From Clostridiaceae bacterium (GTDB lineage Bacteria; Bacillota; Clostridia; DSM-8532), in the NCBI GenBank assembly GCA_012521705.1, contig JAAYLX010000034.1, positions 1 to 61,004 on the forward strand: a stretch of DNA of 61,004 nucleotides, written 5' to 3'. Positions 1-61,004 of the stretch are shown here, one piece after another (the stretch's first letter is position 1; each line of letters begins with the position of its first letter). Made by a program: the position numbers and the translations under genes. The notes under the pieces are model-generated. The model made no database searches, was not told where the DNA came from, and was given only the letters and a program-made list of their open reading frames with translations.

Positions 1-473
1 ACATCTGAAGAGGCAAGCATGACTTCTTTTCCGCCCCTTCCCCCTGTGGTTTTTACAACCACAGGATAATCAAAGATTAACCCGCTTTTTACAAGTGAGT
101 CCTTATCAGCAAACAGAGTGTCAACCATCGGGATATCAAGCTTTGATACTTCAAGATATGTTCTGCCCTTGTCATTGCATATTTCGGCTATTTGGGAAGA
201 ATTGAATACCTTTATACCCATAGCTTCCAGGTGCCTGGACAATAGAGGGTCAATAGTACGGTTTATTACAAAGTCCGGCAACTCTGAAACATTCTTATTT
301 CTGTATTTTAGGCACAGTGATTTGCTCTCGATTCCATAATAGAGTTCATCTTTGAAAATTAACTTTATACTGCTCTTTGAATTGTTTCCCGAATCAAGAA
401 AGCGCCGGGCAAAGGGTGTGTTTATATTGTAATGGTCTTTTGAATATATAAGCCAGCCATTAAGCAATGACAT
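1..473 (-). CDS. ATP-grasp family protein, partial (runs off left edge)
   Basis: The reading frame on the minus strand begins with ATG at 473 and is open to the window edge, about 157 residues. It starts MSLLNGWLIYSKDHYN and later shows DFVINRTIDPLLSRHLEAMG, then a pre-ATP-grasp stretch and KTTGGRGGKEV, which is an ATP-grasp glycine-rich loop. This is the same arrangement as the C-terminal half of the next gene upstream (GWIIYNG, DKDIRLARHLESMG, KNAFGSFGAQV), so the two are paralogues. The stop of the upstream gene and this ATG overlap as TAATG, which implies translational coupling. RimK-like or spore-coat YheC/D-like ligases are possible relatives; the substrate is unknown. The C-terminus lies outside the window. 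Confidence 0.8.
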   Translation of the reverse strand, partial: MSLLNGWLIYSKDHYNINTPFARRFLDSGNNSKSSIKLIFKDELYYGIESKSLCLKYRNKNVSELPDFVINRTIDPLLSRHLEAMGIKVFNSSQIAEICNDKGRTYLEVSKLDIPMVDTLFADKDSLVKSGLIFDYPVVVKTTGGRGGKEVMLASSD

Positions 474-2245
474 TATATTGACCTCACTAATCTACATTTA
501 ATATATTTGATTATGTAATCAGGGATATCTTTTTTGGTGCACTCGTACATATTCTTCACATGAGCGTTGGAATTGATCTCACATAAAACAGGCTCATCAT
601 TTTCGCCAAAGAGGATATCGACTCCTGCAAAATCTGCCCCTACAAGTTTTGCAGCCTTAACAGCCATATCGCAGAAGGCTTTCGGAGGATCAAAGGGCAT
701 CATGCGTCCGCCGGCAGTAACATTGGCTCTGAAGTCATTTTCATTGACACGCAGCATTGCAGCCACAACTTTGTCTCCAACTACCTGAAGCCTTACGTCC
801 CTGCCAAAACTGGATTTTATGTATTCCTGGTAAAGGTGCGGGACATCAATAAGTTTTTTTCTAAGCATGAGGAGTTCTTCCCTGTTCCTTGCCATATATA
901 CCTGTGCGCCAAAGGAACCGAAAGCATTTTTTACAATTACGGGATAGCTCAATACTTGTTCGATTTTTTCAATAAAGTTCTCCTCATCCACTTTAGTTCC
1001 TGAATATACAAATGGAGAAGCGATGGTAACAGGCATTTTAATTCCTTGATTGGCAAGAGCCTGATGGGTTGCTATTTTGTCATCACATACCATAATCGCA
1101 TTGGAATTGTTGAAAAGCCTAAAACCCATACTTTCAAGATGTCTTGCAAGGCGTATATCCTTGTCCCAGAAAAGGACAAAGTCGGGTTTTTGGGTTTCAT
1201 CATATCCGGTAAGGTTTGTTTTCCCGTTTATTATAACTGCTCCCAACTCATCATTACGAACCGGAATAAGTTCGATACCGTTATTTTTTGCCGAGTCGAC
1301 AAACCACTCAACATGCTCCATAAACTTTGGAGTCATAAGACTTCCGTTATATATAATCCAACCTTTTAACATCTCTTTTGCCGGATTGTCAAAAAGGCTT
1401 ATCTGTTCCACCGTATCCGGCTTATCATTTATTATTGATTCTTCTTTATAATGACTCTTTTGAGTATCTTTTTCATTTACAGTATCAGCACTGCCTCTTG
1501 CACCCATCTTGGCAAGTTCATCGGCCCTGTCATTCAATTCAATACCCGTGTGACTTTCAACCTTGACCCATGTAATTTTCACTTTGCATTTATCAATAAA
1601 CTCTTTATATGCCATTGTCATGGGGGTGTTTGTCCTGTATTCCCCGGTAGCCCATCTTTCAATATTCAAAAAGTCGTAGAAAATCGCAATTTCATTAATG
1701 TTATTTTTCTCGCACCATTTAAGTGCTTCAATAACTGCCTGAATCTCACCGCCCACCTGTCTTGCTGACAAGGCGTCTTCGGACTTCACACGGCCATATA
1801 TTTCTTTTACAACCTCGCCGTTTTTAAGAATGACCGCACCATAACCCACATGGCCATCTATAAAAGAGCCGTCCACATAGGCGTGATACTCTGTTTTAGA
1901 GTAATCTTCAAATAGATTTCCTGAAACCTTTTCCGGGCTATCCTGCCTGATTTTTGGGTAAGAATTATTATCTGACGGTTTAGGCAGATTTTCTGCATTG
2001 AGAATGTTTAAAATCCGCTCAAAATCATTCTGGGAAAGATCAGAGTCCCTTCTGAACCCATGGGCATTTCTTTTGGGACTGTAATCTATAATAAGCTTTC
2101 CTAAAGGCTTATCATTTTCAATAATTTTTATTTTCAGCATATAGTCCCGCATTATATCCATCTCAGTTTCAAGACCATATTGCTGAAGATTTTTTTCTAC
2201 CTTATTGTATATCTCAGTAAGTTCTCTTTCACAAATAAAAGACAT
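473..2245 (-). CDS. RNase HI domain fused to RimK-like ATP-grasp domain
   Basis: 590 residues in three parts. Residues 1-90 are a small N-terminal domain with GKLIIDYSPKRN, whose family I do not recognise with certainty. Residues 119-248 are an RNase HI domain with all catalytic residues visible: D125 (VDGSF), E167 (GGEIQA), D191 (FYDF), H232 (ESHTG) and D239 (NDRADELA). Residues 293-590 are an ATP-grasp ligase domain with KNAFGSFGAQV, the YQEYI region and the metal-binding end FAGVDILF...LCEINSNAH. The start ATG has GGAG eight bases upstream. The gene lies 14 bases after galE and overlaps the next ATP-grasp gene by one base. RNase HI would cut RNA in RNA-DNA hybrids; the ligase would join an amino acid or similar acid to an acceptor. 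Why they are joined is not known to me. Confidence 0.88.
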   Translation of the reverse strand: MSFICERELTEIYNKVEKNLQQYGLETEMDIMRDYMLKIKIIENDKPLGKLIIDYSPKRNAHGFRRDSDLSQNDFERILNILNAENLPKPSDNNSYPKIRQDSPEKVSGNLFEDYSKTEYHAYVDGSFIDGHVGYGAVILKNGEVVKEIYGRVKSEDALSARQVGGEIQAVIEALKWCEKNNINEIAIFYDFLNIERWATGEYRTNTPMTMAYKEFIDKCKVKITWVKVESHTGIELNDRADELAKMGARGSADTVNEKDTQKSHYKEESIINDKPDTVEQISLFDNPAKEMLKGWIIYNGSLMTPKFMEHVEWFVDSAKNNGIELIPVRNDELGAVIINGKTNLTGYDETQKPDFVLFWDKDIRLARHLESMGFRLFNNSNAIMVCDDKIATHQALANQGIKMPVTIASPFVYSGTKVDEENFIEKIEQVLSYPVIVKNAFGSFGAQVYMARNREELLMLRKKLIDVPHLYQEYIKSSFGRDVRLQVVGDKVVAAMLRVNENDFRANVTAGGRMMPFDPPKAFCDMAVKAAKLVGADFAGVDILFGENDEPVLCEINSNAHVKNMYECTKKDIPDYIIKYIKCRLVRSI

Positions 2246-2259
2246 AATTTTACTCCAAC

Positions 2260-3273
2260 TTAATCTTCATACCCGTTGGGGTTGTTTTTCTGCCATCTCC
2301 AGGCATCCTCACACATCTTTCTTAAATCGCGTTCCGCTTTCCATCCAAGTTCTTTTTCGGCTTTTGACGGGTCGGCATAACAGATATCTATATCACCGGG
2401 TCTTCTGGGTTTAAACTCGTACTTGATTTTCTTTCCGCATACTTTTTCAAAGTTTTCAACCATGTCAAGAACGCTGTAACCTTTTCCGGTGCCGAGATTG
2501 TATATAAGAACTCCCGGTTTATCCTTTATTTTTTCAATGGCTTTCACGTGGCCCACCGCAAGGTCCACAACATGAATATAATCGCGTACTCCTGTACCGT
2601 CATGAGTATTATAGTCATTTCCGAATACACCGAGGCACTCAAGCCTTCCGACTGCCACCTGAGTGATGTATGGCACCAGATTATTGGGTATATCTTTGGG
2701 GTTCTCACCTATAAGCCCGCTTTCATGGGCTCCGATTGGATTGAAATACCGCAATATGACAATATTCCAGGATTTGTCGGCGGCATAAATGTCCTGCAAT
2801 ATTTGTTCAATCATGAGTTTGGTTCTGCCATACGGGTTTGTGGCAGACAAGGGAAAATCTTCCCTTATAGGGACCGTCTCAGGTTTTCCGTACACTGTAG
2901 CTGAAGAACTGAAAACTATATCTTTTACGCCATGCTTTCTCATTACATCACACAGGACGAGAGTGCCGGAAATATTGTTCATATAGTATTCAAGAGGTTT
3001 TGCAACAGATTCACCCACCGCCTTAAGTCCCGCGAAATGAATGACCGAGTCTATTTTTTCTTTTGCAAATATATTTTCAAGGGCTTGTCTGTCATTAATG
3101 TCGGCCTTGTAAAATGCCAGAAACTTGCCTGTAATTCTGCGGACTCTGTCAAGGGATTTTTCAGAAGAATTGCTTAAGTTATCAACCACAACAACCTCAT
3201 ATCCCTCGTTCAAAAGCTCCACACAAGTGTGGCTTCCTATATAACCTGCTCCGCCGGTGACCAATATAGCCAT
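2260..3273 (-). CDS. galE: UDP-glucose 4-epimerase GalE
   Basis: 337 residues, the normal GalE length. It interconverts UDP-glucose and UDP-galactose in the cytosol using bound NAD, supplying galactose for surface polymers or feeding the Leloir pathway. Visible features are the NAD-binding GGAGYIGSH at the N-terminus, SSSATVYG, and the catalytic tyrosine-lysine pair in NPYGRTK, followed by [11 protein letters not shown] and the C-terminal substrate domain with RRPGD. AGGAGG stands seven bases before the ATG. It is the first gene of a minus-strand unit that continues into the RNase H/ATP-grasp genes. No other galactose genes are nearby. Confidence 0.96.
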
Positions 3274-3509
3274 GCTTATCCTCCTGCTGTATAGATTATT
3301 ATAATAAAACGTGGACTGAGCTAAAAATCTTATCCGTCCTGAAAGATATAATTTCCAGCAGATTAAAAACTATTATTTCTTAAAGACTGCAAATGTTGTT
3401 TTAATATCTGGAACAATCTAACTTCTTCGATTTTAGCACATGAAAAACCAGTTGTCAGTAATACTGAATCATTTCCGCAGAAAGGATCTTTTTTATTTCA
3501 CAAGACCGC

Positions 3510-3538
3510 TTGACAAAGCAAAAAGCCGTTTGTATAAT
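3510..3538 (+). promoter_or_regulatory. Consensus sigma-A promoter for tRNA-Arg
   Basis: TTGACA (3510-3515), a 17-base spacer and TATAAT (3533-3538), a perfect match to the vegetative consensus, ending 29 bases before the tRNA. Confidence 0.85.
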
Positions 3539-3567
3539 ATAAAAGTCGCGAAACGACAAGAAATTAT

Positions 3568-3644
3568 GTGCCAGTAGCTCAGCCGGATAGAGCAACGGAC
3601 TTCTAATCCGTGGGTCGGGTGTTCGAATCATCTCTGGCACGCCA
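3568..3644 (+). tRNA. tRNA-Arg (anticodon TCT)
   Basis: A 77-base cloverleaf. Acceptor stem GTGCCAG pairs with CTGGCAC, followed by discriminator G and an encoded CCA. The anticodon loop is CTTCTAA with TCT at 3602-3604, between ACGGA and TCCGT. The T loop is TTCGAAT. It reads AGA and AGG codons. A small open frame on the opposite strand is only its shadow. Confidence 0.96.
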
Positions 3645-3646
3645 AC

Positions 3647-3686
3647 AAAGCCCTGAAAGCGGAAGCTTCAGGGCTTTGATTTTTCT
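3647..3686 (+). terminator. Rho-independent terminator after tRNA-Arg
   Basis: AAAGCCCTGAA and TTCAGGGCTTT form the stem, followed by GATTTTTCTT. It starts three bases after the tRNA CCA. It may also serve feoB from the other side. Confidence 0.8.
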
Positions 3687-3718
3687 TGTAATACTTTATG
3701 TAATCTTCTTCATACTAT

Positions 3719-5869
3719 CTAAGCGACCCCGAGTAATCTTGCGATACTTGCCACTATAAAGCAAATAACAGTACCTGTAATTGTCGGAATCAGAATGGAG
3801 ACCGCCGTCCATTTCCAGCTTCCTGTCTCCTTCTTTATCGTCCAGCAGGTGGTTCCGCACGGAAAATGAATAAGAGTAAAAATCATAAAACAGATTGCTG
3901 TAAGCCAGCTCCAGCCTTTTGAAACCAAAAGTTCCCGAAGCTCAGCAAGATTTTCAAATTCCATTAGACCTCCCGTTGATAAATAACTCATAATTATTAT
4001 TGGCACTACAATTTCATTTGCCGGAAAACCAAGGATGAACGCCATCAAAATGACGCCATCCAAACCAATAAGGCGCGCAAAAGGGTCAAGAAATCCTGAA
4101 AAGTGTGAAAGAAGGCTTAAGCCATTGACCTCCACATTTGCCATAACCCAAATAATCAGCCCCGCTGGCGCTGCTACCGCCACAGCGCGCCCAAGCACAA
4201 AAATTGTTCTGTCAAATATTGACCTGACTATTATTTTGCCTATCTGAGGCTTTCGGTATGGCGGAAGCTCAAGGGTAAAGGATGACGGCAATCCTTTCAG
4301 GATGGTTTTTGATAGTAATTTGGAGATTAAAAGCGTCATTGCAATTCCCAGTAATATAACCATGGTTAAAATCATTGTTGAAACAATGGATTTTGAAGGT
4401 CCGGTCAAAAAACCTGCAAAAAACATGGTTATTATTGCAGTCAAAGTCGGAAATCTTCCGTTGCACGGTATAAAATTATTGGTTATTATAGCAATCAGCC
4501 GTTCCCTTGGTGAATCAATGATTCTGCAGCCGACTACTCCTGCAGCATTGCAGCCAAATCCCATACACATGGTTAAAGCTTGTTTTCCGTGACAGCATGC
4601 TTTCTTAAAAAAATTATCAAGGTTGAAAGCCACTCTCGGCAAATATCCCAGATCCTCCAATAGGGTGAACAACGGAAAGAATATAGCCATTGGCGGCAGC
4701 ATTACAGAGACTACCCAGGCAAGGGTTCTGTAAATACCGGTCACAAAAAGTCCCCGCAGCCACGAAGGAGTGTTTTGAGAAATGAAAAATTCATTAAGTG
4801 CTTCCTCAATTCTGAACAGGATGCTTGCCAGAAATTCGGAAGGATAATTTGCTCCTGTAATTGTAAGCCAAAGGATAAAACCCAAAAGCAAAATCATTAC
4901 CGGAATCCCGTACTTTTTTGAAGTCAGAATTCGGTCAATTTTTCTGTCGGTCATGTCGTATTTCTCTTTTTCAAATTTTACAACCTGCTTTGAGATCGTT
5001 TCGCACTCTTTGTATATAGCAGATACAATCCTGTCCCTGAAATTGTCGCCCGTTATTCCCTCAGAATAAAGTATTTCCTTTGCCTCATTGAGTCTTTCCA
5101 CAATGTCATCATTACTCAAAAGGTCGAACCCAAGATATTTTTTTAATGAATCAAGTATGTTTATATCACCGTCCAACAGCTTAAGTGAAACCCAACGGCT
5201 GTTAAGTTTCCAGCAAAGAACATCACCTACCGCAGGCTCCAGTAAGGAGACAGCTTTCTCAACCGGGTCATCATACCGGACTTTAAAAGGAGCAGTTTTT
5301 ATGCTGCCATCGGTGAGCTTATATACAGAATCCATAAGCTGTTCCATACCTTCCCCTATATTCGCGCTTGTTCCTGCTACCGGGACTCCAAGAAGCTTTG
5401 ACAGTTTATCTATATCAACATGGATTTTTTTCCTTTTAGCTTCATCAAGAAGATTGACACAAACCACAACAGACTCTGTTATTTCAAGAGTTTGCAGCAC
5501 AAGATTCAGATTTCTTTCCAGAAGAGTCGCATCAGTTACAATAATGGTTCCATCCGGGTTCCCAAAGAGTATAAAATCTCTGGCAATCTCTTCTTCCACT
5601 GAATTAGCCATAAGTGAATATGTACCGGGGATATCAATTAAAATAAAATTCCTGTCTTTATACCTGTATCTTCCCTGAGCGTTGGTTACTGTTTTGCCCG
5701 GCCAGTTTCCGGTATGCTGGTTTAATCCTGTAAGGCTGTTGAAGATTGTACTTTTTCCCACATTGGGGTTTCCCGCGAGGGCAATTACTTTGTCGTCCTC
5801 ATTTATCCGCTCAATTCTAAGTTCTTTGTCATAAGCGCCAATACCTGTTGAATTACTCGTAAGCCCCAT
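3719..5869 (-). CDS. feoB: Ferrous iron transport protein B
   Basis: 716 residues, the usual length. It imports Fe(II) across the cytoplasmic membrane. The N-terminal G domain (about residues 25-190) shows the P-loop GNPNVGKS, the G2 region around TGNWPGKTV, DIPGTYSL and NLLDEAKRK. Residues 340-716 are membrane segments with two gate domains, including the conserved cysteine-containing stretch CMGFGCNAAGVVGCRIID and FIPCNGRFPT. The start has GGGGG ten bases upstream. It follows feoA in one unit with 30 bases between them. Iron-dependent control by the divergent DtxR-type gene is inferred. Confidence 0.96.
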   Translation of the reverse strand: MGLTSNSTGIGAYDKELRIERINEDDKVIALAGNPNVGKSTIFNSLTGLNQHTGNWPGKTVTNAQGRYRYKDRNFILIDIPGTYSLMANSVEEEIARDFILFGNPDGTIIVTDATLLERNLNLVLQTLEITESVVVCVNLLDEAKRKKIHVDIDKLSKLLGVPVAGTSANIGEGMEQLMDSVYKLTDGSIKTAPFKVRYDDPVEKAVSLLEPAVGDVLCWKLNSRWVSLKLLDGDINILDSLKKYLGFDLLSNDDIVERLNEAKEILYSEGITGDNFRDRIVSAIYKECETISKQVVKFEKEKYDMTDRKIDRILTSKKYGIPVMILLLGFILWLTITGANYPSEFLASILFRIEEALNEFFISQNTPSWLRGLFVTGIYRTLAWVVSVMLPPMAIFFPLFTLLEDLGYLPRVAFNLDNFFKKACCHGKQALTMCMGFGCNAAGVVGCRIIDSPRERLIAIITNNFIPCNGRFPTLTAIITMFFAGFLTGPSKSIVSTMILTMVILLGIAMTLLISKLLSKTILKGLPSSFTLELPPYRKPQIGKIIVRSIFDRTIFVLGRAVAVAAPAGLIIWVMANVEVNGLSLLSHFSGFLDPFARLIGLDGVILMAFILGFPANEIVVPIIIMSYLSTGGLMEFENLAELRELLVSKGWSWLTAICFMIFTLIHFPCGTTCWTIKKETGSWKWTAVSILIPTITGTVICFIVASIARLLGVA

Positions 5870-5899
5870 TTTCAGTCCCCCTGATGCTGTAAAAACTCT

Positions 5900-6139
5900 T
5901 TAGCTAAGCTCCACAATTATTTTGGAAGCCTCTTCGGACCTTAATGCTATAACCGCTCCTCTTACAAAATATGCTACCGGATCCCCTGAAGGGCTTTTCT
6001 GTAACGCTTCTATTTCAGTATCGTTTATTAGCCCCAAATCCAGCATGCGCCTTCTTACAATGCCATCTGAAATCAGTTCTTTTACTCTTCCCTTCCTGCC
6101 AAGGGGCAGAAAGCTAAGAGGTATTTTTTGTCCTCCCAT
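5900..6139 (-). CDS. feoA: Ferrous iron transport protein A (SH3-like)
   Basis: 79 residues, typical of FeoA. It carries the SH3-like FeoA pattern: LSFLPLGRKGRV, RRRMLDLGLINDTEIEALQKSP, then GDPVAYFVRGAVIALRSEEASKI. FeoA is a small cytosolic partner that supports FeoB. GGGGG stands seven bases before ATG. It is the first gene of feoAB and faces a DtxR-family gene across a 152-base gap that holds two palindromes. Confidence 0.94.
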   Translation of the reverse strand: MGGQKIPLSFLPLGRKGRVKELISDGIVRRRMLDLGLINDTEIEALQKSPSGDPVAYFVRGAVIALRSEEASKIIVELS

Positions 6140-6156
6140 AGTAATTCCCCCATGCT

Positions 6157-6173
6157 TATCTGAATTTCAGATA
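6157..6173. promoter_or_regulatory. Perfect 17-base palindrome upstream of feoA
   Basis: TATCTGAATTTCAGATA: 8-base arms around a single central T, 18 bases before the feoA ATG and in the gap shared with the divergent regulator. A likely repressor site, but the match to a known metal-regulator consensus is not clear. Confidence 0.5.
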
Positions 6174-6187
6174 CTAATAAATATTAG
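6174..6187. promoter_or_regulatory. Second palindrome between feoA and the DtxR-type gene
   Basis: CTAATAAATATTAG: 6-base perfect arms around AA, directly next to the 17-base palindrome with no gap. Placement suggests that together they form an operator region. Confidence 0.45.
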
Positions 6188-6291
6188 CCGTAAGCAAATT
6201 TTTTTCCTTATACTAAGATATACAAAATAATAGGCTTGTGTTACGAATATAGATAAATTAATATAACTTATTTTTTCAGGGTAGTGAGAAT

Positions 6292-6759
6292 ATGAACTAT
6301 AAAGAATTTTATACGGTAAGGGGCTATCAGATTTCCGAACAGCACAAAAAACTTCTGACTCCCGCCATGGAAGATTACCTTGAAATGATATACAGACATA
6401 GCCTTAAAGATGGTTATATTCGCATAAATAAACTTGCCGATACTTTGAATGTGAAAGCTTCTTCAGCCACAAGAATGGTTCAGAAGCTCGGACAATTAAA
6501 TCTTTTGAAATATGAAAAATATGGAGTGATAACTCTTACCGAAAAAGGAAAAGAAATGGGCAAGTTCCTGCTTGACAGGCACAATGTCATAGCGACATTC
6601 CTTAAAAATATCGGTTCTGATAATGACCTTTATGAAACTGAGCTCATTGAGCACAATATAAGTCTTGAAACCTTGAAAAATATTGACCTTCTTAACAGGT
6701 TTCTATTAAACCCTGAAATAATGAAACAGTTTGAAGAGTTTATAAAAAGCAACTCATAA
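6292..6759 (+). CDS. DtxR/MntR-family metal-dependent transcriptional regulator
   Basis: 155 residues. The N-terminal winged helix reads PAMEDYLEMIYR...IRINKLADTLNVKASSATRMVQKL, followed by a wing (YGVITLTEKGKEMG) and a dimerisation region with metal-ligand-type residues (RHNVIATFLKNIG, ETELIEHNIS). It is shorter than IdeR/DtxR because the SH3 domain is absent, as in MntR-like members. It is divergent from feoAB, which suggests it represses iron uptake when metal is plentiful. The last bases overlap the end of ogt on the other strand by six. Whether it senses Fe(II) or Mn(II) cannot be told from sequence alone. Confidence 0.88.
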   Translation: MNYKEFYTVRGYQISEQHKKLLTPAMEDYLEMIYRHSLKDGYIRINKLADTLNVKASSATRMVQKLGQLNLLKYEKYGVITLTEKGKEMGKFLLDRHNVIATFLKNIGSDNDLYETELIEHNISLETLKNIDLLNRFLLNPEIMKQFEEFIKSNS

Positions 6760-7221
6760 ATTTTTCTGTTCCAGTTCCAACAGCTTTTCCTTTATATGAA
6801 GGCCACCACCGTATCCAACCAACTTGCCGCTTGAACCTATAACACGGTGACATGGAATGATAATGGGAATGGGATTTTTATTGTTGGCCATTCCGACAGC
6901 TCTGCATGCTTTGGGGTTTCCAATTTTCTTTGCAACATCGCCATAGCTCAAGGTTTCACCGTAAGGTATCCGGGTAAGAACATCCCAGACCTTTCTCTGG
7001 AAATCCGTCCCCTTTGGTGAAAGTGGAAGGTCAAATGTTTTGCGTTTTCCCGCAAAATATTCCTCAAGCTGTTTTGCCGCCTCTTTAAGAATTGGCGTTT
7101 CTGTATAGTTGAAATCCTCAGAATCAGTATCTGGATTAAAGATAATATCTGATATGCTTTTTTCGTCCCCGGCAATTCCTACTTTCCCTATCATTGTTTC
7201 GATTATTATCACGTTTTTCAT
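6754..7221 (-). CDS. ogt: Methylated-DNA-protein-cysteine methyltransferase
   Basis: 155 residues from the chosen start. It repairs O6-alkylguanine by moving the alkyl group to its own cysteine. The active site is IIPCHRVIGSSGKLVGYGGG, preceded by the helix-turn-helix with FQRKVWDVLTRIPYGET, ACRAVGMANNKNP. I chose ATG at 7221 because AAGGAG stands seven bases upstream; an in-frame ATG seven codons earlier has no ribosome site. Convergent with and slightly overlapping the metal regulator gene. No ada-type regulatory domain. Confidence 0.94.
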   Translation of the reverse strand: MKNVIIIETMIGKVGIAGDEKSISDIIFNPDTDSEDFNYTETPILKEAAKQLEEYFAGKRKTFDLPLSPKGTDFQRKVWDVLTRIPYGETLSYGDVAKKIGNPKACRAVGMANNKNPIPIIIPCHRVIGSSGKLVGYGGGLHIKEKLLELEQKNL

Positions 7222-7280
7222 AAAATACTCCTTCACCCACACTTCATTAATTCACAAACCTGAAAAACCATCGGTATATA

Positions 7281-8087
7281 TTAACCTAAAGTCAGTTTTT
7301 CATAATGTTTATACAGGGAATGGAATGTACCGGCATAGTCTTTTTTCCATGGCTTCCTTTTACCGCAAAAATGAATTATTACGGTATTTCTTATTACATG
7401 GTCCATATCCCACACTCTGTTGGTTTTCAGTTTATAGTACCTGTAGCGCCTTGCGTCATAATTATAAAACTTTTCATCGATACTTTTAATCTGTTTTGAA
7501 AACAAAGCGTTTAGTATATCCTGATCCGGCATAATTAGCTTATTGCGGTTCTTCTCAACAAAATCGAAAATATCCTTTTCATTAATAACCATGCGTTGAA
7601 GCTTCAGATTCATCAGAAGTACGCCGGAATTATAATAAGCCTCAATGTCATAGGGATTCAACCTTATCTTATTAATTCCCCTTACCGGTATTACATCGTG
7701 ATAAGCCGCCGCAAACAGGAAATCATCCAGGGGAGTATCATAAAGCTCCCTTATCGGATTAATTACAAGTATATCAGGATCAAGATAGAGTATCCTGTCA
7801 AGGCTCTGGGGCAAAAACCTGAATGCAAGCAGCCGGTAATACATTTCTTTGGTGTAGTGCAATAATGTCGGCGCATCTTCAAAGTATTTATCATCTATAT
7901 CAACATTTATCAAACTGCTTCCTTCCGCCTCTGTAAAGCTTTTTAAATCCTTAAGCTCATGTTTTTTGAGGCTGGAATGCATAAGGTAAATACTGAAGTG
8001 TTCTCCAGGGTTGTTGATAAACAAGGATTTGAGCATTACTTTCAAAGGTTTTATATAATCCGAATTCAAAGTAACCAATATATTCAT
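7281..8087 (-). CDS. Glycosyltransferase family 8 protein
   Basis: 268 residues from the ATG at 8087, which has GGAG nine bases upstream; a GTG 16 codons earlier is possible but has a poor ribosome site. The protein opens MNILVTLNSDYIKPLKVMLKSL and has the family-8 nucleotide-sugar and metal motif DRILYLDPDILVI (DxD type), then YYNSGVLLMNL and PDQDILNALF, ending with IIHFCGKRKPW. It would transfer a hexose from a UDP- or ADP-sugar, as in LgtC- or GspA-like proteins. The acceptor is unknown. Only 60 bases separate it from the upstream signalling gene, so the two are probably cotranscribed. Confidence 0.88.
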   Translation of the reverse strand: MNILVTLNSDYIKPLKVMLKSLFINNPGEHFSIYLMHSSLKKHELKDLKSFTEAEGSSLINVDIDDKYFEDAPTLLHYTKEMYYRLLAFRFLPQSLDRILYLDPDILVINPIRELYDTPLDDFLFAAAYHDVIPVRGINKIRLNPYDIEAYYNSGVLLMNLKLQRMVINEKDIFDFVEKNRNKLIMPDQDILNALFSKQIKSIDEKFYNYDARRYRYYKLKTNRVWDMDHVIRNTVIIHFCGKRKPWKKDYAGTFHSLYKHYEKLTLG

Positions 8088-8147
8088 CTGTCCACACTCC
8101 GCATGATGTTTTGCCACAGCAATGAAATTAGACACCGTCCAGGAAAT

Positions 8148-10793
8148 TTATTTGAAGAATGCTTCCGTAGACGATACAAAATTGCCTTCAGGAAGGGTGT
8201 TGTCCTTCTCCATCTTCGCTTTTACCCTGTCCAGCAAGTCCAGAAGGTCCTTTCTTTCCTGCTCCCCTATGATAAACTCAACACCATAATTGAATAAATC
8301 ATTTCCGGCTTCATTTGACCATACAACATAACCCTTTATTTTGATTATAGTGCTGTCAATTTGGGTTACAAACTGAAGAATAATATCTCTTCCGGAAGGA
8401 AGTCTCAGGTTAGATACAAAGCCTAATCCTGAAGCGCTGATATTCGAAATAAGGACTTTTGAATTTCCGACATCTATATTCTTTCCCTTTATCTCCTTAA
8501 TTGTCAAGTCGGCTGCCAAAGGGTTTTTGAAATAAAGCCTGTAATATTTGCGTCTCTCCTCGTGAGATATTACTTCAGTATTGGCAGCGGTTTCAGGGCT
8601 TAATGTCATGGAAGCCAGTACCTTCTCAAAATCGTGCAGCGGCATCGGCTTGCTGTATATATACCCCTGGCCGGAGAAACAATTTAGTTCACGAAGGAAA
8701 TTTAGTTGTTCAACTGTTTCTATACCTTCGGCCACCAACTTCAAATCAAGCTCCTGGGCCATTTTTATGACATTTTTAGTGATAACTGTGCTGATGTTGT
8801 CCTTGCCGATGTTTTTAATAAAGGCAGAATCAAGTTTAAGTATGTCAAGATTAAATGAATGCAAATAAGCAAGGGAAGAATAGCCTGTCCCAAAATCATC
8901 AAGCGCAATTTGAATTCCATGGTTCTTCAGAGTCTGTAAACTGTATGAAGTCGCATGGCTCTTATCAACAAGCACACTTTCTGTTATCTCCATTATCAGG
9001 AATTCCGGGTCAAGTTCAAATTCATTGATAATGGCAATGATATTCTCGGAAAAATTACTCTCCAAAAGCTGAATGCTTGAAAAATTAACTGATATCTTAA
9101 TGGGTTTAAAATTTTTTGCCAACCAGTTTTTGTAGGTTCGGCAGACTTCTCTTAACAACCAGTTCCCTATTTCGGTTATATAGCCTGTTTCCTCAGCAAG
9201 TTCAATAAACTCTCTGGGTGAAACCAGGCCCCATTCGGGATGTTGCCACCTTAATAGAGCTTCAGCCGCATATAACTCATTGCTGTCAAGCCTGACAATT
9301 GGCTGGTAAAAAACCATGAGCTGATTTTTGGTAATAGCATTCTTAAGGTCATTTCTAAGGCTGAAGTGTTTGAAATCCTGAATGCTAATATCTGAAGAAT
9401 AGAATTTAAACTTGTGTTTGCTCTTTCTTGCCCAGATAAGAGCTATTTCAGCATTCTTTATCATCTGTTCGTAAGTATGTTGCTCATTGGCATAGCAGAT
9501 ACTTATACCTACATTGACAATTACGTTCAAATCATAATTTGCTGCTGAAAAAGGCTGTTCAAACAATGCGATGATAGTCCTGGCAATACTCTGGTATTCT
9601 TCAAGACTCTTTGCTTTTACAATGACAACAAACCTGTCGGCTGAATACCTGTATAAAAGTTCGTTCTTGGACAGGTTTGAACTCAATCTCTCCGCAACTT
9701 TTACAATGAGCTTGTCTCCTACTTCATAACCCAATGCGTTGTTATAATATTTAAAGCCGTCTATATCCAGCATCATTAAGGCTAAGCTGAAATTCCCTTT
9801 TCTTCCGGAAGCGCAGATCGTCTCCAGTTCCTTTTTCAGAGCCAGGCGGTTTGGGAGTTTCGTAATTTCATCATGGGTGGCTATATAAGATATCCTTTCC
9901 TCCATTTTAACTCTCTGGGTAATATCCCTGAAGGATATAGCAATACCGCCCACAGCCGGCTCATCCAATAGATTCTGCATATGCATTAAAAGCCAGACTT
10001 CCTCATTTGCCTTATTTATGAATTTCAGTTCGCCTGTTACTTTCTTCCTTGGTTCCTCCAAAACGCTGTTTATCATTTTGGCAAGCTCAACCAGATCAGT
10101 TCCCTGGTAGTAATCATATATTTTCTTTCCAACTTGCTCTTCAGGCCTGTATCCTATCACTCTGCTGGCAGCTTCGCTCATAAACTGGATTATGCCCTCA
10201 GGGGACAGGATAACATAAACATCATTGGCTTCCTGGATGAGCACTTCAAATTTTTTGTCGGCACTCCCGGTTGGATGTCCTTCTTCCTTGCCCTTTACGG
10301 AAGTTTTTTTATTTTTGTGTGTATGGGAATCTGCGCCTGATTCTTTGGCGTCAGAATCAGGTTGTTTATAACCTGTTATGTCCTGGATTACACCCACTAT
10401 TTTGGATGCATCACCCGATACATCATACAGCGTTTTAAATTTCTCATAAATATGCTTGACCTTTTGGTCTTCAGATACAATTCTGTATTCGATCTCGAAC
10501 TCATCTACAGAAATAGCCTTTTCCGTAACATTCCTGACCTTGTCCAGATCATCTGGATGAATGATATGAGAGAAGTTCTTAAACTTCTCATCAAGCTCGT
10601 CTGCGTTAAAACCGAAGATTTGATATATCTGATGGGTAAAGAATATCTCCTTAGTTTTCAGGTTGTATGTCCATCCGCAAATCCGGGACATCATTTGGTT
10701 ATAATATTGATTTTCCTGCAATAGTTCATTGTTATAATTACTTTCTATCTCCCTGTCGGCATTATTGCTTTGCAGTAACTTCTCAAAAAACAC
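8148..10793 (-). CDS. PAS-PAS-GGDEF(degenerate)-EAL-PilZ c-di-GMP signalling protein
   Basis: 881 residues, starting GTG after GGAGGGGG. Order: PAS (about 35-145), a charged linker, PAS (about 180-290), GGDEF fold (about 305-465), EAL (about 480-725), PilZ (about 745-865). The cyclase signature is RYSADRF where GGDEF should be, so synthesis of c-di-GMP is unlikely. The EAL domain keeps EALLRW, NFS, ITES, DDFGTGYSS, LKLD, EGIE and QGY, so phosphodiesterase activity is expected. PilZ keeps RRKYYR and NISASGLGF, which bind c-di-GMP. No membrane segment is seen, so it acts in the cytosol. It would sense a PAS ligand, bind c-di-GMP and degrade it. Confidence 0.93.
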   Translation of the reverse strand: MFFEKLLQSNNADREIESNYNNELLQENQYYNQMMSRICGWTYNLKTKEIFFTHQIYQIFGFNADELDEKFKNFSHIIHPDDLDKVRNVTEKAISVDEFEIEYRIVSEDQKVKHIYEKFKTLYDVSGDASKIVGVIQDITGYKQPDSDAKESGADSHTHKNKKTSVKGKEEGHPTGSADKKFEVLIQEANDVYVILSPEGIIQFMSEAASRVIGYRPEEQVGKKIYDYYQGTDLVELAKMINSVLEEPRKKVTGELKFINKANEEVWLLMHMQNLLDEPAVGGIAISFRDITQRVKMEERISYIATHDEITKLPNRLALKKELETICASGRKGNFSLALMMLDIDGFKYYNNALGYEVGDKLIVKVAERLSSNLSKNELLYRYSADRFVVIVKAKSLEEYQSIARTIIALFEQPFSAANYDLNVIVNVGISICYANEQHTYEQMIKNAEIALIWARKSKHKFKFYSSDISIQDFKHFSLRNDLKNAITKNQLMVFYQPIVRLDSNELYAAEALLRWQHPEWGLVSPREFIELAEETGYITEIGNWLLREVCRTYKNWLAKNFKPIKISVNFSSIQLLESNFSENIIAIINEFELDPEFLIMEITESVLVDKSHATSYSLQTLKNHGIQIALDDFGTGYSSLAYLHSFNLDILKLDSAFIKNIGKDNISTVITKNVIKMAQELDLKLVAEGIETVEQLNFLRELNCFSGQGYIYSKPMPLHDFEKVLASMTLSPETAANTEVISHEERRKYYRLYFKNPLAADLTIKEIKGKNIDVGNSKVLISNISASGLGFVSNLRLPSGRDIILQFVTQIDSTIIKIKGYVVWSNEAGNDLFNYGVEFIIGEQERKDLLDLLDRVKAKMEKDNTLPEGNFVSSTEAFFK

Positions 10794-11215
10794 ACCTTTT
10801 CCCCCTCCGAAAAGTTATCTAATTCGGCATTAGTGCTTTACAAGGACCATTTGTCGCGTTTTATAATATCCGGATGTCACCAGTTTCAAGAAGGTGATTA
10901 TCTTTATATATCATCCGTCTTTTATATGATACCGCAAATCTTCGAAAAGCTTAACTGGCGTTTAATATAAGGGATTACATATATCAACCGCCATAAATAT
11001 GGTTATAATTTTTGATACCCGACTTTTTTACCGGTTAAACTTTTTTCTGCGGGCACCATGAACATGAATCAAAAACAGTTATTTAATCCATATTTCTAAT
11101 TATATTTTAAAAGCTGCGTCAGCTAAATAGGCTGATTGACCCCCCTCCATCTGCATATCTCAACTTATTTATCAATATTTCAATAATTCAGTAACCTTAG
11201 ATTTGTAACTTCATG
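10794..11215. other. Intergenic region, no gene seen
   Basis: AT-rich stretch between the divergent EAL-PilZ and rubrerythrin genes. I see no open frame with a ribosome site, no tRNA, and no recognisable c-di-GMP riboswitch core. Confidence 0.6.
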
Positions 11216-11244
11216 TTGCTTATTGGATAAATTTGTGCTATATT
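11216..11244 (+). promoter_or_regulatory. Candidate promoter for rubrerythrin
   Basis: TTGCTT (11216-11221), 17-base spacer, TATATT (11239-11244). It would leave a leader of about 100 bases. No clear PerR box could be read nearby. Confidence 0.45.
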
Positions 11245-11353
11245 TATTTGGAACGATTACAATCTGAAACAAATTACAATTACGGATTATTATTTCTATT
11301 CTGCCATTTTTTATTGGCCCTATGGAAATACATTAAATAAAGGAGATGAAGAT

Positions 11354-11887
11354 ATGAACATCAAAGGATCAAAAACTGAAAAAAATCTTTGGACTGCATT
11401 TGCAGGCGAATCTGAAGCAAGAAACAAATATACATATTTTGCTTCAGTAGCTAAAAAAGAAGGTTATCAGCAGATAGCCGCTATTTTTGAAGAAACTGCA
11501 AACAACGAAAAGGAACACGCTAAGCTTTGGTTCAAAGCTCTGGGCCAGCTTGGAGATACAGCGGCTAACCTGTTGAGTGCTGCTCAAGGCGAAAAATATG
11601 AGTGGACAGAAATGTACAAACAGTTTGCTGAAGAAGCAGAGCAAGAAGGCTTTACCGATCTTGCAAGACAGTTCAGGAAAGTGGCTGAAATTGAAAAAGC
11701 CCATGAGGAAAGATATCGTAAACTCCTTAATAATATAGAAACAGATATGGTATTCAAAAAGAATGAGGAGACTGTCTGGGAATGCCGCAACTGCGGTCAC
11801 ATTTTAACCGGCAAAAACGCTCCTCAGGTCTGCCCTGTATGTAATCATCCTCAGAGCTATTTCGAGGTCAGAAAAGAGAATTATTAA
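11354..11887 (+). CDS. rbr: Rubrerythrin
   Basis: 177 residues. An N-terminal ferritin-like four-helix domain holds a diiron site ([40 protein letters not shown]) and a C-terminal rubredoxin-like domain holds one iron ([10 protein letters not shown] and [11 protein letters not shown]). It reduces hydrogen peroxide in the cytosol with electrons from NADH through rubredoxin-type carriers and protects anaerobes from oxygen. GGAG stands eight bases before ATG. Monocistronic, bounded by a terminator. Confidence 0.97.
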
Positions 11888-11931
11888 TAATTCTGACAGA
11901 CTTACCTGTTTTGCATAAGTTTTTTTACTCA

Positions 11932-11977
11932 AAAAACAGCATCGAAATTTGCATAAGCGAGTTCTGATGCTGTTTTT
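11932..11977 (+). terminator. Terminator after rubrerythrin
   Basis: AAAAACAGCATC and GATGCTGTTTTT form a 12-base stem with a 22-base loop, followed by a T-rich run. The stem is A/T symmetrical so it could act both ways. Confidence 0.65.
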
Positions 11978-12064
11978 CTTTATTTTGTGCATACTAATTC
12001 TTCTTCAGTTTTCTCATTATGCCTTATATATTACAAAACGTGATACTGTTATTGCCGTCCTGTA

Positions 12065-12997
12065 CTAAATGGCTTCAAATGTTATTTGCTTTTCAATAAT
12101 TTTTATGGATTCCAAAGAGGCCGGCTGGGTACCTGAAACCATTGTGTTGGCAACTGCGGCTGCCATTGATAATCTTATTGCGCTTTCCAGATCAAGATTT
12201 CTTTCCAGGCTGTAAGCCAATGCTGCAACCATGGCATCGCCGGCTCCAACAGTGCTTTTTGTGTCAACCTTTAATCCCCGGGCATAAATTGACCTGGACT
12301 TTTCCACGAATATTGCGCCCTTATCTCCCAATGAAACAACTATGAGATTAATACCAAAGTCACTTATAAGGCTTTTAGCATAAGATTCCGCTTCTTTTAT
12401 TCCGTTTATCCTGTGTCCAATAAGACCTTCAAGCTCAAACAAGTTAGGTTTTATTATACAAGGACCTTCTTTAATGCCTTCCCTTAGAAGATTCCCTTCA
12501 GCATCCAAAATGGTCTTAACGCCAACCTGTTTAAGTGCCTTGATTAATTCTCTGTATATACCTTTATCCAGATTTTTAGGTACACTTCCGGTCAGTACAG
12601 CAATATCATCTTTATTGACGTGTTTGAAAAGAATTTGATTCAGGTTTTCTATATCTGAATCTATAACATTTGGACCCGGCTCATTTATTTCGGTAACTAT
12701 CTTTCTTGTGCTGTCATATACTTTTATATTTGTTCTGGTCTCTCCGTCAACAAAAACAAACTCATTCTTAATATTTGATTTGTCAAGGTAGTCAGTAATA
12801 AATTTTCCGTTTTCCCTGCCAAGAAAACCGGTTGCTATTGATTCACCGCCAATACTTTTTATGACCTTTGATACATTTATGCCCTTTCCTCCTGCATCAA
12901 GGCGGACTTTTTCAGCACGGTTCAGTTTTCCTGTTTCAAAATTCTCTATTTCTATTGTTTTGTCTATAGCAGGATTTAATGTTACAGTAATAATCAT
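12065..12997 (-). CDS. fruK: PfkB-family sugar kinase, 1-phosphofructokinase type
   Basis: 310 residues from ATG at 12997; a TTG four codons upstream is also possible and the ribosome site (AGG, then GAAGAAG) does not decide. It opens MIITVTLNPAIDKTIEI, typical of 1-phosphofructokinase and tagatose-6-phosphate kinase, has KGINVSKVIKSIGG near residue 40, and the PfkB signature STVGAGDAMVAALAYSLE near residue 250 with the catalytic aspartate. It phosphorylates a sugar phosphate with ATP in the cytosol. No fructose PTS or DeoR regulator gene is adjacent, so the exact sugar is uncertain. Confidence 0.85.
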   Translation of the reverse strand: MIITVTLNPAIDKTIEIENFETGKLNRAEKVRLDAGGKGINVSKVIKSIGGESIATGFLGRENGKFITDYLDKSNIKNEFVFVDGETRTNIKVYDSTRKIVTEINEPGPNVIDSDIENLNQILFKHVNKDDIAVLTGSVPKNLDKGIYRELIKALKQVGVKTILDAEGNLLREGIKEGPCIIKPNLFELEGLIGHRINGIKEAESYAKSLISDFGINLIVVSLGDKGAIFVEKSRSIYARGLKVDTKSTVGAGDAMVAALAYSLERNLDLESAIRLSMAAAVANTMVSGTQPASLESIKIIEKQITFEAI

Positions 12998-13095
12998 CTT
13001 CTTCGCCAACCTAATTTTTCTTATTAATAACCAATAATATTATCTTAAATTAATTGCAGGGGCTCAACAAGTTAGTTAATTGAATATATCCATAC

Positions 13096-13139
13096 AAAAA
13101 ACCAGCCTCCTTAAGTCAGATATGACTCAAGGAGGCCGG
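13096..13139 (-). terminator. Strong terminator after the lipoprotein gene
   Basis: A 17-base stem (13102-13118 with 13123-13139, near-perfect) around GATA, followed on the minus strand by TTTTTT. Confidence 0.85.
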
Positions 13140-13202
13140 ATTTTAGCTCAAGAAACAGTCACTAAACTATTAAATATACTTAACAGACATTCGTGTCAGT
13201 CT

Positions 13203-13775
13203 TTATTGCTTGAGTTCAGTTTTACCTGTTACCTTACTGGTTTCATCCATTTTGAATGATTTTTGAGCTGCATCTGTGGTGAAATATACATTACCTTCCA
13301 CAGTTGCATCAACCAGTTCGAAATTCTCGGCGGCTACATAGAGATCACCTTTAAATGTACCGCTTTGAATTCTCGCATTCGGACTGTTAATTGTAAGCTT
13401 GGGAGCTGTAAGTGTAAATCTGTTGGTCACTTTGCGGTTTTCATCCTGAGTATACAATGCAATTTTTCGCTGAATTATATCCTTACCTGCATCGTCCTTT
13501 TTGCCGTTATTAAATACGCCGTCCAGCACCAGTTCCTTATCAAATGTCATATCTTTCAATGCACAGATAATCCAGGTACCTTTGTCGCTGATAGCTTTTT
13601 CAAAAGCAGCTTCATCATTTACGATTGATGCGGTTGTTTCTACATCGCCATTGGGTGAAGCGGTTGTTGAAGGTGAAGCGGTAGTTGATGGTGAAGGTTG
13701 TGTGGTTTTACCACCGCATCCTGCAAGTATTGTCATCACTAATACCATAATCAAAGCTATTGCCTTCAGTTTCAT
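13203..13775 (-). CDS. Lipoprotein of unknown function
   Basis: 190 residues. Signal peptide MKLKAIALIMVLVMTILAGC with lipobox LAGC, so it is anchored outside the membrane. A linker of Pro-Ser-Thr repeats (STTASPSTTASP) follows. The rest is rich in short beta strands with a stepped pattern (LTINSPNARIQSGTFKGDLYVAAENFELVDATVEGNVYF), which looks like a small right-handed beta-helix or filamentous repeat. AGGAGG lies before the ATG. It stands alone with its own terminator. I do not recognise a named family. Confidence 0.85.
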   Translation of the reverse strand: MKLKAIALIMVLVMTILAGCGGKTTQPSPSTTASPSTTASPNGDVETTASIVNDEAAFEKAISDKGTWIICALKDMTFDKELVLDGVFNNGKKDDAGKDIIQRKIALYTQDENRKVTNRFTLTAPKLTINSPNARIQSGTFKGDLYVAAENFELVDATVEGNVYFTTDAAQKSFKMDETSKVTGKTELKQ

Positions 13776-13884
13776 AATTAAAGATCCTCCTTTATTCTTT
13801 CTTATATTATGTTTTACTTTATGTTAACAAATTAACACGTTAAATAATGTGATTGTAATCATAATTTGGAAAATATGATTCAAT

Positions 13885-14664
13885 CTAAATCAGTTTATCT
13901 TTGCGTAAGCCTGCGGTCATAAATCGCCATGCAGCCTTTCTGTTTGTCAGCCATTCGATTTGTGCACCATTTTTAGTGTTGCTGAGTATCCTCGGCACAA
14001 AGAATTTTGCGACTGTTTCAGGTTTGTCGCCCAATATGTTGAAAATCTTTCTGAACTTTTCATCTTCAATGACCTCTGACTTCTCACCATCGGGTGTTTT
14101 TGTGATGAAATCGGTGAGCATCATTCCCGGCGATAGCCGTCCGGTTATTACTCCGGTACCCTTAAGTTCCTTTGCAAGTCCTTTCATAAAATAAGTTAAT
14201 GCGCATTTGCTGGTCCCATAAAGGATAGTCTTTACCTGTATCATATTGTTGGAGCCCAGCCCCTCCATGCTGTATATTGCTCCATATCCCTGTTTAAGCA
14301 TTTCTGCCGCTGCAACCTGGGAACCATATATCATGCCAAGAATATTTGTTTTAATAACATTTTCAGTATAAGTCTCCCCCGTTTCCCACGAAAATACGTG
14401 CGGTGCGTTTTGTCCAGCGTTGTTAATCCATATATCTATGCTGCCCCATTTCTCAATCGAAGCATCCCAGAGCTTTTTTATGCTTGCTATGTCCTGTACA
14501 TTGCATTTTATATAGATGTATTTCCCCTCAAAAGGTGTCAGTTCTGTACGGGTTGTCTCGGGAAGAGTATCTGACCTTCCTGACAACGTAACATTACATC
14601 CCTTCAGCAAAAACTCCCGTGCCATCGAAAATCCAATTCCCCGGGTGCTTCCTGTTATCACCAC
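13885..14664 (-). CDS. Short-chain dehydrogenase/reductase with disrupted natural start
   Basis: 259 residues from GTG at 14664. NAD(P)-binding TGSTRGIG, NNAG and the catalytic YGTSK are present, so it is a classical SDR; the substrate is unknown. The well-placed ribosome site GAGGAG and ATG at 14673 are followed at once by TAA, then AAC GTG GTG ATA ACA GGA. Homologues usually begin M-K-x-V-V-I-T-G, so codon 2 looks like AAA changed to TAA. Translation may resume at the GTG 9 bases later, at reduced level. It could be a recent pseudogene or a sequence error. Confidence 0.75.
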   Translation of the reverse strand: MVITGSTRGIGFSMAREFLLKGCNVTLSGRSDTLPETTRTELTPFEGKYIYIKCNVQDIASIKKLWDASIEKWGSIDIWINNAGQNAPHVFSWETGETYTENVIKTNILGMIYGSQVAAAEMLKQGYGAIYSMEGLGSNNMIQVKTILYGTSKCALTYFMKGLAKELKGTGVITGRLSPGMMLTDFITKTPDGEKSEVIEDEKFRKIFNILGDKPETVAKFFVPRILSNTKNGAQIEWLTNRKAAWRFMTAGLRKDKLI

Positions 14665-14876
14665 GTTTTACATATAATCACTCCTCATTATGGTTAAGCC
14701 CTTTACATTGAGTGTTTTAATATCATATTACCCATCTGTAAGGACACAAACCTGCTAAATGAACCCTCATTCTTTATCCATGTCATCTGTTTATGAGATG
14801 TTTTCATTATATAAAACTTTACCCTGGATATTCAGAAAAATAATAAACGTAAGAAAAAATAAATAACTCAATACAG

Positions 14877-15269
14877 TATACCACAAGATATACCAACATA
14901 AGCTTTGAGGAATCCATTCCTGAGAATCTTTTATCAACTGATTTAAACGCAGGCTTTAAAGAAGTGAATCTTGCTGCTTATAAACATGATAATGCATTTG
15001 AAAATAATAACGATGCAAAGTTTACTCCTGAAATTCCGGTTGATGTAGATATGGAAGTTGAAAAAGCGGATCAAATTGCCGCCGATTCAGGCAGTTCGCC
15101 ATGGAAACTTGATCCGGTATATGTAGCGCAGGTATTTGTAAGTTTGCAGATATCTCCGGAAGGTATAACTGGTGAATATCCAATTGATTATAATGATTTG
15201 GTAATTGCAGATAATAACGGTACCATTATTTTTCTCCGACCCCTGGTTCTTGACCAGGCTACATATTAA
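14877..15269 (+). pseudogene. 5'-truncated remnant of an unknown gene
   Basis: The frame is protein-like from about 14877 (QYTTRYTNISFEESIPENLL) to the TAA at 15267-15269 but has no ATG, GTG or TTG with a ribosome site at its head; the first possible start is a GTG at 14964 in the middle of the protein-like stretch. About 101 residues follow that GTG, with NNNDAKFTPEIPVDVDME and SPWKLDPVYVAQVFVSLQISP. I do not recognise the family. A terminator follows at 15306, consistent with the true 3' end of a former gene. Confidence 0.5.
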
Positions 15270-15305
15270 AAGCCGGTCCTGTTAATTCAAAGCTTCAATA
15301 AAAGT

Positions 15306-15342
15306 AAAACCCTGAAAACATTAAGTCTTCAGGGTTTTTTTA
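15306..15342 (+). terminator. Terminator between remnant and lldD-type gene
   Basis: AAAACCCTGAA and TTCAGGGTTTT stem followed by T-rich sequence. It lies between convergent units and is A/T symmetrical, so it probably serves both. Confidence 0.75.
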
Positions 15343-15359
15343 TTTCATTTATATCAAAA

Positions 15360-16760
15360 TTACTGGCACACCTTGCCGGGATTCAGAATGTTTTTAGGAT
15401 CGAAAGCAAGTTTTATGCCGCGCATGATTTCAATTATTTCAGGAGCCAGAGATTGCTTGAGATAAGGCCTCTTGGCATAACCTATACCATGCTCGCCCGA
15501 TACCTGGCCATTTAGTTCCTTTGCCTTTTTGTACATCTCATCCATGGCGAGGTTAAGTCGTTTTTCCCATTCCTCTTCACTTAAGTCGTCCTTTAGAACG
15601 TAAGCATGGAGGTTTCCGTCACCGGCATGTCCAAAGCTCTTTATGCGGACTCCAACCTTTTCCTGGAGCTGATGGCTGAATTCAACCATCTCACTGACCT
15701 TATTTCTTGGAACAACTACATCGACTTCGTCCATAAAAGTTGTGGATGCCTTTATGGCTTCAAGGAAGGCGCCGCGGGCTTTCCAAATAGAATCATTTCT
15801 TTCATCGGTATCGGCAAACAGAATGTCCAGCGCTCCCTGCTCCAGACAAATATCCGCTACTTTATCGAAGCTTGCCTGAATCTCTTCAACAGAGTTTCCG
15901 TCAAACTTAAGAAGAAGGTATGCATCGGACTGGTTATCCGGGAACTTCTTGCCCAGGAATTCCTCCGCGTCCAAAATTGTCTCCCTCTGCATGAACTCAA
16001 TAGCTGTCGGGATTGTCTTGGACTTGATAATAAGAGGTACTGTACGGATTGCATGCTCAAGTGTCGGGAATGGTATTAAAAGGCTGATTGCCTTTTTGGG
16101 CAGCGGCAAAAGCCTTAATACAGCCTTTGTCACAATTCCGAGAGTTCCCTCAGAGCCAACTATAAGGTCCTTCATGGAGTAGCCTGAGCTGTTCTTAACA
16201 ACCTTGCCGCCGAATTCCACAATATTTCCGTTTGGCAATACCACTTCAAGGCCTCTTACAAAGTCACGGGTAACACCATATTTAACGGCGCGCATTCCAC
16301 CTGCATTGGTATTAATATTACCGCCGATGGTGGCTGTTTTTTCACCCGGGTCGGGAGGATAGAACAGATCGTGCTCCTCAACATATTTGGATAATTCCAT
16401 TAAAAGAACACCGGGCTCAACTGTAACTGTAAGGTTTTCCTCATCCAGTTCAAGTATGCGGTTCATTTTGCTCATATCAATAACAATACCCTTTTTAATG
16501 GGAACAGCAGCGCCTACAAGGCCTGTTCCTGAACCCCTTGGAGTTACGGGGATATTGTTTTCATAGGCATATTTCATTACTTTTGAAACTTCTTCGGCTG
16601 ATAAAGCCTGGACGACTATATCGGGATAGCATTCTATATCCCCAAGCTCGTCATGGCTGTAATCTTCACTTATTCTTTCCTTGTATAATACACGTTCATC
16701 ATCATTGATTATCTCTCTGATATTGAGGTAATCCTTCTCGTCAAACACCTTATAATTCAT
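15360..16760 (-). CDS. FAD-linked oxidase, GlcD/D-lactate dehydrogenase type
   Basis: 466 residues, full length for the GlcD family. FAD-binding PCMH domain shows [41 protein letters not shown] and [20 protein letters not shown]; the C-terminal cap has [11 protein letters not shown] and [18 protein letters not shown]. In anaerobic lactate users this enzyme with EtfAB oxidises lactate to pyruvate by electron confurcation with ferredoxin and NAD. Here it lies directly after a chimeric ETF gene and a truncated lactate permease. AAGGGGG lies before the ATG inside the end of the ETF gene, two bases from its stop. Glycolate is an alternative substrate. Confidence 0.9.
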
Positions 16761-16762
16761 TT

Positions 16763-17956
16763 TTATGCCCCCTTTTCCGCTTTAACTTTTGCAATAAGCC
16801 TGGGAAGAACTTCATAAAGGTCTCCCACAATGCCATAATGGGCAATTTTGAATATGGGCGCCTTTTCGTCCTTGTTTATGGCTACGATCATATCCGAATT
16901 GTTCATGCCTGCCGCAAACTGAACCGAACCCGACACTCCGCAAGTAATGATGAGTTTCGGCCTTACTGTTCTTCCGCTCAAACCTATCTGCTTTTTGGCG
17001 TCAAACCACCCGGCTTCAATCATAGGCCTTGTGCAGGCAACCTCGCCACCCAGAAGGTCAGCAAGCTCACGGATCATATTAAGATCATCCTGTGATTTCA
17101 CACCTCTCCCGGCAACTACCAATACATCCGCGTTTTCAATAAATTTTTCTTTTGCCTTTGGAACAACGTCTAAAACTTTTATATCAGATTCCAGAGCTAC
17201 ATTTGAAAGGTCGCATACTGTAACCTTACCTGATTTCTCTTTATTTCTCTCAGGCGCATTCATCACCTTGTATCTTACGGTTGCAAGCTGTGGCCTTGCG
17301 TTGGGAGTATGGATTTCCGCCATGATGTTTCCGCCAAATGCCGGTCTTATCTGAACCAGATCTGTGTTCTCTTTTATATCCAGAACTGTACAGTCAGCGG
17401 TGAGCCCTGTTCTGAAACGCGCAGCAACACGGGGTGCAAGCTGGCGTCCAACATTGGTCGCGCCCACAAGAATTACTGTCATTTCAACTGTTATAGCGTC
17501 ATCATCAACGCTTACAATTCTCTTGACATTTGATACGCTTGGTATCTTAAGGTACTCAGCCATTTCAGGTCCTACCTGGGCAGTATCACCGTCGGTGGTC
17601 TGCTTTCCGCAAAGTATGAGATCAAACTCTCCTGCTTCACGGACACCCTGGGACAGTGTGTAGCTGGTTGCCAGAACGTCTGCGCCGGCGAACTTCCTGT
17701 CTGACAGGAGAATTCCTTCTTCAGCCCCCATTGCGAAGGCTTCTCTTATAATCTGACCTGCCTGAGGAGGCCCCATACTGATAACCTTGACTGTTCCTCC
17801 ATAGGTTTCTACTAACCTTAATGCAGTTTCGAGTGCATAAAGATCGTAGGGATTCATTTTGGATTCGACTCCGTCTCTCTTTAAAACACCTGTTACAGGA
17901 TCGACCTCTACTTTGTTGGATCCCGGAACCTGTTTGATACAAACTAAAATATTCAT
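16763..17956 (-). CDS. Chimeric electron transfer flavoprotein: EtfB N-terminus joined to EtfA C-terminus
   Basis: 397 residues from ATG at 17956 (GGGGAAG upstream). Residues 1-159 are Etf[44 protein letters not shown]. From about residue 160 the sequence is Etf[40 protein letters not shown], then the FAD domain with GLSGRTV and [22 protein letters not shown]. The join near 17478 is in frame. About 100 residues of EtfB and the first 90-100 of EtfA are missing. An ETF needs both subunits, so function is doubtful unless another etfBA pair exists. It sits between a truncated lctP and an intact lldD-type gene. Confidence 0.85.
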
Positions 17957-17979
17957 GTTTCTTCCCCTTTCCAATTCAA

Positions 17980-19101
17980 CTAAAAACCAAACAACGGACT
18001 GCAGAAATAACTGATCAATCCAAGTATTAATACATAGACAACACAAACCTTGATGGCGCTTGCAAGAATCTTTCCTTCTTTACCAGGAAGATTTGTTGCT
18101 GCAACAGCAATTGCGATGCTCTGAGGTGAAATCATCTTACCCGCAGTAGCTCCACCTGTATTTATTGCGGCTATCCAATATGGGTTTGCTCCGCACGCTT
18201 TGGCGGCTTCAGCCTGAAGGTTTCCGAAAAGCACATTTGCAGAGGTGTCACTGCCTGTAACAAAGGTACCCAGAGCACCAATTATCGGGGCAATCAGCGG
18301 GTAGAATGAACCGGTTATCATAACAAGCACGGTTGCGATGGAGCCTATCATTCCGCTGTAACCCATTATCTTAGCCAGAGCAATTATGGAAACAATGGTT
18401 ATGGCGGATTTGCTCATCTGCCTTGCAGTTTTTAAAAGAAGCTTTGTAAGTTCCCCGAATTTAACTCCCTGGAGCAATCCTCCAAGATAAGTCGCTATTA
18501 TAATGAGTGTTCCTGGAGTTGCCAGCCAGCTGAAAGTATAAGGTTTTGCTCCCTCACCGGTGTAAATGGGAACATCGGTCTTAATTGCTGACAAAGCCTT
18601 ATTTACCGGAGGAATAAGTGTTGAGGATCCAAGAATGAAGATGAAAACCAGTATGAACGGCATCCACGCCATAAGCCCCTCTTTGAAGGAAATGGGCTTC
18701 TGCTGTGTATTTGTCTTTGGCGCTCCAATCTGATATTCAGAATCTTTGGAGTTTGCTCCTTTGGATTTATTGTTCAAGAGCCTTGCTGCAATTATGGTGG
18801 ATACCATGGAACAAACCGAACCAACAACTGCCGGCAACTCAGGACCGAGGTATTTGGCTATGAAAAGCTGAGGAACAGCAAAAGAAACACCGGATATCAG
18901 TGTTACTAAAAATACACCTTTAATCGATTTTACAGATTTGCCTGTAATCATTACGAGGGCAAAGGGTAAAAGGACTATAAGCGGAAGCAGTTGAAGGGCG
19001 ACCGCATAGGTAAGCTGCGTAGAATCAAGTCCGGTAACTTTCGCCAAAGTTATTACCGGGGTACCGATAGCGCCAAAAGCAGTTGCTACCGATAGACTTG
19101 T
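17980..19101 (-). pseudogene. lctP: L-lactate permease LctP, 5'-truncated
   Basis: Homology to LctP runs from TSLSVATAFGAIGTPVITLAKVTGLD at about 19101 to the stop at 17980, some 370 residues, ending in multiple membrane segments with TFVTGSDTSANVLFGNLQ and TGGATAGKMISPQSIAIA. Complete LctP proteins have over 500 residues and carry about 165 more before the AFGAIG motif. Upstream a TAG (19102-19104) stops the frame and the DNA becomes AT-rich and non-coding. The first possible start is TTG at 19047 with a poor ribosome site. It lacks several membrane helices and is probably non-functional. Confidence 0.8.
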
Positions 19102-19104
19102 CTA

Positions 19105-19543
19105 CAATAGTTATTTTATTAACCAATATGGATAATTATTTAACCATATCAGTTAATTTTTTAACTACATCAGATATAGTTATATATATTTCTTTTAGTC
19201 TATTTTCAAGGCAAATGAGCTTTTACAGCTTTTTTTCACACATTGCCATAATGGACAATTTCTTTCCTGGTTTTTTATAAATACTTTGTCTGCATGGTTT
19301 AAAAACTCCTTCTATTTCTCTCTCTGCCTCTTCTCAAACCTTAACCCTCTTCAAAAGTATTAACTATCTTCTATAACTTTTTTCAGTGAAGGAATCTATC
19401 ACTTGATTATTCGGAGTCGATTCGAGGTTAGTTAATTCAAGCCAGGATAGAATTTATACACAGATTTTTTAGCAAATATTATTGATGCAAATATTGAAAT
19501 TATTGTCTTCAAACCCTCAATTAATTCTGAAACTTTGTTATTT
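19105..19543. other. AT-rich non-coding stretch at the lctP break
   Basis: About 440 bases with no credible gene. It contains repeated TTAAC/TTAA-rich segments near 19117-19170. The 5' part of lctP and its promoter would be expected here and are absent. Confidence 0.6.
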
Positions 19544-19575
19544 AAAAAATCCCCTGCAAATGCAAGGGATTTTTT
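19544..19575 (-). terminator. Terminator after the FadR-type regulator
   Basis: AAAAAATCCC(C)TGCA and TGCAAGGGATTTTTT form a near-perfect hairpin with A and T runs on both sides, so it can act in both directions. Confidence 0.8.
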
Positions 19576-19582
19576 GCAGGCA

Positions 19583-20314
19583 TCAATTGGTTTTTATATA
19601 TTCTGCAATTAGATCGAAATGCTTGGAAAAAGCCGCATAGGTCGCCCTCGCATCCCTCTGTTTCAAACCCATGACCATTTCTTCATGAATCTTTTGAAGC
19701 CGCTTGATATTTCTGGGATCACTTAATATCTCCGAACGCCTCTGTCTGATATCCTTGCTGATAACCTCGGACAGTATATTTAATATTTGAATAATCATTG
19801 AATTGTTTGAGGCAGCTGCGATGGTTTCATGAAGCTGTTTGTCCAAAGCGGAACGAGTAGCTTCATCTTCCGATTCCCCCATTTTTGTCACAAGTTCCTC
19901 AAGCTTTTTGATTTTTTCATCATCAATATTCTGGACAGCCAGCATTGCAGCTTTCAGTTCAAGGGCTTCACGAAACTGATAAAACTCAAGACTGTCAATC
20001 TGCTGAAGGAGAAACATCATGGACATGGATTCAATCAGGCTTTTTTCAACATCTCCTGTTATGAAGTTGCCGGAACCCTGAACACTTTTAATGACACCCA
20101 GTATTTCCAAAGTACGTAATGCTTCCCGGATTGAAGTACGGCTGACATTAAACTTTTTGGCAAGTTCTCGTTCAGGCGGCAACTTCTGCCCCGGCTTTAT
20201 TCTGCCGTTCATTATATCGTTTTTTATTGAATCGATAATTGCCTCGTAAGTCTTTTTAGAGGTATCGTTCATCTCCACGCTTTTTTCAATATTGTTTTCT
20301 ATATTTTTTTCCAT
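19583..20314 (-). CDS. FadR/LldR-type GntR-family regulator
   Basis: About 243 residues from ATG at 20314 (GGATG upstream); an ATG at 20326 and a TTG at 20344 are alternatives. The N-terminal winged helix has IMNGRIKPGQKLPPERELAKKFNVSRTSIREALRTLEILGVI, the C-terminal FCD domain has the metal- and ligand-binding residues in DKQLHETIAA and IHEEM...FSKHFDLI. Such regulators control lactate or other organic-acid genes. The adjoining lctP-etf-lldD genes make a lactate-responsive LldR the best guess. Confidence 0.85.
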   Translation of the reverse strand: MEKNIENNIEKSVEMNDTSKKTYEAIIDSIKNDIMNGRIKPGQKLPPERELAKKFNVSRTSIREALRTLEILGVIKSVQGSGNFITGDVEKSLIESMSMMFLLQQIDSLEFYQFREALELKAAMLAVQNIDDEKIKKLEELVTKMGESEDEATRSALDKQLHETIAAASNNSMIIQILNILSEVISKDIRQRRSEILSDPRNIKRLQKIHEEMVMGLKQRDARATYAAFSKHFDLIAEYIKTN

Positions 20315-20511
20315 AAGTAATTTCATCCTGTTACATGAATTCAAATTTTCTATACAATCAACACTTCGCTATTATGGTATCATTAACTTGCTCTGCAGGG
20401 CAAGTGAGATTAAAAGTAAAGGATTATTTGAATATAGTTTCAGTTAAAGACCACTTTACAGAAAAAAATCATGAATCACATTCAATCACTTCAAAAATGA
20501 ATAAAAAAGTA

Positions 20512-20540
20512 TTGAAATGAAGCCGTTACTCGATTATAAT
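20512..20540 (+). promoter_or_regulatory. Promoter for tRNA-Ala
   Basis: TTGAAA (20512-20517), 17-base spacer, TATAAT (20535-20540), 13 bases before the tRNA. Confidence 0.75.
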
Positions 20541-20553
20541 ATGAAAGTGTCTT

Positions 20554-20629
<76 letters not shown>

Positions 20630-20634
20630 AAACA

Positions 20635-20676
20635 AAGCCAGGCAAACATATTTATTCGCCTGGTTTTAATTTTTCT
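20635..20676 (+). terminator. Terminator after tRNA-Ala
   Basis: AAGCCAGGC and GCCTGGTTTT stem followed by AATTTTTCT. Confidence 0.65.
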
Positions 20677-20739
20677 ACTACATAGTTAAGATAAGCTTTT
20701 TAGTCAACAATTAATTGAATTCCCATATTTGAATATTAT

Positions 20740-20768
20740 AAGCCTGTTGGATAAGTCCAACAGGCTTT
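20740..20768. terminator. Hairpin downstream of the hydrogenase gene
   Basis: AAGCCTGTTGGA and TCCAACAGGCTT form a perfect 12-base stem around TAAG. The T run is weak on both sides, so it is a probable but not certain terminator for the minus-strand gene. Confidence 0.55.
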
Positions 20769-20800
20769 AATATTTAGAGGTTTTCCATTGATTTATGAAA

Positions 20801-23800
20801 CTATCTCACGTTATGTGAAAGATTCTCAAGTTTTGAGGTGTCAATACGCTGTCCGTCGAGAGTTACATAGATGTCCTGACCGTTGTGAGTTTCCTTAAGG
20901 CGGATGGTATTAACCTCAACAAAGGAATCCATCTTGAGTTTCTTAACCTGTTCAAGGGTTGCTGCATAGAGCTCATGGGATCCCTTGGCTGAACATGCAT
21001 CGCAGGTACAGAATGTAATCTGTCTTGTCGGGAAGGCGGAATTTGCCTTCTTGCGTATAGTGCCACAGTTGGTATCACCATTGACTGCATGATAATGGGT
21101 ATGTAGCAGTTTATGAGCCAACGGTGAATTAGCTTCCCCGTAGAAATCCTTGTAGAGATGCAGAATATCAGGGTTCTCCTGGGATTTACGGTAGGTTGAG
21201 GTCTTGTCAATATTAATAAGTACCTGTTGACGCTGCTCAAGGGTTCCTACCTTCTCAGGCACTGGATGACCGGCACCACAGATACAGCCTCCCGGACATG
21301 CCATAACTTCAATCAAGTCATAGCCCACATCTACACCTTGGATAATCTTTTCCGCGATTGGTTCCACGTTGTGGAGGCCACTGATAACTGCAACGCGAAC
21401 AGTTGTGCCATTGGCTTCAACGGTTGCTTCTTTCAAGCCTTCAAAGCCTCTTACTTCCTCGAAATCCAGATGCTCTGTCATTACTTTGCCGGTCAATTTC
21501 TCAACCGCCATACGCAGAGCTGCTTCAGCAACACCGCCGGATGCTCCGAAAAGAACGCCGGCACCGGTAACCTGTCTGTATGGCTCATCAAATTCCTGAG
21601 GTTCGATGGATGATGTATCAATGCGCCTAAGCTCAGCCATACCTATCATGTCGGTTGAAGTAAGTACCGCATCAACATCACGGATTCCATCGGGCGCGAA
21701 TTCAGGGCGTGCAGCCTCATATTTCTTGGCAAGACAAGGTACAATGGAGACCACATACAGATCATCCCTGTTGAGACCTGCCAGCTTGGCGTAATGGTTT
21801 TTAACAGTTGCGCCCATCATCTGCTGCGGTGACTTACATGTTGAGAGATGCGGAATGAGTTCAGGATAACGTCTCTCAACAAAGTTGACCCAACCTGGGC
21901 AGCAGGATGTGAACTGTGGCATAACGCCCTTATTGGCTACACGTGTTAAGAACTCGGTGGTTTCCTCAACTATGGTTAAGTCAGCGGCAAAGGAGAAGTC
22001 GAACACCTTGTCAAAGCCGAGCTTCTTGAGAAGGCCTGCCATAAATGCAGAAGCCTTGTCAAATGGAATACCATAGTGTGAAGAAATAACGCTACGTACT
22101 GCAGGAGCGACAAAGGCAACGACAGTCTTAGAAGGATCATTGAGAGCCCTGAAGACTTTACCTTTTTCACTCTTAGCTTCCAGTGCGCCACAGGGACAAG
22201 CATTTACACACTGTCCGCAGCTTACACAGTCGGTCTCTGAAAGAGGAAGACCACTTCTGGTTCCTACCAGCTGACGGCCCTGTTTGATATAGAATGCAAG
22301 TACGTCTGGACCTTCAACCTGCGCGCATGCTGCAATACAACGTCCGCAGGAAATACATTTGTTGTGATCCCTGATGATAAACGGATGGTCTTCTACAATA
22401 GGAATATACGGCCTGTCATGAATAGGTTTCTCAAACTTCACATCATGGGCAGAAGCCTCTTTCCTCAAGTCACAGTCATAGCGCTTGTTACATCCGCATC
22501 TTAAGCAACGGCGGGCTTCTTCACGGGCAGCTTCTTCAGAGAGACCCAGTTCGACTTCATTGAAGTTTCCTTCCCTCTCTTTAAGGCTGATGGAAGGCAT
22601 CTTGGCACGCTCCAGCCTTGGGAAGTGCTCGAAATCCCACTTAGGAAGGTCTTCCAGGGAGCCTCTGCTGCAGCTGTAGTCGATATGACTCTCCTGAACA
22701 TATCCTTTCATGAGATAGCTGTCTATAGCTTCGGCAGCACGGCGACCAGCTGCTACAGCCTGAATGACTGTTGCGGGACCAGTTACACAGTCACCACCGG
22801 CGAAAATGTTTGCTTCTGATGTTTGTGAGGTCTTACCGTTAATCTCAATATCTCCCCATTTGTTCAGCTTTACAGGGAGGTCGTTGTAGAGGAATTGTGT
22901 ATTGGTGCTCTGACCAATTGCACCAATAATGGTATCTGCCTCTATTTCAAAATTGCTGCCTTCTATGGGCACGGGACGACGACGTCCGGAACGGTCTGGC
23001 TCGCCTAACTCCATCTTGATACACTGAAGCTTTTTCTTGCCATCCACTAAAGCAATACTTGTAGGTGCCATCAAAAAGAGCATTTCAACACCTTCATGAA
23101 GTGCTTCTTCTACTTCATAAGGCTCTGCAGGCATTTCGTCACGGGTTCTGCGGTAGATGAGTTTAACTGACTTGGCGCCCATTCTTAATGCAACGCGGGC
23201 ACAGTCAATGGCAGTGTTACCTCCGCCGATGACTATAACATTGTCTCCTACCTGTACATCGGCCTGCTTTGTAACCTGTTCAAGGAACTGGATACCAAGC
23301 CATACACCCGGAAGATTTTCCCCTTCAATATGCATGGGGGTTGCACGCCATGAACCAATTGCCAGGTATACTGCATCAAAATCCCTCTGGAGGTCTTCAA
23401 GACGGATATGAGTACCCAGTGCTTTCTTTGTCATAATCTTGACACCAAGGTTCTTAATAATGTCGATTTCCTTGTCAAGAGTTGCTTTTGGCAGACGATA
23501 CTCAGGTATGCCGTAACGCATCATACCGCCGGCATAGTGCTGACGCTCAAATACAGTAACATCGTGACCGTTAATGGCACTGTAATAAGCGCAGGTAAGG
23601 CCTGACGGTCCGGCGCCAACAATAGCTATGCGCTTTCCGGTAGGCTCTTTCTTAAGAGGCATCCAGGGCTCTTCCTGGGTCATATCCCAGTCAGCAATAA
23701 AGCGTTTAACGTGGTTAATAGCCACAGGAGAATCTACCAGATTGCGGCGGCACTGGTACTCACAAGGATGAGGACAGACACGACCACATGCCACAGGGAA

Positions 23801-24241
23801 TGGGTTGCGATCCTTGATGACCTGAAGTGCAGCACTGAAATTACCGTTTGCTGCATGGTGCAGATAAGCCTGAATATCGATATTGGCAGGACAGGTCATT
23901 ACACATGGAGCGACACAATCCGCGTTATGGTCAGAGAGAATCTGCTCAAGGCGGATCTTACGGTAGCTTTTAAGCCTGGGGCTGTTGGTGGTTATGACCA
24001 TACCCTCCTTAATAGGCGTCTGGCACGCTTTTACGTCCATTTTCTGCTCGCCTTCGCCTACTTCTACCAGGCACAATCCACAGTTTCCGTTTGAACGCTC
24101 AAGTCGGATATCATAGCAGAGATGTGGAATATGTATATCCTCCTGGAGCAAGGCCTGGAGGATGGTCAGATTATCATATACTTCCATTTCCCGGCCATTG
24201 ACAATGACTTTAATACGTTTGTTTTTTGTGATGACTTTCAT
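20801..24241 (-). CDS. [FeFe] hydrogenase fused to GltD-like NAD(P)H flavin module
   Basis: 1146 residues. Order: plant-type 2Fe-2S (C42, C54, C57, C73), a cysteine-rich GltD N-region (about 105-175), FAD site GAGPSGLTCAYY (near 210), NAD(P) site IGGGNTAIDCARVA (near 340), two 4Fe-4S motifs (C629-C639 and C672-C682), then the H-cluster domain with TSCCPGW (C780), PCLAKK (C836) and MACPGGC (C982, C986), a small-subunit tail (LYKDFYGEANSPLAHKLLHTHY) and a C-terminal stretch with CTCDAC. V834 replaces the usual Met before PC. It should couple NAD(P)H and ferredoxin to hydrogen turnover in the cytosol. AAGGAG precedes the ATG. Single-gene unit. Confidence 0.92.
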   Translation of the reverse strand: MKVITKNKRIKVIVNGREMEVYDNLTILQALLQEDIHIPHLCYDIRLERSNGNCGLCLVEVGEGEQKMDVKACQTPIKEGMVITTNSPRLKSYRKIRLEQILSDHNADCVAPCVMTCPANIDIQAYLHHAANGNFSAALQVIKDRNPFPVACGRVCPHPCEYQCRRNLVDSPVAINHVKRFIADWDMTQEEPWMPLKKEPTGKRIAIVGAGPSGLTCAYYSAINGHDVTVFERQHYAGGMMRYGIPEYRLPKATLDKEIDIIKNLGVKIMTKKALGTHIRLEDLQRDFDAVYLAIGSWRATPMHIEGENLPGVWLGIQFLEQVTKQADVQVGDNVIVIGGGNTAIDCARVALRMGAKSVKLIYRRTRDEMPAEPYEVEEALHEGVEMLFLMAPTSIALVDGKKKLQCIKMELGEPDRSGRRRPVPIEGSNFEIEADTIIGAIGQSTNTQFLYNDLPVKLNKWGDIEINGKTSQTSEANIFAGGDCVTGPATVIQAVAAGRRAAEAIDSYLMKGYVQESHIDYSCSRGSLEDLPKWDFEHFPRLERAKMPSISLKEREGNFNEVELGLSEEAAREEARRCLRCGCNKRYDCDLRKEASAHDVKFEKPIHDRPYIPIVEDHPFIIRDHNKCISCGRCIAACAQVEGPDVLAFYIKQGRQLVGTRSGLPLSETDCVSCGQCVNACPCGALEAKSEKGKVFRALNDPSKTVVAFVAPAVRSVISSHYGIPFDKASAFMAGLLKKLGFDKVFDFSFAADLTIVEETTEFLTRVANKGVMPQFTSCCPGWVNFVERRYPELIPHLSTCKSPQQMMGATVKNHYAKLAGLNRDDLYVVSIVPCLAKKYEAARPEFAPDGIRDVDAVLTSTDMIGMAELRRIDTSSIEPQEFDEPYRQVTGAGVLFGASGGVAEAALRMAVEKLTGKVMTEHLDFEEVRGFEGLKEATVEANGTTVRVAVISGLHNVEPIAEKIIQGVDVGYDLIEVMACPGGCICGAGHPVPEKVGTLEQRQQVLINIDKTSTYRKSQENPDILHLYKDFYGEANSPLAHKLLHTHYHAVNGDTNCGTIRKKANSAFPTRQITFCTCDACSAKGSHELYAATLEQVKKLKMDSFVEVNTIRLKETHNGQDIYVTLDGQRIDTSKLENLSHNVR

Positions 24242-24306
24242 AGTAAACTCCTTTTAGTGATGTGTGATAGACTGCCAGATAAAAAATAGCTTTGGGACCG
24301 TATCTA

Positions 24307-24334
24307 ATTATATCAAAAATGTTGTCCTTGACCA
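24307..24334 (-). promoter_or_regulatory. Promoter of the hydrogenase gene
   Basis: On the minus strand TGGTCA, 16-base spacer, and an extended -10 TGATATAAT (TATAAT at 24307-24312). The leader is about 60 bases. Confidence 0.6.
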
Positions 24335-24353
24335 CTACTTCATTCTCATAAAT

Positions 24354-24371
24354 TTGTTTATTTTTTCACAA
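24354..24371 (-). promoter_or_regulatory. Rex-like (NADH-sensing) operator upstream of hydrogenase
   Basis: Minus-strand TTGTGAAAAAATAAACAA matches the Rex consensus TTGTTAA-N4-TTAACAA at 12 of 14 fixed positions. It lies 20 bases upstream of the -35 box. Rex controls hydrogenase and fermentation genes in clostridia. Confidence 0.5.
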
Positions 24372-24397
24372 TATTTTTTGACAATATTGCTACAGAA

Positions 24398-24428
24398 ATA
24401 AAAAAGTCCCCTCAATTCAGGGGACTTT
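24398..24428 (-). terminator. Terminator after the membrane-anchored protein gene
   Basis: AAAGTCCCCT and AGGGGACTTT stem around a six-base loop, followed on the minus strand by TTTTTATT. Confidence 0.8.
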
Positions 24429-24448
24429 GGAAAACCAAGTCAATATTT

Positions 24449-25057
24449 TCATTCCTGCTCTGCCTCATTATTCATCATTGTAGAATACTCCAGTTTTAAG
24501 TCCAGGTACTCTAAAAGCGGATCTATGCCCGAATTAAATGTGTAGAACAATGGTCTTAGTTTACTGTCCAGAATGAGCATAATTGGAGCTTCCTTGTCAC
24601 TGAGTATAATAAACACCGAATCCACGCTTTTGATGCCTGTTTCATTCAGAAGCGGAACATCGACATTTCTTGGCGGCTCAAAGGGTACTCTTATGACATA
24701 TCCCTTTTCAGGGAATGGCATTACTTTTGCATATAAGTCTTTTACCGTGTTGATATAATTGAATACCTCATTTTGAATATCGTGATTCAGAGGCTTTGAA
24801 AGTATTACCTCTCCCTTTGCAATATCAAAAACTTCAATGTTCTTTACTTCTTTGCCCTTGTTCTGTGCCATCTCATTTGTCATGAAGGCGATAAAATGTG
24901 TGTCATCAAACATTTTCGTAATGGTGATTACAGACTCGTATTTGTATTTGCTTTCGGAGATCATGGCAAGGCTGTAGGCGCACAATGCGATAAGGCAAAG
25001 GATGATGGCAAAGACTACAATGCCCACAATTTTTTTGTTAACAGTAATAAAAAACAT
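24449..25057 (-). CDS. Membrane-anchored protein of unknown function
   Basis: 202 residues. One N-terminal membrane helix (IVGIVVFAIILCLIALCAYS) puts the rest outside. The body alternates strands and helices with VPFPEKGY-like loops (MPFPEKGYVIRVPFEPPRNVDVP) and no motif I recognise. Start ATG follows a GAGGTGAGCGGCT stretch. It lies 76 bases after tyrA on the same strand and has its own terminator. Confidence 0.8.
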   Translation of the reverse strand: MFFITVNKKIVGIVVFAIILCLIALCAYSLAMISESKYKYESVITITKMFDDTHFIAFMTNEMAQNKGKEVKNIEVFDIAKGEVILSKPLNHDIQNEVFNYINTVKDLYAKVMPFPEKGYVIRVPFEPPRNVDVPLLNETGIKSVDSVFIILSDKEAPIMLILDSKLRPLFYTFNSGIDPLLEYLDLKLEYSTMMNNEAEQE

Positions 25058-25133
25058 AGCCGCTCACCTCGGTAGACTTTATGACGGCAAAGCGACTTTT
25101 ATACATTGTACAACTTGTTTTTCCAGTTATTTT

Positions 25134-26228
25134 TTACTCTTTTTCGGTGACCCTGTATCCAAGGGAAGTGAGTACTTTCACGCCCTGCTTACTGGCATTT
25201 TCATTCTCAAACTGAATCTGAAGAGCTCCCTCTTCAGTTTCCCGGCTGTGTATGATGCCAATGTTTTTAATATTAATGTTTTCATTGGCGAGAGCTGTTG
25301 CAATAACAGCTATAATACCGGGTTTGTCATCCACGTCCACAAGAATATCGTAGGTTTTCTGGATAAGGCCGATTTTATCAGAAATGCTGCTTCTTAAACT
25401 TCTTGCAGAATCAAAAAACCGGTTTACGCTCTCCTTTTGGTCGTTTAAAAGGATTTCTTTAAACCGCTCAAGTCCATCTGAAAAATGTGACAGGGTATTA
25501 AGAAGCATTTCCTTATTGGAAAAGCATATCCCGGTCCAGAGATCGGGATTGGAGGATGCAATTCGTGTAATATCTTTAAAACCGCCTGCAGCTATGTTTT
25601 TCATAATATTATCCTGGTTGTCCAGTTCACCCACCATGTTTACAAGCAGCGCTGCGACAACATGCGGTACATGGCTTATGGCTGCGGTTGCCTTGTCGTG
25701 TTCTTCGGGAGTCATTATTATGGGAATAGCTCCCATATCCGCAACTATATCCTTCAAAAACTCCAGATCTTCTGAGCGGGTTTCGGATGTAGGAGTCAGG
25801 CAATAGTAGGCATTCTCAAACATATTGGACTTGGACGCCTCATAACCTGATTTTTCAGAGCCAGCCAGAGGATGCCCGCCTATAAATCTGCCGTTTAATC
25901 CAAGACTGTCAATAAGTCTGGATACATCCCCCTTTGTACTTCCGACATCGGTCAGAACACAATTATTCTTTATGTTAACAATAAGTTCTTCAAGAATTGG
26001 TTTCATCCCGGAGACAGGAACACACAAAAAAATCGCGTCACAATCGCCAAGATCGTTAATCTGGCATATCCTGTCTATAACTTTGTCTTTCAATGCTGAT
26101 TCAAGCACTTTTTCCTGCCTGTCGCAGCCATAAACAATATAAGTTCTTCCGCTCTTCTTTAAAGCCCGGGCAATTGACCCGCCTATAAGGCCTAAGCCAA
26201 TAATCCCGATTGTCCTTGTCAGGGCCAT
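25134..26228 (-). CDS. tyrA: Prephenate dehydrogenase with ACT domain
   Basis: 364 residues. NAD-dependent oxidative decarboxylation of prephenate to 4-hydroxyphenylpyruvate in tyrosine synthesis. N-terminal Rossmann motif GIIGLGLIGGS, the catalytic histidine in FIGGHPLAGSEKSGYEAS, then a C-terminal ACT domain (about 290-360, YDILVDVDDKPGIIAVIATAL) that usually gives tyrosine feedback control. GGAG precedes the ATG. It is near the end of the run of minus-strand genes that begins with cheR. Confidence 0.95.
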   Translation of the reverse strand: MALTRTIGIIGLGLIGGSIARALKKSGRTYIVYGCDRQEKVLESALKDKVIDRICQINDLGDCDAIFLCVPVSGMKPILEELIVNIKNNCVLTDVGSTKGDVSRLIDSLGLNGRFIGGHPLAGSEKSGYEASKSNMFENAYYCLTPTSETRSEDLEFLKDIVADMGAIPIIMTPEEHDKATAAISHVPHVVAALLVNMVGELDNQDNIMKNIAAGGFKDITRIASSNPDLWTGICFSNKEMLLNTLSHFSDGLERFKEILLNDQKESVNRFFDSARSLRSSISDKIGLIQKTYDILVDVDDKPGIIAVIATALANENINIKNIGIIHSRETEEGALQIQFENENASKQGVKVLTSLGYRVTEKE

Positions 26229-26288
26229 TTATTTATTCTCCATTTCCGTTCTGCTATTCTACAATAAAGTTGTAATAATTATTCGATT

Positions 26289-26825
26289 CTATTTATTACA
26301 AAATTGTGCTGTAAACAAAAGGCTTGCCACAGTCTTTGAATCTGTTATTTTCCCCTCTTTAATCATATTCAAGGCCTCAGACAACGGATAGGCTCTGACA
26401 GCTATAAATTCGCCCTCATCAGGGGATGCCTCGCCTTTTGTCAATCCTGTCGCGAGATATATATGAAGTACTTCATCTGCAAAGGCGGGCGCCGGATTCA
26501 AAGTAAGTATTTTTACGAGCTTTTCTGCAGAGTAGCCTGTTTCTTCCTTAAGTTCCCTTGCTGCACAAACCTGTGGGTCTTCTCCTGCTTCCAGCTTACC
26601 TGCTGGTACTTCAATAAAAGTCTTTTCACAGGGCTTTCTGAACTGTTCCACCATAATGACTTCTCCGTTGTCGGTAAGGGGAACTATAACAGCAGCTCCC
26701 GGATTTCTTATTATATCCCTGGCAGCGATTTTGCCATCAGGAAGTTCCACAGTATGGGTTTCCAGATCGAATATTCTTCCTTTATAAATAGTTTCAATAT
26801 TTAAAGTCTTTTCATAAAACTCCAT
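26289..26825 (-). CDS. nudF: ADP-ribose pyrophosphatase (Nudix)
   Basis: 178 residues. Hydrolyses ADP-ribose to AMP and ribose 5-phosphate. The Nudix box is complete: G-x5-E-x7-RELKEETGY at about residues 75-100. The N-terminal part with IYKGRIFDLETHTVELPDG and the AGEDP loop are typical of NudF/YqkG. It lies six bases after proC, so the two are cotranscribed. Confidence 0.92.
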   Translation of the reverse strand: MEFYEKTLNIETIYKGRIFDLETHTVELPDGKIAARDIIRNPGAAVIVPLTDNGEVIMVEQFRKPCEKTFIEVPAGKLEAGEDPQVCAARELKEETGYSAEKLVKILTLNPAPAFADEVLHIYLATGLTKGEASPDEGEFIAVRAYPLSEALNMIKEGKITDSKTVASLLFTAQFCNK

Positions 26826-26831
26826 ATTATC

Positions 26832-27653
26832 TCACCTATTTCTTTTCCCTATTTCTTTAGCTCTTCTGGTACATTCTCCCATGGCGGTAATAATTGCATT
26901 TCTGAAACCTTCTCTTTCAAGGGCAGCAACAGCTTCAATAGTTGTGCCGGCCGGAGAGCAAACCATATCTTTTAACTCGCCAGGATGCTTTCCTGTCTCC
27001 AATACCATTTTTGCTGAACCCAAAACCGTCTGGGCAGCTAATCTATAGGAAAGGTTCCGGGGTATCCCTGACTGTACAGCAGCATCAGCCATGGCTTCAA
27101 TTAGCATGAATACATAAGCCGGACTACTGCCAGTAAGCGCTATTACCTGATTCATCAGATTTTCATTGAGTTCTTCTACAAGACCCGCATAACTAAAGAG
27201 CTTTTTTACAAATTCCTTTTCTTCATCAGTAATCAGGTCATCATAACATAATATCGTCATTCCTTCTCCAACCATTGCAGGAGTATTGGGCATGGTCCTG
27301 ATTATTTTTGCATCGGGACCAAGTATACTCTTGAAATATGAAATCGGTAATCCTGCAACAATGGAAATGAGTATTTTCTTCCTTGATACCATACTGTCAA
27401 ATACACCTTTGATGCTGTCTAAAACACTGTCACAATGCTGAGGTTTGACTGCAAGAATAATATAATCAGACAAGCTTACAACTTTATTAACATCATCTGC
27501 AACCCTAATGCCGTAATTTTTTTTCAACTGTTCAAGACGAGTTTTATTAAGATCATTAGCAATAAATCTTATGGATTCATCGCCCTTAGCCATACTCTCA
27601 AGAAGGGCGCCTCCCATATTACCAACACCAATAAAACCTACCATTTTTTCCAT
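26832..27653 (-). CDS. proC: Pyrroline-5-carboxylate reductase
   Basis: 273 residues. Last step of proline synthesis using NAD(P)H. N-terminal GFIGVGNMGGALLES, RTMPNTPAMVGEGMT near residue 120, and the C-terminal signature GLP...DMVCSPAGTTIEAVAALE. The proline pathway gene proA lies far away at 54.7 kb. Start ATG is preceded by AAAGGAG. Between ruvB (11 bases upstream) and nudF. Confidence 0.96.
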   Translation of the reverse strand: MEKMVGFIGVGNMGGALLESMAKGDESIRFIANDLNKTRLEQLKKNYGIRVADDVNKVVSLSDYIILAVKPQHCDSVLDSIKGVFDSMVSRKKILISIVAGLPISYFKSILGPDAKIIRTMPNTPAMVGEGMTILCYDDLITDEEKEFVKKLFSYAGLVEELNENLMNQVIALTGSSPAYVFMLIEAMADAAVQSGIPRNLSYRLAAQTVLGSAKMVLETGKHPGELKDMVCSPAGTTIEAVAALEREGFRNAIITAMGECTRRAKEIGKRNR

Positions 27654-27664
27654 AATGAACTCCT

Positions 27665-28702
27665 TTATATTTCATCATCAAAACTAATCTGTTGGTTTTC
27701 AGCTGTTGTAACATATGTAATACCAAGATGTTCATAAGCCAGACGGGTGGCTTTTCTGCCCCGAGGCGTCTTCTGTATAAAGCCAAGCTGAATGAGGTAT
27801 GGTTCATATACATCCTCAATGGTATTGGCTTCCTCTCCTGTTGAAGCAGCAAGAGTATCAAGTCCTACCGGTCCCCCGTCAAATTTTTCAATTATGGTTC
27901 TTAATACAATTCTGTCGGTGTTGTCAAGTCCAAGATTATCTATATCCAATGCTGCAAGACCATAACGTGCAACCTCAAGATCAATCTTTCCATCAGATTT
28001 GATCTGTGCAAAATCCCGTAGCCTTTTCAAAAGGCGGTTTGCTATTCTTGGTGTCCCCCTGGAACGCATAGCAACTTCCTGAGCAGCATCCTCATCAATA
28101 TCAATTCCCAGAATGGATGCTGAACGCTTTACTATAAGTTTAAGCTCCTCGTGGGTATACAGCTCAAGACGATTTATAATGCCAAACCTGTCCCTCAAAG
28201 GAGAGGTCAGAAGCCCTAAACGGGTAGTGGCTCCGACAAGTGTGAATTTGGGAAGATCAAGACGTATTGATCTTGCGCTTGGGCCCTTTCCGATAATAAT
28301 ATCAAGGGCGAAATCTTCCATGGCAGGATAAAGTATTTCCTCGACATTGCGGTTCAGCCGGTGTATCTCATCAATAAAAAGTACATCCGACTCACCAAGA
28401 TTTGTAAGTATGGCAGCAAGATCACCGGCTTTTTCGATAGCCGGTCCTGAAGTGATTTTTATATTCACTCCAAGCTCACTGGAAATAACGCCGGCAAGTG
28501 TGGTTTTCCCAAGGCCGGGCGGACCGTACAAAAGCACATGGTCCAAAGCCTCTCCACGCTGTTTTGCCGCTTTAATAAATATCTTCAGGTTTTCCTTGAC
28601 TTTTGTTTGACCAATATATTCAGCTATGGTACGTGGCCTTAAGCATGATTCATCCTGATCAAAGGACTTATAATTCCGGCTGGTCAGTCTTTCTTCTTCC
28701 AC
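27665..28702 (-). CDS. ruvB: Holliday junction branch migration helicase RuvB
   Basis: 345 residues. AAA+ motor of the RuvAB complex. Walker [10 protein letters not shown], Walker [12 protein letters not shown], sensor [18 protein letters not shown], and the C-terminal winged helix ending [25 protein letters not shown]. Follows ruvA by 18 bases. Confidence 0.98.
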
Positions 28703-28720
28703 GAAACAGCCTCTCTTCCA

Positions 28721-29335
28721 TTAATTTATCATTTGCTTCAGAGCATTTTTAATAATCTGCTCAACCGAACTATCGGTATCAAAAGCTTTATTAACAGCAG
28801 TTCTTGCCTCCTGGGCGGAATAGCCCAGCATCATCAGGGCCGATACAGCCTCCTGTGCCCTGTTGTCTTCACATGGATTTTTAGCATCGACAGTCTCAAA
28901 TTCAGGCACATCTTTGTATTCTTTTTTAATCTTATCTTTTAACTCCAAAATAATCCTTTGTGCAGTTTTCTTTCCTACACCGGGTACCTTGGTAAGGCAT
29001 TCCGCATCGTCACTTAAAACTGACATGGCAAACTGATAGGGCTGCACATAGGATACTATTGAGAGTGCGACTTTCGGGCCTACCCCCGAAACCGTAAGAA
29101 GCTGATTAAACATATTAAGTTCTTCCATGGTTAAAAAACCATACAATGACTGGGTATCCTCACGTACGTAATAATGTGTATACATCTTCACGTCTGTACC
29201 AATTTCTTTGCACAAACCAAGGGAGGATACTGAAGTATAAACCCTGTATCCAACACCGTTAACATCAATAATAACGCTGTCGGAAGTACAGTGGGCAAGC
29301 TTACCTTTTAAATATGCAATCACATCAGTCACCAT
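28721..29335 (-). CDS. ruvA: Holliday junction DNA-binding protein RuvA
   Basis: 204 residues. Domain I (OB fold, IAYLKGKL...VDVNGVGYRV), domain II with two helix-hairpin-helix motifs (LLTVSGVGPKVAL and LTKVPGVGKKTAQRIILELKDK) and domain III (MMLGYSAQEARTAV). The ATG overlaps the stop of the small upstream gene by 11 bases. ruvC is not next to it. Confidence 0.97.
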   Translation of the reverse strand: MVTDVIAYLKGKLAHCTSDSVIIDVNGVGYRVYTSVSSLGLCKEIGTDVKMYTHYYVREDTQSLYGFLTMEELNMFNQLLTVSGVGPKVALSIVSYVQPYQFAMSVLSDDAECLTKVPGVGKKTAQRIILELKDKIKKEYKDVPEFETVDAKNPCEDNRAQEAVSALMMLGYSAQEARTAVNKAFDTDSSVEQIIKNALKQMIN

Positions 29336-29495
29336 TCCCTGAATAAGGAATATCTTTTACGCCTAATTTTATCTGAAGTTCATCGATGAGTTCCCTGCAG
29401 GCCTGGATCTCATCACGAAGCTCCTTTAAAAGCTCGTCCTTGATTCGAATAACTTCAATTAATTCTTCTCTCGACATTTGTTCAAGATTTACCAT
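29325..29495 (-). CDS. 56-residue coiled-coil protein between cheR and ruvA
   Basis: A short gene: ATG at 29495, stop TGA at 29325-29327. The product begins MVNLEQMSREELIEVIRIKD and is almost all charged amphipathic helix (ELLKELRDEIQACRELIDEL) with one cysteine, ending KLGVKDIPYSGNGD. GGAGG stands eight bases before the ATG, inside the end of cheR, and the stop overlaps ruvA. Codon use and spacing fit a translated gene. It is too small for a family call; it may be a partner protein or a coupling peptide. Confidence 0.75.
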   Translation of the reverse strand: MVNLEQMSREELIEVIRIKDELLKELRDEIQACRELIDELQIKLGVKDIPYSGNGD

Positions 29496-29498
29496 GGC

Positions 29499-30293
29499 TC
29501 AGCCCTCCGTTTTCTTATAGAAGAATGTCGCAATAGGTTTTAGTCCATAATTATGATAATTCATTATTTGTTCAGTACTCCCTATAAAGAGTATACCATC
29601 TTTTGTAAGAGATTTGCTAAATTCGGTAAATACCATATCCTTAGCTTCTTCGGTAAAATAGATTAAAACATTCCTACATATTATTATATCAATATCTCTG
29701 GGATAAGGGTCCCTTAATAAATTAATTTGTTTGAATTCTACACAATTTCTGACTTCCTGTGAAATCTGATAATTGTTCTCGTCTATTCTTTTAAAATGCT
29801 TGTCCAGAAATTTTTTTGGAAGTTCCCTGACGCTCCGGACATGATAAATTCCTTTTTTAGCCTTGTTCATTGCTTCAACATCAATATCCGTAGCAAGAAC
29901 TTTGATATGCTTTAAAGGAATAAACTCATTCAAAATCATTACAACAGTATATGGCTCATCTCCTGTGGAACAGGCTGAGCTCCATATTTTAATATTTTCA
30001 AGATTCTTTCTGCTGGCTATGTCCGGAATAATTTTTTCAGCGAATAACTCCCACTGTTTCGGATTTCTGTAGAACTCGGACACATTGATAGTAAGATAGT
30101 TTATGAATTCATTTTTCAGGTCTTCATTCTCTTTAATATGGTCCAGAAATGAGCAATATGTAGTGAAGCCATATTTTGAGGCGAAAGACGTGATTCGCCT
30201 CTTCATCTGCCTCTCCTTATAGAGGTTAAGATCAATAGTAGTAAAATTATAAAACTTGGTTTTAAAAAGTTCATAATCCTGAAAATTGACCAT
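29499..30293 (-). CDS. cheR: Chemotaxis protein methyltransferase CheR
   Basis: 264 residues. Methylates glutamates of chemoreceptors with S-adenosylmethionine. N-terminal helical domain with NVSEFYRNP, SAM-binding WSSACSTGDEPYT, ATDIDVEAM, NLLRDPYP, and DIIICRNVLIYF followed by GILFIGSTEQI. No receptor or other che gene is in the window. It leads the run cheR-orf-ruvAB-proC-nudF-tyrA. Confidence 0.95.
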   Translation of the reverse strand: MVNFQDYELFKTKFYNFTTIDLNLYKERQMKRRITSFASKYGFTTYCSFLDHIKENEDLKNEFINYLTINVSEFYRNPKQWELFAEKIIPDIASRKNLENIKIWSSACSTGDEPYTVVMILNEFIPLKHIKVLATDIDVEAMNKAKKGIYHVRSVRELPKKFLDKHFKRIDENNYQISQEVRNCVEFKQINLLRDPYPRDIDIIICRNVLIYFTEEAKDMVFTEFSKSLTKDGILFIGSTEQIMNYHNYGLKPIATFFYKKTEG

Positions 30294-30336
30294 CTTCGAT
30301 TACGACCCCCGTAAGGTAAAATCATCTTAATATATA

Positions 30337-30360
30337 GCAAGACCGGGAAACCGGTCTTGC
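30337..30360 (-). terminator. Hairpin downstream of ispH-rpsA
   Basis: GCAAGACCGG and CCGGTCTTGC form a perfect 10-base stem around a GAAA/TTTC loop, followed on the minus strand by TATATATT. A probable terminator although the T run is interrupted. Confidence 0.6.
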
Positions 30361-30383
30361 ATTGATTTTATTTGAATCTGAAA

Positions 30384-32411
30384 TTAATTGTTTTTCTCGT
30401 TGAGAATATCGCCGATTGTATTTGACATTTCTTCGCTGTGTTCAGTTGGAACATCCTCTTCATCTGTCTCTTCCTTAACAGCAGGTTCTTCCTCTTTTAC
30501 AGGATCTATGGGTTTTACATCCTTAATGGAGAGACTGATTTTCTTCAGCTCAGTGTTAATGTCAACAATCTTCATTTCAACTTTCTGACCGACTGAAAGC
30601 ACTTCATCAGGCTTGCCAAGTCTGACATTGGAGATCTGTGAAATATGAACCAGGCCCTCAACGCCCTCTTCAAGCTCTACAAATACCCCGAAAGGAACCA
30701 TTCTCAGTACGGTACCGGTAACAACGTCACCCACATGGTATCTTTCCTCAATATTGTACCATGGGTTGTCTTCAGCCTTTCTGTATCCTAAAGAAATTTT
30801 CTGTGTCTCTTTGTCAAATTCTGTGACACGTACTTTTACGGTATCTCCGACTTTCATAACTTCGGAAGGATCATCAATTTTCTTCCAGGACAGTTCGGAA
30901 ATATGGATAAGTCCGTCAACGCCACCGAGGTCCACAAACACACCAAATTTTGTAATGCTCTTAACTGTTCCGGTGTATTCTTTGCCAACTTCAACATTGT
31001 CCCAGAAATCAGCGGATTTTTGGGCTTTTTCTTTCTCTATAAGTACACGGCTTGAACCTACTATGCGTCTCTTGTTGGCCATTTCTATGATAAGGATTTT
31101 AATCTTCTTTCCTACATAAGGAGTAAGATCCTTGACAAATCTGTCACTTAACTGGGATGCGGGAATGAATATGCGCAAACCTTTAAAGTCTGCAACAACG
31201 CCGCCCTTGACAACCTCCTTGACGACAACCTCAATAGGAGTATTATTTTTGAAAGCCTCTTCAGCTATTTCATAACCACGGATGAAATCAACTTTTTTCT
31301 TTGATAAAGAAACATTACCTTCGCCGTCATTAATTTTTACCACAAGAGCTTCGATTTCTTTGCCGGGAACTAATTCCTTCTCAGGATCAAAGTCCGGATC
31401 ATCAAGGAACTCCTCCATCGGAATCAAACCATCAGCCTTGTAACCCAGGTCAACAAACACATCATTGTTGTTGTATCCGATAATTTTGCCTTTTACTACC
31501 TCATTGGGTCTGAGCTCAGTAAAAGTTTCTTCCAACGCTTTGTTAAAATCGATCTCGCCTTCATGCCCGTTCATCATGTCTTGCATGTGAAAAATAACCT
31601 CCTTGATTACCGATTCCGGTGTCGATGCTCCCGCGGTAATCCCTATTGTGTTAACATTTTTTTTGAAAAGAGGTAACTCATCTTTATTTTCTACAAGATA
31701 AGTCTCAGAACAGTTCTCCTTACAGATTTGATAAAGTTTCTGTGTGTTTGAGCTATTCCTTCCCCCTATTACGATCATGGCGTCGACTTTCCGGGACAAT
31801 TCATGTGCCTCAGTTTGTCTACGCACAGTCGCACTACATATTGTATCAAATTTTAATACGAATGCAAACTTTTTCTTAAGAAGTTCGCAAATCTTATCGT
31901 ATTTTGCTCCTTTGGAGGTAGTCTGTGCCACAACAGCAACTTTATTATTGCCTGGAGAAAGTTCTTCAACCTGTGATTCATCTGTTATAATCAAAGCATT
32001 TCCTTTACACCATCCATTTATTCCGATAACTTCTGGATGTTTTGGATCTCCAAATATGACAATATCATAACCTTCTTCACTCTTTTTCCTGACTATCTGA
32101 TGAATGCGTTTTACATACGGGCAGGTTGCGTCGATTATCTTAACTCCGCGTTTGTTCAGCTCCTCATATACATTTTCCCCGACTCCGTGGGCACGGATAA
32201 TAACGCAATCTCCTTCTTTGAGGGTATCGTAAGAATCCAGCACTTTAATGCCTTTCTTCTCCAGCGCATCAATGACCTGCTGGTTATGTATTAGTTCTCC
32301 GATTGTGTATATATTCCCTTTTATTTCTTCTGCATTCAAATTAAAGGCCGACTTTACTGCTTTGTCCACACCGAAACAGAAGCCGGCATTTTCTGCACGA
32401 ATTATTTTCAT
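30384..32411 (-). CDS. ispH: IspH fused to ribosomal protein S1 (four S1 domains)
   Basis: 675 residues. Residues 1-285 are HMBPP reductase, last step of the MEP isoprenoid pathway, with its 4Fe-4S cysteines in AGFCFGV, DATCPYV and TICSATV. Residues 305-635 hold four S1 RNA-binding repeats (for example DGLIHISELSWKK and EGLVHISQISNVR), followed by an acidic tail. Such fusions are known in clostridia. AAGGAG precedes the ATG. It sits in the order cmk-plsC-ispH/rpsA, the usual clostridial order. Confidence 0.96.
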   Translation of the reverse strand: MKIIRAENAGFCFGVDKAVKSAFNLNAEEIKGNIYTIGELIHNQQVIDALEKKGIKVLDSYDTLKEGDCVIIRAHGVGENVYEELNKRGVKIIDATCPYVKRIHQIVRKKSEEGYDIVIFGDPKHPEVIGINGWCKGNALIITDESQVEELSPGNNKVAVVAQTTSKGAKYDKICELLKKKFAFVLKFDTICSATVRRQTEAHELSRKVDAMIVIGGRNSSNTQKLYQICKENCSETYLVENKDELPLFKKNVNTIGITAGASTPESVIKEVIFHMQDMMNGHEGEIDFNKALEETFTELRPNEVVKGKIIGYNNNDVFVDLGYKADGLIPMEEFLDDPDFDPEKELVPGKEIEALVVKINDGEGNVSLSKKKVDFIRGYEIAEEAFKNNTPIEVVVKEVVKGGVVADFKGLRIFIPASQLSDRFVKDLTPYVGKKIKILIIEMANKRRIVGSSRVLIEKEKAQKSADFWDNVEVGKEYTGTVKSITKFGVFVDLGGVDGLIHISELSWKKIDDPSEVMKVGDTVKVRVTEFDKETQKISLGYRKAEDNPWYNIEERYHVGDVVTGTVLRMVPFGVFVELEEGVEGLVHISQISNVRLGKPDEVLSVGQKVEMKIVDINTELKKISLSIKDVKPIDPVKEEEPAVKEETDEEDVPTEHSEEMSNTIGDILNEKNN

Positions 32412-32457
32412 TTTTACTCCTTCTAATAAATTTATTATCTGAAATATTTGCTGCTTA

Positions 32458-33036
32458 TTATTGTCCGATTAGTGCGTATATTCTGTTTAATATATTCTTT
32501 GTTTCTTCAATCAGTTCAGTCTTTGTCGGGCTTTTATTTCCCTCCAGTACAAAGGTTTCACCGAAAACAAGGCGCAGGGTTGAAAACTTCTTCTTGTTCC
32601 AGACCACACCAACAGGCAAAACAGGCGCGTTGGAACGGATAGCAAACATGGCTGCTCCGCCCTTGCCTTTATTAAGATTTTTACTGGGAGTTCTTGTCCC
32701 CTCCGGGAAAATACCTACAATTTTCCCCAGTTTTAATAACTTAAAAACTGTCTTGGTTGAAGCTATGTCTCCCTTGCCCCTGTTCACCGGGAAAGCGCCA
32801 AGGGTCCTTAATATATATGCGAATATTGGATTTTTAAAGAGTTCAACTTTTGCCATAAAATGAACCTGCCTTTTCATATAGCAGGCAATTAAAATCATGT
32901 CCCAGGCGCTGGGATGATTCGCATAAAGTAAAAGTGGCCCCTCAGCGGGAATATTCTCTGTTCCTTCAACCTTTACACGGTAAAACAAAGCAAAATATAT
33001 TCTGAATAATACTTTGGCGAAATTATAAAGCAGCAT
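32458..33036 (-). CDS. plsC: 1-acyl-sn-glycerol-3-phosphate acyltransferase
   Basis: 192 residues. Makes phosphatidic acid at the inner membrane face. Catalytic NHPSAWD (NHx4D) near residue 40, and VGIFPEGTRTPS near residue 112. The start overlaps the end of cmk by 14 bases, so expression is coupled to it. Confidence 0.93.
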   Translation of the reverse strand: MLLYNFAKVLFRIYFALFYRVKVEGTENIPAEGPLLLYANHPSAWDMILIACYMKRQVHFMAKVELFKNPIFAYILRTLGAFPVNRGKGDIASTKTVFKLLKLGKIVGIFPEGTRTPSKNLNKGKGGAAMFAIRSNAPVLPVGVVWNKKKFSTLRLVFGETFVLEGNKSPTKTELIEETKNILNRIYALIGQ

Positions 33037-33712
33037 GGTTATATCCCTTTGCTTCCATTATTTTGAGAATTGCCTCAATAGTTTGCTCAATGGAAAGATT
33101 ACTGGTATCCAAAACTTCTGCATCATCAGCCTTCTTTAAAGGTGAGGCAGCTCTGTTGCTATCGTTGTAATCGCGTATTTCTATTTCTTTTTCCAGCTCT
33201 TCCAAGGTCTTTGTCAGAAGCCCCTTCTCTTTAAGTTCCGTATAACGCCTCTTTGCCCTTTCTTTTACCGAAGCGGTAAGAAAGATCTTGACCTGGGCGT
33301 TGGGTAAAACATGGGTTCCTATATCCCTTCCGTCCATAACAACGTTCTCGTTGCTTGCAATTTTCTGCTGCAGGGCAACCAGTTTCTGTCTCACTTCCGG
33401 GATAGCAGAGACATTTGAGGCTCCCATGGACACTTCATCCGTACGGATTTTATCAGATACATCCTCTCCGTCAAGGAAGATTCTCTGGGTTCCGTCCACA
33501 TACTTAATCTCAATGTTCACATCGGGCAAAATATCTAAAATTCTCTCACGGTCACGGGTGTCAATATTCATCCTTATGGCCTTCAAAGCCAGAGCCCTGT
33601 ACATTGCGCCGGTATCCAGATACATAATTCCTAAGCGTTTAGCCAGAAGTTTTGCCATCGTGCTTTTTCCTGCCCCGGATGGCCCGTCAATTGCGATTTG
33701 AATGGGTTTCAT
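33023..33712 (-). CDS. cmk: Cytidylate kinase
   Basis: 229 residues. Phosphorylates CMP and dCMP with ATP. P-loop IDGPSGAGKST, then DTGAMYRA, VMDGRDIGTHVLPNA and the C-terminal RDYNDSNRAASPLKKADDA. AGGT lies before the ATG. First gene of the cmk-plsC-ispH/rpsA unit. Confidence 0.97.
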   Translation of the reverse strand: MKPIQIAIDGPSGAGKSTMAKLLAKRLGIMYLDTGAMYRALALKAIRMNIDTRDRERILDILPDVNIEIKYVDGTQRIFLDGEDVSDKIRTDEVSMGASNVSAIPEVRQKLVALQQKIASNENVVMDGRDIGTHVLPNAQVKIFLTASVKERAKRRYTELKEKGLLTKTLEELEKEIEIRDYNDSNRAASPLKKADDAEVLDTSNLSIEQTIEAILKIMEAKGYNHAAL

Positions 33713-33754
33713 AAGTACCTCCCCAAAATTGATGCAAAATGAAAATAATATTAT

Positions 33755-34180
33755 TTATACCACTCTGTGACCTGTTCCTATTGCAATTTCATTTAGATGC
33801 AGAAGGCCTATCCCGAAAAACACTGCCACGCTTATATGATCTTCATAACGAGCAACTCCGATTTTGCCTCCCACATTTAGTCCAAGCGCTTTTGTCATTA
33901 TCTGATTCAGAGCCTCCCGGGCGGCTCCGGCAACGGCGCCCTCCTCATTATGGGCTTCAGAGATTAGTCCTTCCCTTTTTGCAGCTACTACTGACCTTTC
34001 AACAATTTTCATCACCGAATTAATAAACTCGCCGCCGTAATCAACAGCTACCGCCCTTATTCCCTTGTTCAGAAGTTTCTTTTTAAGTTCCCTTTCTTCT
34101 TCCCTGTCATTGGTAAGGGCAATCATAATGGCTGCTTTTACAACATCTTTACTGCCATAATGGGTTTCTGAATAATCCAT
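33755..34180 (-). CDS. HutP-family RNA-binding protein (probable)
   Basis: 141 residues from ATG at 34180, chosen because GGAGG stands eight bases upstream; an ATG eleven codons earlier lacks a ribosome site. The pattern VVKAAIMIALTNDREEE, VERSVVAAKREGLI, EEGAVAGAAREALNQI and the glycine-rich end GIGLLHLNEIAIGTGHRVV resembles HutP proteins, which bind L-histidine and metal and act on mRNA leaders in Bacillus. No histidine-use genes are nearby, so the target must be different. The call rests on recalled pattern similarity. Confidence 0.65.
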   Translation of the reverse strand: MDYSETHYGSKDVVKAAIMIALTNDREEERELKKKLLNKGIRAVAVDYGGEFINSVMKIVERSVVAAKREGLISEAHNEEGAVAGAAREALNQIMTKALGLNVGGKIGVARYEDHISVAVFFGIGLLHLNEIAIGTGHRVV

Positions 34181-34301
34181 GTTTATTTCCTCCACGGGAG
34201 TTTCATGATACAAACCTGTTTCTTTTGATTATATTTCAATTAATGTTTATTAACAAGAATCTCCCCGCAAATTGAAATCTGTTACCACTATTTTGAAGTG
34301 G

Positions 34302-34754
34302 TTAATTGTCATATAAAACTCTGAAAATCCGGTTGATTCCCGGATTTACCAGTACCGTACTCGAAGTAAGATCGGTTGTGACATCTCCGCTCCGGGTAAC
34401 ATAATAGACATAAAAGGGGCTGCATCCCCTTTTGAGCTTGACTTCAACGACATCCCCGTCACAAACATCCAGACTTACAGGGAAAGCGTCAACAGTTCTG
34501 TTCCTGATTCCGTTGATTAATATATCCGCGCTGTTTGGCTGATAGGGGCCAAGGCCTCCTATTGTAATTGTGCCCCGGTGAATCACAGTTTCATAGACTT
34601 TCATTACCCTTCCGTTCAGCTCATCGTCAGTGAGATTTGTCCTGTAGGGTGTTATTAAAAGCACCTGAACGACAACAAGTACTATCAACATCAGACATGC
34701 CAACGCTTTAAGCAGTTCTCCCACTTTTTCCACCTCGACAGAAATAAACGTCAA
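34302..34754 (-). CDS. Membrane-anchored protein of unknown function
   Basis: 150 residues. One membrane helix near residues 15-36 (LLKALACLMLIVLVVVQVLL), then an external beta-rich part with repeated VELK- and VYYVTRSGDVT-type strands. No motif recognised. ATG at 34754 follows the baiN-type gene by 39 bases on the same strand; GGAA-type ribosome sites are weak, and an internal start at residue 1 of the helix is possible. Confidence 0.7.
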   Translation of the reverse strand: MTFISVEVEKVGELLKALACLMLIVLVVVQVLLITPYRTNLTDDELNGRVMKVYETVIHRGTITIGGLGPYQPNSADILINGIRNRTVDAFPVSLDVCDGDVVEVKLKRGCSPFYVYYVTRSGDVTTDLTSSTVLVNPGINRIFRVLYDN

Positions 34755-34793
34755 GGTTTAGTTTTCCCTTATGTCATACTGATAATTCAGTTT

Positions 34794-36023
34794 TTACGCA
34801 CTGGTTCCGGCTGTAAATCCGGTGGAAAAAGCGATGGTGAGGTTGAAACCTCCAGTATAGCCATCCACATCTATGATTTCACCAGCAAAATAAAGGCCCT
34901 TGATGAGCTTTGATTCCATTGTGGACGGGTTTATTTCCTTGGTGGAAATGCCGCCTGCTGTTACTATTGCCTCGTCAATGGGACGGGCTTTAGACACAGT
35001 CAGTTTAAGGCTTTTCAGAAGCGAGACAAGTTTTGCCCTTTCAGCTTTAGTTATCTGGTGAACCGGCTTTTCCCTGTCTATTCCTGAGAGTTCGATTATT
35101 ACCGGTATAAGGCTTTTGGGCAACAAATCTCCCAGAGAGTTTGAGAACTGTTTTCTTGCATATTTGGCAAAATCCCGCTGTACTCTCAGGTCCAAAGCTT
35201 CCTCGCTGAGAGCGGGTTTTAAATCTATTACCAATACAGAACCTGCATATTCGCAATCAAGAATATGCCTGCTGGCACTCAAAATCATTGGCCCCGATAC
35301 ACCAAAGTGTGTAAACAGCATTTCTCCCTGGTCATGATACACTTTTGTTCCTTTATTGTCATAAACGGTAAGGCCTACATTCTTAAGAGCAAGTCCCTGA
35401 GCATCTGCAACCCATTTTTCCCGGGTTTCAAGAGGAACAAGGGAAGGTTTTGGGGGAATCAACGTATGTCCCAATTGCTGTGCCATCCTGTATCCGTCTC
35501 CTGTCGAGCCGGTGATTTGATAGGACATGCCTCCTGTTGCCAGGATGACTGAACTTAATTCATAGACATCGTTATTTTCCAGCTTAACTCCTGATACGCA
35601 CCCGTTGTCAACAAGTATTTCCTTTACAGGTGAACGGTATATGAATTTTGCCCCGTTGCCCTCAGCATAACGAATCAGAGCCTTCGCAATGTCATTGGAC
35701 CGGTCGGATTCAGGAAAAACCCTGTTTCCGCGCTCGGTCCGCAAAGGCACGTTATAATTCTCAAAAAAATCCATTACATCGATATTGTTGAATTTATTAA
35801 GACTTGAATAAAGAAACTTGCCATTTCCCGGAATATTGGCCATCAGGTCTTCCATGGAGCAGTTGTTGGTGACATTGCATCTGCCCTTGCCGGTTATCAG
35901 TATTTTCTTGCCCGCCCTGCTGTTCTTTTCAAATACAATAACTGTTTTCCCCAATGACGCCGCTCTTCCGGCAGCCATCAGTCCAGCCGCACCTGCGCCT
36001 ACTATTCCCACAATTTTTGTCAT
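34794..36023 (-). CDS. HI0933/BaiN-type FAD-dependent oxidoreductase
   Basis: 409 residues. N-terminal FAD motif VGAGAAGLMAAGRAASLGKTV, GKGRCNVTNNC near residue 50, TGGMSYQITGSTGDGY near 170, and the C-terminal GEIIDVDGYTGGFNLTIAFSTG. These are hallmarks of the HI0933 flavoprotein family; some members reduce bile acids but the general substrate is unknown. AAAGGAAATG precedes the ATG. Confidence 0.93.
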   Translation of the reverse strand: MTKIVGIVGAGAAGLMAAGRAASLGKTVIVFEKNSRAGKKILITGKGRCNVTNNCSMEDLMANIPGNGKFLYSSLNKFNNIDVMDFFENYNVPLRTERGNRVFPESDRSNDIAKALIRYAEGNGAKFIYRSPVKEILVDNGCVSGVKLENNDVYELSSVILATGGMSYQITGSTGDGYRMAQQLGHTLIPPKPSLVPLETREKWVADAQGLALKNVGLTVYDNKGTKVYHDQGEMLFTHFGVSGPMILSASRHILDCEYAGSVLVIDLKPALSEEALDLRVQRDFAKYARKQFSNSLGDLLPKSLIPVIIELSGIDREKPVHQITKAERAKLVSLLKSLKLTVSKARPIDEAIVTAGGISTKEINPSTMESKLIKGLYFAGEIIDVDGYTGGFNLTIAFSTGFTAGTSA

Positions 36024-36049
36024 ACTGTACCATTTCCTTTATAAATATC

Positions 36050-36931
36050 TTAGTCCTTGTTGAGGTCTGAGTTTTGTTCACCCTTTTCGTATACCTGATA
36101 CTCATCCCATATTTTTTCAAGCTTCACCAATGTATTATGAATCACATCTTTTCTTTTCAAACCTATGGCAACGATAAGCGCATTAATCATGGAAAGCGGT
36201 GCCACCAGCGAGTCAACAAAAGACGCCATGTCACTGCGGGCAAAAAGGCTGTAATCAGAAAGCCTTGCAAGAGGCGAAGATTCATTGTCGGTAATTGCGA
36301 TAACTGTTGCCCCCTGCTTCCGGGCAAACTCCATCGCTTTGGAAGTACGCTTGGAATAGCGGGGAAAACTGATTCCAATTACAACATCCCCGCTTCTGGC
36401 ATTAACTATCTGTTCGAAGATTTCACTGACACTTGTAGTGTTTATAACACGCACGTTTTCGAAGATAAGGTTAAAATAAAACCCCAAAAAACTTGCCAGT
36501 GGGGCTGAACTTCTTACTCCCAGAATATATATTCTGTTCGAGTTCAGAATCGCTTCAACTATTGCATTAAAGTTTGCAGGATCAGCTTCCTCCATTGTCA
36601 TCCTGATCTTGTTCAAATCGGACTGGAGGACTGTTTTAAGTACACTTTCGGATTCTATATGCTCTGAAGAAACCTCAAGTCTCTGTACAGAGGTTAAATG
36701 CCTTTTAATTACTTCCCTCAGGACCTTCTGCAACTTGGGGTAACCATCGTAGCCCAATTCAATGGCAAATCTGACAACAGTGGATTCACTGACCCCTACT
36801 GTATCACCTAATTTTGCCGCTGTCATGAAGGCGGCTTTGTCATAGTGGTCAATGATATAATCCGCTATCAGCTTCTGCCCCTTACTAAATGTTGAATAAC
36901 TGTCTTTCAGCTTTTGTAATATATTATCCAT
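36050..36931 (-). CDS. RpiR/MurR-family transcriptional regulator with SIS domain
   Basis: 293 residues. N-terminal helix-turn-helix (TAAKLGDTVGVSESTVVRFAIELGYDGYPKLQKVLR) and a C-terminal SIS sugar-phosphate-binding domain (RIYILGVRSSAPLASFLGFYF, VIGISFPRYSKRTSKAMEFARKQGATVIAITD). Likely controls an amino-sugar or sugar-phosphate pathway. No sugar operon is adjacent, so the target is unknown. Divergent from sigK. Confidence 0.92.
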   Translation of the reverse strand: MDNILQKLKDSYSTFSKGQKLIADYIIDHYDKAAFMTAAKLGDTVGVSESTVVRFAIELGYDGYPKLQKVLREVIKRHLTSVQRLEVSSEHIESESVLKTVLQSDLNKIRMTMEEADPANFNAIVEAILNSNRIYILGVRSSAPLASFLGFYFNLIFENVRVINTTSVSEIFEQIVNARSGDVVIGISFPRYSKRTSKAMEFARKQGATVIAITDNESSPLARLSDYSLFARSDMASFVDSLVAPLSMINALIVAIGLKRKDVIHNTLVKLEKIWDEYQVYEKGEQNSDLNKD

Positions 36932-37143
36932 AAAAACACCCCAAAGAGCTTATTATTACTCTTATAGCATATAGATTTGCAGGATAAAAATCAAGATCTT
37001 GCATAATTCTGCGGAAGAAGCTACATACAAAACCGTTTTGAAATCCGCATAATATTTGTAGTAATCAGTATCTATTTTTGTAGCAATTCAATTTTACAAT
37101 GCATATATTAGTTTTATGGCAACTAAGGTTTGTGAGGTAGAAA

Positions 37144-37839
37144 ATGGTTATAGCTTGCTACCTGGAGCTGATGGTTAGAATTCTTGCCCAGTATGTTCTG
37201 GCAGGTTTCATTACCGGGCCGCAATCATTTCCTCAGCCTTTGTCCCCTGAAGATGAAAGAAAATATGTAGAAGCATGCAGAAACGGGGATGTAAACGCGC
37301 GGAACATACTTATTGAACACAATTTAAGGCTCGTTGCCCATGTAGCCAGGAAATACAACTCAAGCAATACAGATTCGGACGATTTAATATCCATTGGCAC
37401 TATTGGCCTTATAAAAGCAGTATCAAGCTATGATCCCACAAAAGGTATAAGACTTGCAACTTATGCAGCACGTTGCATTGAAAATGAAATACTGATGCAC
37501 CTTCGTGCTTCCAAAAAACTCCAGAACGAAGTATCTTTGAATGAACCATTGGGAACAGACAAGGAGGGTAACGAAATTGCCTTAATAGACATACTTGGCA
37601 GTGAGGATGAGGAAGTTGAGGAGAAAGTAGATTTAACCCAGCGAATAAAAAAGTTGTATACGTTAATCAAGTCTTCTTTGGGGGGTCGTGAACAGGTTAT
37701 TATCAAGCTGAGGTATGGACTTAACGGCAAGAACGGAAAGACCCAGCGTGAAGTAGCCGAGCGTCTTGGAATATCCCGCTCTTATGTGTCAAGGATTGAG
37801 AAAAAAGCTCTTACAAAGCTTTATGACGGACTGAAGTAA
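37144..37839 (+). CDS. sigK: RNA polymerase sporulation sigma factor SigK
   Basis: 231 residues. Hydrophobic N-terminal pro-sequence (about 20 residues) before FPQPLSPEDERKYVEAC, region 2 with NLRLVAHVARKY, DLISIGTIGLIKAVSSYDP and ATYAARCIENEILMHLR, and region 4 with REQVIIKLRYGLNG and QREVAERLGISRSYVSRIEKKAL. It directs late mother-cell genes during spore formation. GAGG precedes the ATG. The gene is intact, with no skin-type insertion. The pro-sequence implies activation by proteolysis. Confidence 0.95.
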   Translation: MVIACYLELMVRILAQYVLAGFITGPQSFPQPLSPEDERKYVEACRNGDVNARNILIEHNLRLVAHVARKYNSSNTDSDDLISIGTIGLIKAVSSYDPTKGIRLATYAARCIENEILMHLRASKKLQNEVSLNEPLGTDKEGNEIALIDILGSEDEEVEEKVDLTQRIKKLYTLIKSSLGGREQVIIKLRYGLNGKNGKTQREVAERLGISRSYVSRIEKKALTKLYDGLK

Positions 37840-37845
37840 ACTATT

Positions 37846-38991
37846 TTATATATCCTTTTTCTTATGGTTTTCAGGTATTTCAGTCGCAACAACTATGCTT
37901 CTGGTATTTTGAAAATTGCTCTCAAACCAGGATTTGAAACTGTCGGCTTTAGTCAGTCCTACAACAACATATTTAATGATGACAACAATAATTGGACCGG
38001 CAAACATACCTAAAACTCCGAAAATCTGAAGTCCCACGTACATTCCGGTAAGGGTCAGCAAAGGGTGAACCCCGATTTGCTGGCCAACAATTTTGGGTTC
38101 CATAAGCTGTCTTATAAACAGGATGATAACATACAGCAACAGCAAAGACAGACCCAGTTTTGTGTTGCCCAGAACCAGGTTTATTACTCCCCATGGTATC
38201 AGTACCGTACCGGCTCCCAGAACCGGCAGAATATCTATAAGGGCAATCAGCAATGCCAGTAAAAGTGCGTTTTCAATGCCTATTATCAAAAGCCCTATCA
38301 ATAGCTCGGTAAAGGTAATTGTCATTATGATAAGCTGTGCTCTCAACCATCCGAAAATCGCTGTGAAAACATTGCTTGCAATCATCCTTGACTTTTTAAA
38401 CCAGTTTGAAGGCATTTGACCATCAAGAAATGCGAGGATTTTATTCTTATCACTGGACATAAAGTAAGTAGCCAATATGGTTACCAGGATGAAAATAAAT
38501 ACCTGGGGAAGGTTCAATGCAAATTCAATGGACATCTGGGCAAGGGAAATAACTCTTTTAAGTTCTTCCTGCAACTGGGTTTCCAGGTTTTCCCCTGCCT
38601 TGTTAATAATATCAGTAATCCCGGGCGGAAGCTGAATATATATACCGTTTATTTTTTCGATTATTACGTTGAAGAAATCGGTTATGCTGTCAACGTTAAT
38701 ATTTATATTCTGATAGACATTCTGGATTTCTTTAATGAGTCTGTAAATCAAAAGTCCAAAAAATGATAAAACAGAGCTTAAAACAACAAGTATCGAAAAA
38801 ATTGTTCCTACTTTTCTCGGAATATAGAGTTTTCTTTCAATATACTTTACCAGAGGCTCAATAAGGGAAGCAAAGATATAAGCCAGAATAAAAGGCACGA
38901 TATACCTTATTGTTCTGAAAAACAACAATGTAATTATAATAGCCAGCAGAATTTTTAAGATGGTGAATATAGTCTTTTTAAGATCAGGCAT
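37846..38991 (-). CDS. AI-2E family transporter / permease
   Basis: 381 residues from ATG at 38991, which has CGGAGG five bases upstream; a GTG eight codons earlier is less likely. About eight membrane helices, with the UPF0118 pattern in the C-terminal half: GWLRAQLIIMTITFTELLIGLLIIGI, DILPVLGAGTVLIPWGVI, and LMEPKIVGQQIGVHPL. Family members export small molecules or ions; the substrate here is unknown. Convergent with sigK, only six bases apart. Confidence 0.9.
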   Translation of the reverse strand: MPDLKKTIFTILKILLAIIITLLFFRTIRYIVPFILAYIFASLIEPLVKYIERKLYIPRKVGTIFSILVVLSSVLSFFGLLIYRLIKEIQNVYQNININVDSITDFFNVIIEKINGIYIQLPPGITDIINKAGENLETQLQEELKRVISLAQMSIEFALNLPQVFIFILVTILATYFMSSDKNKILAFLDGQMPSNWFKKSRMIASNVFTAIFGWLRAQLIIMTITFTELLIGLLIIGIENALLLALLIALIDILPVLGAGTVLIPWGVINLVLGNTKLGLSLLLLYVIILFIRQLMEPKIVGQQIGVHPLLTLTGMYVGLQIFGVLGMFAGPIIVVIIKYVVVGLTKADSFKSWFESNFQNTRSIVVATEIPENHKKKDI

Positions 38992-39119
38992 AATACCTCC
39001 GGTAAACAATCGCACAATCAGCTTATTATCAGTAGATGATTATATATCATATAATATTTTTCGGTCAATTAACTCATATTTTAAACAGGTTGCCAATATT
39101 CTTAGAATTAATATACTTA

Positions 39120-39668
39120 TCAAGCTTTCTTAAATGGAGCAAAATCTCTCCTTATATAGGTTAGTTTGCCCTCAATTCTGGTACTTTCCATCAAAGAGAT
39201 TCCTTCTGCGGGAAATTTATGTCCTGGTACTTTATACTTATCAATAAAGTCACTGACTTCTTTATATGGCCTGGCCTCTCTGATTAGCGTAATATGAGGA
39301 GAATATGCCTTTTTTTCAATATCAGGCAAAATTCGCTCAAGCTCGGATTGGAGCTCCTGATAAATCTTGAAAAGGAATTCGTTTCTTTCAAGCCCGGCCC
39401 ATACGATTGATCTGTTTCCTTTATTAAATTTACCAACAGAATTAAGGCTTAAAATAAAGGATTTATTATTATCAGCAACTTTTTTTATTATCTCAGCAAT
39501 TTTTTTAAAAGTAAACTCATTTATTTCTCCCAGGAACTTAAGGGTGAGATGTAAATTTTCAGGCCTGGAGTAGTTGCCATGGATGCCATGGGATTCAAGA
39601 TCTCTCTGGATATTGCAAAGAAATTCCCTGGTATTGTTATCAAGCTCAATAGCAATAAAACTTCTCAT
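39120..39668 (-). CDS. thpR: RNA 2',3'-cyclic phosphodiesterase
   Basis: 182 residues, 2H phosphoesterase family. The two catalytic HxTx motifs are HLTLKFLGEI (near residue 43) and HITLIREAR (near 130). It opens 2',3'-cyclic phosphates on RNA ends. Stands alone, with 104 bases to the upstream permease gene. Confidence 0.93.
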   Translation of the reverse strand: MRSFIAIELDNNTREFLCNIQRDLESHGIHGNYSRPENLHLTLKFLGEINEFTFKKIAEIIKKVADNNKSFILSLNSVGKFNKGNRSIVWAGLERNEFLFKIYQELQSELERILPDIEKKAYSPHITLIREARPYKEVSDFIDKYKVPGHKFPAEGISLMESTRIEGKLTYIRRDFAPFKKA

Positions 39669-39793
39669 ATTGTCCGCTCTCTTCTGTATAATAATTTTGA
39701 TTCATTGGTTTAGTTATTTTATCGGTTTATATTATATAAATGTTTTATTAATTCTATTATCTTTTTGTTTCCCCTATACAAGGCAAACAAAAC

Positions 39794-39833
39794 AAAAAAT
39801 CAGCCCGTTGGTTTACTACCATCAGGCCGATTT
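39794..39833 (-). terminator. Terminator after iscU
   Basis: ATCGGCCTGATGG pairs with CCAACGGGCTGAT on the minus strand with one mismatch, followed by TTTTTTG. Confidence 0.75.
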
Positions 39834-39838
39834 ATTAA

Positions 39839-40303
39839 TTAGTCTTCTTCATTTTCGAGATCATGTCCATGGTCATGGGCGCCGCAGCCGCCGCAACAAC
39901 CTGCACACCCCTCATAACGGCTGTCTTCCACAAGTCCGTGTCTTTCTCTGTAGTCTTTTAATGCCGCTGCGATGGCTTCTTCCGCAAGTACTGAACAATG
40001 TACTTTTGCCGGAGGAAGACCGTCAAGGGCTTCCATAACAGCTTTATTTGTAATCTGTTCGGCTTCTTTGATTGTTTTTCCCTTAATAAGTTCGGTTGCC
40101 ATACTGCTTGTAGCTACCGCGGCACCGCATCCGAAGGTTTTGAACTTTGCATCAACAATAATGCCATCCTCTATTTTAAGGTACATTTTCATTATATCGC
40201 CGCATTTGGCGTTACCAACCTGGCCAACACCATCAGCATCTTCTATTTCTCCTACATTTCTCGGATTTGAAAAATGGTCCATTACCTTTTCACTATACAT
40301 CAT
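39839..40303 (-). CDS. iscU: Fe-S cluster scaffold IscU/NifU-like with Cys/His-rich tail
   Basis: 154 residues from ATG at 40303 (GGGAG ten bases upstream); an adjacent ATG is at 40300. The three cluster cysteines are in GNAKCGD, KTFGCGAA and KVHCSVLAE. After the scaffold domain, the C-terminus has an unusual tail with CAGCCGGCGAHDHGHDLENEED, holding four cysteines and three histidines that could bind metal. It receives sulfur from IscS, encoded directly upstream in the same unit. Confidence 0.93.
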   Translation of the reverse strand: MMYSEKVMDHFSNPRNVGEIEDADGVGQVGNAKCGDIMKMYLKIEDGIIVDAKFKTFGCGAAVATSSMATELIKGKTIKEAEQITNKAVMEALDGLPPAKVHCSVLAEEAIAAALKDYRERHGLVEDSRYEGCAGCCGGCGAHDHGHDLENEED

Positions 40304-40308
40304 AAAAG

Positions 40309-41493
40309 TCACACTCCCTTTACATAATCCTCATACAATGGGGACATTCTGCGAAGTTTATCAATAATTTCAACAAGTGAATCTACCAGATAGTCCACTT
40401 CTTCCTCAGTGTTCTGTTCACCGAAACTAAGCCTTAATGAGCCATGGGCAATTTCGTGAGGTAAACCTATTGCCAAAAGGACATGGGACGGGTCCAGGGA
40501 ACCTGATGTGCAGGCAGAACCACTGGATGCTTTTATTCCCTTCATGTCAAGCATGAGCAGTATGGATTCGCCTTCAACAAATTCAAAAGAAACATTGAGG
40601 TTTCCCGGAAGCCTTTTTTCTCTGTGGCCATTAAGACGAACATGGGGTATTCTCTCAAAAATACCTTTCAGAGCGCGTTCCCTGAGAGAATACAGTTTTT
40701 GATAATGGGCGTCCAGATTCAATGTGGCTAATTCCAGAGCTTTGGCAAATCCGACAATACCGGGTACATTTTCTGTTCCGGCACGACGGTTTCTTTCCTG
40801 ATGCCCTCCATGAATCAGATTTTCTATTCTTACACCTTTACGAATGTATAACATTCCGGTGCCTTTTGGACCATAAAATTTATGACCGGAAACCGAAAGC
40901 ATATCCACTCCCAGATCCTGAACATTTATTGGAATGTTGCCCGCTGCCTGGACTGCGTCGGTATGGAAAAGCACTCCATGCTTTTTACATACCTGGGCAA
41001 TTTCTTTAATGGGCTGTATTGTACCTATTTCATTATTAGCCATCATGATGGTTACAAGAATTGTATCGGGTCTGATGGCTTTATCAACATCATCAGGGTT
41101 TACCAAACCCTCGTTGTCAACAGGAATATAAGTTATCACAAATCCTTGCTTCTGCAAAAACTCACATGTAGCCAGAACAGCCGGATGCTCAATAGTTGAA
41201 GTTATAATATGTTTCCCCTTTTTCTGGTGATACAGGGCAGTACCTTTTATCGCCCAGTTATCCGCCTCGGTGCCCGAGCCGGTGAAATAAATCTCAGAAG
41301 GGTTCTGCGCACCTATTGATTTTGCAACAGTGCTTCTTGCGTCTTCAATAGCATTTCTGTTTTGTCTTCCAATTGAATATATAGACGAAGCATTACCGAA
41401 ATTCTGAGTAAAATAGGGAATCATGGCTTCCAGTACTTCAGGCTTGACGTAAGTTGTAGCAGCATGATCAAAATATATTACTCGCTCTTGCAT
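40309..41493 (-). CDS. iscS: Cysteine desulfurase IscS/NifS
   Basis: 394 residues from ATG at 41493, preceded by GGAAAGGAAG; a longer frame from 41544 lacks a ribosome site. Pyridoxal phosphate enzyme that moves sulfur from cysteine to IscU. Visible: YFDHAATTYVKPEV, the PLP lysine in SVSGHKFYGPKG, HGGHQERNRRAGTENVPGIVG, and the catalytic cysteine in SSGSACTSGSLDPSHVL. The stop lies just before iscU. An IscR gene is not next to it. Confidence 0.95.
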   Translation of the reverse strand: MQERVIYFDHAATTYVKPEVLEAMIPYFTQNFGNASSIYSIGRQNRNAIEDARSTVAKSIGAQNPSEIYFTGSGTEADNWAIKGTALYHQKKGKHIITSTIEHPAVLATCEFLQKQGFVITYIPVDNEGLVNPDDVDKAIRPDTILVTIMMANNEIGTIQPIKEIAQVCKKHGVLFHTDAVQAAGNIPINVQDLGVDMLSVSGHKFYGPKGTGMLYIRKGVRIENLIHGGHQERNRRAGTENVPGIVGFAKALELATLNLDAHYQKLYSLRERALKGIFERIPHVRLNGHREKRLPGNLNVSFEFVEGESILLMLDMKGIKASSGSACTSGSLDPSHVLLAIGLPHEIAHGSLRLSFGEQNTEEEVDYLVDSLVEIIDKLRRMSPLYEDYVKGV

Positions 41494-41573
41494 TTGTATC
41501 TTCCTTTCCCTTGGCTCTGGGATAATTGTAGCACTGACATTCATTGGATAATGTGATTTTACTCACAAAATAC

Positions 41574-41595
41574 ATGGGTTTATGACATAACCCAT
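41574..41595. repeat. Inverted repeat in the iscS leader
   Basis: ATGGGTT and AACCCAT (7-base arms) around 8 bases, between the iscS promoter and its start. Possible leader hairpin; function unknown. Confidence 0.4.
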
Positions 41596-41616
41596 TAAAT
41601 TACATTAACCTTAATT

Positions 41617-41645
41617 AAATTAGCACTTAGTATTTAATTAGTCAA
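41617..41645 (-). promoter_or_regulatory. Promoter of iscSU
   Basis: TTGACT (41640-41645), 17-base spacer, TAATTT (41617-41622) on the minus strand. Confidence 0.65.
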
Positions 41646-41654
41646 TCTATACTG

Positions 41655-41674
41655 TAATTTCATAAATGAAATTA
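41655..41674. promoter_or_regulatory. Palindrome 1 upstream of iscS
   Basis: TAATTTCATAAATGAAATTA: 9-base arms around AA, ten bases upstream of the -35 box. Shares arms ATTTCAT/ATGAAAT with the next site. Confidence 0.5.
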
Positions 41675-41684
41675 ATCACTCCTG

Positions 41685-41704
41685 ATTTCATGGTTTTATG
41701 AAAT
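41685..41704. promoter_or_regulatory. Palindrome 2 upstream of iscS
   Basis: ATTTCAT, six-base spacer, ATGAAAT: the same arms as the neighbouring palindrome with a longer spacer. Confidence 0.45.
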
Positions 41705-41717
41705 ATCCATGCCTGTA

Positions 41718-42128
41718 TTAAGATTTTTCTTCAATATCTTTTTTCAGGATATCTCTTATTTCTTCAAGGAGTTTCGCTTCGGTTGACCTTAATTCTTCCT
41801 TCTTCTCCTCATCTTTGCGTTTAAATCTGTTCAGGATTCGAACAAATATGAATATGCTCATTGATATTATTAGGAAGTCAATAATGTTCTTGGCAAATGT
41901 CCCGTATTTTAAAATCACCGGGTTGCCTTTAATATCTTCTGTCAGTTTAATACCTGCTTCAGCAATATTAATTTTCCCTATTATAAGGCTTATAATCGGC
42001 ATTATAATATCCTCAACCAATGAAGATACAATTTTACTGAAAGCTCCACCTATAATCACACCTATAGCCAGATCCAGGATATTTCCTTTCATAGAAAAAC
42101 TCTTAAATTCCTCAAGGAACTTTTTCAT
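41718..42128 (-). CDS. mscL: Large-conductance mechanosensitive channel MscL
   Basis: 136 residues. Two membrane helices, the first with GNILDLAIGVIIGGAFSKIVSSLVEDIIMP, the conserved pore region, the second around IIDFLIISMSIFIFVRILNR, and a charged C-terminal helix. Releases solutes on osmotic down-shock. GGAG-type site before ATG in AAGAAGGATTTG is modest. Stands alone. Confidence 0.96.
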   Translation of the reverse strand: MKKFLEEFKSFSMKGNILDLAIGVIIGGAFSKIVSSLVEDIIMPIISLIIGKINIAEAGIKLTEDIKGNPVILKYGTFAKNIIDFLIISMSIFIFVRILNRFKRKDEEKKEELRSTEAKLLEEIRDILKKDIEEKS

Positions 42129-42285
42129 AATATCAAATCCTTCTTCTTTAGAGTCTTTTGTCTTATTTTATTCATTATATTAACATGTTCAAAGAAAAAA
42201 AGGATATTCTTTTTGACAAAAGCAGAAAAGTTACTTTTCATGGAAGGAGTTCCTTAAAATACATGTAAATCTTTTATGAACAACA

Positions 42286-42314
42286 TTGACACAGCCATAC
42301 ATGTGTGCAACAAT
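42286..42314 (+). promoter_or_regulatory. Possible promoter of the LCP gene
   Basis: TTGACA, 17-base spacer, AACAAT. The -10 box is weak. The arms AACATTG and CAATGTT form an inverted repeat over the same bases. Confidence 0.3.
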
Positions 42315-42356
42315 GTTTTGGAAAATGATTAGATAGCTGATAAAAGGTGATTATAT

Positions 42357-43421
42357 ATGTCTAACAAAAATGAAAAAGAGAAAAAAAGCAGATTATCTGC
42401 TATAATACCGATGATTCTTCTTACAGTGCTTGCTGTTGCTATATTATATGTAACATATCTGAAGGATACCCCTACCTTCCGTTTTGCAGGTCGTTTCCTC
42501 AATGCAGCTGACGGAGGTAATGCCATACGTTCACGCAGGGTAAAATCGGACAAACCGTACAGCCTTACAAAAGACCAGAAGTATTACAAAGACCTTGTTG
42601 ATAAAAACAACATCAATGTCCTAATTATAGGGCCCGACCAGAGCGGCGCAAATTACGACACTTTGATGATTGCAAGCATTGACGATACCAATAATGATAT
42701 AAAGCTTATCAACCTTCCGAGAGATATTTACATTGAATACAGTGACAGTGTCAAAAAGGCACTTAAAGAAGTATGGCCATCCTACAGCAAGTCAAAGGGG
42801 ATTTATAAAATAAACGCCGCCCACACTCTGGGAAAGAAAATCAATTACAAAAACAGTAAGGGCAGGTTCGGAAGCCCCGAGTTTGACTTTACGGCAGATC
42901 TCATTGAGGAAGTTTTCGGAATTTACATTGACGATTATATTTTCATTAAACCCTCAAGCGTAAGAAGAGTGGTCGATTATTTCGGCGGAGTGGAAATTGA
43001 GGTTCCCTATCAGATGAAATACAGTGACCCCACCCAGGATCTGACCATAAATCTCAAAAAAGGCCTTCAAAAGCTCAATGGAGCTCAGGCGGAAGGATTT
43101 CTCCGATATCGCCAGGGTGTTGACGAAAAGGGCAAATACAAGAGCATCGGTGACACCGGAAGAAAAGAAAACCAGGTTGCATTTGTAAATGCTTTTATTG
43201 ATCAGCACATGACCCTTAAAAACATAGGAAAATTCATTAACATATACAATGATCTTGATTCTTATGTGACCTCCAGCGTCGATACACCTGAAAAGGCCGG
43301 CGATTATGGAAAACTGGCCGAAAAACTTTACAAAAACAACTTCACAAAGTCAAGCGAAACCATAGAATGTTCGAACGTGAACTTAAACGGTGTTTATTAT
43401 TTGAAAATCAAAACAGAATAA
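42357..43421 (+). CDS. LytR-CpsA-Psr family cell-wall glycopolymer transferase
   Basis: 354 residues. Short cytosolic tail, one membrane helix (IIPMILLTVLAVAILYVTYL), then the extracellular LCP domain with VLIIGPDQSGANYDTLMIASID, KLINLPRDIYIE, and RYRQGVDEKGKY...GRKENQ. It links polymers such as teichoic acid to peptidoglycan from prenyl-diphosphate carriers. AAGGTG precedes the ATG. Confidence 0.93.
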   Translation: MSNKNEKEKKSRLSAIIPMILLTVLAVAILYVTYLKDTPTFRFAGRFLNAADGGNAIRSRRVKSDKPYSLTKDQKYYKDLVDKNNINVLIIGPDQSGANYDTLMIASIDDTNNDIKLINLPRDIYIEYSDSVKKALKEVWPSYSKSKGIYKINAAHTLGKKINYKNSKGRFGSPEFDFTADLIEEVFGIYIDDYIFIKPSSVRRVVDYFGGVEIEVPYQMKYSDPTQDLTINLKKGLQKLNGAQAEGFLRYRQGVDEKGKYKSIGDTGRKENQVAFVNAFIDQHMTLKNIGKFINIYNDLDSYVTSSVDTPEKAGDYGKLAEKLYKNNFTKSSETIECSNVNLNGVYYLKIKTE

Positions 43422-43439
43422 GCAATTATTCTGTTTTTT
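43410..43439 (+). terminator. Terminator overlapping the LCP stop codon
   Basis: AAACAGAATAA and TTATTCTGTTT form an 11-base stem around GCAA, followed by TTT. The gene's TAA stop is part of the stem. Confidence 0.8.
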
Positions 43440-43533
43440 ATTGCCGTTTTATTGCTAATTTTAGAATTACGATGTTATAATTTATGAAGTTTCTTAAAAT
43501 CATATTTCTATATAGCAGGAGGACATCTGTCAA

Positions 43534-44712
43534 ATGATAACGATGATCAATGAACTAATCTCGGCATTGATGAACGGTGATAAGGCAACAGCGACAGCGG
43601 TGGGAATTGATTTCCTCCAGATGATAGTCATGTTCATCATTGGCGGCATTCTTATCTATCTGGCTATTAAAAAGGATTATGAGCCAGCATTACTTCTTCC
43701 CATAGGTTTTGGTGCAATCATCTGTAACATTCCTCTTACAAGTATTGTAGCTCATCCTCAAACTGGCGAACCCGGGGTTTTCGGTTTCCTGTATGAAACC
43801 ACAATAGCCAACGAGCTATTCCCTGTACTTATTTTCATAGCAGTTGGTGCAATGATTGATTTTACGCCACTTTTCCAGACCCCGTTAATGCTGTTCTTCG
43901 GAGCGGCTGCTCAGTTTGGTATATTTGCTACCATGCTTGTTGCTTTAATGCTTGGTTTCAGCCTTCCTGAAGCAGGTGCCATTGGTGTTATAGGTGCTGC
44001 TGACGGCCCTACAACTATTTACGTTGCAAATGCCTTTAAGTTAAAGGAATTAATCGGACCCCTTTCAGTAGCCGCATACTCGTACATGTCACTGGTTCCA
44101 ATCATTCAACCTCCGGTTATAAAGCTCTTGACAACCAGAGAAGAAAGAAAAATCCGCATGAACTTCAAACAGAGAAATGTAAGCAAGCTTACAAAAATTC
44201 TCTTCCCCATAGTGGTAACTGTAATATCAGGCTTAGTTGCGCCTGAAAGTGTTGCTCTTATTGGTGCCCTTATGTTTGGTAACCTTATTCGTGAATGCGG
44301 AGTACTCAACAGATTATCAGAAACTGCATCCAATACACTTTCCAATCTTGTTACATTGCTGCTTGGAATCACCATAGGAACAACCATGGAAGCTGACGCG
44401 TTCCTTAACTGGAAAACCCTGTTGATCATGGGAATGGGTCTTGTGGCCTTTATCTTCGATACTGCAGGTGGTGTCCTCTTTGCTAAGTTCATAAATCTTT
44501 TCAGAAAAGAAAAGATCAACCCCATGGTCGGAGCTGCAGGTATCTCAGCCTTCCCCATGTCCGCGCGTGTAATTCAGAAAATGGCCAAAGACGAGGATCC
44601 TATGAACTTTGTGCTCATGCAGTCTGTTGCAGCTAACGTATCAGGTCAGTTGGGTTCTGTTGTAGCAGGAAGTATGATTCTTGTTCTGGTTGGCAAATTG
44701 ATCGGACTATAA
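43534..44712 (+). CDS. Sodium-translocating decarboxylase beta subunit (OadB/MmdB)
   Basis: 392 residues, mostly membrane helices. Family pattern: LLLPIGFGAIICNIPL, FPVLIFIAVGAMIDFTPL, IGVIGAADGPTTIYVANAF, the SYMSLVPIIQPPVIKLLTT loop, and the C-terminal GISAFPMSARVIQKMAKDEDP...LMQSVAANVSGQLGSV. It drives Na+ export by decarboxylating a biotin-bound intermediate. AGGAGG precedes the ATG. The alpha (carboxyltransferase) and biotin-carrier subunits are not in the window. Confidence 0.95.
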   Translation: MITMINELISALMNGDKATATAVGIDFLQMIVMFIIGGILIYLAIKKDYEPALLLPIGFGAIICNIPLTSIVAHPQTGEPGVFGFLYETTIANELFPVLIFIAVGAMIDFTPLFQTPLMLFFGAAAQFGIFATMLVALMLGFSLPEAGAIGVIGAADGPTTIYVANAFKLKELIGPLSVAAYSYMSLVPIIQPPVIKLLTTREERKIRMNFKQRNVSKLTKILFPIVVTVISGLVAPESVALIGALMFGNLIRECGVLNRLSETASNTLSNLVTLLLGITIGTTMEADAFLNWKTLLIMGMGLVAFIFDTAGGVLFAKFINLFRKEKINPMVGAAGISAFPMSARVIQKMAKDEDPMNFVLMQSVAANVSGQLGSVVAGSMILVLVGKLIGL

Positions 44713-44725
44713 AGGAGGTTTAGCA

Positions 44726-44869
44726 ATGAATTGGGAAAATATAAAAATGGGTCTTGAAGTTACAGGTTACGGCCTTCTTGGAGTGTTCGCAGTTCTAATA
44801 CTCTTTTACATTGTTGTTGTAATAATGGGCAAAATCCCTGAAAAAAGCAGCGAAGCTGATAACGATTAA
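44726..44869 (+). CDS. Minimal OadG-like gamma subunit (47 residues)
   Basis: Short gene with ATG at 44726, GGAGG eight bases upstream, and TAA at 44867-44869. The product has a single membrane helix (GYGLLGVFAVLILFYIVVVIMGKI) and a short acidic cytosolic tail ending SSEADND. This matches the membrane anchor of decarboxylase gamma subunits, which assemble the pump, but without the long soluble tail found in typical 80-120 residue members. It lies 13 bases after the beta subunit, so the two are cotranscribed. Confidence 0.8.
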   Translation: MNWENIKMGLEVTGYGLLGVFAVLILFYIVVVIMGKIPEKSSEADND

Positions 44870-44918
44870 AACTCATAATATATAATGTATTCTCTATATT
44901 CTGTATCAACAAATAATT

Positions 44919-44962
44919 AAGGTCTGCCAAATAACTACTTTGTTACAAAGGCAGACCTTTTT
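44919..44962 (+). terminator. Terminator after the decarboxylase genes
   Basis: AAGGTCTGCC and GGCAGACCTT form a perfect 10-base stem with a 21-base loop, followed by TTT. Lies between convergent genes. Confidence 0.75.
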
Positions 44963-44984
44963 ACCACTCTTAAGAATTATCCAA

Positions 44985-45545
44985 TTATGCTTTTATTTCA
45001 ATATGTTTTCTGATAACGGGAATTAATCTCTTACACAAAATAGCTCCTAAGTATGAGGAAACCACATCCCCGCCTATGCAGAGAATAAATCCATAGTATA
45101 CTGCCATCCAGAGGGAAAGGTTCTTGCCCAGGTACAAATTGTTTATCAGGAACAAATAACTGACGCCGGCAATATATATTACAGCCAACCCTGCCATAAT
45201 ACTCAAAAATATCTTAAATGTAGTCTTCTCTTTCATTTTCTCACAAATAAAACCTGTTATGTATGCACCGGCAATGAACCCGACAAGATATCCGAAAGTT
45301 GGATTAAATATATAGGATAGTCCTCCTCCCTGGGTAAAAACCGGCAACCCGGACAAGCCCAAAGCAACATAGAGAAACTGTGAAAGCGCTCCTTTTACAG
45401 GACCTAACAGTACCCCGGAAATTCCTACAAAAAAGACCTGAAGAGTAAAAGGTACAACGGGTACTGGTATCTTAAGAAAAGCGCCCACAGCGGTAAGAGC
45501 TGCAAAAAGAGCAATATGGATTATGTCTTTAACTCCAAGCTTCAT
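44985..45545 (-). CDS. bioY: Biotin transporter BioY
   Basis: 186 residues, six membrane helices. BioY pattern: ALTAVGAFLKIPVPVVPFTLQVFFVGISGVLLGP, LYVALGLSGLPVFTQGGGLSYIFNPTFGYLVGF, and the C-terminal GGDVVSSYLGAILCKRLIP. S-component that captures biotin for import with an ECF module encoded elsewhere. AAGGAAGGAAAGG precedes the ATG. A BirA-type operator overlaps its promoter, so biotin should repress it. The adjacent sodium-pump decarboxylase depends on biotin. Confidence 0.96.
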   Translation of the reverse strand: MKLGVKDIIHIALFAALTAVGAFLKIPVPVVPFTLQVFFVGISGVLLGPVKGALSQFLYVALGLSGLPVFTQGGGLSYIFNPTFGYLVGFIAGAYITGFICEKMKEKTTFKIFLSIMAGLAVIYIAGVSYLFLINNLYLGKNLSLWMAVYYGFILCIGGDVVSSYLGAILCKRLIPVIRKHIEIKA

Positions 45546-45592
45546 TAGTACCTTTCCTTCCTTTAATATGGTGTATTTTGCTAACGTTTTAT

Positions 45593-45621
45593 ATTAAAGC
45601 AAACCAATATAATTTTGTCAA
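45593..45621 (-). promoter_or_regulatory. Promoter of bioY
   Basis: TTGACA (45616-45621), 17-base spacer, TTTAAT (45593-45598) on the minus strand. The -35 box lies inside one half of the BirA-type operator. Confidence 0.7.
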
Positions 45622-45645
45622 CCATAAATTCATTATGGTTAACAA
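45615..45645. promoter_or_regulatory. BirA-type biotin operator
   Basis: TTGTCAAC (45615-45622), 15 bases, GTTAACAA (45638-45645). It matches the Firmicutes BirA pattern TTGTTAAC-N15-GTTAACAA with one mismatch and covers the -35 box of bioY. Confidence 0.8.
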
Positions 45646-45673
45646 TTATATTTTATTGAATTTTAGCTGCCTA

Positions 45674-46489
45674 CTATTTTGCTATAACCGAATAAGTTCC
45701 CGGCCCTAAGCCATAGAACAAATACACACCATTTTCATTTGTGTGTGTAAACTGAATGGGGATATTGTTTGAATTTAAAAGTACAACCAGTGCTTTGTCA
45801 ACCGGAAGTCCGTTTTCATCGGTGATTGTTCCATGAATGGTCCCTTTAAGGCTCTTTCTTCTCAAATATATGGTCTCGAGGGTGACAATCGGTTGATCCT
45901 GCCCAATTTCCATGTTGACTATTTTTTCAGCATAGCAATGCGACTGGAATAATATCCTGTATAATCCCGGTTCAATATTATCGAACAAATACAGTCCTTC
46001 TTCATTTGAGTATGTAAAATCATAGGGGTTTTGACTGTGGCTTTTGAACAATGTGATTCTGATTCCTTTGATAGGTTTTTGCTGCGCGTCTTTTACGTTA
46101 CCATAAAAAACTATGCCGCTGTTGGGTGCGGGCATTAATTCTATATTGATGGCTTTCTTTTCAAGGTTTGCAGAAGGCAAAGCCTCGCTGGCAAATGTGT
46201 CATACCCTTTTTTCGCCGCTATAACCCTGATATTTGGGCTGAAACTTCCCTGTAAAGTAAAATTACCGTCCACATCGGTAAAATTATATACAATTGGCTG
46301 GTATTCATTGTCGCATATTTCCACACAAGCACCTTCAATGGGCTTGCCGGTCAGCTTATCGCTGATATTACCCATAATGGTATTTTCATCATAGGTCATC
46401 TGGCTAAGCTCGATACTCTGTATTCGCTGTTCATTTTCTTCAGCAATAGTGACCTTTTGAGGTGGAGTTGGAACGATTAGTTTACTCAC
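45674..46489 (-). CDS. Carboxypeptidase-regulatory-like repeat protein (minus strand)
   Basis: 271 residues from GTG at 46489, chosen because AGGAGG stands six bases upstream; that AGGAGG itself would be codons in a longer ATG frame. Three beta-sandwich repeats, each with the pattern G-x-V/I-x-D...GKPIEGACVEI...DVDGNF, QKPIKGIRITL...EEGLYLFDNIEPGLY, GLPVDKALVVL...ENGVYLFYGLGPGTY. There is no signal peptide or anchor. It is divergent from a gene for a similar protein. I do not know its role; similar repeats occur in surface and spore proteins. Confidence 0.85.
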   Translation of the reverse strand: MSKLIVPTPPQKVTIAEENEQRIQSIELSQMTYDENTIMGNISDKLTGKPIEGACVEICDNEYQPIVYNFTDVDGNFTLQGSFSPNIRVIAAKKGYDTFASEALPSANLEKKAINIELMPAPNSGIVFYGNVKDAQQKPIKGIRITLFKSHSQNPYDFTYSNEEGLYLFDNIEPGLYRILFQSHCYAEKIVNMEIGQDQPIVTLETIYLRRKSLKGTIHGTITDENGLPVDKALVVLLNSNNIPIQFTHTNENGVYLFYGLGPGTYSVIAK

Positions 46490-46628
46490 GCTTATCCTCC
46501 TCATATTCCATTGCTAAAACAGTATATGAGTTAACTTCAAATATTGTGAAAAAACAAAAAAATTATCACGAAAATCATGTTAACATCATATACTGATACA
46601 TCCGGATTTTTATATTGGGGGCTCAATC

Positions 46629-47498
46629 ATGTACAATTTCAAGGAAGAGTATATGCTGGGGCAATCCGAAACAAAAAGTATTCAGAAAGTTGCCGAGGCA
46701 ATTCGGCTTGACCTTACACTTCTGCCCAGTCCGTTTGTTGATTCAGGAACATTAAAGGGAAAGGTCAGAGATCATAACGGAAATCCCATTCCCGATGCGG
46801 TAGTATTAATTCTGGACGAAAGCAATTCGACCCTTGCCAATACTGTGACCGGAAACGACGGATCTTATCTTTTCAATACTCTGAAACCAGGGTCAGGATA
46901 CCAGGCATATGCAAAGGCTCCCGGATTTGAGTTGTCGGAAAAGCTGAGCTTTATCATTAACCCCAACGACTCCATAGAATACGACTTTCTGCTTGTTCCC
47001 GACTCAAGTCAGCAATATTCCGTTGTTGTAGGTGTAATCCAGAACAATGAGGACTTTCCTGTCAATACTGCTTCTGTTGAGCTGTTCCGTGCGGAAGATT
47101 CAAGGACAGTTCCCGTTTCCCTTACCTTTACAAATGAAATTGGTCAATTTGTTTTCAGTAACCTAAATATTGGGTCCTATGTTGTTAAAGTCAATGCAAA
47201 CGGATATTTCAGCGAACATTATCCTGTTATAATATCAAGTATGAATAAGATTATCCCGGTAAATATCAGGCTCCGGGAAGATATGAAAGCTTCAAAAGGT
47301 ATTATTGCAGGAGTAATAACAAATAATGAGGAACAACCTTTAGCCGATGCGGATGTGATACTTTACAGGCTTAATGAGGACGGCTCCCAGTCTCCTGTCG
47401 ATTTTACTCGAAGTAATAAAGAAGGCGTCTACCTGTTCGTAAATGTTCCCCACGGCCAATATTGTGTAAATTCAAATCGTTATATAACAGTAAAATAA
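46629..47498 (+). CDS. Carboxypeptidase-regulatory-like repeat protein (plus strand)
   Basis: 289 residues. Three beta-sandwich repeats like its divergent neighbour: GNPIPDAVVLIL...NDGSYLFNTLKPG, FPVNTASVELF...EIGQFVFSNLNIGSY, QPLADADVILY...KEGVYLFVNVPHGQY. N-terminal 45 residues are non-repeat (KEEYMLGQSETKSIQKVAEA). No signal peptide. GGGGG precedes the ATG. The last repeat ends shortly after its G-Y loop, so the final strand is cut short compared with the others. The two genes form a divergent paralogous pair. Confidence 0.85.
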   Translation: MYNFKEEYMLGQSETKSIQKVAEAIRLDLTLLPSPFVDSGTLKGKVRDHNGNPIPDAVVLILDESNSTLANTVTGNDGSYLFNTLKPGSGYQAYAKAPGFELSEKLSFIINPNDSIEYDFLLVPDSSQQYSVVVGVIQNNEDFPVNTASVELFRAEDSRTVPVSLTFTNEIGQFVFSNLNIGSYVVKVNANGYFSEHYPVIISSMNKIIPVNIRLREDMKASKGIIAGVITNNEEQPLADADVILYRLNEDGSQSPVDFTRSNKEGVYLFVNVPHGQYCVNSNRYITVK

Positions 47499-47519
47499 CT
47501 CTTTCACTTCCGAAATATT

Positions 47520-47544
47520 ATTACAATTATGAAATAATTGTAAT
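47520..47544. promoter_or_regulatory. 25-base inverted repeat upstream of the electron transfer cluster
   Basis: ATTACAATTA and TAATTGTAAT: perfect 10-base arms around TGAAA, 20 bases upstream of the eetA -35 box. No T run follows, so a regulator site fits better than a terminator. It resembles but does not match Fur/PerR-type boxes. Confidence 0.55.
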
Positions 47545-47563
47545 TAATGGATATCAAAAACGT

Positions 47564-47592
47564 TTGCAATCCTTCCAAACAACATGTATAAT
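47564..47592 (+). promoter_or_regulatory. Promoter of the electron transfer cluster
   Basis: TTGCAA (47564-47569), 17-base spacer, TATAAT (47587-47592). Transcription would start near 47599, 38 bases before the chosen eetA start. Confidence 0.7.
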
Positions 47593-47636
47593 GTTAAAGG
47601 AATTTTTTGTTTCGGTTAGATTCGGAAGGGGTAATC

Positions 47637-48017
47637 TTGCGACTGAAGTTTAAGATTGGCGATATATTCATAGTAATATTGATTCTGTTGACTGCGGTAT
47701 TGACTTCAGTTAAATCTCTTCAAGGGAATTATTCGACAAAAATCGCAGTGATTTCGCAAAACAACACTGTACTCCAACGAATCTCCCTGAACGATCATTC
47801 AAGCGAGAGTTTATACATTGATTACGGCGGAAAATATCCGGGTACTATAGAGGTTAATGGTGGAAAAGTTCGCTTTCACCAAGCGGAATGCCCCGATCAG
47901 GTTTGTGTGGAAACAGGCTGGATCAGCAAGCCGGGACAGATAGCAGTTTGCCTCCCGGCAGGAGTAATTATAAAAATAGAAGGCGAGAACGATGAATTTG
48001 ATTTAATGGTTAAATAG
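47637..48017 (+). CDS. eetA: EetA-like NusG domain II protein
   Basis: 126 residues from TTG at 47637, which has GGAAGGGG five bases upstream; a TTG at 47607 would leave almost no leader. One N-terminal membrane helix (IGDIFIVILILLTAVLTSV), then an external NusG-II fold with IAVISQNNTVLQRI, YPGTIEVNGGKVRF and the cysteine motif QAECPDQVCVETGWI. Proteins of this type next to Gx-transporter genes are EetA in the Listeria extracellular electron transfer locus. It probably supports assembly or flavin/quinone handling at the membrane; the exact role is not known. Confidence 0.85.
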   Translation: MRLKFKIGDIFIVILILLTAVLTSVKSLQGNYSTKIAVISQNNTVLQRISLNDHSSESLYIDYGGKYPGTIEVNGGKVRFHQAECPDQVCVETGWISKPGQIAVCLPAGVIIKIEGENDEFDLMVK

Positions 48018-48274
48018 TATATGGTCATATAGTATGAAAATGTTAATATTTGACATCTGAGGACCTTGTCAATATAATTATTTGGTTTGTTTTTTTTTTG
48101 CTTTATATAGATTCCATTCTGTCATACCCTTAATAGTTAATTCATTAACAATGTATCAGAACACCACAGAGTTAATACTTCCCTTCATTTCTAACTTAAC
48201 ATTGAGTATTGTTTCGGGTGTTGTTTCTGAATCTCAAATTGAAAAATTTATAATACTATTTTTATGGTGATTTA

Positions 48275-48790
48275 ATGAAAAAAATTGCACTGAACGGTCT
48301 TTTAATTTCGTTGGCGCTCGTGCTCTCATTTGTGGAGCGCTTTATACCGTTAAATTTAATAGTTCCTCTGCCTGGAGTAAAGCTTGGATTGGCTAACATT
48401 GTTTCCATGTTCGCACTCTTTTACCTGGGTATTTCATCCACTCTGTCGATTATTGTGATAAGGTGTACATTAGGTTCTCTGATGTTCGGTGGAATGACAT
48501 CCTTCCTTTACTCATTGGCCGGTGCGCTTTTCTCATTAATAGCCATGTCGTTGCTAAAGTCAGGATATGACAGAGTTTTTTCCATAGCTGGTATCAGCAT
48601 GGGTGGGGCTGCTGCCCACAACACAGGGCAACTGGTTATGGCAAGCATCATAATGAAAGATGCGGCAATATTCGCCTATTTGCCCGTACTGTTAATAACA
48701 GGACTGATAACCGGTTTGTTTATCGCTTTTGTATCGGTGTATCTTTTTGCAATTTTCGAAAAAACTAAAATAGTTACTTTTATTAAATAA
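48275..48790 (+). CDS. eetB: EetB-like Gx transporter family protein
   Basis: 171 residues, about five membrane helices. Often annotated as heptaprenyl diphosphate synthase component I: ALVLSFVERFIPLNLIVPLPGVKLGLANIVSMFALFY, CTLGSLMFGGMTSFLYSLAGAL, GGAAAHNTGQLVMA. In Listeria this protein is EetB, needed for extracellular electron transfer. The gap to eetA (about 260 bases) has only short frames without ribosome sites. ATG is preceded by weak GGTGAT. Confidence 0.88.
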   Translation: MKKIALNGLLISLALVLSFVERFIPLNLIVPLPGVKLGLANIVSMFALFYLGISSTLSIIVIRCTLGSLMFGGMTSFLYSLAGALFSLIAMSLLKSGYDRVFSIAGISMGGAAAHNTGQLVMASIIMKDAAIFAYLPVLLITGLITGLFIAFVSVYLFAIFEKTKIVTFIK

Positions 48791-48847
48791 TTTTATATAA
48801 AAAATTAATAGCTCGGGTGTAAATACATATCGAAAGGAGAACTTAAA

Positions 48848-50767
48848 ATGGCAAAAAAAGTTCTTATTATTGGGGCCGGCTATGCAGGAATTGAAGCTGC
48901 ATTGACCTTAAATAAGAAGAAAAAGAAAGACGACCTTGAAATAACTTTGGTCGACAAAAACCAATATCACACTTTACTTACCGAACTTCACGAAGTTGCT
49001 GGTAACAGAATTTCTGAAGAAGGTATTCGTATTGATTTAAGAAGCATCTTTAAATACACAGATGTTAATCTCGTAATGGACGAGATAACTACTTTCGATC
49101 TCAAGAACAATAAAGTTGCTTCAGAGAAGAAAGTATATGAGTATGATTATCTCGTACTTGCCATGGGAAGCTCACCAAATGACTTTGGTATCCCTGGCCT
49201 TAAAGAGAATGCTTTCACACTGTGGAGCTTCGACGATGCTGTAAAAATTCGTGAACATATCAAGAAATGCTTTACTCTTGCAAGTCAGGAAAAAGACAAA
49301 GATGAAAGAAAGCGCCTTCTGACATTTGTCGTTTCAGGTGCCGGATTTACCGGTGTTGAGATGATCGGCGAACTTGCCATCTGGTCAAAATCCCTGTGCA
49401 AGGAATATGGAATTGACCGCAAAGAAGTACGTCTTGTAATAGTAGACATGCTTCCAAGAATCCTTAATACCCTGAATGAGAAGAACTCTGCAAAAGCTCA
49501 CAGATATCTTGAAAAGAAACTTAATGTTGAAGTAATGCTTAACACCCGTGTTACCGAAGTAACCGACAAGAGTCTGGTAGTTGACAGAGGAGAGATTCCT
49601 ACACGTACAGTCATCTGGGCAGCGGGAATCAAAGCTGCTGACAGCGCAGATAAAATTGATGTTGAAAGAGCAACCCGTGCCGGTAGAATCAAGGTTGATG
49701 AATACTGCAGATCTCTTGAACATGACAACGTATATGTAATAGGTGACCTTTCAGGTTTATCCGACGAACAGGGTCGCCCCTACGCTGCAATGGTTGAAAA
49801 CGCAATTCAGACCGGTCACGGAGCTGCAATGAATATTCTCAGCCATTCACGCGGCAAAGAGCAAAAGAAAGTCGAAGTTAAATTCCATGGTACCATGGTC
49901 AGCGTTGGAAACTACTTCTGCGTATCTGAAATCATGGGTAAAAACCTTCCCGTATGGCTCTCCATAGTAATGAAGTTCCTTGTAAACATCCATTATTTAT
50001 GGGAAATCACCGGTTTCAGAGGTATTTCAAGATACCTGTACCATGAAGTTCTGGAACGCAGACAAAGAAAAATTTTCCTCGAAAAACATTGGTCAACCAG
50101 GATGCAGGCATGGTGGCTCACTCCGCTTAGACTATTCCTTGGTGGTATGTGGCTCTATGAGGGTATTGTAAAAGTTACCGAGGGCTGGCTGTCCTCCCCT
50201 AAACTGGCATCATTCCTTGGAATGGCTTCTGATGCTACCAGTGCTGCATCAGGTGCTGCGTCATATATTACAAGAATAGATGAAGTATTACCGATAAAAA
50301 CAGGTATAATCAATTTCCTGCTCGGAACTGAATCCAGACTTGTTGAAGGTGCCACAATAAGTGCTCAGAACTTCATCAAAGTGGATCTCTTTAACTTTGG
50401 CGATTTCAACCTGGTTCCCTGGTTCCTGCAAAATGTTGTTCTTGCTAACGACGGAATTGCAATGTTCTTCCAGGTGCTGGTTGTCATCCTTGAAGTAGCA
50501 GTAGGTCTTATGCTCTTGGGTGGTGCATTTACCTTTATCGGTTCTGTAATTTCATTTGGATTATTAACTATGTTCTTAACCTCAACCGGTTTATACGAAG
50601 AGAGCTGGTGGATGATTCTTGCCTCCATTGCTACCATGGGTGGAGCAGGTCGAGCATTTGGTCTTGACTACTACCTCATCCCCTACCTCAACAATGTTTG
50701 GGAGAGCTATTGGAAGAACAGAAAGTTCAGACTCTTCTTCAAGCGTAGTCTTGACCGGTTCGAGTAA
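48848..50767 (+). CDS. ndh2: Type II NADH dehydrogenase with C-terminal membrane domain (Ndh2)
   Basis: 639 residues. N-terminal flavoprotein (1-390) with FAD site VLIIGAGYAGIEAAL, NAD site VVSGAGFTGVEMIGEL and VYVIGDLSGL. Residues 430-639 are a DoxX-like membrane part with RLFLGGMWLYEGIVKV, LEVAVGLMLLGG and GGAGRAFGLDYYLIPYL. Classical NDH-2 enzymes have about 400 residues; the added membrane domain is a feature of Ndh2 in the Listeria electron transfer locus, which passes electrons from NADH to demethylmenaquinone. AAAGGAG precedes the ATG. Confidence 0.94.
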   Translation: MAKKVLIIGAGYAGIEAALTLNKKKKKDDLEITLVDKNQYHTLLTELHEVAGNRISEEGIRIDLRSIFKYTDVNLVMDEITTFDLKNNKVASEKKVYEYDYLVLAMGSSPNDFGIPGLKENAFTLWSFDDAVKIREHIKKCFTLASQEKDKDERKRLLTFVVSGAGFTGVEMIGELAIWSKSLCKEYGIDRKEVRLVIVDMLPRILNTLNEKNSAKAHRYLEKKLNVEVMLNTRVTEVTDKSLVVDRGEIPTRTVIWAAGIKAADSADKIDVERATRAGRIKVDEYCRSLEHDNVYVIGDLSGLSDEQGRPYAAMVENAIQTGHGAAMNILSHSRGKEQKKVEVKFHGTMVSVGNYFCVSEIMGKNLPVWLSIVMKFLVNIHYLWEITGFRGISRYLYHEVLERRQRKIFLEKHWSTRMQAWWLTPLRLFLGGMWLYEGIVKVTEGWLSSPKLASFLGMASDATSAASGAASYITRIDEVLPIKTGIINFLLGTESRLVEGATISAQNFIKVDLFNFGDFNLVPWFLQNVVLANDGIAMFFQVLVVILEVAVGLMLLGGAFTFIGSVISFGLLTMFLTSTGLYEESWWMILASIATMGGAGRAFGLDYYLIPYLNNVWESYWKNRKFRLFFKRSLDRFE

Positions 50768-50808
50768 TTTGCTCCAAGGAGCTGTTATACCATAGGAGGT
50801 AGAATACG

Positions 50809-51747
50809 TTGTGGGAAAACTTCCCTCTTATTAAACAAGAGTTGGAAGCTTTTGAAGAATATTTAAAATCAAAACTTTCATCTCGTATAGATTTTTTGGA
50901 AAACGCTTCGAAAGAAGTAGTGCTCTCGGGAGGAAAAAGACTCAGACCTGCTTTTACAATTATAGCCGCACTCCATGGTGACTATAATCGCGAACGGGTA
51001 TTCCCGGCAGCTGCCTCAGTTGAATTACTGCACACTGCAACACTTATACATGATGACATCATTGACAATGCAAAAACCAGAAGAGGTACTTTAACAATTT
51101 CAGAAAAACATAGTATCAATCTTGCAGTGTATACCGGAGATTATCTTCTTACCAAATCATTGAGGCTGCTTATGGAAACCGGGCTTAAGCCTGAAAAAAT
51201 GGACATTCTTGCCCGGTCCATCTCCATTCTCTGTGAGAGCGAAATAGATCAATATATAGGAAAATATCAAATTGCAACCCTGGGTAAATACCTTAAGCGC
51301 ATTATCGGTAAGACCGGCGTTCTGTTCTCTGCCTCCCTCATGCTGGGGGCAAAGACTGCAAATCTGTCCGATGATGTAGCAAGAGTATTTGGAAGGTTCG
51401 GCAACAGTTTTGGAGCCGCCTTTCAGATCAGGGACGATTTGCTGGACCTCTTTTCCAATCAGAAAAAAGAAGGCAAGCCGGTACTTAACGATCTAAAAGA
51501 AGGTATTGTAACCTTGCCTATCATACTGTCGATTCGCAATAACAGCGAATTACAAAAAAAGGTCAGCGAATTCTTCGATGGTGAAGGCGACATTAATGAT
51601 TTAATCAATATGGTCACCGCATCAGGGGGCGTTAAAGACGCCGCAAGAATTAAGAACAGATATATTAACAAGTGTAAAAAATATCTTGAAAATATACCAC
51701 AGACACCATACACTAAAGCTCTGAATGAAATTGTAGACTGGCTCTGA
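50809..51747 (+). CDS. dmkB: Polyprenyl diphosphate synthase (DmkB-type)
   Basis: 312 residues, TTG start with AGGAGGT eight bases upstream. Trans-prenyltransferase with LSGGKRLRPA, first aspartate-rich motif LIHDDIIDNAKTRRG, and second QIRDDLLDLFSN. It elongates farnesyl or geranylgeranyl diphosphate for a quinone side chain. In the Listeria locus the equivalent is DmkB. A UbiA/MenA-type gene (DmkA) is not in the window. It follows ndh2 by 41 bases. Confidence 0.92.
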   Translation: MWENFPLIKQELEAFEEYLKSKLSSRIDFLENASKEVVLSGGKRLRPAFTIIAALHGDYNRERVFPAAASVELLHTATLIHDDIIDNAKTRRGTLTISEKHSINLAVYTGDYLLTKSLRLLMETGLKPEKMDILARSISILCESEIDQYIGKYQIATLGKYLKRIIGKTGVLFSASLMLGAKTANLSDDVARVFGRFGNSFGAAFQIRDDLLDLFSNQKKEGKPVLNDLKEGIVTLPIILSIRNNSELQKKVSEFFDGEGDINDLINMVTASGGVKDAARIKNRYINKCKKYLENIPQTPYTKALNEIVDWL

Positions 51748-51804
51748 CAGTTTGCAATGAAATTCTTAGCATATATAAACTAAATTTTTTAGGAGGGGTT
51801 ATTT

Positions 51805-52338
51805 ATGAAGAAGATCATAGCACTCACATTGATTGCAGTTCTCTTGGCAGGCTGCGGTGCTACAACTTCAGTAAAAACCGGACTTGGCCATGACATTTCT
51901 ATCGCCAAGTCAAAAGACGCAACAGCTGAGGCCGAAGGTCTCGCACAGGTAGACACAGTAATGGCTGCTGTTACCTTTGACAAAGCTGGAAAAATCTTAG
52001 GTGTCACCATTGACAATGCTCAGGTTAAAGTTAACTTTGATCAGAATGGTAAAGTTACCTCTGACTTAACTGAAAAACCTGAAACCAAAGTTGAACTTGG
52101 TGACAAATATGGCATGAAGAAGGCTTCCGGAATCGGAAGAGAATGGTATGAGCAGATTGCCGAGCTCGAAAAATGGATGACCGGTAAGACTGTTGACCAG
52201 ATCAATGCCATGAAGACCGTGCAGAAGGATGAAAGCCATCCTGCAGTTCCCGACGAAGCAGACCTGAAATCAAAGGTAACTGTTTCTGTTGAATCTTACC
52301 TGGCAGCTGTTACTGAAGCATATAAGAATGCAAAATAA
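51805..52338 (+). CDS. Small lipoprotein, diverged FMN-binding-like (PplA role)
   Basis: 177 residues. Signal peptide with lipobox LLAGC (MKKIIALTLIAVLLAGC), so it is a surface lipoprotein. Two repeats of a beta-rich pattern, with GKILGVTIDNAQVKVNF and the end DEADLKSKVTVSVESYLAAV. The last segment aligns with the flavin-attachment pattern D-x-x-S-G-A-T-x-T/S but reads D-L-K-S-K-V-T-V-S, so the acceptor serine and T are kept while G and A are replaced. This is a possible carrier of covalent FMN added by ApbE, encoded next. Strong AGGAGGGG precedes the ATG. Confidence 0.72.
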   Translation: MKKIIALTLIAVLLAGCGATTSVKTGLGHDISIAKSKDATAEAEGLAQVDTVMAAVTFDKAGKILGVTIDNAQVKVNFDQNGKVTSDLTEKPETKVELGDKYGMKKASGIGREWYEQIAELEKWMTGKTVDQINAMKTVQKDESHPAVPDEADLKSKVTVSVESYLAAVTEAYKNAK

Positions 52339-52360
52339 TTGTGCTTACATAGCACTGCCA

Positions 52361-52393
52361 AAAGAACCCCTTCTTGACTGAAGGGGTTCTTTT
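52361..52393 (+). terminator. Terminator between lipoprotein gene and apbE
   Basis: AAAGAACCCCTTC and GAAGGGGTTCTTT, a perfect 13-base stem around TTGACT, ending in TTT. apbE therefore needs read-through or its own promoter. Confidence 0.85.
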
Positions 52394-52487
52394 AAATGTT
52401 CAATAATGTTAATATATATTTGTTAGTTGCAAAATAATATCATCTGTTACAACTTTGAAGAAGAATAACTGAAACGAGGCTTACCGG

Positions 52488-53561
52488 ATGAAACCAAAAT
52501 ACTTATTACTCTTACTTATATTTTGTCTGGCTATATCGATAACTGGCTGCAAAGAACAGTACAGCAGATACACCTATGAATTTATAGGTGCATTTGATAC
52601 AACTATTCAAATTGTAGGATATGCAAAGAACCAGAAGGAATTTGAAACCATGGGCGACTACGCTCAGCAAAGATTTATGGAACTTCATAAACTATATGAT
52701 ATATACAATGATTACGAAGGAATAAACAATATAAAGACAATAAATGATAACGCCGGTATCAAGCCGGTTAAAGTTGAGAAAGCAATTATTGATTTAATTT
52801 TAAAATCCAAGGAATGGTATTCTGAAACAAATGGAAAATGCAATATTGCGTTGGGGCCCATGCTGAATATTTGGCACGAGTACCGTGATGCCGGAAAAAA
52901 TGATCCGGAAAATGCGGCTCTCCCCCCTATGTCCGAACTTGAAAATGCAATGCAATATACTGATATAAACAAGGTAATAATTGACGAGGAAAACAGTACA
53001 ATTTTTCTTGAGGAAAAAAATATGCGCCTTGACGTAGGTGCGATTGCTAAAGGTTTTGCTACAGAGCTGATTGTAGCCGAATTGGTTGAAAAAGGATATG
53101 ACAATTTCGCAATCAGCTCAGGTGGTAATGTAAAAGCCGTAGGACGGCCTTTGGTCCAAGGCAGAAACTATTGGGGTATTGGTATACAGGACCCTGACGG
53201 GGATGTCAATGACCCTGATGAGCCTTCACTGGATATTATATATGTAAGCAATAAGTCCGTAGTAACCAGCGGCGATTATCAACGCACTTATATCGTGGAT
53301 GGAAAAGAGTATCACCACCTTATTGACCCGGCGACTCTTATGCCCGCCAAATACTTTCGTTCTGTAGTGGTTGTTGTGGAAGATTCAGGCTTTGCCGATT
53401 TCATGTCCACTACTTTATTCCTGACTCCTTTTGAGGAGGGCAAAGAACTTGCTGAAAAATTGGGCATTGATGCTGTCTGGGTATTCAGTGACGGAACACT
53501 TAAAGCAACTCCGGGTGCACAGCAGAGAATGAAAAATTTAGGCGGAGCAACCGGAAATTAA
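52488..53561 (+). CDS. apbE: FAD:protein FMN transferase ApbE (lipoprotein)
   Basis: 357 residues. Signal peptide with lipobox ITGC. It moves FMN from FAD onto serine or threonine of target proteins outside the membrane. Family motifs: YTYEFIGAFDTTIQIVGY, RLDVGAIAKGFATELI, AISSGGNVKAVG, VSNKSVVTSGDYQRTYIVDGKEYHHLIDP. In the Listeria electron transfer locus the equivalent is FmnB, which flavinylates PplA. Here the nearest target is the lipoprotein directly upstream. Confidence 0.95.
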   Translation: MKPKYLLLLLIFCLAISITGCKEQYSRYTYEFIGAFDTTIQIVGYAKNQKEFETMGDYAQQRFMELHKLYDIYNDYEGINNIKTINDNAGIKPVKVEKAIIDLILKSKEWYSETNGKCNIALGPMLNIWHEYRDAGKNDPENAALPPMSELENAMQYTDINKVIIDEENSTIFLEEKNMRLDVGAIAKGFATELIVAELVEKGYDNFAISSGGNVKAVGRPLVQGRNYWGIGIQDPDGDVNDPDEPSLDIIYVSNKSVVTSGDYQRTYIVDGKEYHHLIDPATLMPAKYFRSVVVVVEDSGFADFMSTTLFLTPFEEGKELAEKLGIDAVWVFSDGTLKATPGAQQRMKNLGGATGN

Positions 53562-53587
53562 TTCTTAGCGTTAGGTGGGTGGCTAAT

Positions 53588-53929
53588 ATGAATGCAAAAG
53601 AAATTAAGTTTGATAAAGGCTGGAAATATCTTGTTTATTTTGATATCGTACTTCCGGGCATTGTGTTTTTGCTTGCCTTGCTCACTAAATCTCCCTTTTT
53701 ATCTAAACTTTTTCACTCATATGAAACTTTTGTTGTAAGTCCTATTCCAAATTTTGTAACTCTAACCGGAATAATCGGTTTGGTTTATCATCTGGGAATA
53801 ATCATATACACTATTATAAAGAAGAATTACAGGGATCTTATGATTTGCCTGAGTATAACTATATTAGTTGCCCTGTTCTTCTACTTCGAATTGAACTATC
53901 AGATTATTAAACCGCTTGTATTTTATTAA
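53588..53929 (+). CDS. Small three-helix membrane protein of unknown function
   Basis: 113 residues from ATG at 53588, with GGTGG ahead of it; a GTG three codons earlier is too close to its ribosome site. Three hydrophobic segments (VYFDIVLPGIVFLLALLTK, FVTLTGIIGLVYHLGIIIY, LMICLSITILVALFFYFEL). No motif. 26 bases after apbE, so probably in the same unit. It could serve as a membrane partner in electron transfer, but this rests only on position. Confidence 0.75.
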   Translation: MNAKEIKFDKGWKYLVYFDIVLPGIVFLLALLTKSPFLSKLFHSYETFVVSPIPNFVTLTGIIGLVYHLGIIIYTIIKKNYRDLMICLSITILVALFFYFELNYQIIKPLVFY

Positions 53930-53952
53930 TACTTGTTGCAGGAGGCATGAAA

Positions 53953-54690
53953 ATGCGCAGGGTTAATGTCTGGTACCTATACCATAGCGGTTTTGCCGTA
54001 GAAACAGAGGACTCAGTATTAATATTTGATTACTTCAAGAATGAATGTACCGGGAATCCTTGCCTGGCAAATGGAGTAATTAATCCGGAAGAACTGAAGG
54101 ATAAAAAGCATGTTTATGTTTTTGCATCCCACCGCCATCCGGACCACTTCAACCCTGTCGTTCTATCCTGGAAAGAAATCCTTCCCCAGGCTGAGTATTT
54201 TCTGTCCTATGACATACCAAAACAATACCATAAAAACGGCATTAATATAATAAGTCCAAATGAAACTTACCAAACCGGAAATATTGTGGTAAGAAGCTTT
54301 AAATCCACGGACGAAGGTGTTGCTTTCCTCCTTGACTTTAACGGGCTTTCAATTTACCACGCCGGGGATCTGAACTGGTGGCACTGGTTTGGAGAACCGG
54401 ACGACTGGAACAAAAACATGGAACACATGTATAAAAAGGAAATATCACTTATTAAGGATTATCCAATAGATATTGCCTTCCTTACGGCAGACCCGCGTCA
54501 GGAAGACGCAGAGCTTTGGGGAATAACCTACTTTTTGGAGAATGTGGATGTCAAGGTTGCCTTTCCTATGCATTTCTGGGACGATTACAGCATAATGCCC
54601 AGAATCAAAGATGCCGCCAAAGACAATCCGGTATTGTATAAAGTAATTACAATTGATTCAAGGGGACAGCACTTCAGTTTCCCATATTGA
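53953..54690 (+). CDS. Metallo-beta-lactamase fold hydrolase
   Basis: 245 residues from ATG at 53953, with AGGAGG eight bases upstream; an ATG two codons earlier is too close. Zinc motif ASHRHPDHFNP (HxHxDH) near residue 60, GLSIYHAGDLNWWHWFGEP, and AFPMHFWDDY (final histidine). It is UlaG-like but the substrate is unknown. No signal peptide, so cytosolic. Overlapping operon context with the apbE unit, 23 bases after the small membrane protein. Confidence 0.85.
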   Translation: MRRVNVWYLYHSGFAVETEDSVLIFDYFKNECTGNPCLANGVINPEELKDKKHVYVFASHRHPDHFNPVVLSWKEILPQAEYFLSYDIPKQYHKNGINIISPNETYQTGNIVVRSFKSTDEGVAFLLDFNGLSIYHAGDLNWWHWFGEPDDWNKNMEHMYKKEISLIKDYPIDIAFLTADPRQEDAELWGITYFLENVDVKVAFPMHFWDDYSIMPRIKDAAKDNPVLYKVITIDSRGQHFSFPY

Positions 54691-54696
54691 CACTAA

Positions 54697-54728
54697 AAAG
54701 GCCACATCAGCTGAACTGTGTGGCCTTT
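54697..54728. terminator. Terminator between convergent genes
   Basis: AAAGGCCACA and TGTGGCCTTT form a 10-base stem around a 12-base loop, serving both the hydrolase gene and proA. Confidence 0.7.
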
Positions 54729-54733
54729 GTTAA

Positions 54734-56026
54734 TTATATTTCAAAAGTTTTATCAATAGGCCTGTGAGTGAAGTTTCTTCTCCTTTCGGCGTAATCTGCA
54801 ACAATATGCCCGTCACCTATAACCTTGTATTTATAAGTTACAAGGCCATTAAGTCCAACCGGCCCCCTGGCATGGAGTTTGTTGGTGCTGATACCAACCT
54901 CGGCGCCAAATCCATACCTGAAACCATCGCTGAAACGTGTGGAGCAGTTGGCAAACACATTACCCGAATCAACGAAGTTCAGGAACTTTCTTATGTTCTC
55001 CTTATTCTCTGACACAATGACATCCGTATGTCCCGAACCGTATTTATTTATATGTTCAATTGCTTCATCAATGCTGCTTACAATCTTTATGGAAAGAATG
55101 TAATCAAGGTATTCGGTTCTCCAGTCCTCTTCTGTGGCAGGAATACACGGGATTATGGACCTTGTTTTTTCGCATCCCCTTATTTCAACATTCTTCTTGT
55201 CCAATTCTGCTTTTAACACTGGAAGTATGGAATAAGCCATGCTTTCATGGACCAGGAGAGTTTCAAGGGCGTTGCAAACCGATACATACTGTGTCTTTGA
55301 ATCAACTGCAATCTCTACTGCTTTTTTAATGTCTGCCCCATCATCTATATAACAATGGCAAATACCGTCTGCATGCCCCATTACGGGAATTCGTGAGTTC
55401 TCCATAATATGGCGGACAAATTCATTTGAGCCTCTTGGAATAATAAGGTCAATATATTGGTCCAGTTTTAACATTTCTGATACTTCTTCACGGTTATTAA
55501 GTATATTAATCCAGTTGTCCGGAATACCTGCTTCCTTTGTGGCAGATTGTATAGTATCAAAAAGCATTTGATTTGTCAGGGATGCCTCTCTCCCACCCTT
55601 TAAGATTACAGCATTACCGCTTTTAAGGCACAGGGTGGATATCTGAACCAAAGCATCTGGTCTTGACTCAAATATTATTCCAATAACTCCAATTGGACAG
55701 CTAACCCTGTATAACTCAAGTCCTGAGTCCAGTTCTGTTGACAACAGAGTTTTTCCTACAGGATCCTCAAGTTTGATAAGGCTTTGAATCCCATCCAGTA
55801 CACCGATTAACTTGCTCTCATCAAATTTAAGACGTTTTATGAGGGGATCGGCAAGTCCTTCTTTTATGCTTCTATCAATATCTTCATTATTGGCCTTGAA
55901 AATTGCTTCTCTGTTTTCATCCAGCCTTTTAGCTATCAAAGCTAAAGCTTCGTTTTTCATTTCAGTTGTAATTCCAAACAGTGCTATTGATGCCTGCTTT
56001 GCTTTTTGCGCCATTTTCTGAATCAT
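54734..56026 (-). CDS. proA: Gamma-glutamyl phosphate reductase
   Basis: 430 residues from ATG at 56026, with GGTGGGAG five bases upstream; the longer frame to 56137 lacks a ribosome site. Second step of proline synthesis (NADPH-dependent). Visible: ESRPDALVQISTLCLKSGNAVILKGG, IPVMGHADGICHCYID, the active-site cysteine in QYVSVCNALETLLVH, and FANCSTRFSDGFRYGFGAEVGIST. proB is not adjacent; proC lies at 26.8 kb. Confidence 0.97.
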   Translation of the reverse strand: MIQKMAQKAKQASIALFGITTEMKNEALALIAKRLDENREAIFKANNEDIDRSIKEGLADPLIKRLKFDESKLIGVLDGIQSLIKLEDPVGKTLLSTELDSGLELYRVSCPIGVIGIIFESRPDALVQISTLCLKSGNAVILKGGREASLTNQMLFDTIQSATKEAGIPDNWINILNNREEVSEMLKLDQYIDLIIPRGSNEFVRHIMENSRIPVMGHADGICHCYIDDGADIKKAVEIAVDSKTQYVSVCNALETLLVHESMAYSILPVLKAELDKKNVEIRGCEKTRSIIPCIPATEEDWRTEYLDYILSIKIVSSIDEAIEHINKYGSGHTDVIVSENKENIRKFLNFVDSGNVFANCSTRFSDGFRYGFGAEVGISTNKLHARGPVGLNGLVTYKYKVIGDGHIVADYAERRRNFTHRPIDKTFEI

Positions 56027-56337
56027 AATATCTCCCACCTTACATAGGTCAAATATTATATTGTTACATAGTATAACATTAAATAATTTATATTCAAAGT
56101 AAAACCCTAAAAGTGTTTGATCTTGCTGATTATCCATCTGTTCATTTTAAGAAACCCCTATGATTTAGTTAATTTATTATAATCATAATTTAACTCGCCG
56201 CAACAATTGCTTTATTGACTGAACTTTTGCAATTATCCCGAAATACGCCTTGATTTTTATAATTCCTTGACGGATGATGTATTAAGCTATTAATATATAA
56301 TCTGTATGAATTTTGAACTGAATGAGAGGTAAGGTAT

Positions 56338-57930
56338 TTGGCTACCGATAACGTGCTGAAAAAAGAAATAGAACGCAGAAGAACGTTTGCTATTATATCC
56401 CACCCGGATGCCGGTAAAACAACCTTAACAGAAAAATTACTGCTCTACGGGGGCGCCATTCACATGGCGGGTTCTGTAAAAGCGAGAAAAACTGCCAGAC
56501 ACGCAGTTTCCGACTGGATGGAAATAGAAAAACAACGTGGTATTTCAGTTACATCCAGTGTAATGCAGTTTAATTATGATGGTTATTGTATAAATATTCT
56601 TGATACCCCTGGACACCAGGACTTCAGTGAGGACACCTATCGTACCCTTATGGCAGCAGACAGCGCAGTTATGCTTATTGACGGAGCCAAGGGTGTTGAG
56701 GCCCAGACTATAAAGTTGTTCCATGTCTGTAAAATGCGTGGCATACCTATTTTTACCTTTGTAAACAAAATGGACAGGGCCAGCAAGGATCCTTTTGCAT
56801 TAATGCAGGAAATTGAGGATGTGCTGGGAATAAAGTCTTATCCTATGAATTGGCCAATAGGAACCGATGGGGATTTCAAAGGAGTATATAACAGACAGTT
56901 GAAACAGATCGAACTGTTCACCAATGACAACACCCACGGTCAGGCAATTGTACAATCCACAAAAGCAAATGTGGAAGACCCTGTATTCAAGGATCTCTTG
57001 GGAGAACCCTATTATTCAAGACTTGTTGAAGAAATTGAGCTTTTGAATATTGCCGGTGATGAATTTGACTTAAATGACGTACTCAAGGGACAACTGACTC
57101 CCATATTCTTTGGAAGTGCCATGACCAACTTCGGGGTAGAACCATTCCTGAAAGAGTTCTTAAAGCTCTCCCCCTGTCCCGGAATTCAGGAATTTGACGA
57201 AAGAGTCATAGAGCCTGATACTGATGAATTTAGTGGCTTTGTATTCAAGATTCAGGCTAATATTAACCCGAATCACCGTGACAGAATAGCGTTCATCAGG
57301 ATATGCTCCGGTACTTTTAAACGCGGCATGGAGGTAATTCACAGCGGAAGCGGAAAACCTGTCCGTCTTTCCCAGCCTCAGCAGTTTATGGCCCAGGAGC
57401 GTGACATTGTGGAAGAGGCTTTCCCAGGAGATATAATTGGGCTTTTTGATCCTGGTATTTTCAGAATCGGTGACACCTTGTCAAGTAAAGGCAATCTGAC
57501 CTTTTCGGGTATTCCTTCCTTCCCTGCCGAACACTTTGCAAGGGTTGCTGCAAAAGATACCATGAAGCGTAAGCAGTTCCTTAAAGGAATAACCCAATTG
57601 GCTCAGGAAGGGGCTATACAGGTATTCAAGGAACCGGATATAGGTATAGAAGAGTTTATAATTGGTGCTGTTGGTGTGCTTCAGTTTGAAGTATTGGAAT
57701 ACAGGCTGAAAAACGAATACAATGTTGATTTGAAACTCAATAACCTGAATTACAGATTTGCCCGCTGGATTAGTGAAATCAAGGGTGTTCCCAAGGACCT
57801 TAATGTAACTTCATCAACAAGGCTGGTATTAGACTCAAGAGGCAATTATGTACTGTTGTTTGAAAACGAATGGTCCATCGGATGGGCCATTGAAAGAAAT
57901 GAAGGCCTTGTACTAAGCGATATCAGGTAA
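56338..57930 (+). CDS. prfC: Peptide chain release factor 3
   Basis: 530 residues, TTG start with GAGAGGTAAGG upstream. GTPase that recycles RF1/RF2. G1 SHPDAGKTTLTEKLL, switch KQRGISVTSSV, G3 DTPGHQDFSED, G4 NKMDR. Domain II (IAFIRICSGTFKRGMEV) and C-terminal RF3 domain (QFLKGITQLAQEGAIQVF) follow. Own terminator. Confidence 0.97.
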   Translation: MATDNVLKKEIERRRTFAIISHPDAGKTTLTEKLLLYGGAIHMAGSVKARKTARHAVSDWMEIEKQRGISVTSSVMQFNYDGYCINILDTPGHQDFSEDTYRTLMAADSAVMLIDGAKGVEAQTIKLFHVCKMRGIPIFTFVNKMDRASKDPFALMQEIEDVLGIKSYPMNWPIGTDGDFKGVYNRQLKQIELFTNDNTHGQAIVQSTKANVEDPVFKDLLGEPYYSRLVEEIELLNIAGDEFDLNDVLKGQLTPIFFGSAMTNFGVEPFLKEFLKLSPCPGIQEFDERVIEPDTDEFSGFVFKIQANINPNHRDRIAFIRICSGTFKRGMEVIHSGSGKPVRLSQPQQFMAQERDIVEEAFPGDIIGLFDPGIFRIGDTLSSKGNLTFSGIPSFPAEHFARVAAKDTMKRKQFLKGITQLAQEGAIQVFKEPDIGIEEFIIGAVGVLQFEVLEYRLKNEYNVDLKLNNLNYRFARWISEIKGVPKDLNVTSSTRLVLDSRGNYVLLFENEWSIGWAIERNEGLVLSDIR

Positions 57931-57943
57931 TAATTCTAATATT

Positions 57944-57982
57944 AAAGGCTGTCGTGAAATTTTCTTCATGACAGCCTTTTTT
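57944..57982 (+). terminator. Terminator after prfC
   Basis: AAAGGCTGTCGTGAA and TTCATGACAGCCTTTTTT form a long stem with a T run. Confidence 0.88.
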
Positions 57983-58058
57983 ATGCATAATCAAAATCAG
58001 TATTTTGAAGCGACCATGCTTTTAAATAATGAAATAAATTATTGAATGAATAATTAAA

Positions 58059-58493
58059 CTATAAGCTGTAAATCTTAGCGGAATCAATTATCTCAATTCC
58101 GGCTTTCTGCAGTAACTCTACTGCCTTGTTGTACTCCTCGACTCTGAGTATTACCATCGCCTTTCCTTTTTCTATATTTCCAATAAAGGCGTACATATAT
58201 TCAATGCCAATATTGTTCCGGTGCAGGCATTCCAGAGTTTCAAACAATCCACCCGGCCTGTCGGGAACACTAACAGCAATAACATTGTTGGTCTTTACTG
58301 AAAAACCATTGTTCTTCAAAATCTCAACTGTTTGCTCCGGATTGTTTACTATTATCCTCAGGATGCCGTACTCAGTTGTGTCGGCAATGGATAATGCCTT
58401 TATATCTATGTTATTTTCACCCAAAATACGTGATACCTCGGCTAATCTTCCCAATTTATTCTCAAGAAACACAGATACTTGTTTTACCAGCAT
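58059..58493 (-). CDS. Tandem ACT-domain protein
   Basis: 144 residues made of two ACT domains: VKQVSVFLENKLGRLAEVSRILGENNIDIKALSIADT (1-70) and NVIAVSVPDRPGGLFETLECLHRNNIGIEYMYAF (about 73-144). These bind amino acids and regulate an unknown partner; a role near branched-chain amino acid control is common for such stand-alone proteins. The gene is on its own. Confidence 0.88.
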   Translation of the reverse strand: MLVKQVSVFLENKLGRLAEVSRILGENNIDIKALSIADTTEYGILRIIVNNPEQTVEILKNNGFSVKTNNVIAVSVPDRPGGLFETLECLHRNNIGIEYMYAFIGNIEKGKAMVILRVEEYNKAVELLQKAGIEIIDSAKIYSL

Positions 58494-58555
58494 AATATCA
58501 CCTCAAATCTATCTTATGCTATGTATTTTACCACAAGTACCCGTATGAAAAACAT

Positions 58556-58846
58556 TTATTGAGGTATCAGAAGTTCCTGTCCTTCGTAAATGTAGCTGTT
58601 TTCAAGGTTATTCAGTTTTTTAATCTTATAAATCACAACCCTCGGATCACTCTCGCTATCTAATCTGAGAGCAATTTCCCAAAGGGTGTCCCCTTTTTGG
58701 ACGGTAATCTTTTTATAGCTTTCGAAGGACTCATTTGATGTCGCTTCTACTGTGATAATAAGTCCGGCAAATATCGAAATCATTAAAAATAATGTAATTA
58801 GAGTCGCAAAACGTCTTTTGTTTTTTAAAACATACCTTCTCTTCAT
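58556..58846 (-). CDS. yneA: LysM-containing cell division suppressor YneA-like
   Basis: 96 residues from ATG at 58846, with GGAGG eight bases upstream; a longer ATG start at 58867 lacks one. One membrane helix (FATLITLFLMISIFAGLIITV), then a LysM domain (ITVQKGDTLWEIALRLDSESDPRVVIYKIKKLNN...IYEGQELLIP). It is divergent from lexA behind shared LexA boxes, as in Bacillus, where YneA halts septum formation during DNA damage. Confidence 0.9.
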   Translation of the reverse strand: MKRRYVLKNKRRFATLITLFLMISIFAGLIITVEATSNESFESYKKITVQKGDTLWEIALRLDSESDPRVVIYKIKKLNNLENSYIYEGQELLIPQ

Positions 58847-58860
58847 ACCATATTCCTCCA

Positions 58861-58874
58861 AGAACATTTGTTCT
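58861..58874. promoter_or_regulatory. LexA box 1
   Basis: AGAACATTTGTTCT, a perfect palindrome matching the Gram-positive LexA pattern GAAC-N4-GTTC, next to yneA. Confidence 0.9.
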
Positions 58875-58890
58875 TTTAATTATATATTAA

Positions 58891-58904
58891 CGAACGCTTG
58901 TTCT
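58891..58904. promoter_or_regulatory. LexA box 2
   Basis: CGAACGCTTGTTCT, GAAC-N4-GTTC in full. Confidence 0.9.
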
Positions 58905-58919
58905 TTTGTCAAGTATTGC

Positions 58920-58933
58920 CGAACATTTGTTTG
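58920..58933. promoter_or_regulatory. LexA box 3 (one mismatch)
   Basis: CGAACATTTGTTTG, the second arm reads GTTT. It overlaps the lexA -35 box. Confidence 0.7.
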
Positions 58934-58959
58934 ACAAAAATTATTCTGGTGGATATAAT
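58931..58959 (+). promoter_or_regulatory. lexA promoter
   Basis: TTGACA (58931-58936), 17-base spacer, TATAAT (58954-58959), a perfect consensus. Confidence 0.85.
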
Positions 58960-59027
58960 TGTTATATAAGAAGTCTTTTAAGGCAGTCTCAGGGAAAAAA
59001 ATAATTTAATATGTGGAGGATAGTTTC

Positions 59028-59654
59028 GTGAGACAACGTGATAATGACAGACAACAAATGATTCTGGATTTTCTGAACAGATATCAGATGGAAAAAGGTT
59101 ATCCCCCCTCTATCAGGGAGATTTGCAAAGCAGTTGGCTTTAAATCTACTTCCACAGTACATTCCTATATTAAAAAGCTTGAAGAAGAAGGCCACATTTC
59201 AAAAGACGCCACAAAACCAAGAGCCTTAAAAGTTTTGCAGTCAGACAAGAAAAACCTTGAAGGTTATATCGCCCATCAGGAAATTGACAATATACCCGTA
59301 CTTGGCAAGATAACAGCAGGAGCGCCTATTTTGGCTGTTGAAAATATAGAAGATACTTTCCCTGTTCCTGTCCAGTACCTTGGTAATTCCACATCCTTCA
59401 TGCTTAAGGTTCGTGGTGACAGTATGATAAATGCAGGTATTTTGGATGGGGACTATATCATAGTAAGACAGCAGAATACCGCAATAAACGGCGATATTGT
59501 GGTTGCTCTGATAGATGACGAAGCTACGGTAAAGACTTTCTATAAGGAAACCGACCATTACCGTCTTCAGCCGGAGAACCCTGATTATGAGCCGATTATT
59601 GTTAAGGACCTTCTCATACTTGGCAAAGTAATAGGCCTGTTCAGAAAGTATTGA
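59028..59654 (+). CDS. lexA: LexA repressor
   Basis: 208 residues from GTG at 59028, with GGAGG eight bases upstream. Represses the SOS genes. N-terminal winged helix ([30 protein letters not shown]), the cleavage site A97-G98 in ITAGAPI, catalytic S132 (RGDSM) and K169 (DDEATVKT). It should autoregulate through the three boxes upstream. Confidence 0.97.
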
Positions 59655-59678
59655 AATGAGTTGCAAAGGGGTATAGGA

Positions 59679-59738
59679 GTAAAAGAGTATAAGAGTAAGA
59701 ATAAAGAGTATAAGTGTAAAAGAGTATATTAGTATTTG
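59679..59738 (+). repeat. Short AG/TA-rich tandem-like repeat after lexA
   Basis: Imperfect copies of AAAGAGTATAAGAGTA-like units (AAAAGAGTATAAGAGTAAG, AAAGAGTATAAGTGTA, AAAAGAGTATATTAGTA) repeated about three times. Non-coding; lies just before the terminator. Confidence 0.5.
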
Positions 59739-59770
59739 AGCTTACGGGCTATTATCCTGTAAGCTTTTTA
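59739..59770 (+). terminator. Terminator after lexA
   Basis: AGCTTACGGG and CCTGTAAGCT form a 10-base stem with one G-T pair, followed by TTTTATTAT-type sequence. Confidence 0.65.
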
Positions 59771-59797
59771 TTATTTATTCATCCAAATATGAAACAA

Positions 59798-60286
59798 CTA
59801 AATATCTGCATATATAATTTTATTTCCGTTGTTCTCAATTACTCTGATCAGGTCGTCAAAAGAGATTATTATTGTTGAAGTGTTGTCATTGGGGTGAACC
59901 CCTAAGTTATCCTTACCTCTTAAATCCTTATCTATAATTACTTTTACCTGAGCCTGAACGTCGTTAATTATCCCCATTGGTGAGACAGACCCTTTTTCAA
60001 GGCCAAGGTATTTATTGAGCCTCTGCTCTGAAGCAAAGCTCAGATGTCTGCTGCCTATCTGAGCCCTGAGATTTCTTAAATCGGCTTTTTTATCCTTCCT
60101 CAATACTACCAGAAAATGTTCTGTGCCCTTGTCATCCCTCAGGAAAAGGTTTTTTGGGATTTCATACTTATCAAATATTCCAAGCTTTTCTATATCTTCG
60201 ATTGTATTAACTGCTTCGTGATTTATGATTTCATAGATGATATTTAATTCGTTAAGTTTATCATATACTTTTTGCTTCTTATCCAC
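59798..60286 (-). CDS. proX: Prolyl-tRNA deacylase ProX (YbaK/EbsC fold)
   Basis: 162 residues from GTG at 60286, chosen because GAGGGG stands five bases upstream and ProX proteins begin at this point (VYDKLNELNIIYEIINHEAV). It hydrolyses alanyl-tRNA-Pro or similar misacylated tRNA. Visible: LFLRDDKGTEHFLVVLRKDKKADL, SPMGIINDVQAQVKVIID, GVHPNDNTSTIIIS. The frame extends upstream to 60334 but without a ribosome site. Confidence 0.9.
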   Translation of the reverse strand: MDKKQKVYDKLNELNIIYEIINHEAVNTIEDIEKLGIFDKYEIPKNLFLRDDKGTEHFLVVLRKDKKADLRNLRAQIGSRHLSFASEQRLNKYLGLEKGSVSPMGIINDVQAQVKVIIDKDLRGKDNLGVHPNDNTSTIIISFDDLIRVIENNGNKIIYADI

Positions 60287-60314
60287 TTTTCCCCTCACAA
60301 TGTCATTACGAAAT

Positions 60315-60824
60315 TCAATCATGCTTATTATCAAGTATTTTTTGCATTATTACAATATCAAGGGATCTGCCAAATTTAATTCCAACTTCCTTAAGAGCTC
60401 CGCAAATGATGTAGCCGTTTCTCTCAAAAAGCTTAATACTTGCAACATTTTCGCCGCATATTGTGGCAATCAGCGAATGTATACCATTATTGACAGCGTG
60501 TTGCTCCATTTTTTCAAGAACTATCTTTCCAATGCCTTTTCCTGTATATTCGGGTTTTAAATAAATTGAAATCTCAGCAGTTATCCGATAGGCCTGGCGT
60601 TTCTTGTATGGTGCCAGAAAAGCATAGCCACAGAAATCCTCATTGTCCAAAACTGCAAGAGTAGTATATATATCGCTTTCCTCCTGAAAAAGCAGTGTTG
60701 CCATCTCTTCGGGAGTAAAAACTTCAGTATGGAAAGTTACTGTAGTATTGGTAACAAAATAATTGTATAATTCGGTTGCTTCTTCAAGGTGTTTTTTCTC
60801 CAATGGTTTTAATACTATATTCAT
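60315..60824 (-). CDS. GNAT acetyltransferase (phosphinothricin/L-amino-acid type)
   Basis: 169 residues. Acetyl-CoA fold with YAFLAPYKKRQAYRITAEISIYLKPEYTGKGIGKIVLEKM (Q/RxxGxG/A loop) and ASIKLFERNGYIICGALKEVGIKFGRSLDIVIMQK. It resembles PAT/MnaT-like N-acetyltransferases; amino acids or toxic analogues are candidate substrates. AGGAAG precedes the ATG. Confidence 0.88.
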   Translation of the reverse strand: MNIVLKPLEKKHLEEATELYNYFVTNTTVTFHTEVFTPEEMATLLFQEESDIYTTLAVLDNEDFCGYAFLAPYKKRQAYRITAEISIYLKPEYTGKGIGKIVLEKMEQHAVNNGIHSLIATICGENVASIKLFERNGYIICGALKEVGIKFGRSLDIVIMQKILDNKHD

Positions 60825-61004
60825 ACATCTTCCTGCCCATTTTCTGTAAGTATTTTTTTTAGATTATTACTATTTTAAACCTTCCTTGTACAATTATTTT
60901 GTATTAAATCAGTGACCAAAGCCACTGTTCGACCCATTAAAAGTCATAGTTAACATAACACTTCAAATTTTATTCTTTTCCAAACATCAAGCACATCATC
61001 CGGC

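Follow-up and report, generated by a model that had tools for sequence, protein, structure and literature searches.

Does a cluster of genes on a Clostridiaceae contig encode a route for exporting electrons to external acceptors, and if so, which protein would carry the flavin at the cell surface? The window analyzed here (61,004 nucleotides, contig JAAYLX010000034.1 of assembly GCA_012521705.1) had been predicted to encode a NusG-II protein, a Gx transporter, an NADH dehydrogenase with an added membrane domain, a polyprenyl diphosphate synthase, a lipoprotein, and ApbE, matching eetA, eetB, ndh2, dmkB, pplA, and fmnB of Listeria. Profile searches recovered all six proteins, in this order and on the forward strand (Table 1). 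The same six-gene set was found in the same order in many Clostridia loci, and this ordered recurrence indicates that it is not a chance assembly. Overall, the electron-export reading is well supported by which genes are present, by their arrangement, and by conservation of the set in complete loci where dmkA is also encoded, and as such the locus belongs to an already known kind, the flavin-based extracellular electron transfer loci. The gene-by-gene match to Listeria, for which a direct comparison with a Listeria EET-locus protein was made for FmnB only, did not hold for pplA in our searches: the lipoprotein in that slot displayed no match to PF04205 (FMN_bind) at E 0.001 and no [ST]GA[ST] motif.

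Table 1 Features of the candidate electron-export locus, in window coordinates
Feature	Position	Strand	Evidence or remark
Promoter-like site 5' of eetA	47563..47592	+	10/12 consensus match alone
eetA, NusG domain II membrane protein	47637..48017	+	PF07009 E 2.6e-30; start by Shine-Dalgarno
Perfect sigma-70-type TTGACA-17-TATAAT 5' of eetB	48050..48078	+	12/12 consensus match alone
eetB, Gx-transporter / Hpre_diP_synt_I family	48275..48790	+	PF07456 E 4.1e-42
ndh2, type II NADH dehydrogenase with C-terminal membrane domain	48848..50767	+	NDH-2 homology, residues 4-391; membrane domain, residues ~392-639
dmkB, polyprenyl diphosphate synthase	50809..51747	+	PF00348 E 3.3e-56
Variant lipoprotein in PplA slot, probable FMN-bind fold, without [ST]GA[ST]	51805..52338	+	LPAM_1 signal
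Codons D153-L-K-S-K-V-T159, predicted variant ApbE attachment site	52261..52281	+	T159 = 52279-52281
12-bp hairpin with T tail (terminator/attenuator), gap between lipoprotein gene and apbE	52362..52394	+	-20.1 kcal/mol, z -5.4
apbE/fmnB, class B (TLxP) FAD:protein FMN transferase	52488..53561	+	PF02424 E 1.7e-64
Small membrane protein, follower conserved in the window's lineage	53579..53929	+	13/80 loci
Metallo-beta-lactamase-fold hydrolase, follower conserved in the window's lineage	53947..54690	+	PF13483 E 1.3e-6; 10/80 loci

At the 5' end of the locus, the likely start of eetA is the TTG at 47637, preceded by GGAAGGGG, while the mechanical ORF start at 47607 is less likely; the best PDB match of EetA was Lin0431 of Listeria innocua. 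The best NCBIfam match of DmkB was a HepT-like model, under that model's cut-off. Downstream of apbE, the small membrane protein and metallo-beta-lactamase (MBL) hydrolase genes are arranged as originally described; put forward as possible extra parts, they proved to be conserved followers, mainly within the window's own lineage (Table 1). The small membrane protein had no family match in Pfam and NCBIfam profile searches, and the MBL hydrolase gene also adjoins apbE in loci of the g7 genomes. For Ndh2, which matched Pyr_redox_2 (E 1.6e-45), the predicted "DoxX-like" domain was borne out as a C-terminal membrane extension of ~250 residues conserved across 26 alignment rows, although its likeness to DoxX is unproven, with sub-threshold MauE/DoxD matches only. 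An AF2 model of this extension was a low-confidence helical bundle with a beta insertion (pLDDT 65), and its VIA matches were tetraspanin, VKOR, and claudin bundles with Z ≤ 7.5; we therefore assign no fold.

The absence of dmkA likewise held within the window but not genome-wide, as a profile search of the genome identified a UbiA-type DmkA candidate on another contig than the locus (C2:64899). In relatives of the window locus (genome G056 and others of its genus), dmkA is locus-linked. Because neither MenB nor MqnA/D was found in a search of the window genome, an outside supply of DHNA is probably needed for the quinone.

We then considered the protein occupying the PplA slot. This lipoprotein belongs to a Clostridia family with >500 relatives, and in 72 of 80 loci its gene is adjoined by an apbE on the same strand; in many loci the pair forms a two-gene module without the other electron-export genes. 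At the predicted attachment site, neither the window protein nor its relatives carry [ST]GA[ST], and the sole two such strings found in the family adjoin the signal peptide. With TGAT PplA-like lipoproteins of related loci, sequence similarity was confined to the signal peptide and to a weak alignment at the C-terminal end, and against the PplA-like profile A4 the signal peptides alone aligned. An AlphaFold model of the lipoprotein (pLDDT 90.7) ranked 2KZX (Z 8.1), 3O6U (Z 8.0), and SaFMN3 8P2A (Z 6.6) as the top three of 991 chains in VIA, where Z ~8 is borderline; all three are covalent-flavin FMN-bind domains, with ≤17% identity to the lipoprotein in the structural alignments. Foldseek returned nothing from the PDB at E ≤ 0.001; its non-significant top rows, ARC6 and IscU, were rejected, and the lower-ranked IscU-type VIA rows (Z 5-6) were put aside.

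In place of the classical site, the family displays a near-invariant motif, [DE]-L-x-[ST]-x-V-[TS]. Over 138 domain copies, position 1 was E or D in 136/136 scored, position 4 was S or T in 132/136, position 6 was V in 135/136, and position 7 was T or S in all; in two-domain lipoproteins the motif usually occurs in both domains. Profile alignments, short and weak, place DLKSKVT on the D/ExxSGAT of RnfG (P 5e-4) and of small FMN-bind proteins (P 2e-4). Since the family motif thus falls on D-x-x-[ST]-G-A-[ST], T159 is predicted from sequence to be the FMN-bearing residue. Taken together, these data suggest a strongly diverged member of the FMN-bind fold whose attachment site has changed, and which is putatively flavinylated. 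No variant attachment motif of this kind was found described in the literature searched.

The enzyme encoded next to the lipoprotein is distinctive as well. The best solved relative of the window ApbE is Listeria FmnB (7ESA), and it keeps the catalytic Asp, Ser, and His, these residues being common to both ApbE classes recognized here. Lipoprotein-linked ApbE form one clade, class B (support 100; 78 of 81 such enzymes), with TLxP after the catalytic YHH where class A has TGxP: the second position of TxxP is G in 42/42 class A enzymes vs L in 74/77 of class B. In related genera, [ST]GAT PplA-like proteins occur at such loci with TGxP ApbE wherever the signature is readable. The class B–lipoprotein association may however reflect one ancient linkage rather than many independent ones.

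As an explanation of the whole, we consider it likely that this is an electron-export locus in which the lipoprotein receives FMN on T159 from the adjacent class B ApbE. Ndh2 would oxidize NADH and pass electrons to a quinone, presumably DMK made from scavenged DHNA via DmkB and the unlinked UbiA/DmkA. By analogy with the L. plantarum system, EetA and EetB may aid electron passage across the membrane, and the surface lipoprotein, with FMN covalently attached by ApbE, could then reduce external acceptors. The TLxP enzyme would accept, or be dedicated to, [DE]-L-x-[ST]-x-V-[TS] as opposed to D-x-x-[ST]-G-A-[ST]. We lean, more narrowly, toward a broader proposal: that Clostridia possess a second flavinylation code, in which TLxP ApbE place FMN on [DE]-L-x-[ST]-x-V-[TS] in a widespread lipoprotein family, and that this family took over the role of PplA in export loci and is also found with its ApbE as a stand-alone two-gene module.

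The main alternative, which we regard as unlikely, is that the lipoprotein of the electron-export locus bears no covalent flavin, acting through non-covalent flavin or quinone binding or in a structural role, while ApbE is kept for RnfG. The missing [ST]GA[ST] is what it would predict, and for a canonical substrate flavinylation drops to about 50% with G-to-A and A-to-V changes (PMC12052999). Moreover, the window genome encodes one ApbE and an RnfG with an intact SGAT, so that this ApbE could be kept for RnfG; the one PF04205 match in this genome lies elsewhere than the lipoprotein. Five g7 genomes encode Ndh2 and a class B-scoring ApbE with no detectable lipoprotein (two loci read); class B ApbE must therefore have another use there, probably RnfG, and in G003, which has no ApbE, RnfG has decayed to ASAT. 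A strict dedication of class B to the lipoprotein was accordingly rejected, given these g7 genomes and an RnfG whose SGAT is intact. The idea that ApbE tracks the lipoprotein within the genus was also weakened: of the few genomes missing both, G003 and G005 do not have the locus, and in G011 it sits at the end of a contig.

Several observations nonetheless speak against this alternative. The complete genome G056 has the full locus ndh2-dmkB-dmkA-eetA-eetB-lipoprotein-apbE, with the lipoprotein in the PplA slot, and a single ApbE, yet genome searches detected neither FMN_bind nor NqrB/RnfD; this check covered FMN_bind and RnfD substrates in this one complete genome. Four further genomes of the same genus have the lipoprotein in the same slot, while G099, also without FMN_bind, was left out for its two ApbE and RnfD fragment. 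The glycine of the RnfG motif has been lost in 8/22 class-B-only genomes vs 0/21 with class A, a pattern hard to square with RnfG as the main substrate under selection. Finally, the S, V, and T of the lipoprotein site are near-invariant at the spacing of the classical motif, and the pair persists as a module apart from the other electron-export genes.

It is quite improbable, in our assessment, that the genes feed a low-flux reductase instead, e.g., one that reduces Fe(III) for iron uptake or re-oxidizes NADH via a soluble shuttle. Iron transporters are often encoded with flavinylation gene clusters (PMC8238504), and a quinone supply dependent on neighbors, as expected without MenB and MqnA/D, would suit such a role, but no iron-uptake gene was recognized among the locus genes and the gene set matches the one required in L. 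plantarum for anode and iron reduction (PMC9888254). Least probable of all is a standard Listeria-type locus with a conventional PplA ortholog, a reading that the shared slot, the lipoprotein nature, the adjoining fmnB, and the FMN-bind-like predicted fold would suit, but that is opposed by the lack of both PF04205 match and [ST]GA[ST], by a survey in which every cAD1/PplA ortholog had one or two SGAT motifs (PMC7074142), and by related genera, in which loci of this sort do encode ordinary PplA-like proteins with TGAT.

Among known systems, the closest is the FLEET system of Listeria and Lactiplantibacillus, which has in common with the window Ndh2, EetA, EetB, DmkB, a lipoprotein, and ApbE/FmnB, with DmkA in the genome; the window genome also probably relies on outside DHNA, as L. 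plantarum does. The window differs in its unlinked dmkA, its TLxP-branch ApbE, the additional small membrane protein and MBL genes, and a lipoprotein without [ST]GA[ST] whose sequence is not of the PplA type. Like PplA and the cAD1 precursor lipoprotein, the window family adjoins apbE in the same slot, has one or two domains, and likely adopts the same fold; unlike them, it has no PF04205 match, and [DE]LxSxVT replaces [ST]GA[ST]. The attachment site also sets it apart from its best structural matches, the FMN-bind domains 3O6U, 2KZX, and SaFMN3 8P2A. Compared by description, the FMN-bind2 subtype (~160 aa, PMC11334425) resembles the family in domain length and in occurring in even copy numbers. 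The ApbE substrates DUF2271 and DUF3570 are likewise ApbE-linked and were found through orphan apbE genes, but keep [S/T]GA[S/T] (PMC8238504), which the window family lacks.

Surveys of ApbE substrates rely on FMN_bind, DUF2271/DUF3570, or [ST]GA[ST], and left apbE without a known substrate in 4% of surveyed genomes (PMC8238504). Such surveys would overlook a family whose site is altered. If our reading is correct, the lipoproteins would account for some of the apbE genes without recognized substrate, the ApbE recognition code would be broader, Clostridia without a known outlet would gain a testable electron-export candidate, and a new enzyme/tag pair would become available for labeling proteins. 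The lipoprotein–apbE pair is present in Geosporobacter ferrireducens, whose name refers to iron reduction.

No Rfam elements were found in the locus. The hairpin 3' of the lipoprotein gene may hold expression of ApbE under that of its putative substrate, and comparable hairpins were detected in 21 of 71 relatives.

The original prediction of a six-gene counterpart of the Listeria electron-export locus was borne out by the gene content of the window, where eight genes lie on one strand at 47.6-54.7 kb (see table), by the homology of Ndh2 residues 4-391 to solved NDH-2 enzymes together with a conserved C-terminal membrane extension, and by an ApbE whose best solved relative is Listeria FmnB. The small membrane protein matched no family; it is retained behind apbE at 13 loci, most of which belong to the lineage of the window. 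The locus is flanked by a divergent pair of genes (45674-46504, minus strand; 46629-47498, plus strand), each encoding three carboxypeptidase-regulatory-like beta-sandwich repeats, and in several relatives (6 loci) a similar repeat-built protein precedes the locus.

Genes of the candidate electron-export locus, with window coordinates
Gene	Position
eetA	47637-48017
eetB	48275-48790
ndh2	48848-50767
dmkB	50809-51747
lipoprotein	51805-52338
apbE	52488-53561
small membrane protein	53579-53929
MBL hydrolase	53947-54690

The lipoprotein in the PplA slot lacks the classical flavinylation site [ST]GA[ST]. Pfam and NCBIfam gave nothing above cut-off for it except the lipoprotein signal, and it had no match among solved sequences; against a PplA-like profile, the signal peptides alone aligned. 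At least 505 relatives were identified in a scan, including proteins of Geosporobacter ferrireducens, Anaerovirgula, Alkaliphilus, and Clostridium species. Of the 391 genomes of the class, 41 carry the family, spread over 22 of 222 genera. Most relatives consist of two domains in tandem, whereas those of the window lineage have a single domain. Across 138 domain copies, we identified a C-terminal string, [ED]-L-x-[S/T]-x-V-[T/S], conserved at nearly every scored copy (E/D 136/136, L 134/136, S/T 132/136, V 135/136, T/S 136/136). Alignments of the lipoprotein profile were weak and short both with RnfG (P 5e-4) and with small FMN-bind proteins (P 2e-4), and agreed in register, placing the variant string on D-x-x-[ST]-G-A-[T]; one sequence (locus L143) carries DLVSKAT, intermediate between the two strings. 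The AlphaFold model (pLDDT 90.7) displayed three long strands followed by helices. Foldseek returned no significant match for this model, and the top three of 991 chains compared with VIA-align were FMN-bind domains (2KZX, Z 8.1; 3O6U, Z 8.0; SaFMN3, Z 6.6). From sequence and model, we read the lipoprotein as a putative diverged FMN-bind domain in which Gly-Ala would have turned into x-Val. Flavinylation of a canonical substrate fell to about 50% upon G-to-A and A-to-V changes and was eliminated by a T-to-A change (PMC12052999). Judged by its published description, FMN-bind2 (PMC11334425) may be a relative.

A same-strand apbE was close to the lipoprotein gene in 72 of 80 loci, and the only other genes at all frequent nearby were those for electron export (ndh2 in 25 of the 80). 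ApbE sequences formed two groups in a FastTree tree (split support 100), with common catalytic residues and distinct signatures directly after the catalytic YHH: TGxP in class A (G 42/42) and TLxP in class B (L 74/77). Class B held 78 of the 81 lipoprotein-linked ApbE, the remaining three being from loci containing both classes, and 14 of 17 checked lipoprotein genomes encoded two ApbE, of which one scored high (class A) and the other low (class B). At loci L110, L127, and L138, both classes sit side by side, adjoining a two-domain variant lipoprotein. The gap between the lipoprotein gene and apbE holds a T-tailed hairpin of 12 bp (z -5.4), which would be expected to yield lipoprotein in excess of enzyme; under strict criteria, a scan detected comparable hairpins in 21 of 71 relatives. 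A perfect TTGACA-17-TATAAT stands upstream of eetB.

Genome G056, a single contig rated 100% complete, has a locus that reads ndh2-dmkB-dmkA-eetA-eetB-lipoprotein-apbE (class B). This genome encodes a single ApbE, and searches found no FMN_bind and no NqrB/RnfD in it, which leaves the lipoprotein as the one ApbE substrate visible among the families tested. The same slot was found in four further genomes of the genus, and genome G124 shares the window's gene order, dmkA included. In related genera, such loci carry TGAT or SGAT lipoproteins instead, with a TGxP ApbE wherever the signature was readable.

Electron-export loci as such are already known, and a survey reported SGAT motifs in all PplA/cAD1 orthologs examined (PMC7074142); in the literature searched, we found no description of a protein that occupies the PplA slot, lacks the classical site and has its own ApbE branch. 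The analysis establishes which genes are present and how they are conserved, the pattern of the site, the clade of the enzyme, and the slot replacement; functional roles taken from L. plantarum genetics (PMC9888254) suggest a path in which electrons would pass from NADH through Ndh2 to quinone, then by way of EetA/EetB to a lipoprotein-borne FMN, and finally to external acceptors. The window genome, 99.8% complete at 2.25 Mb in 59 contigs (closest named records, Clostridia metagenome assemblies), encodes one UbiA protein, likely DmkA, whose gene sits on contig C2 with aroQ-like and nfo-like genes on either side. No MenB or MqnA/D was found in it by searches that gave matches in control genomes; L. 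plantarum displays the same pattern and imports outside DHNA (PMC10746273).

The window genome encodes one ApbE and one FMN_bind protein, identified as RnfG because its gene adjoins that of RnfD. Some findings count against a class B ApbE devoted to the lipoprotein. Class B ApbE probably serves RnfG as well, since this RnfG retains an intact SGAT, five genomes of one genus (g7) combine the Ndh2 extension and a class B-scoring ApbE with no lipoprotein detected by profile search, and a near-complete genome without any ApbE (G003) has a decayed motif, ASAT, in its RnfG (L193:3363-3989). Judging from this sequence, Rnf in G003 may function with no FMN covalently attached to RnfG. More broadly, the RnfG motif glycine was gone in 8 of 22 class-B-only genomes (TAAT, ASAT, TSAT, or SAAT in G001, G002, G006, G007, G008, G028, G031, and G055) vs 0 of 21 with class A (Fisher test p 0.003 on a first count of 8/19 vs 0/19, the eight representing roughly four changes and thus not independent), which fits either a relaxed class B specificity or a relaxed need for RnfG flavinylation. 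The two g7 loci that were read (L191 and L192) display ndh2-dmkB-apbE without the lipoprotein gene, and in both an MBL gene accompanies the class B ApbE.
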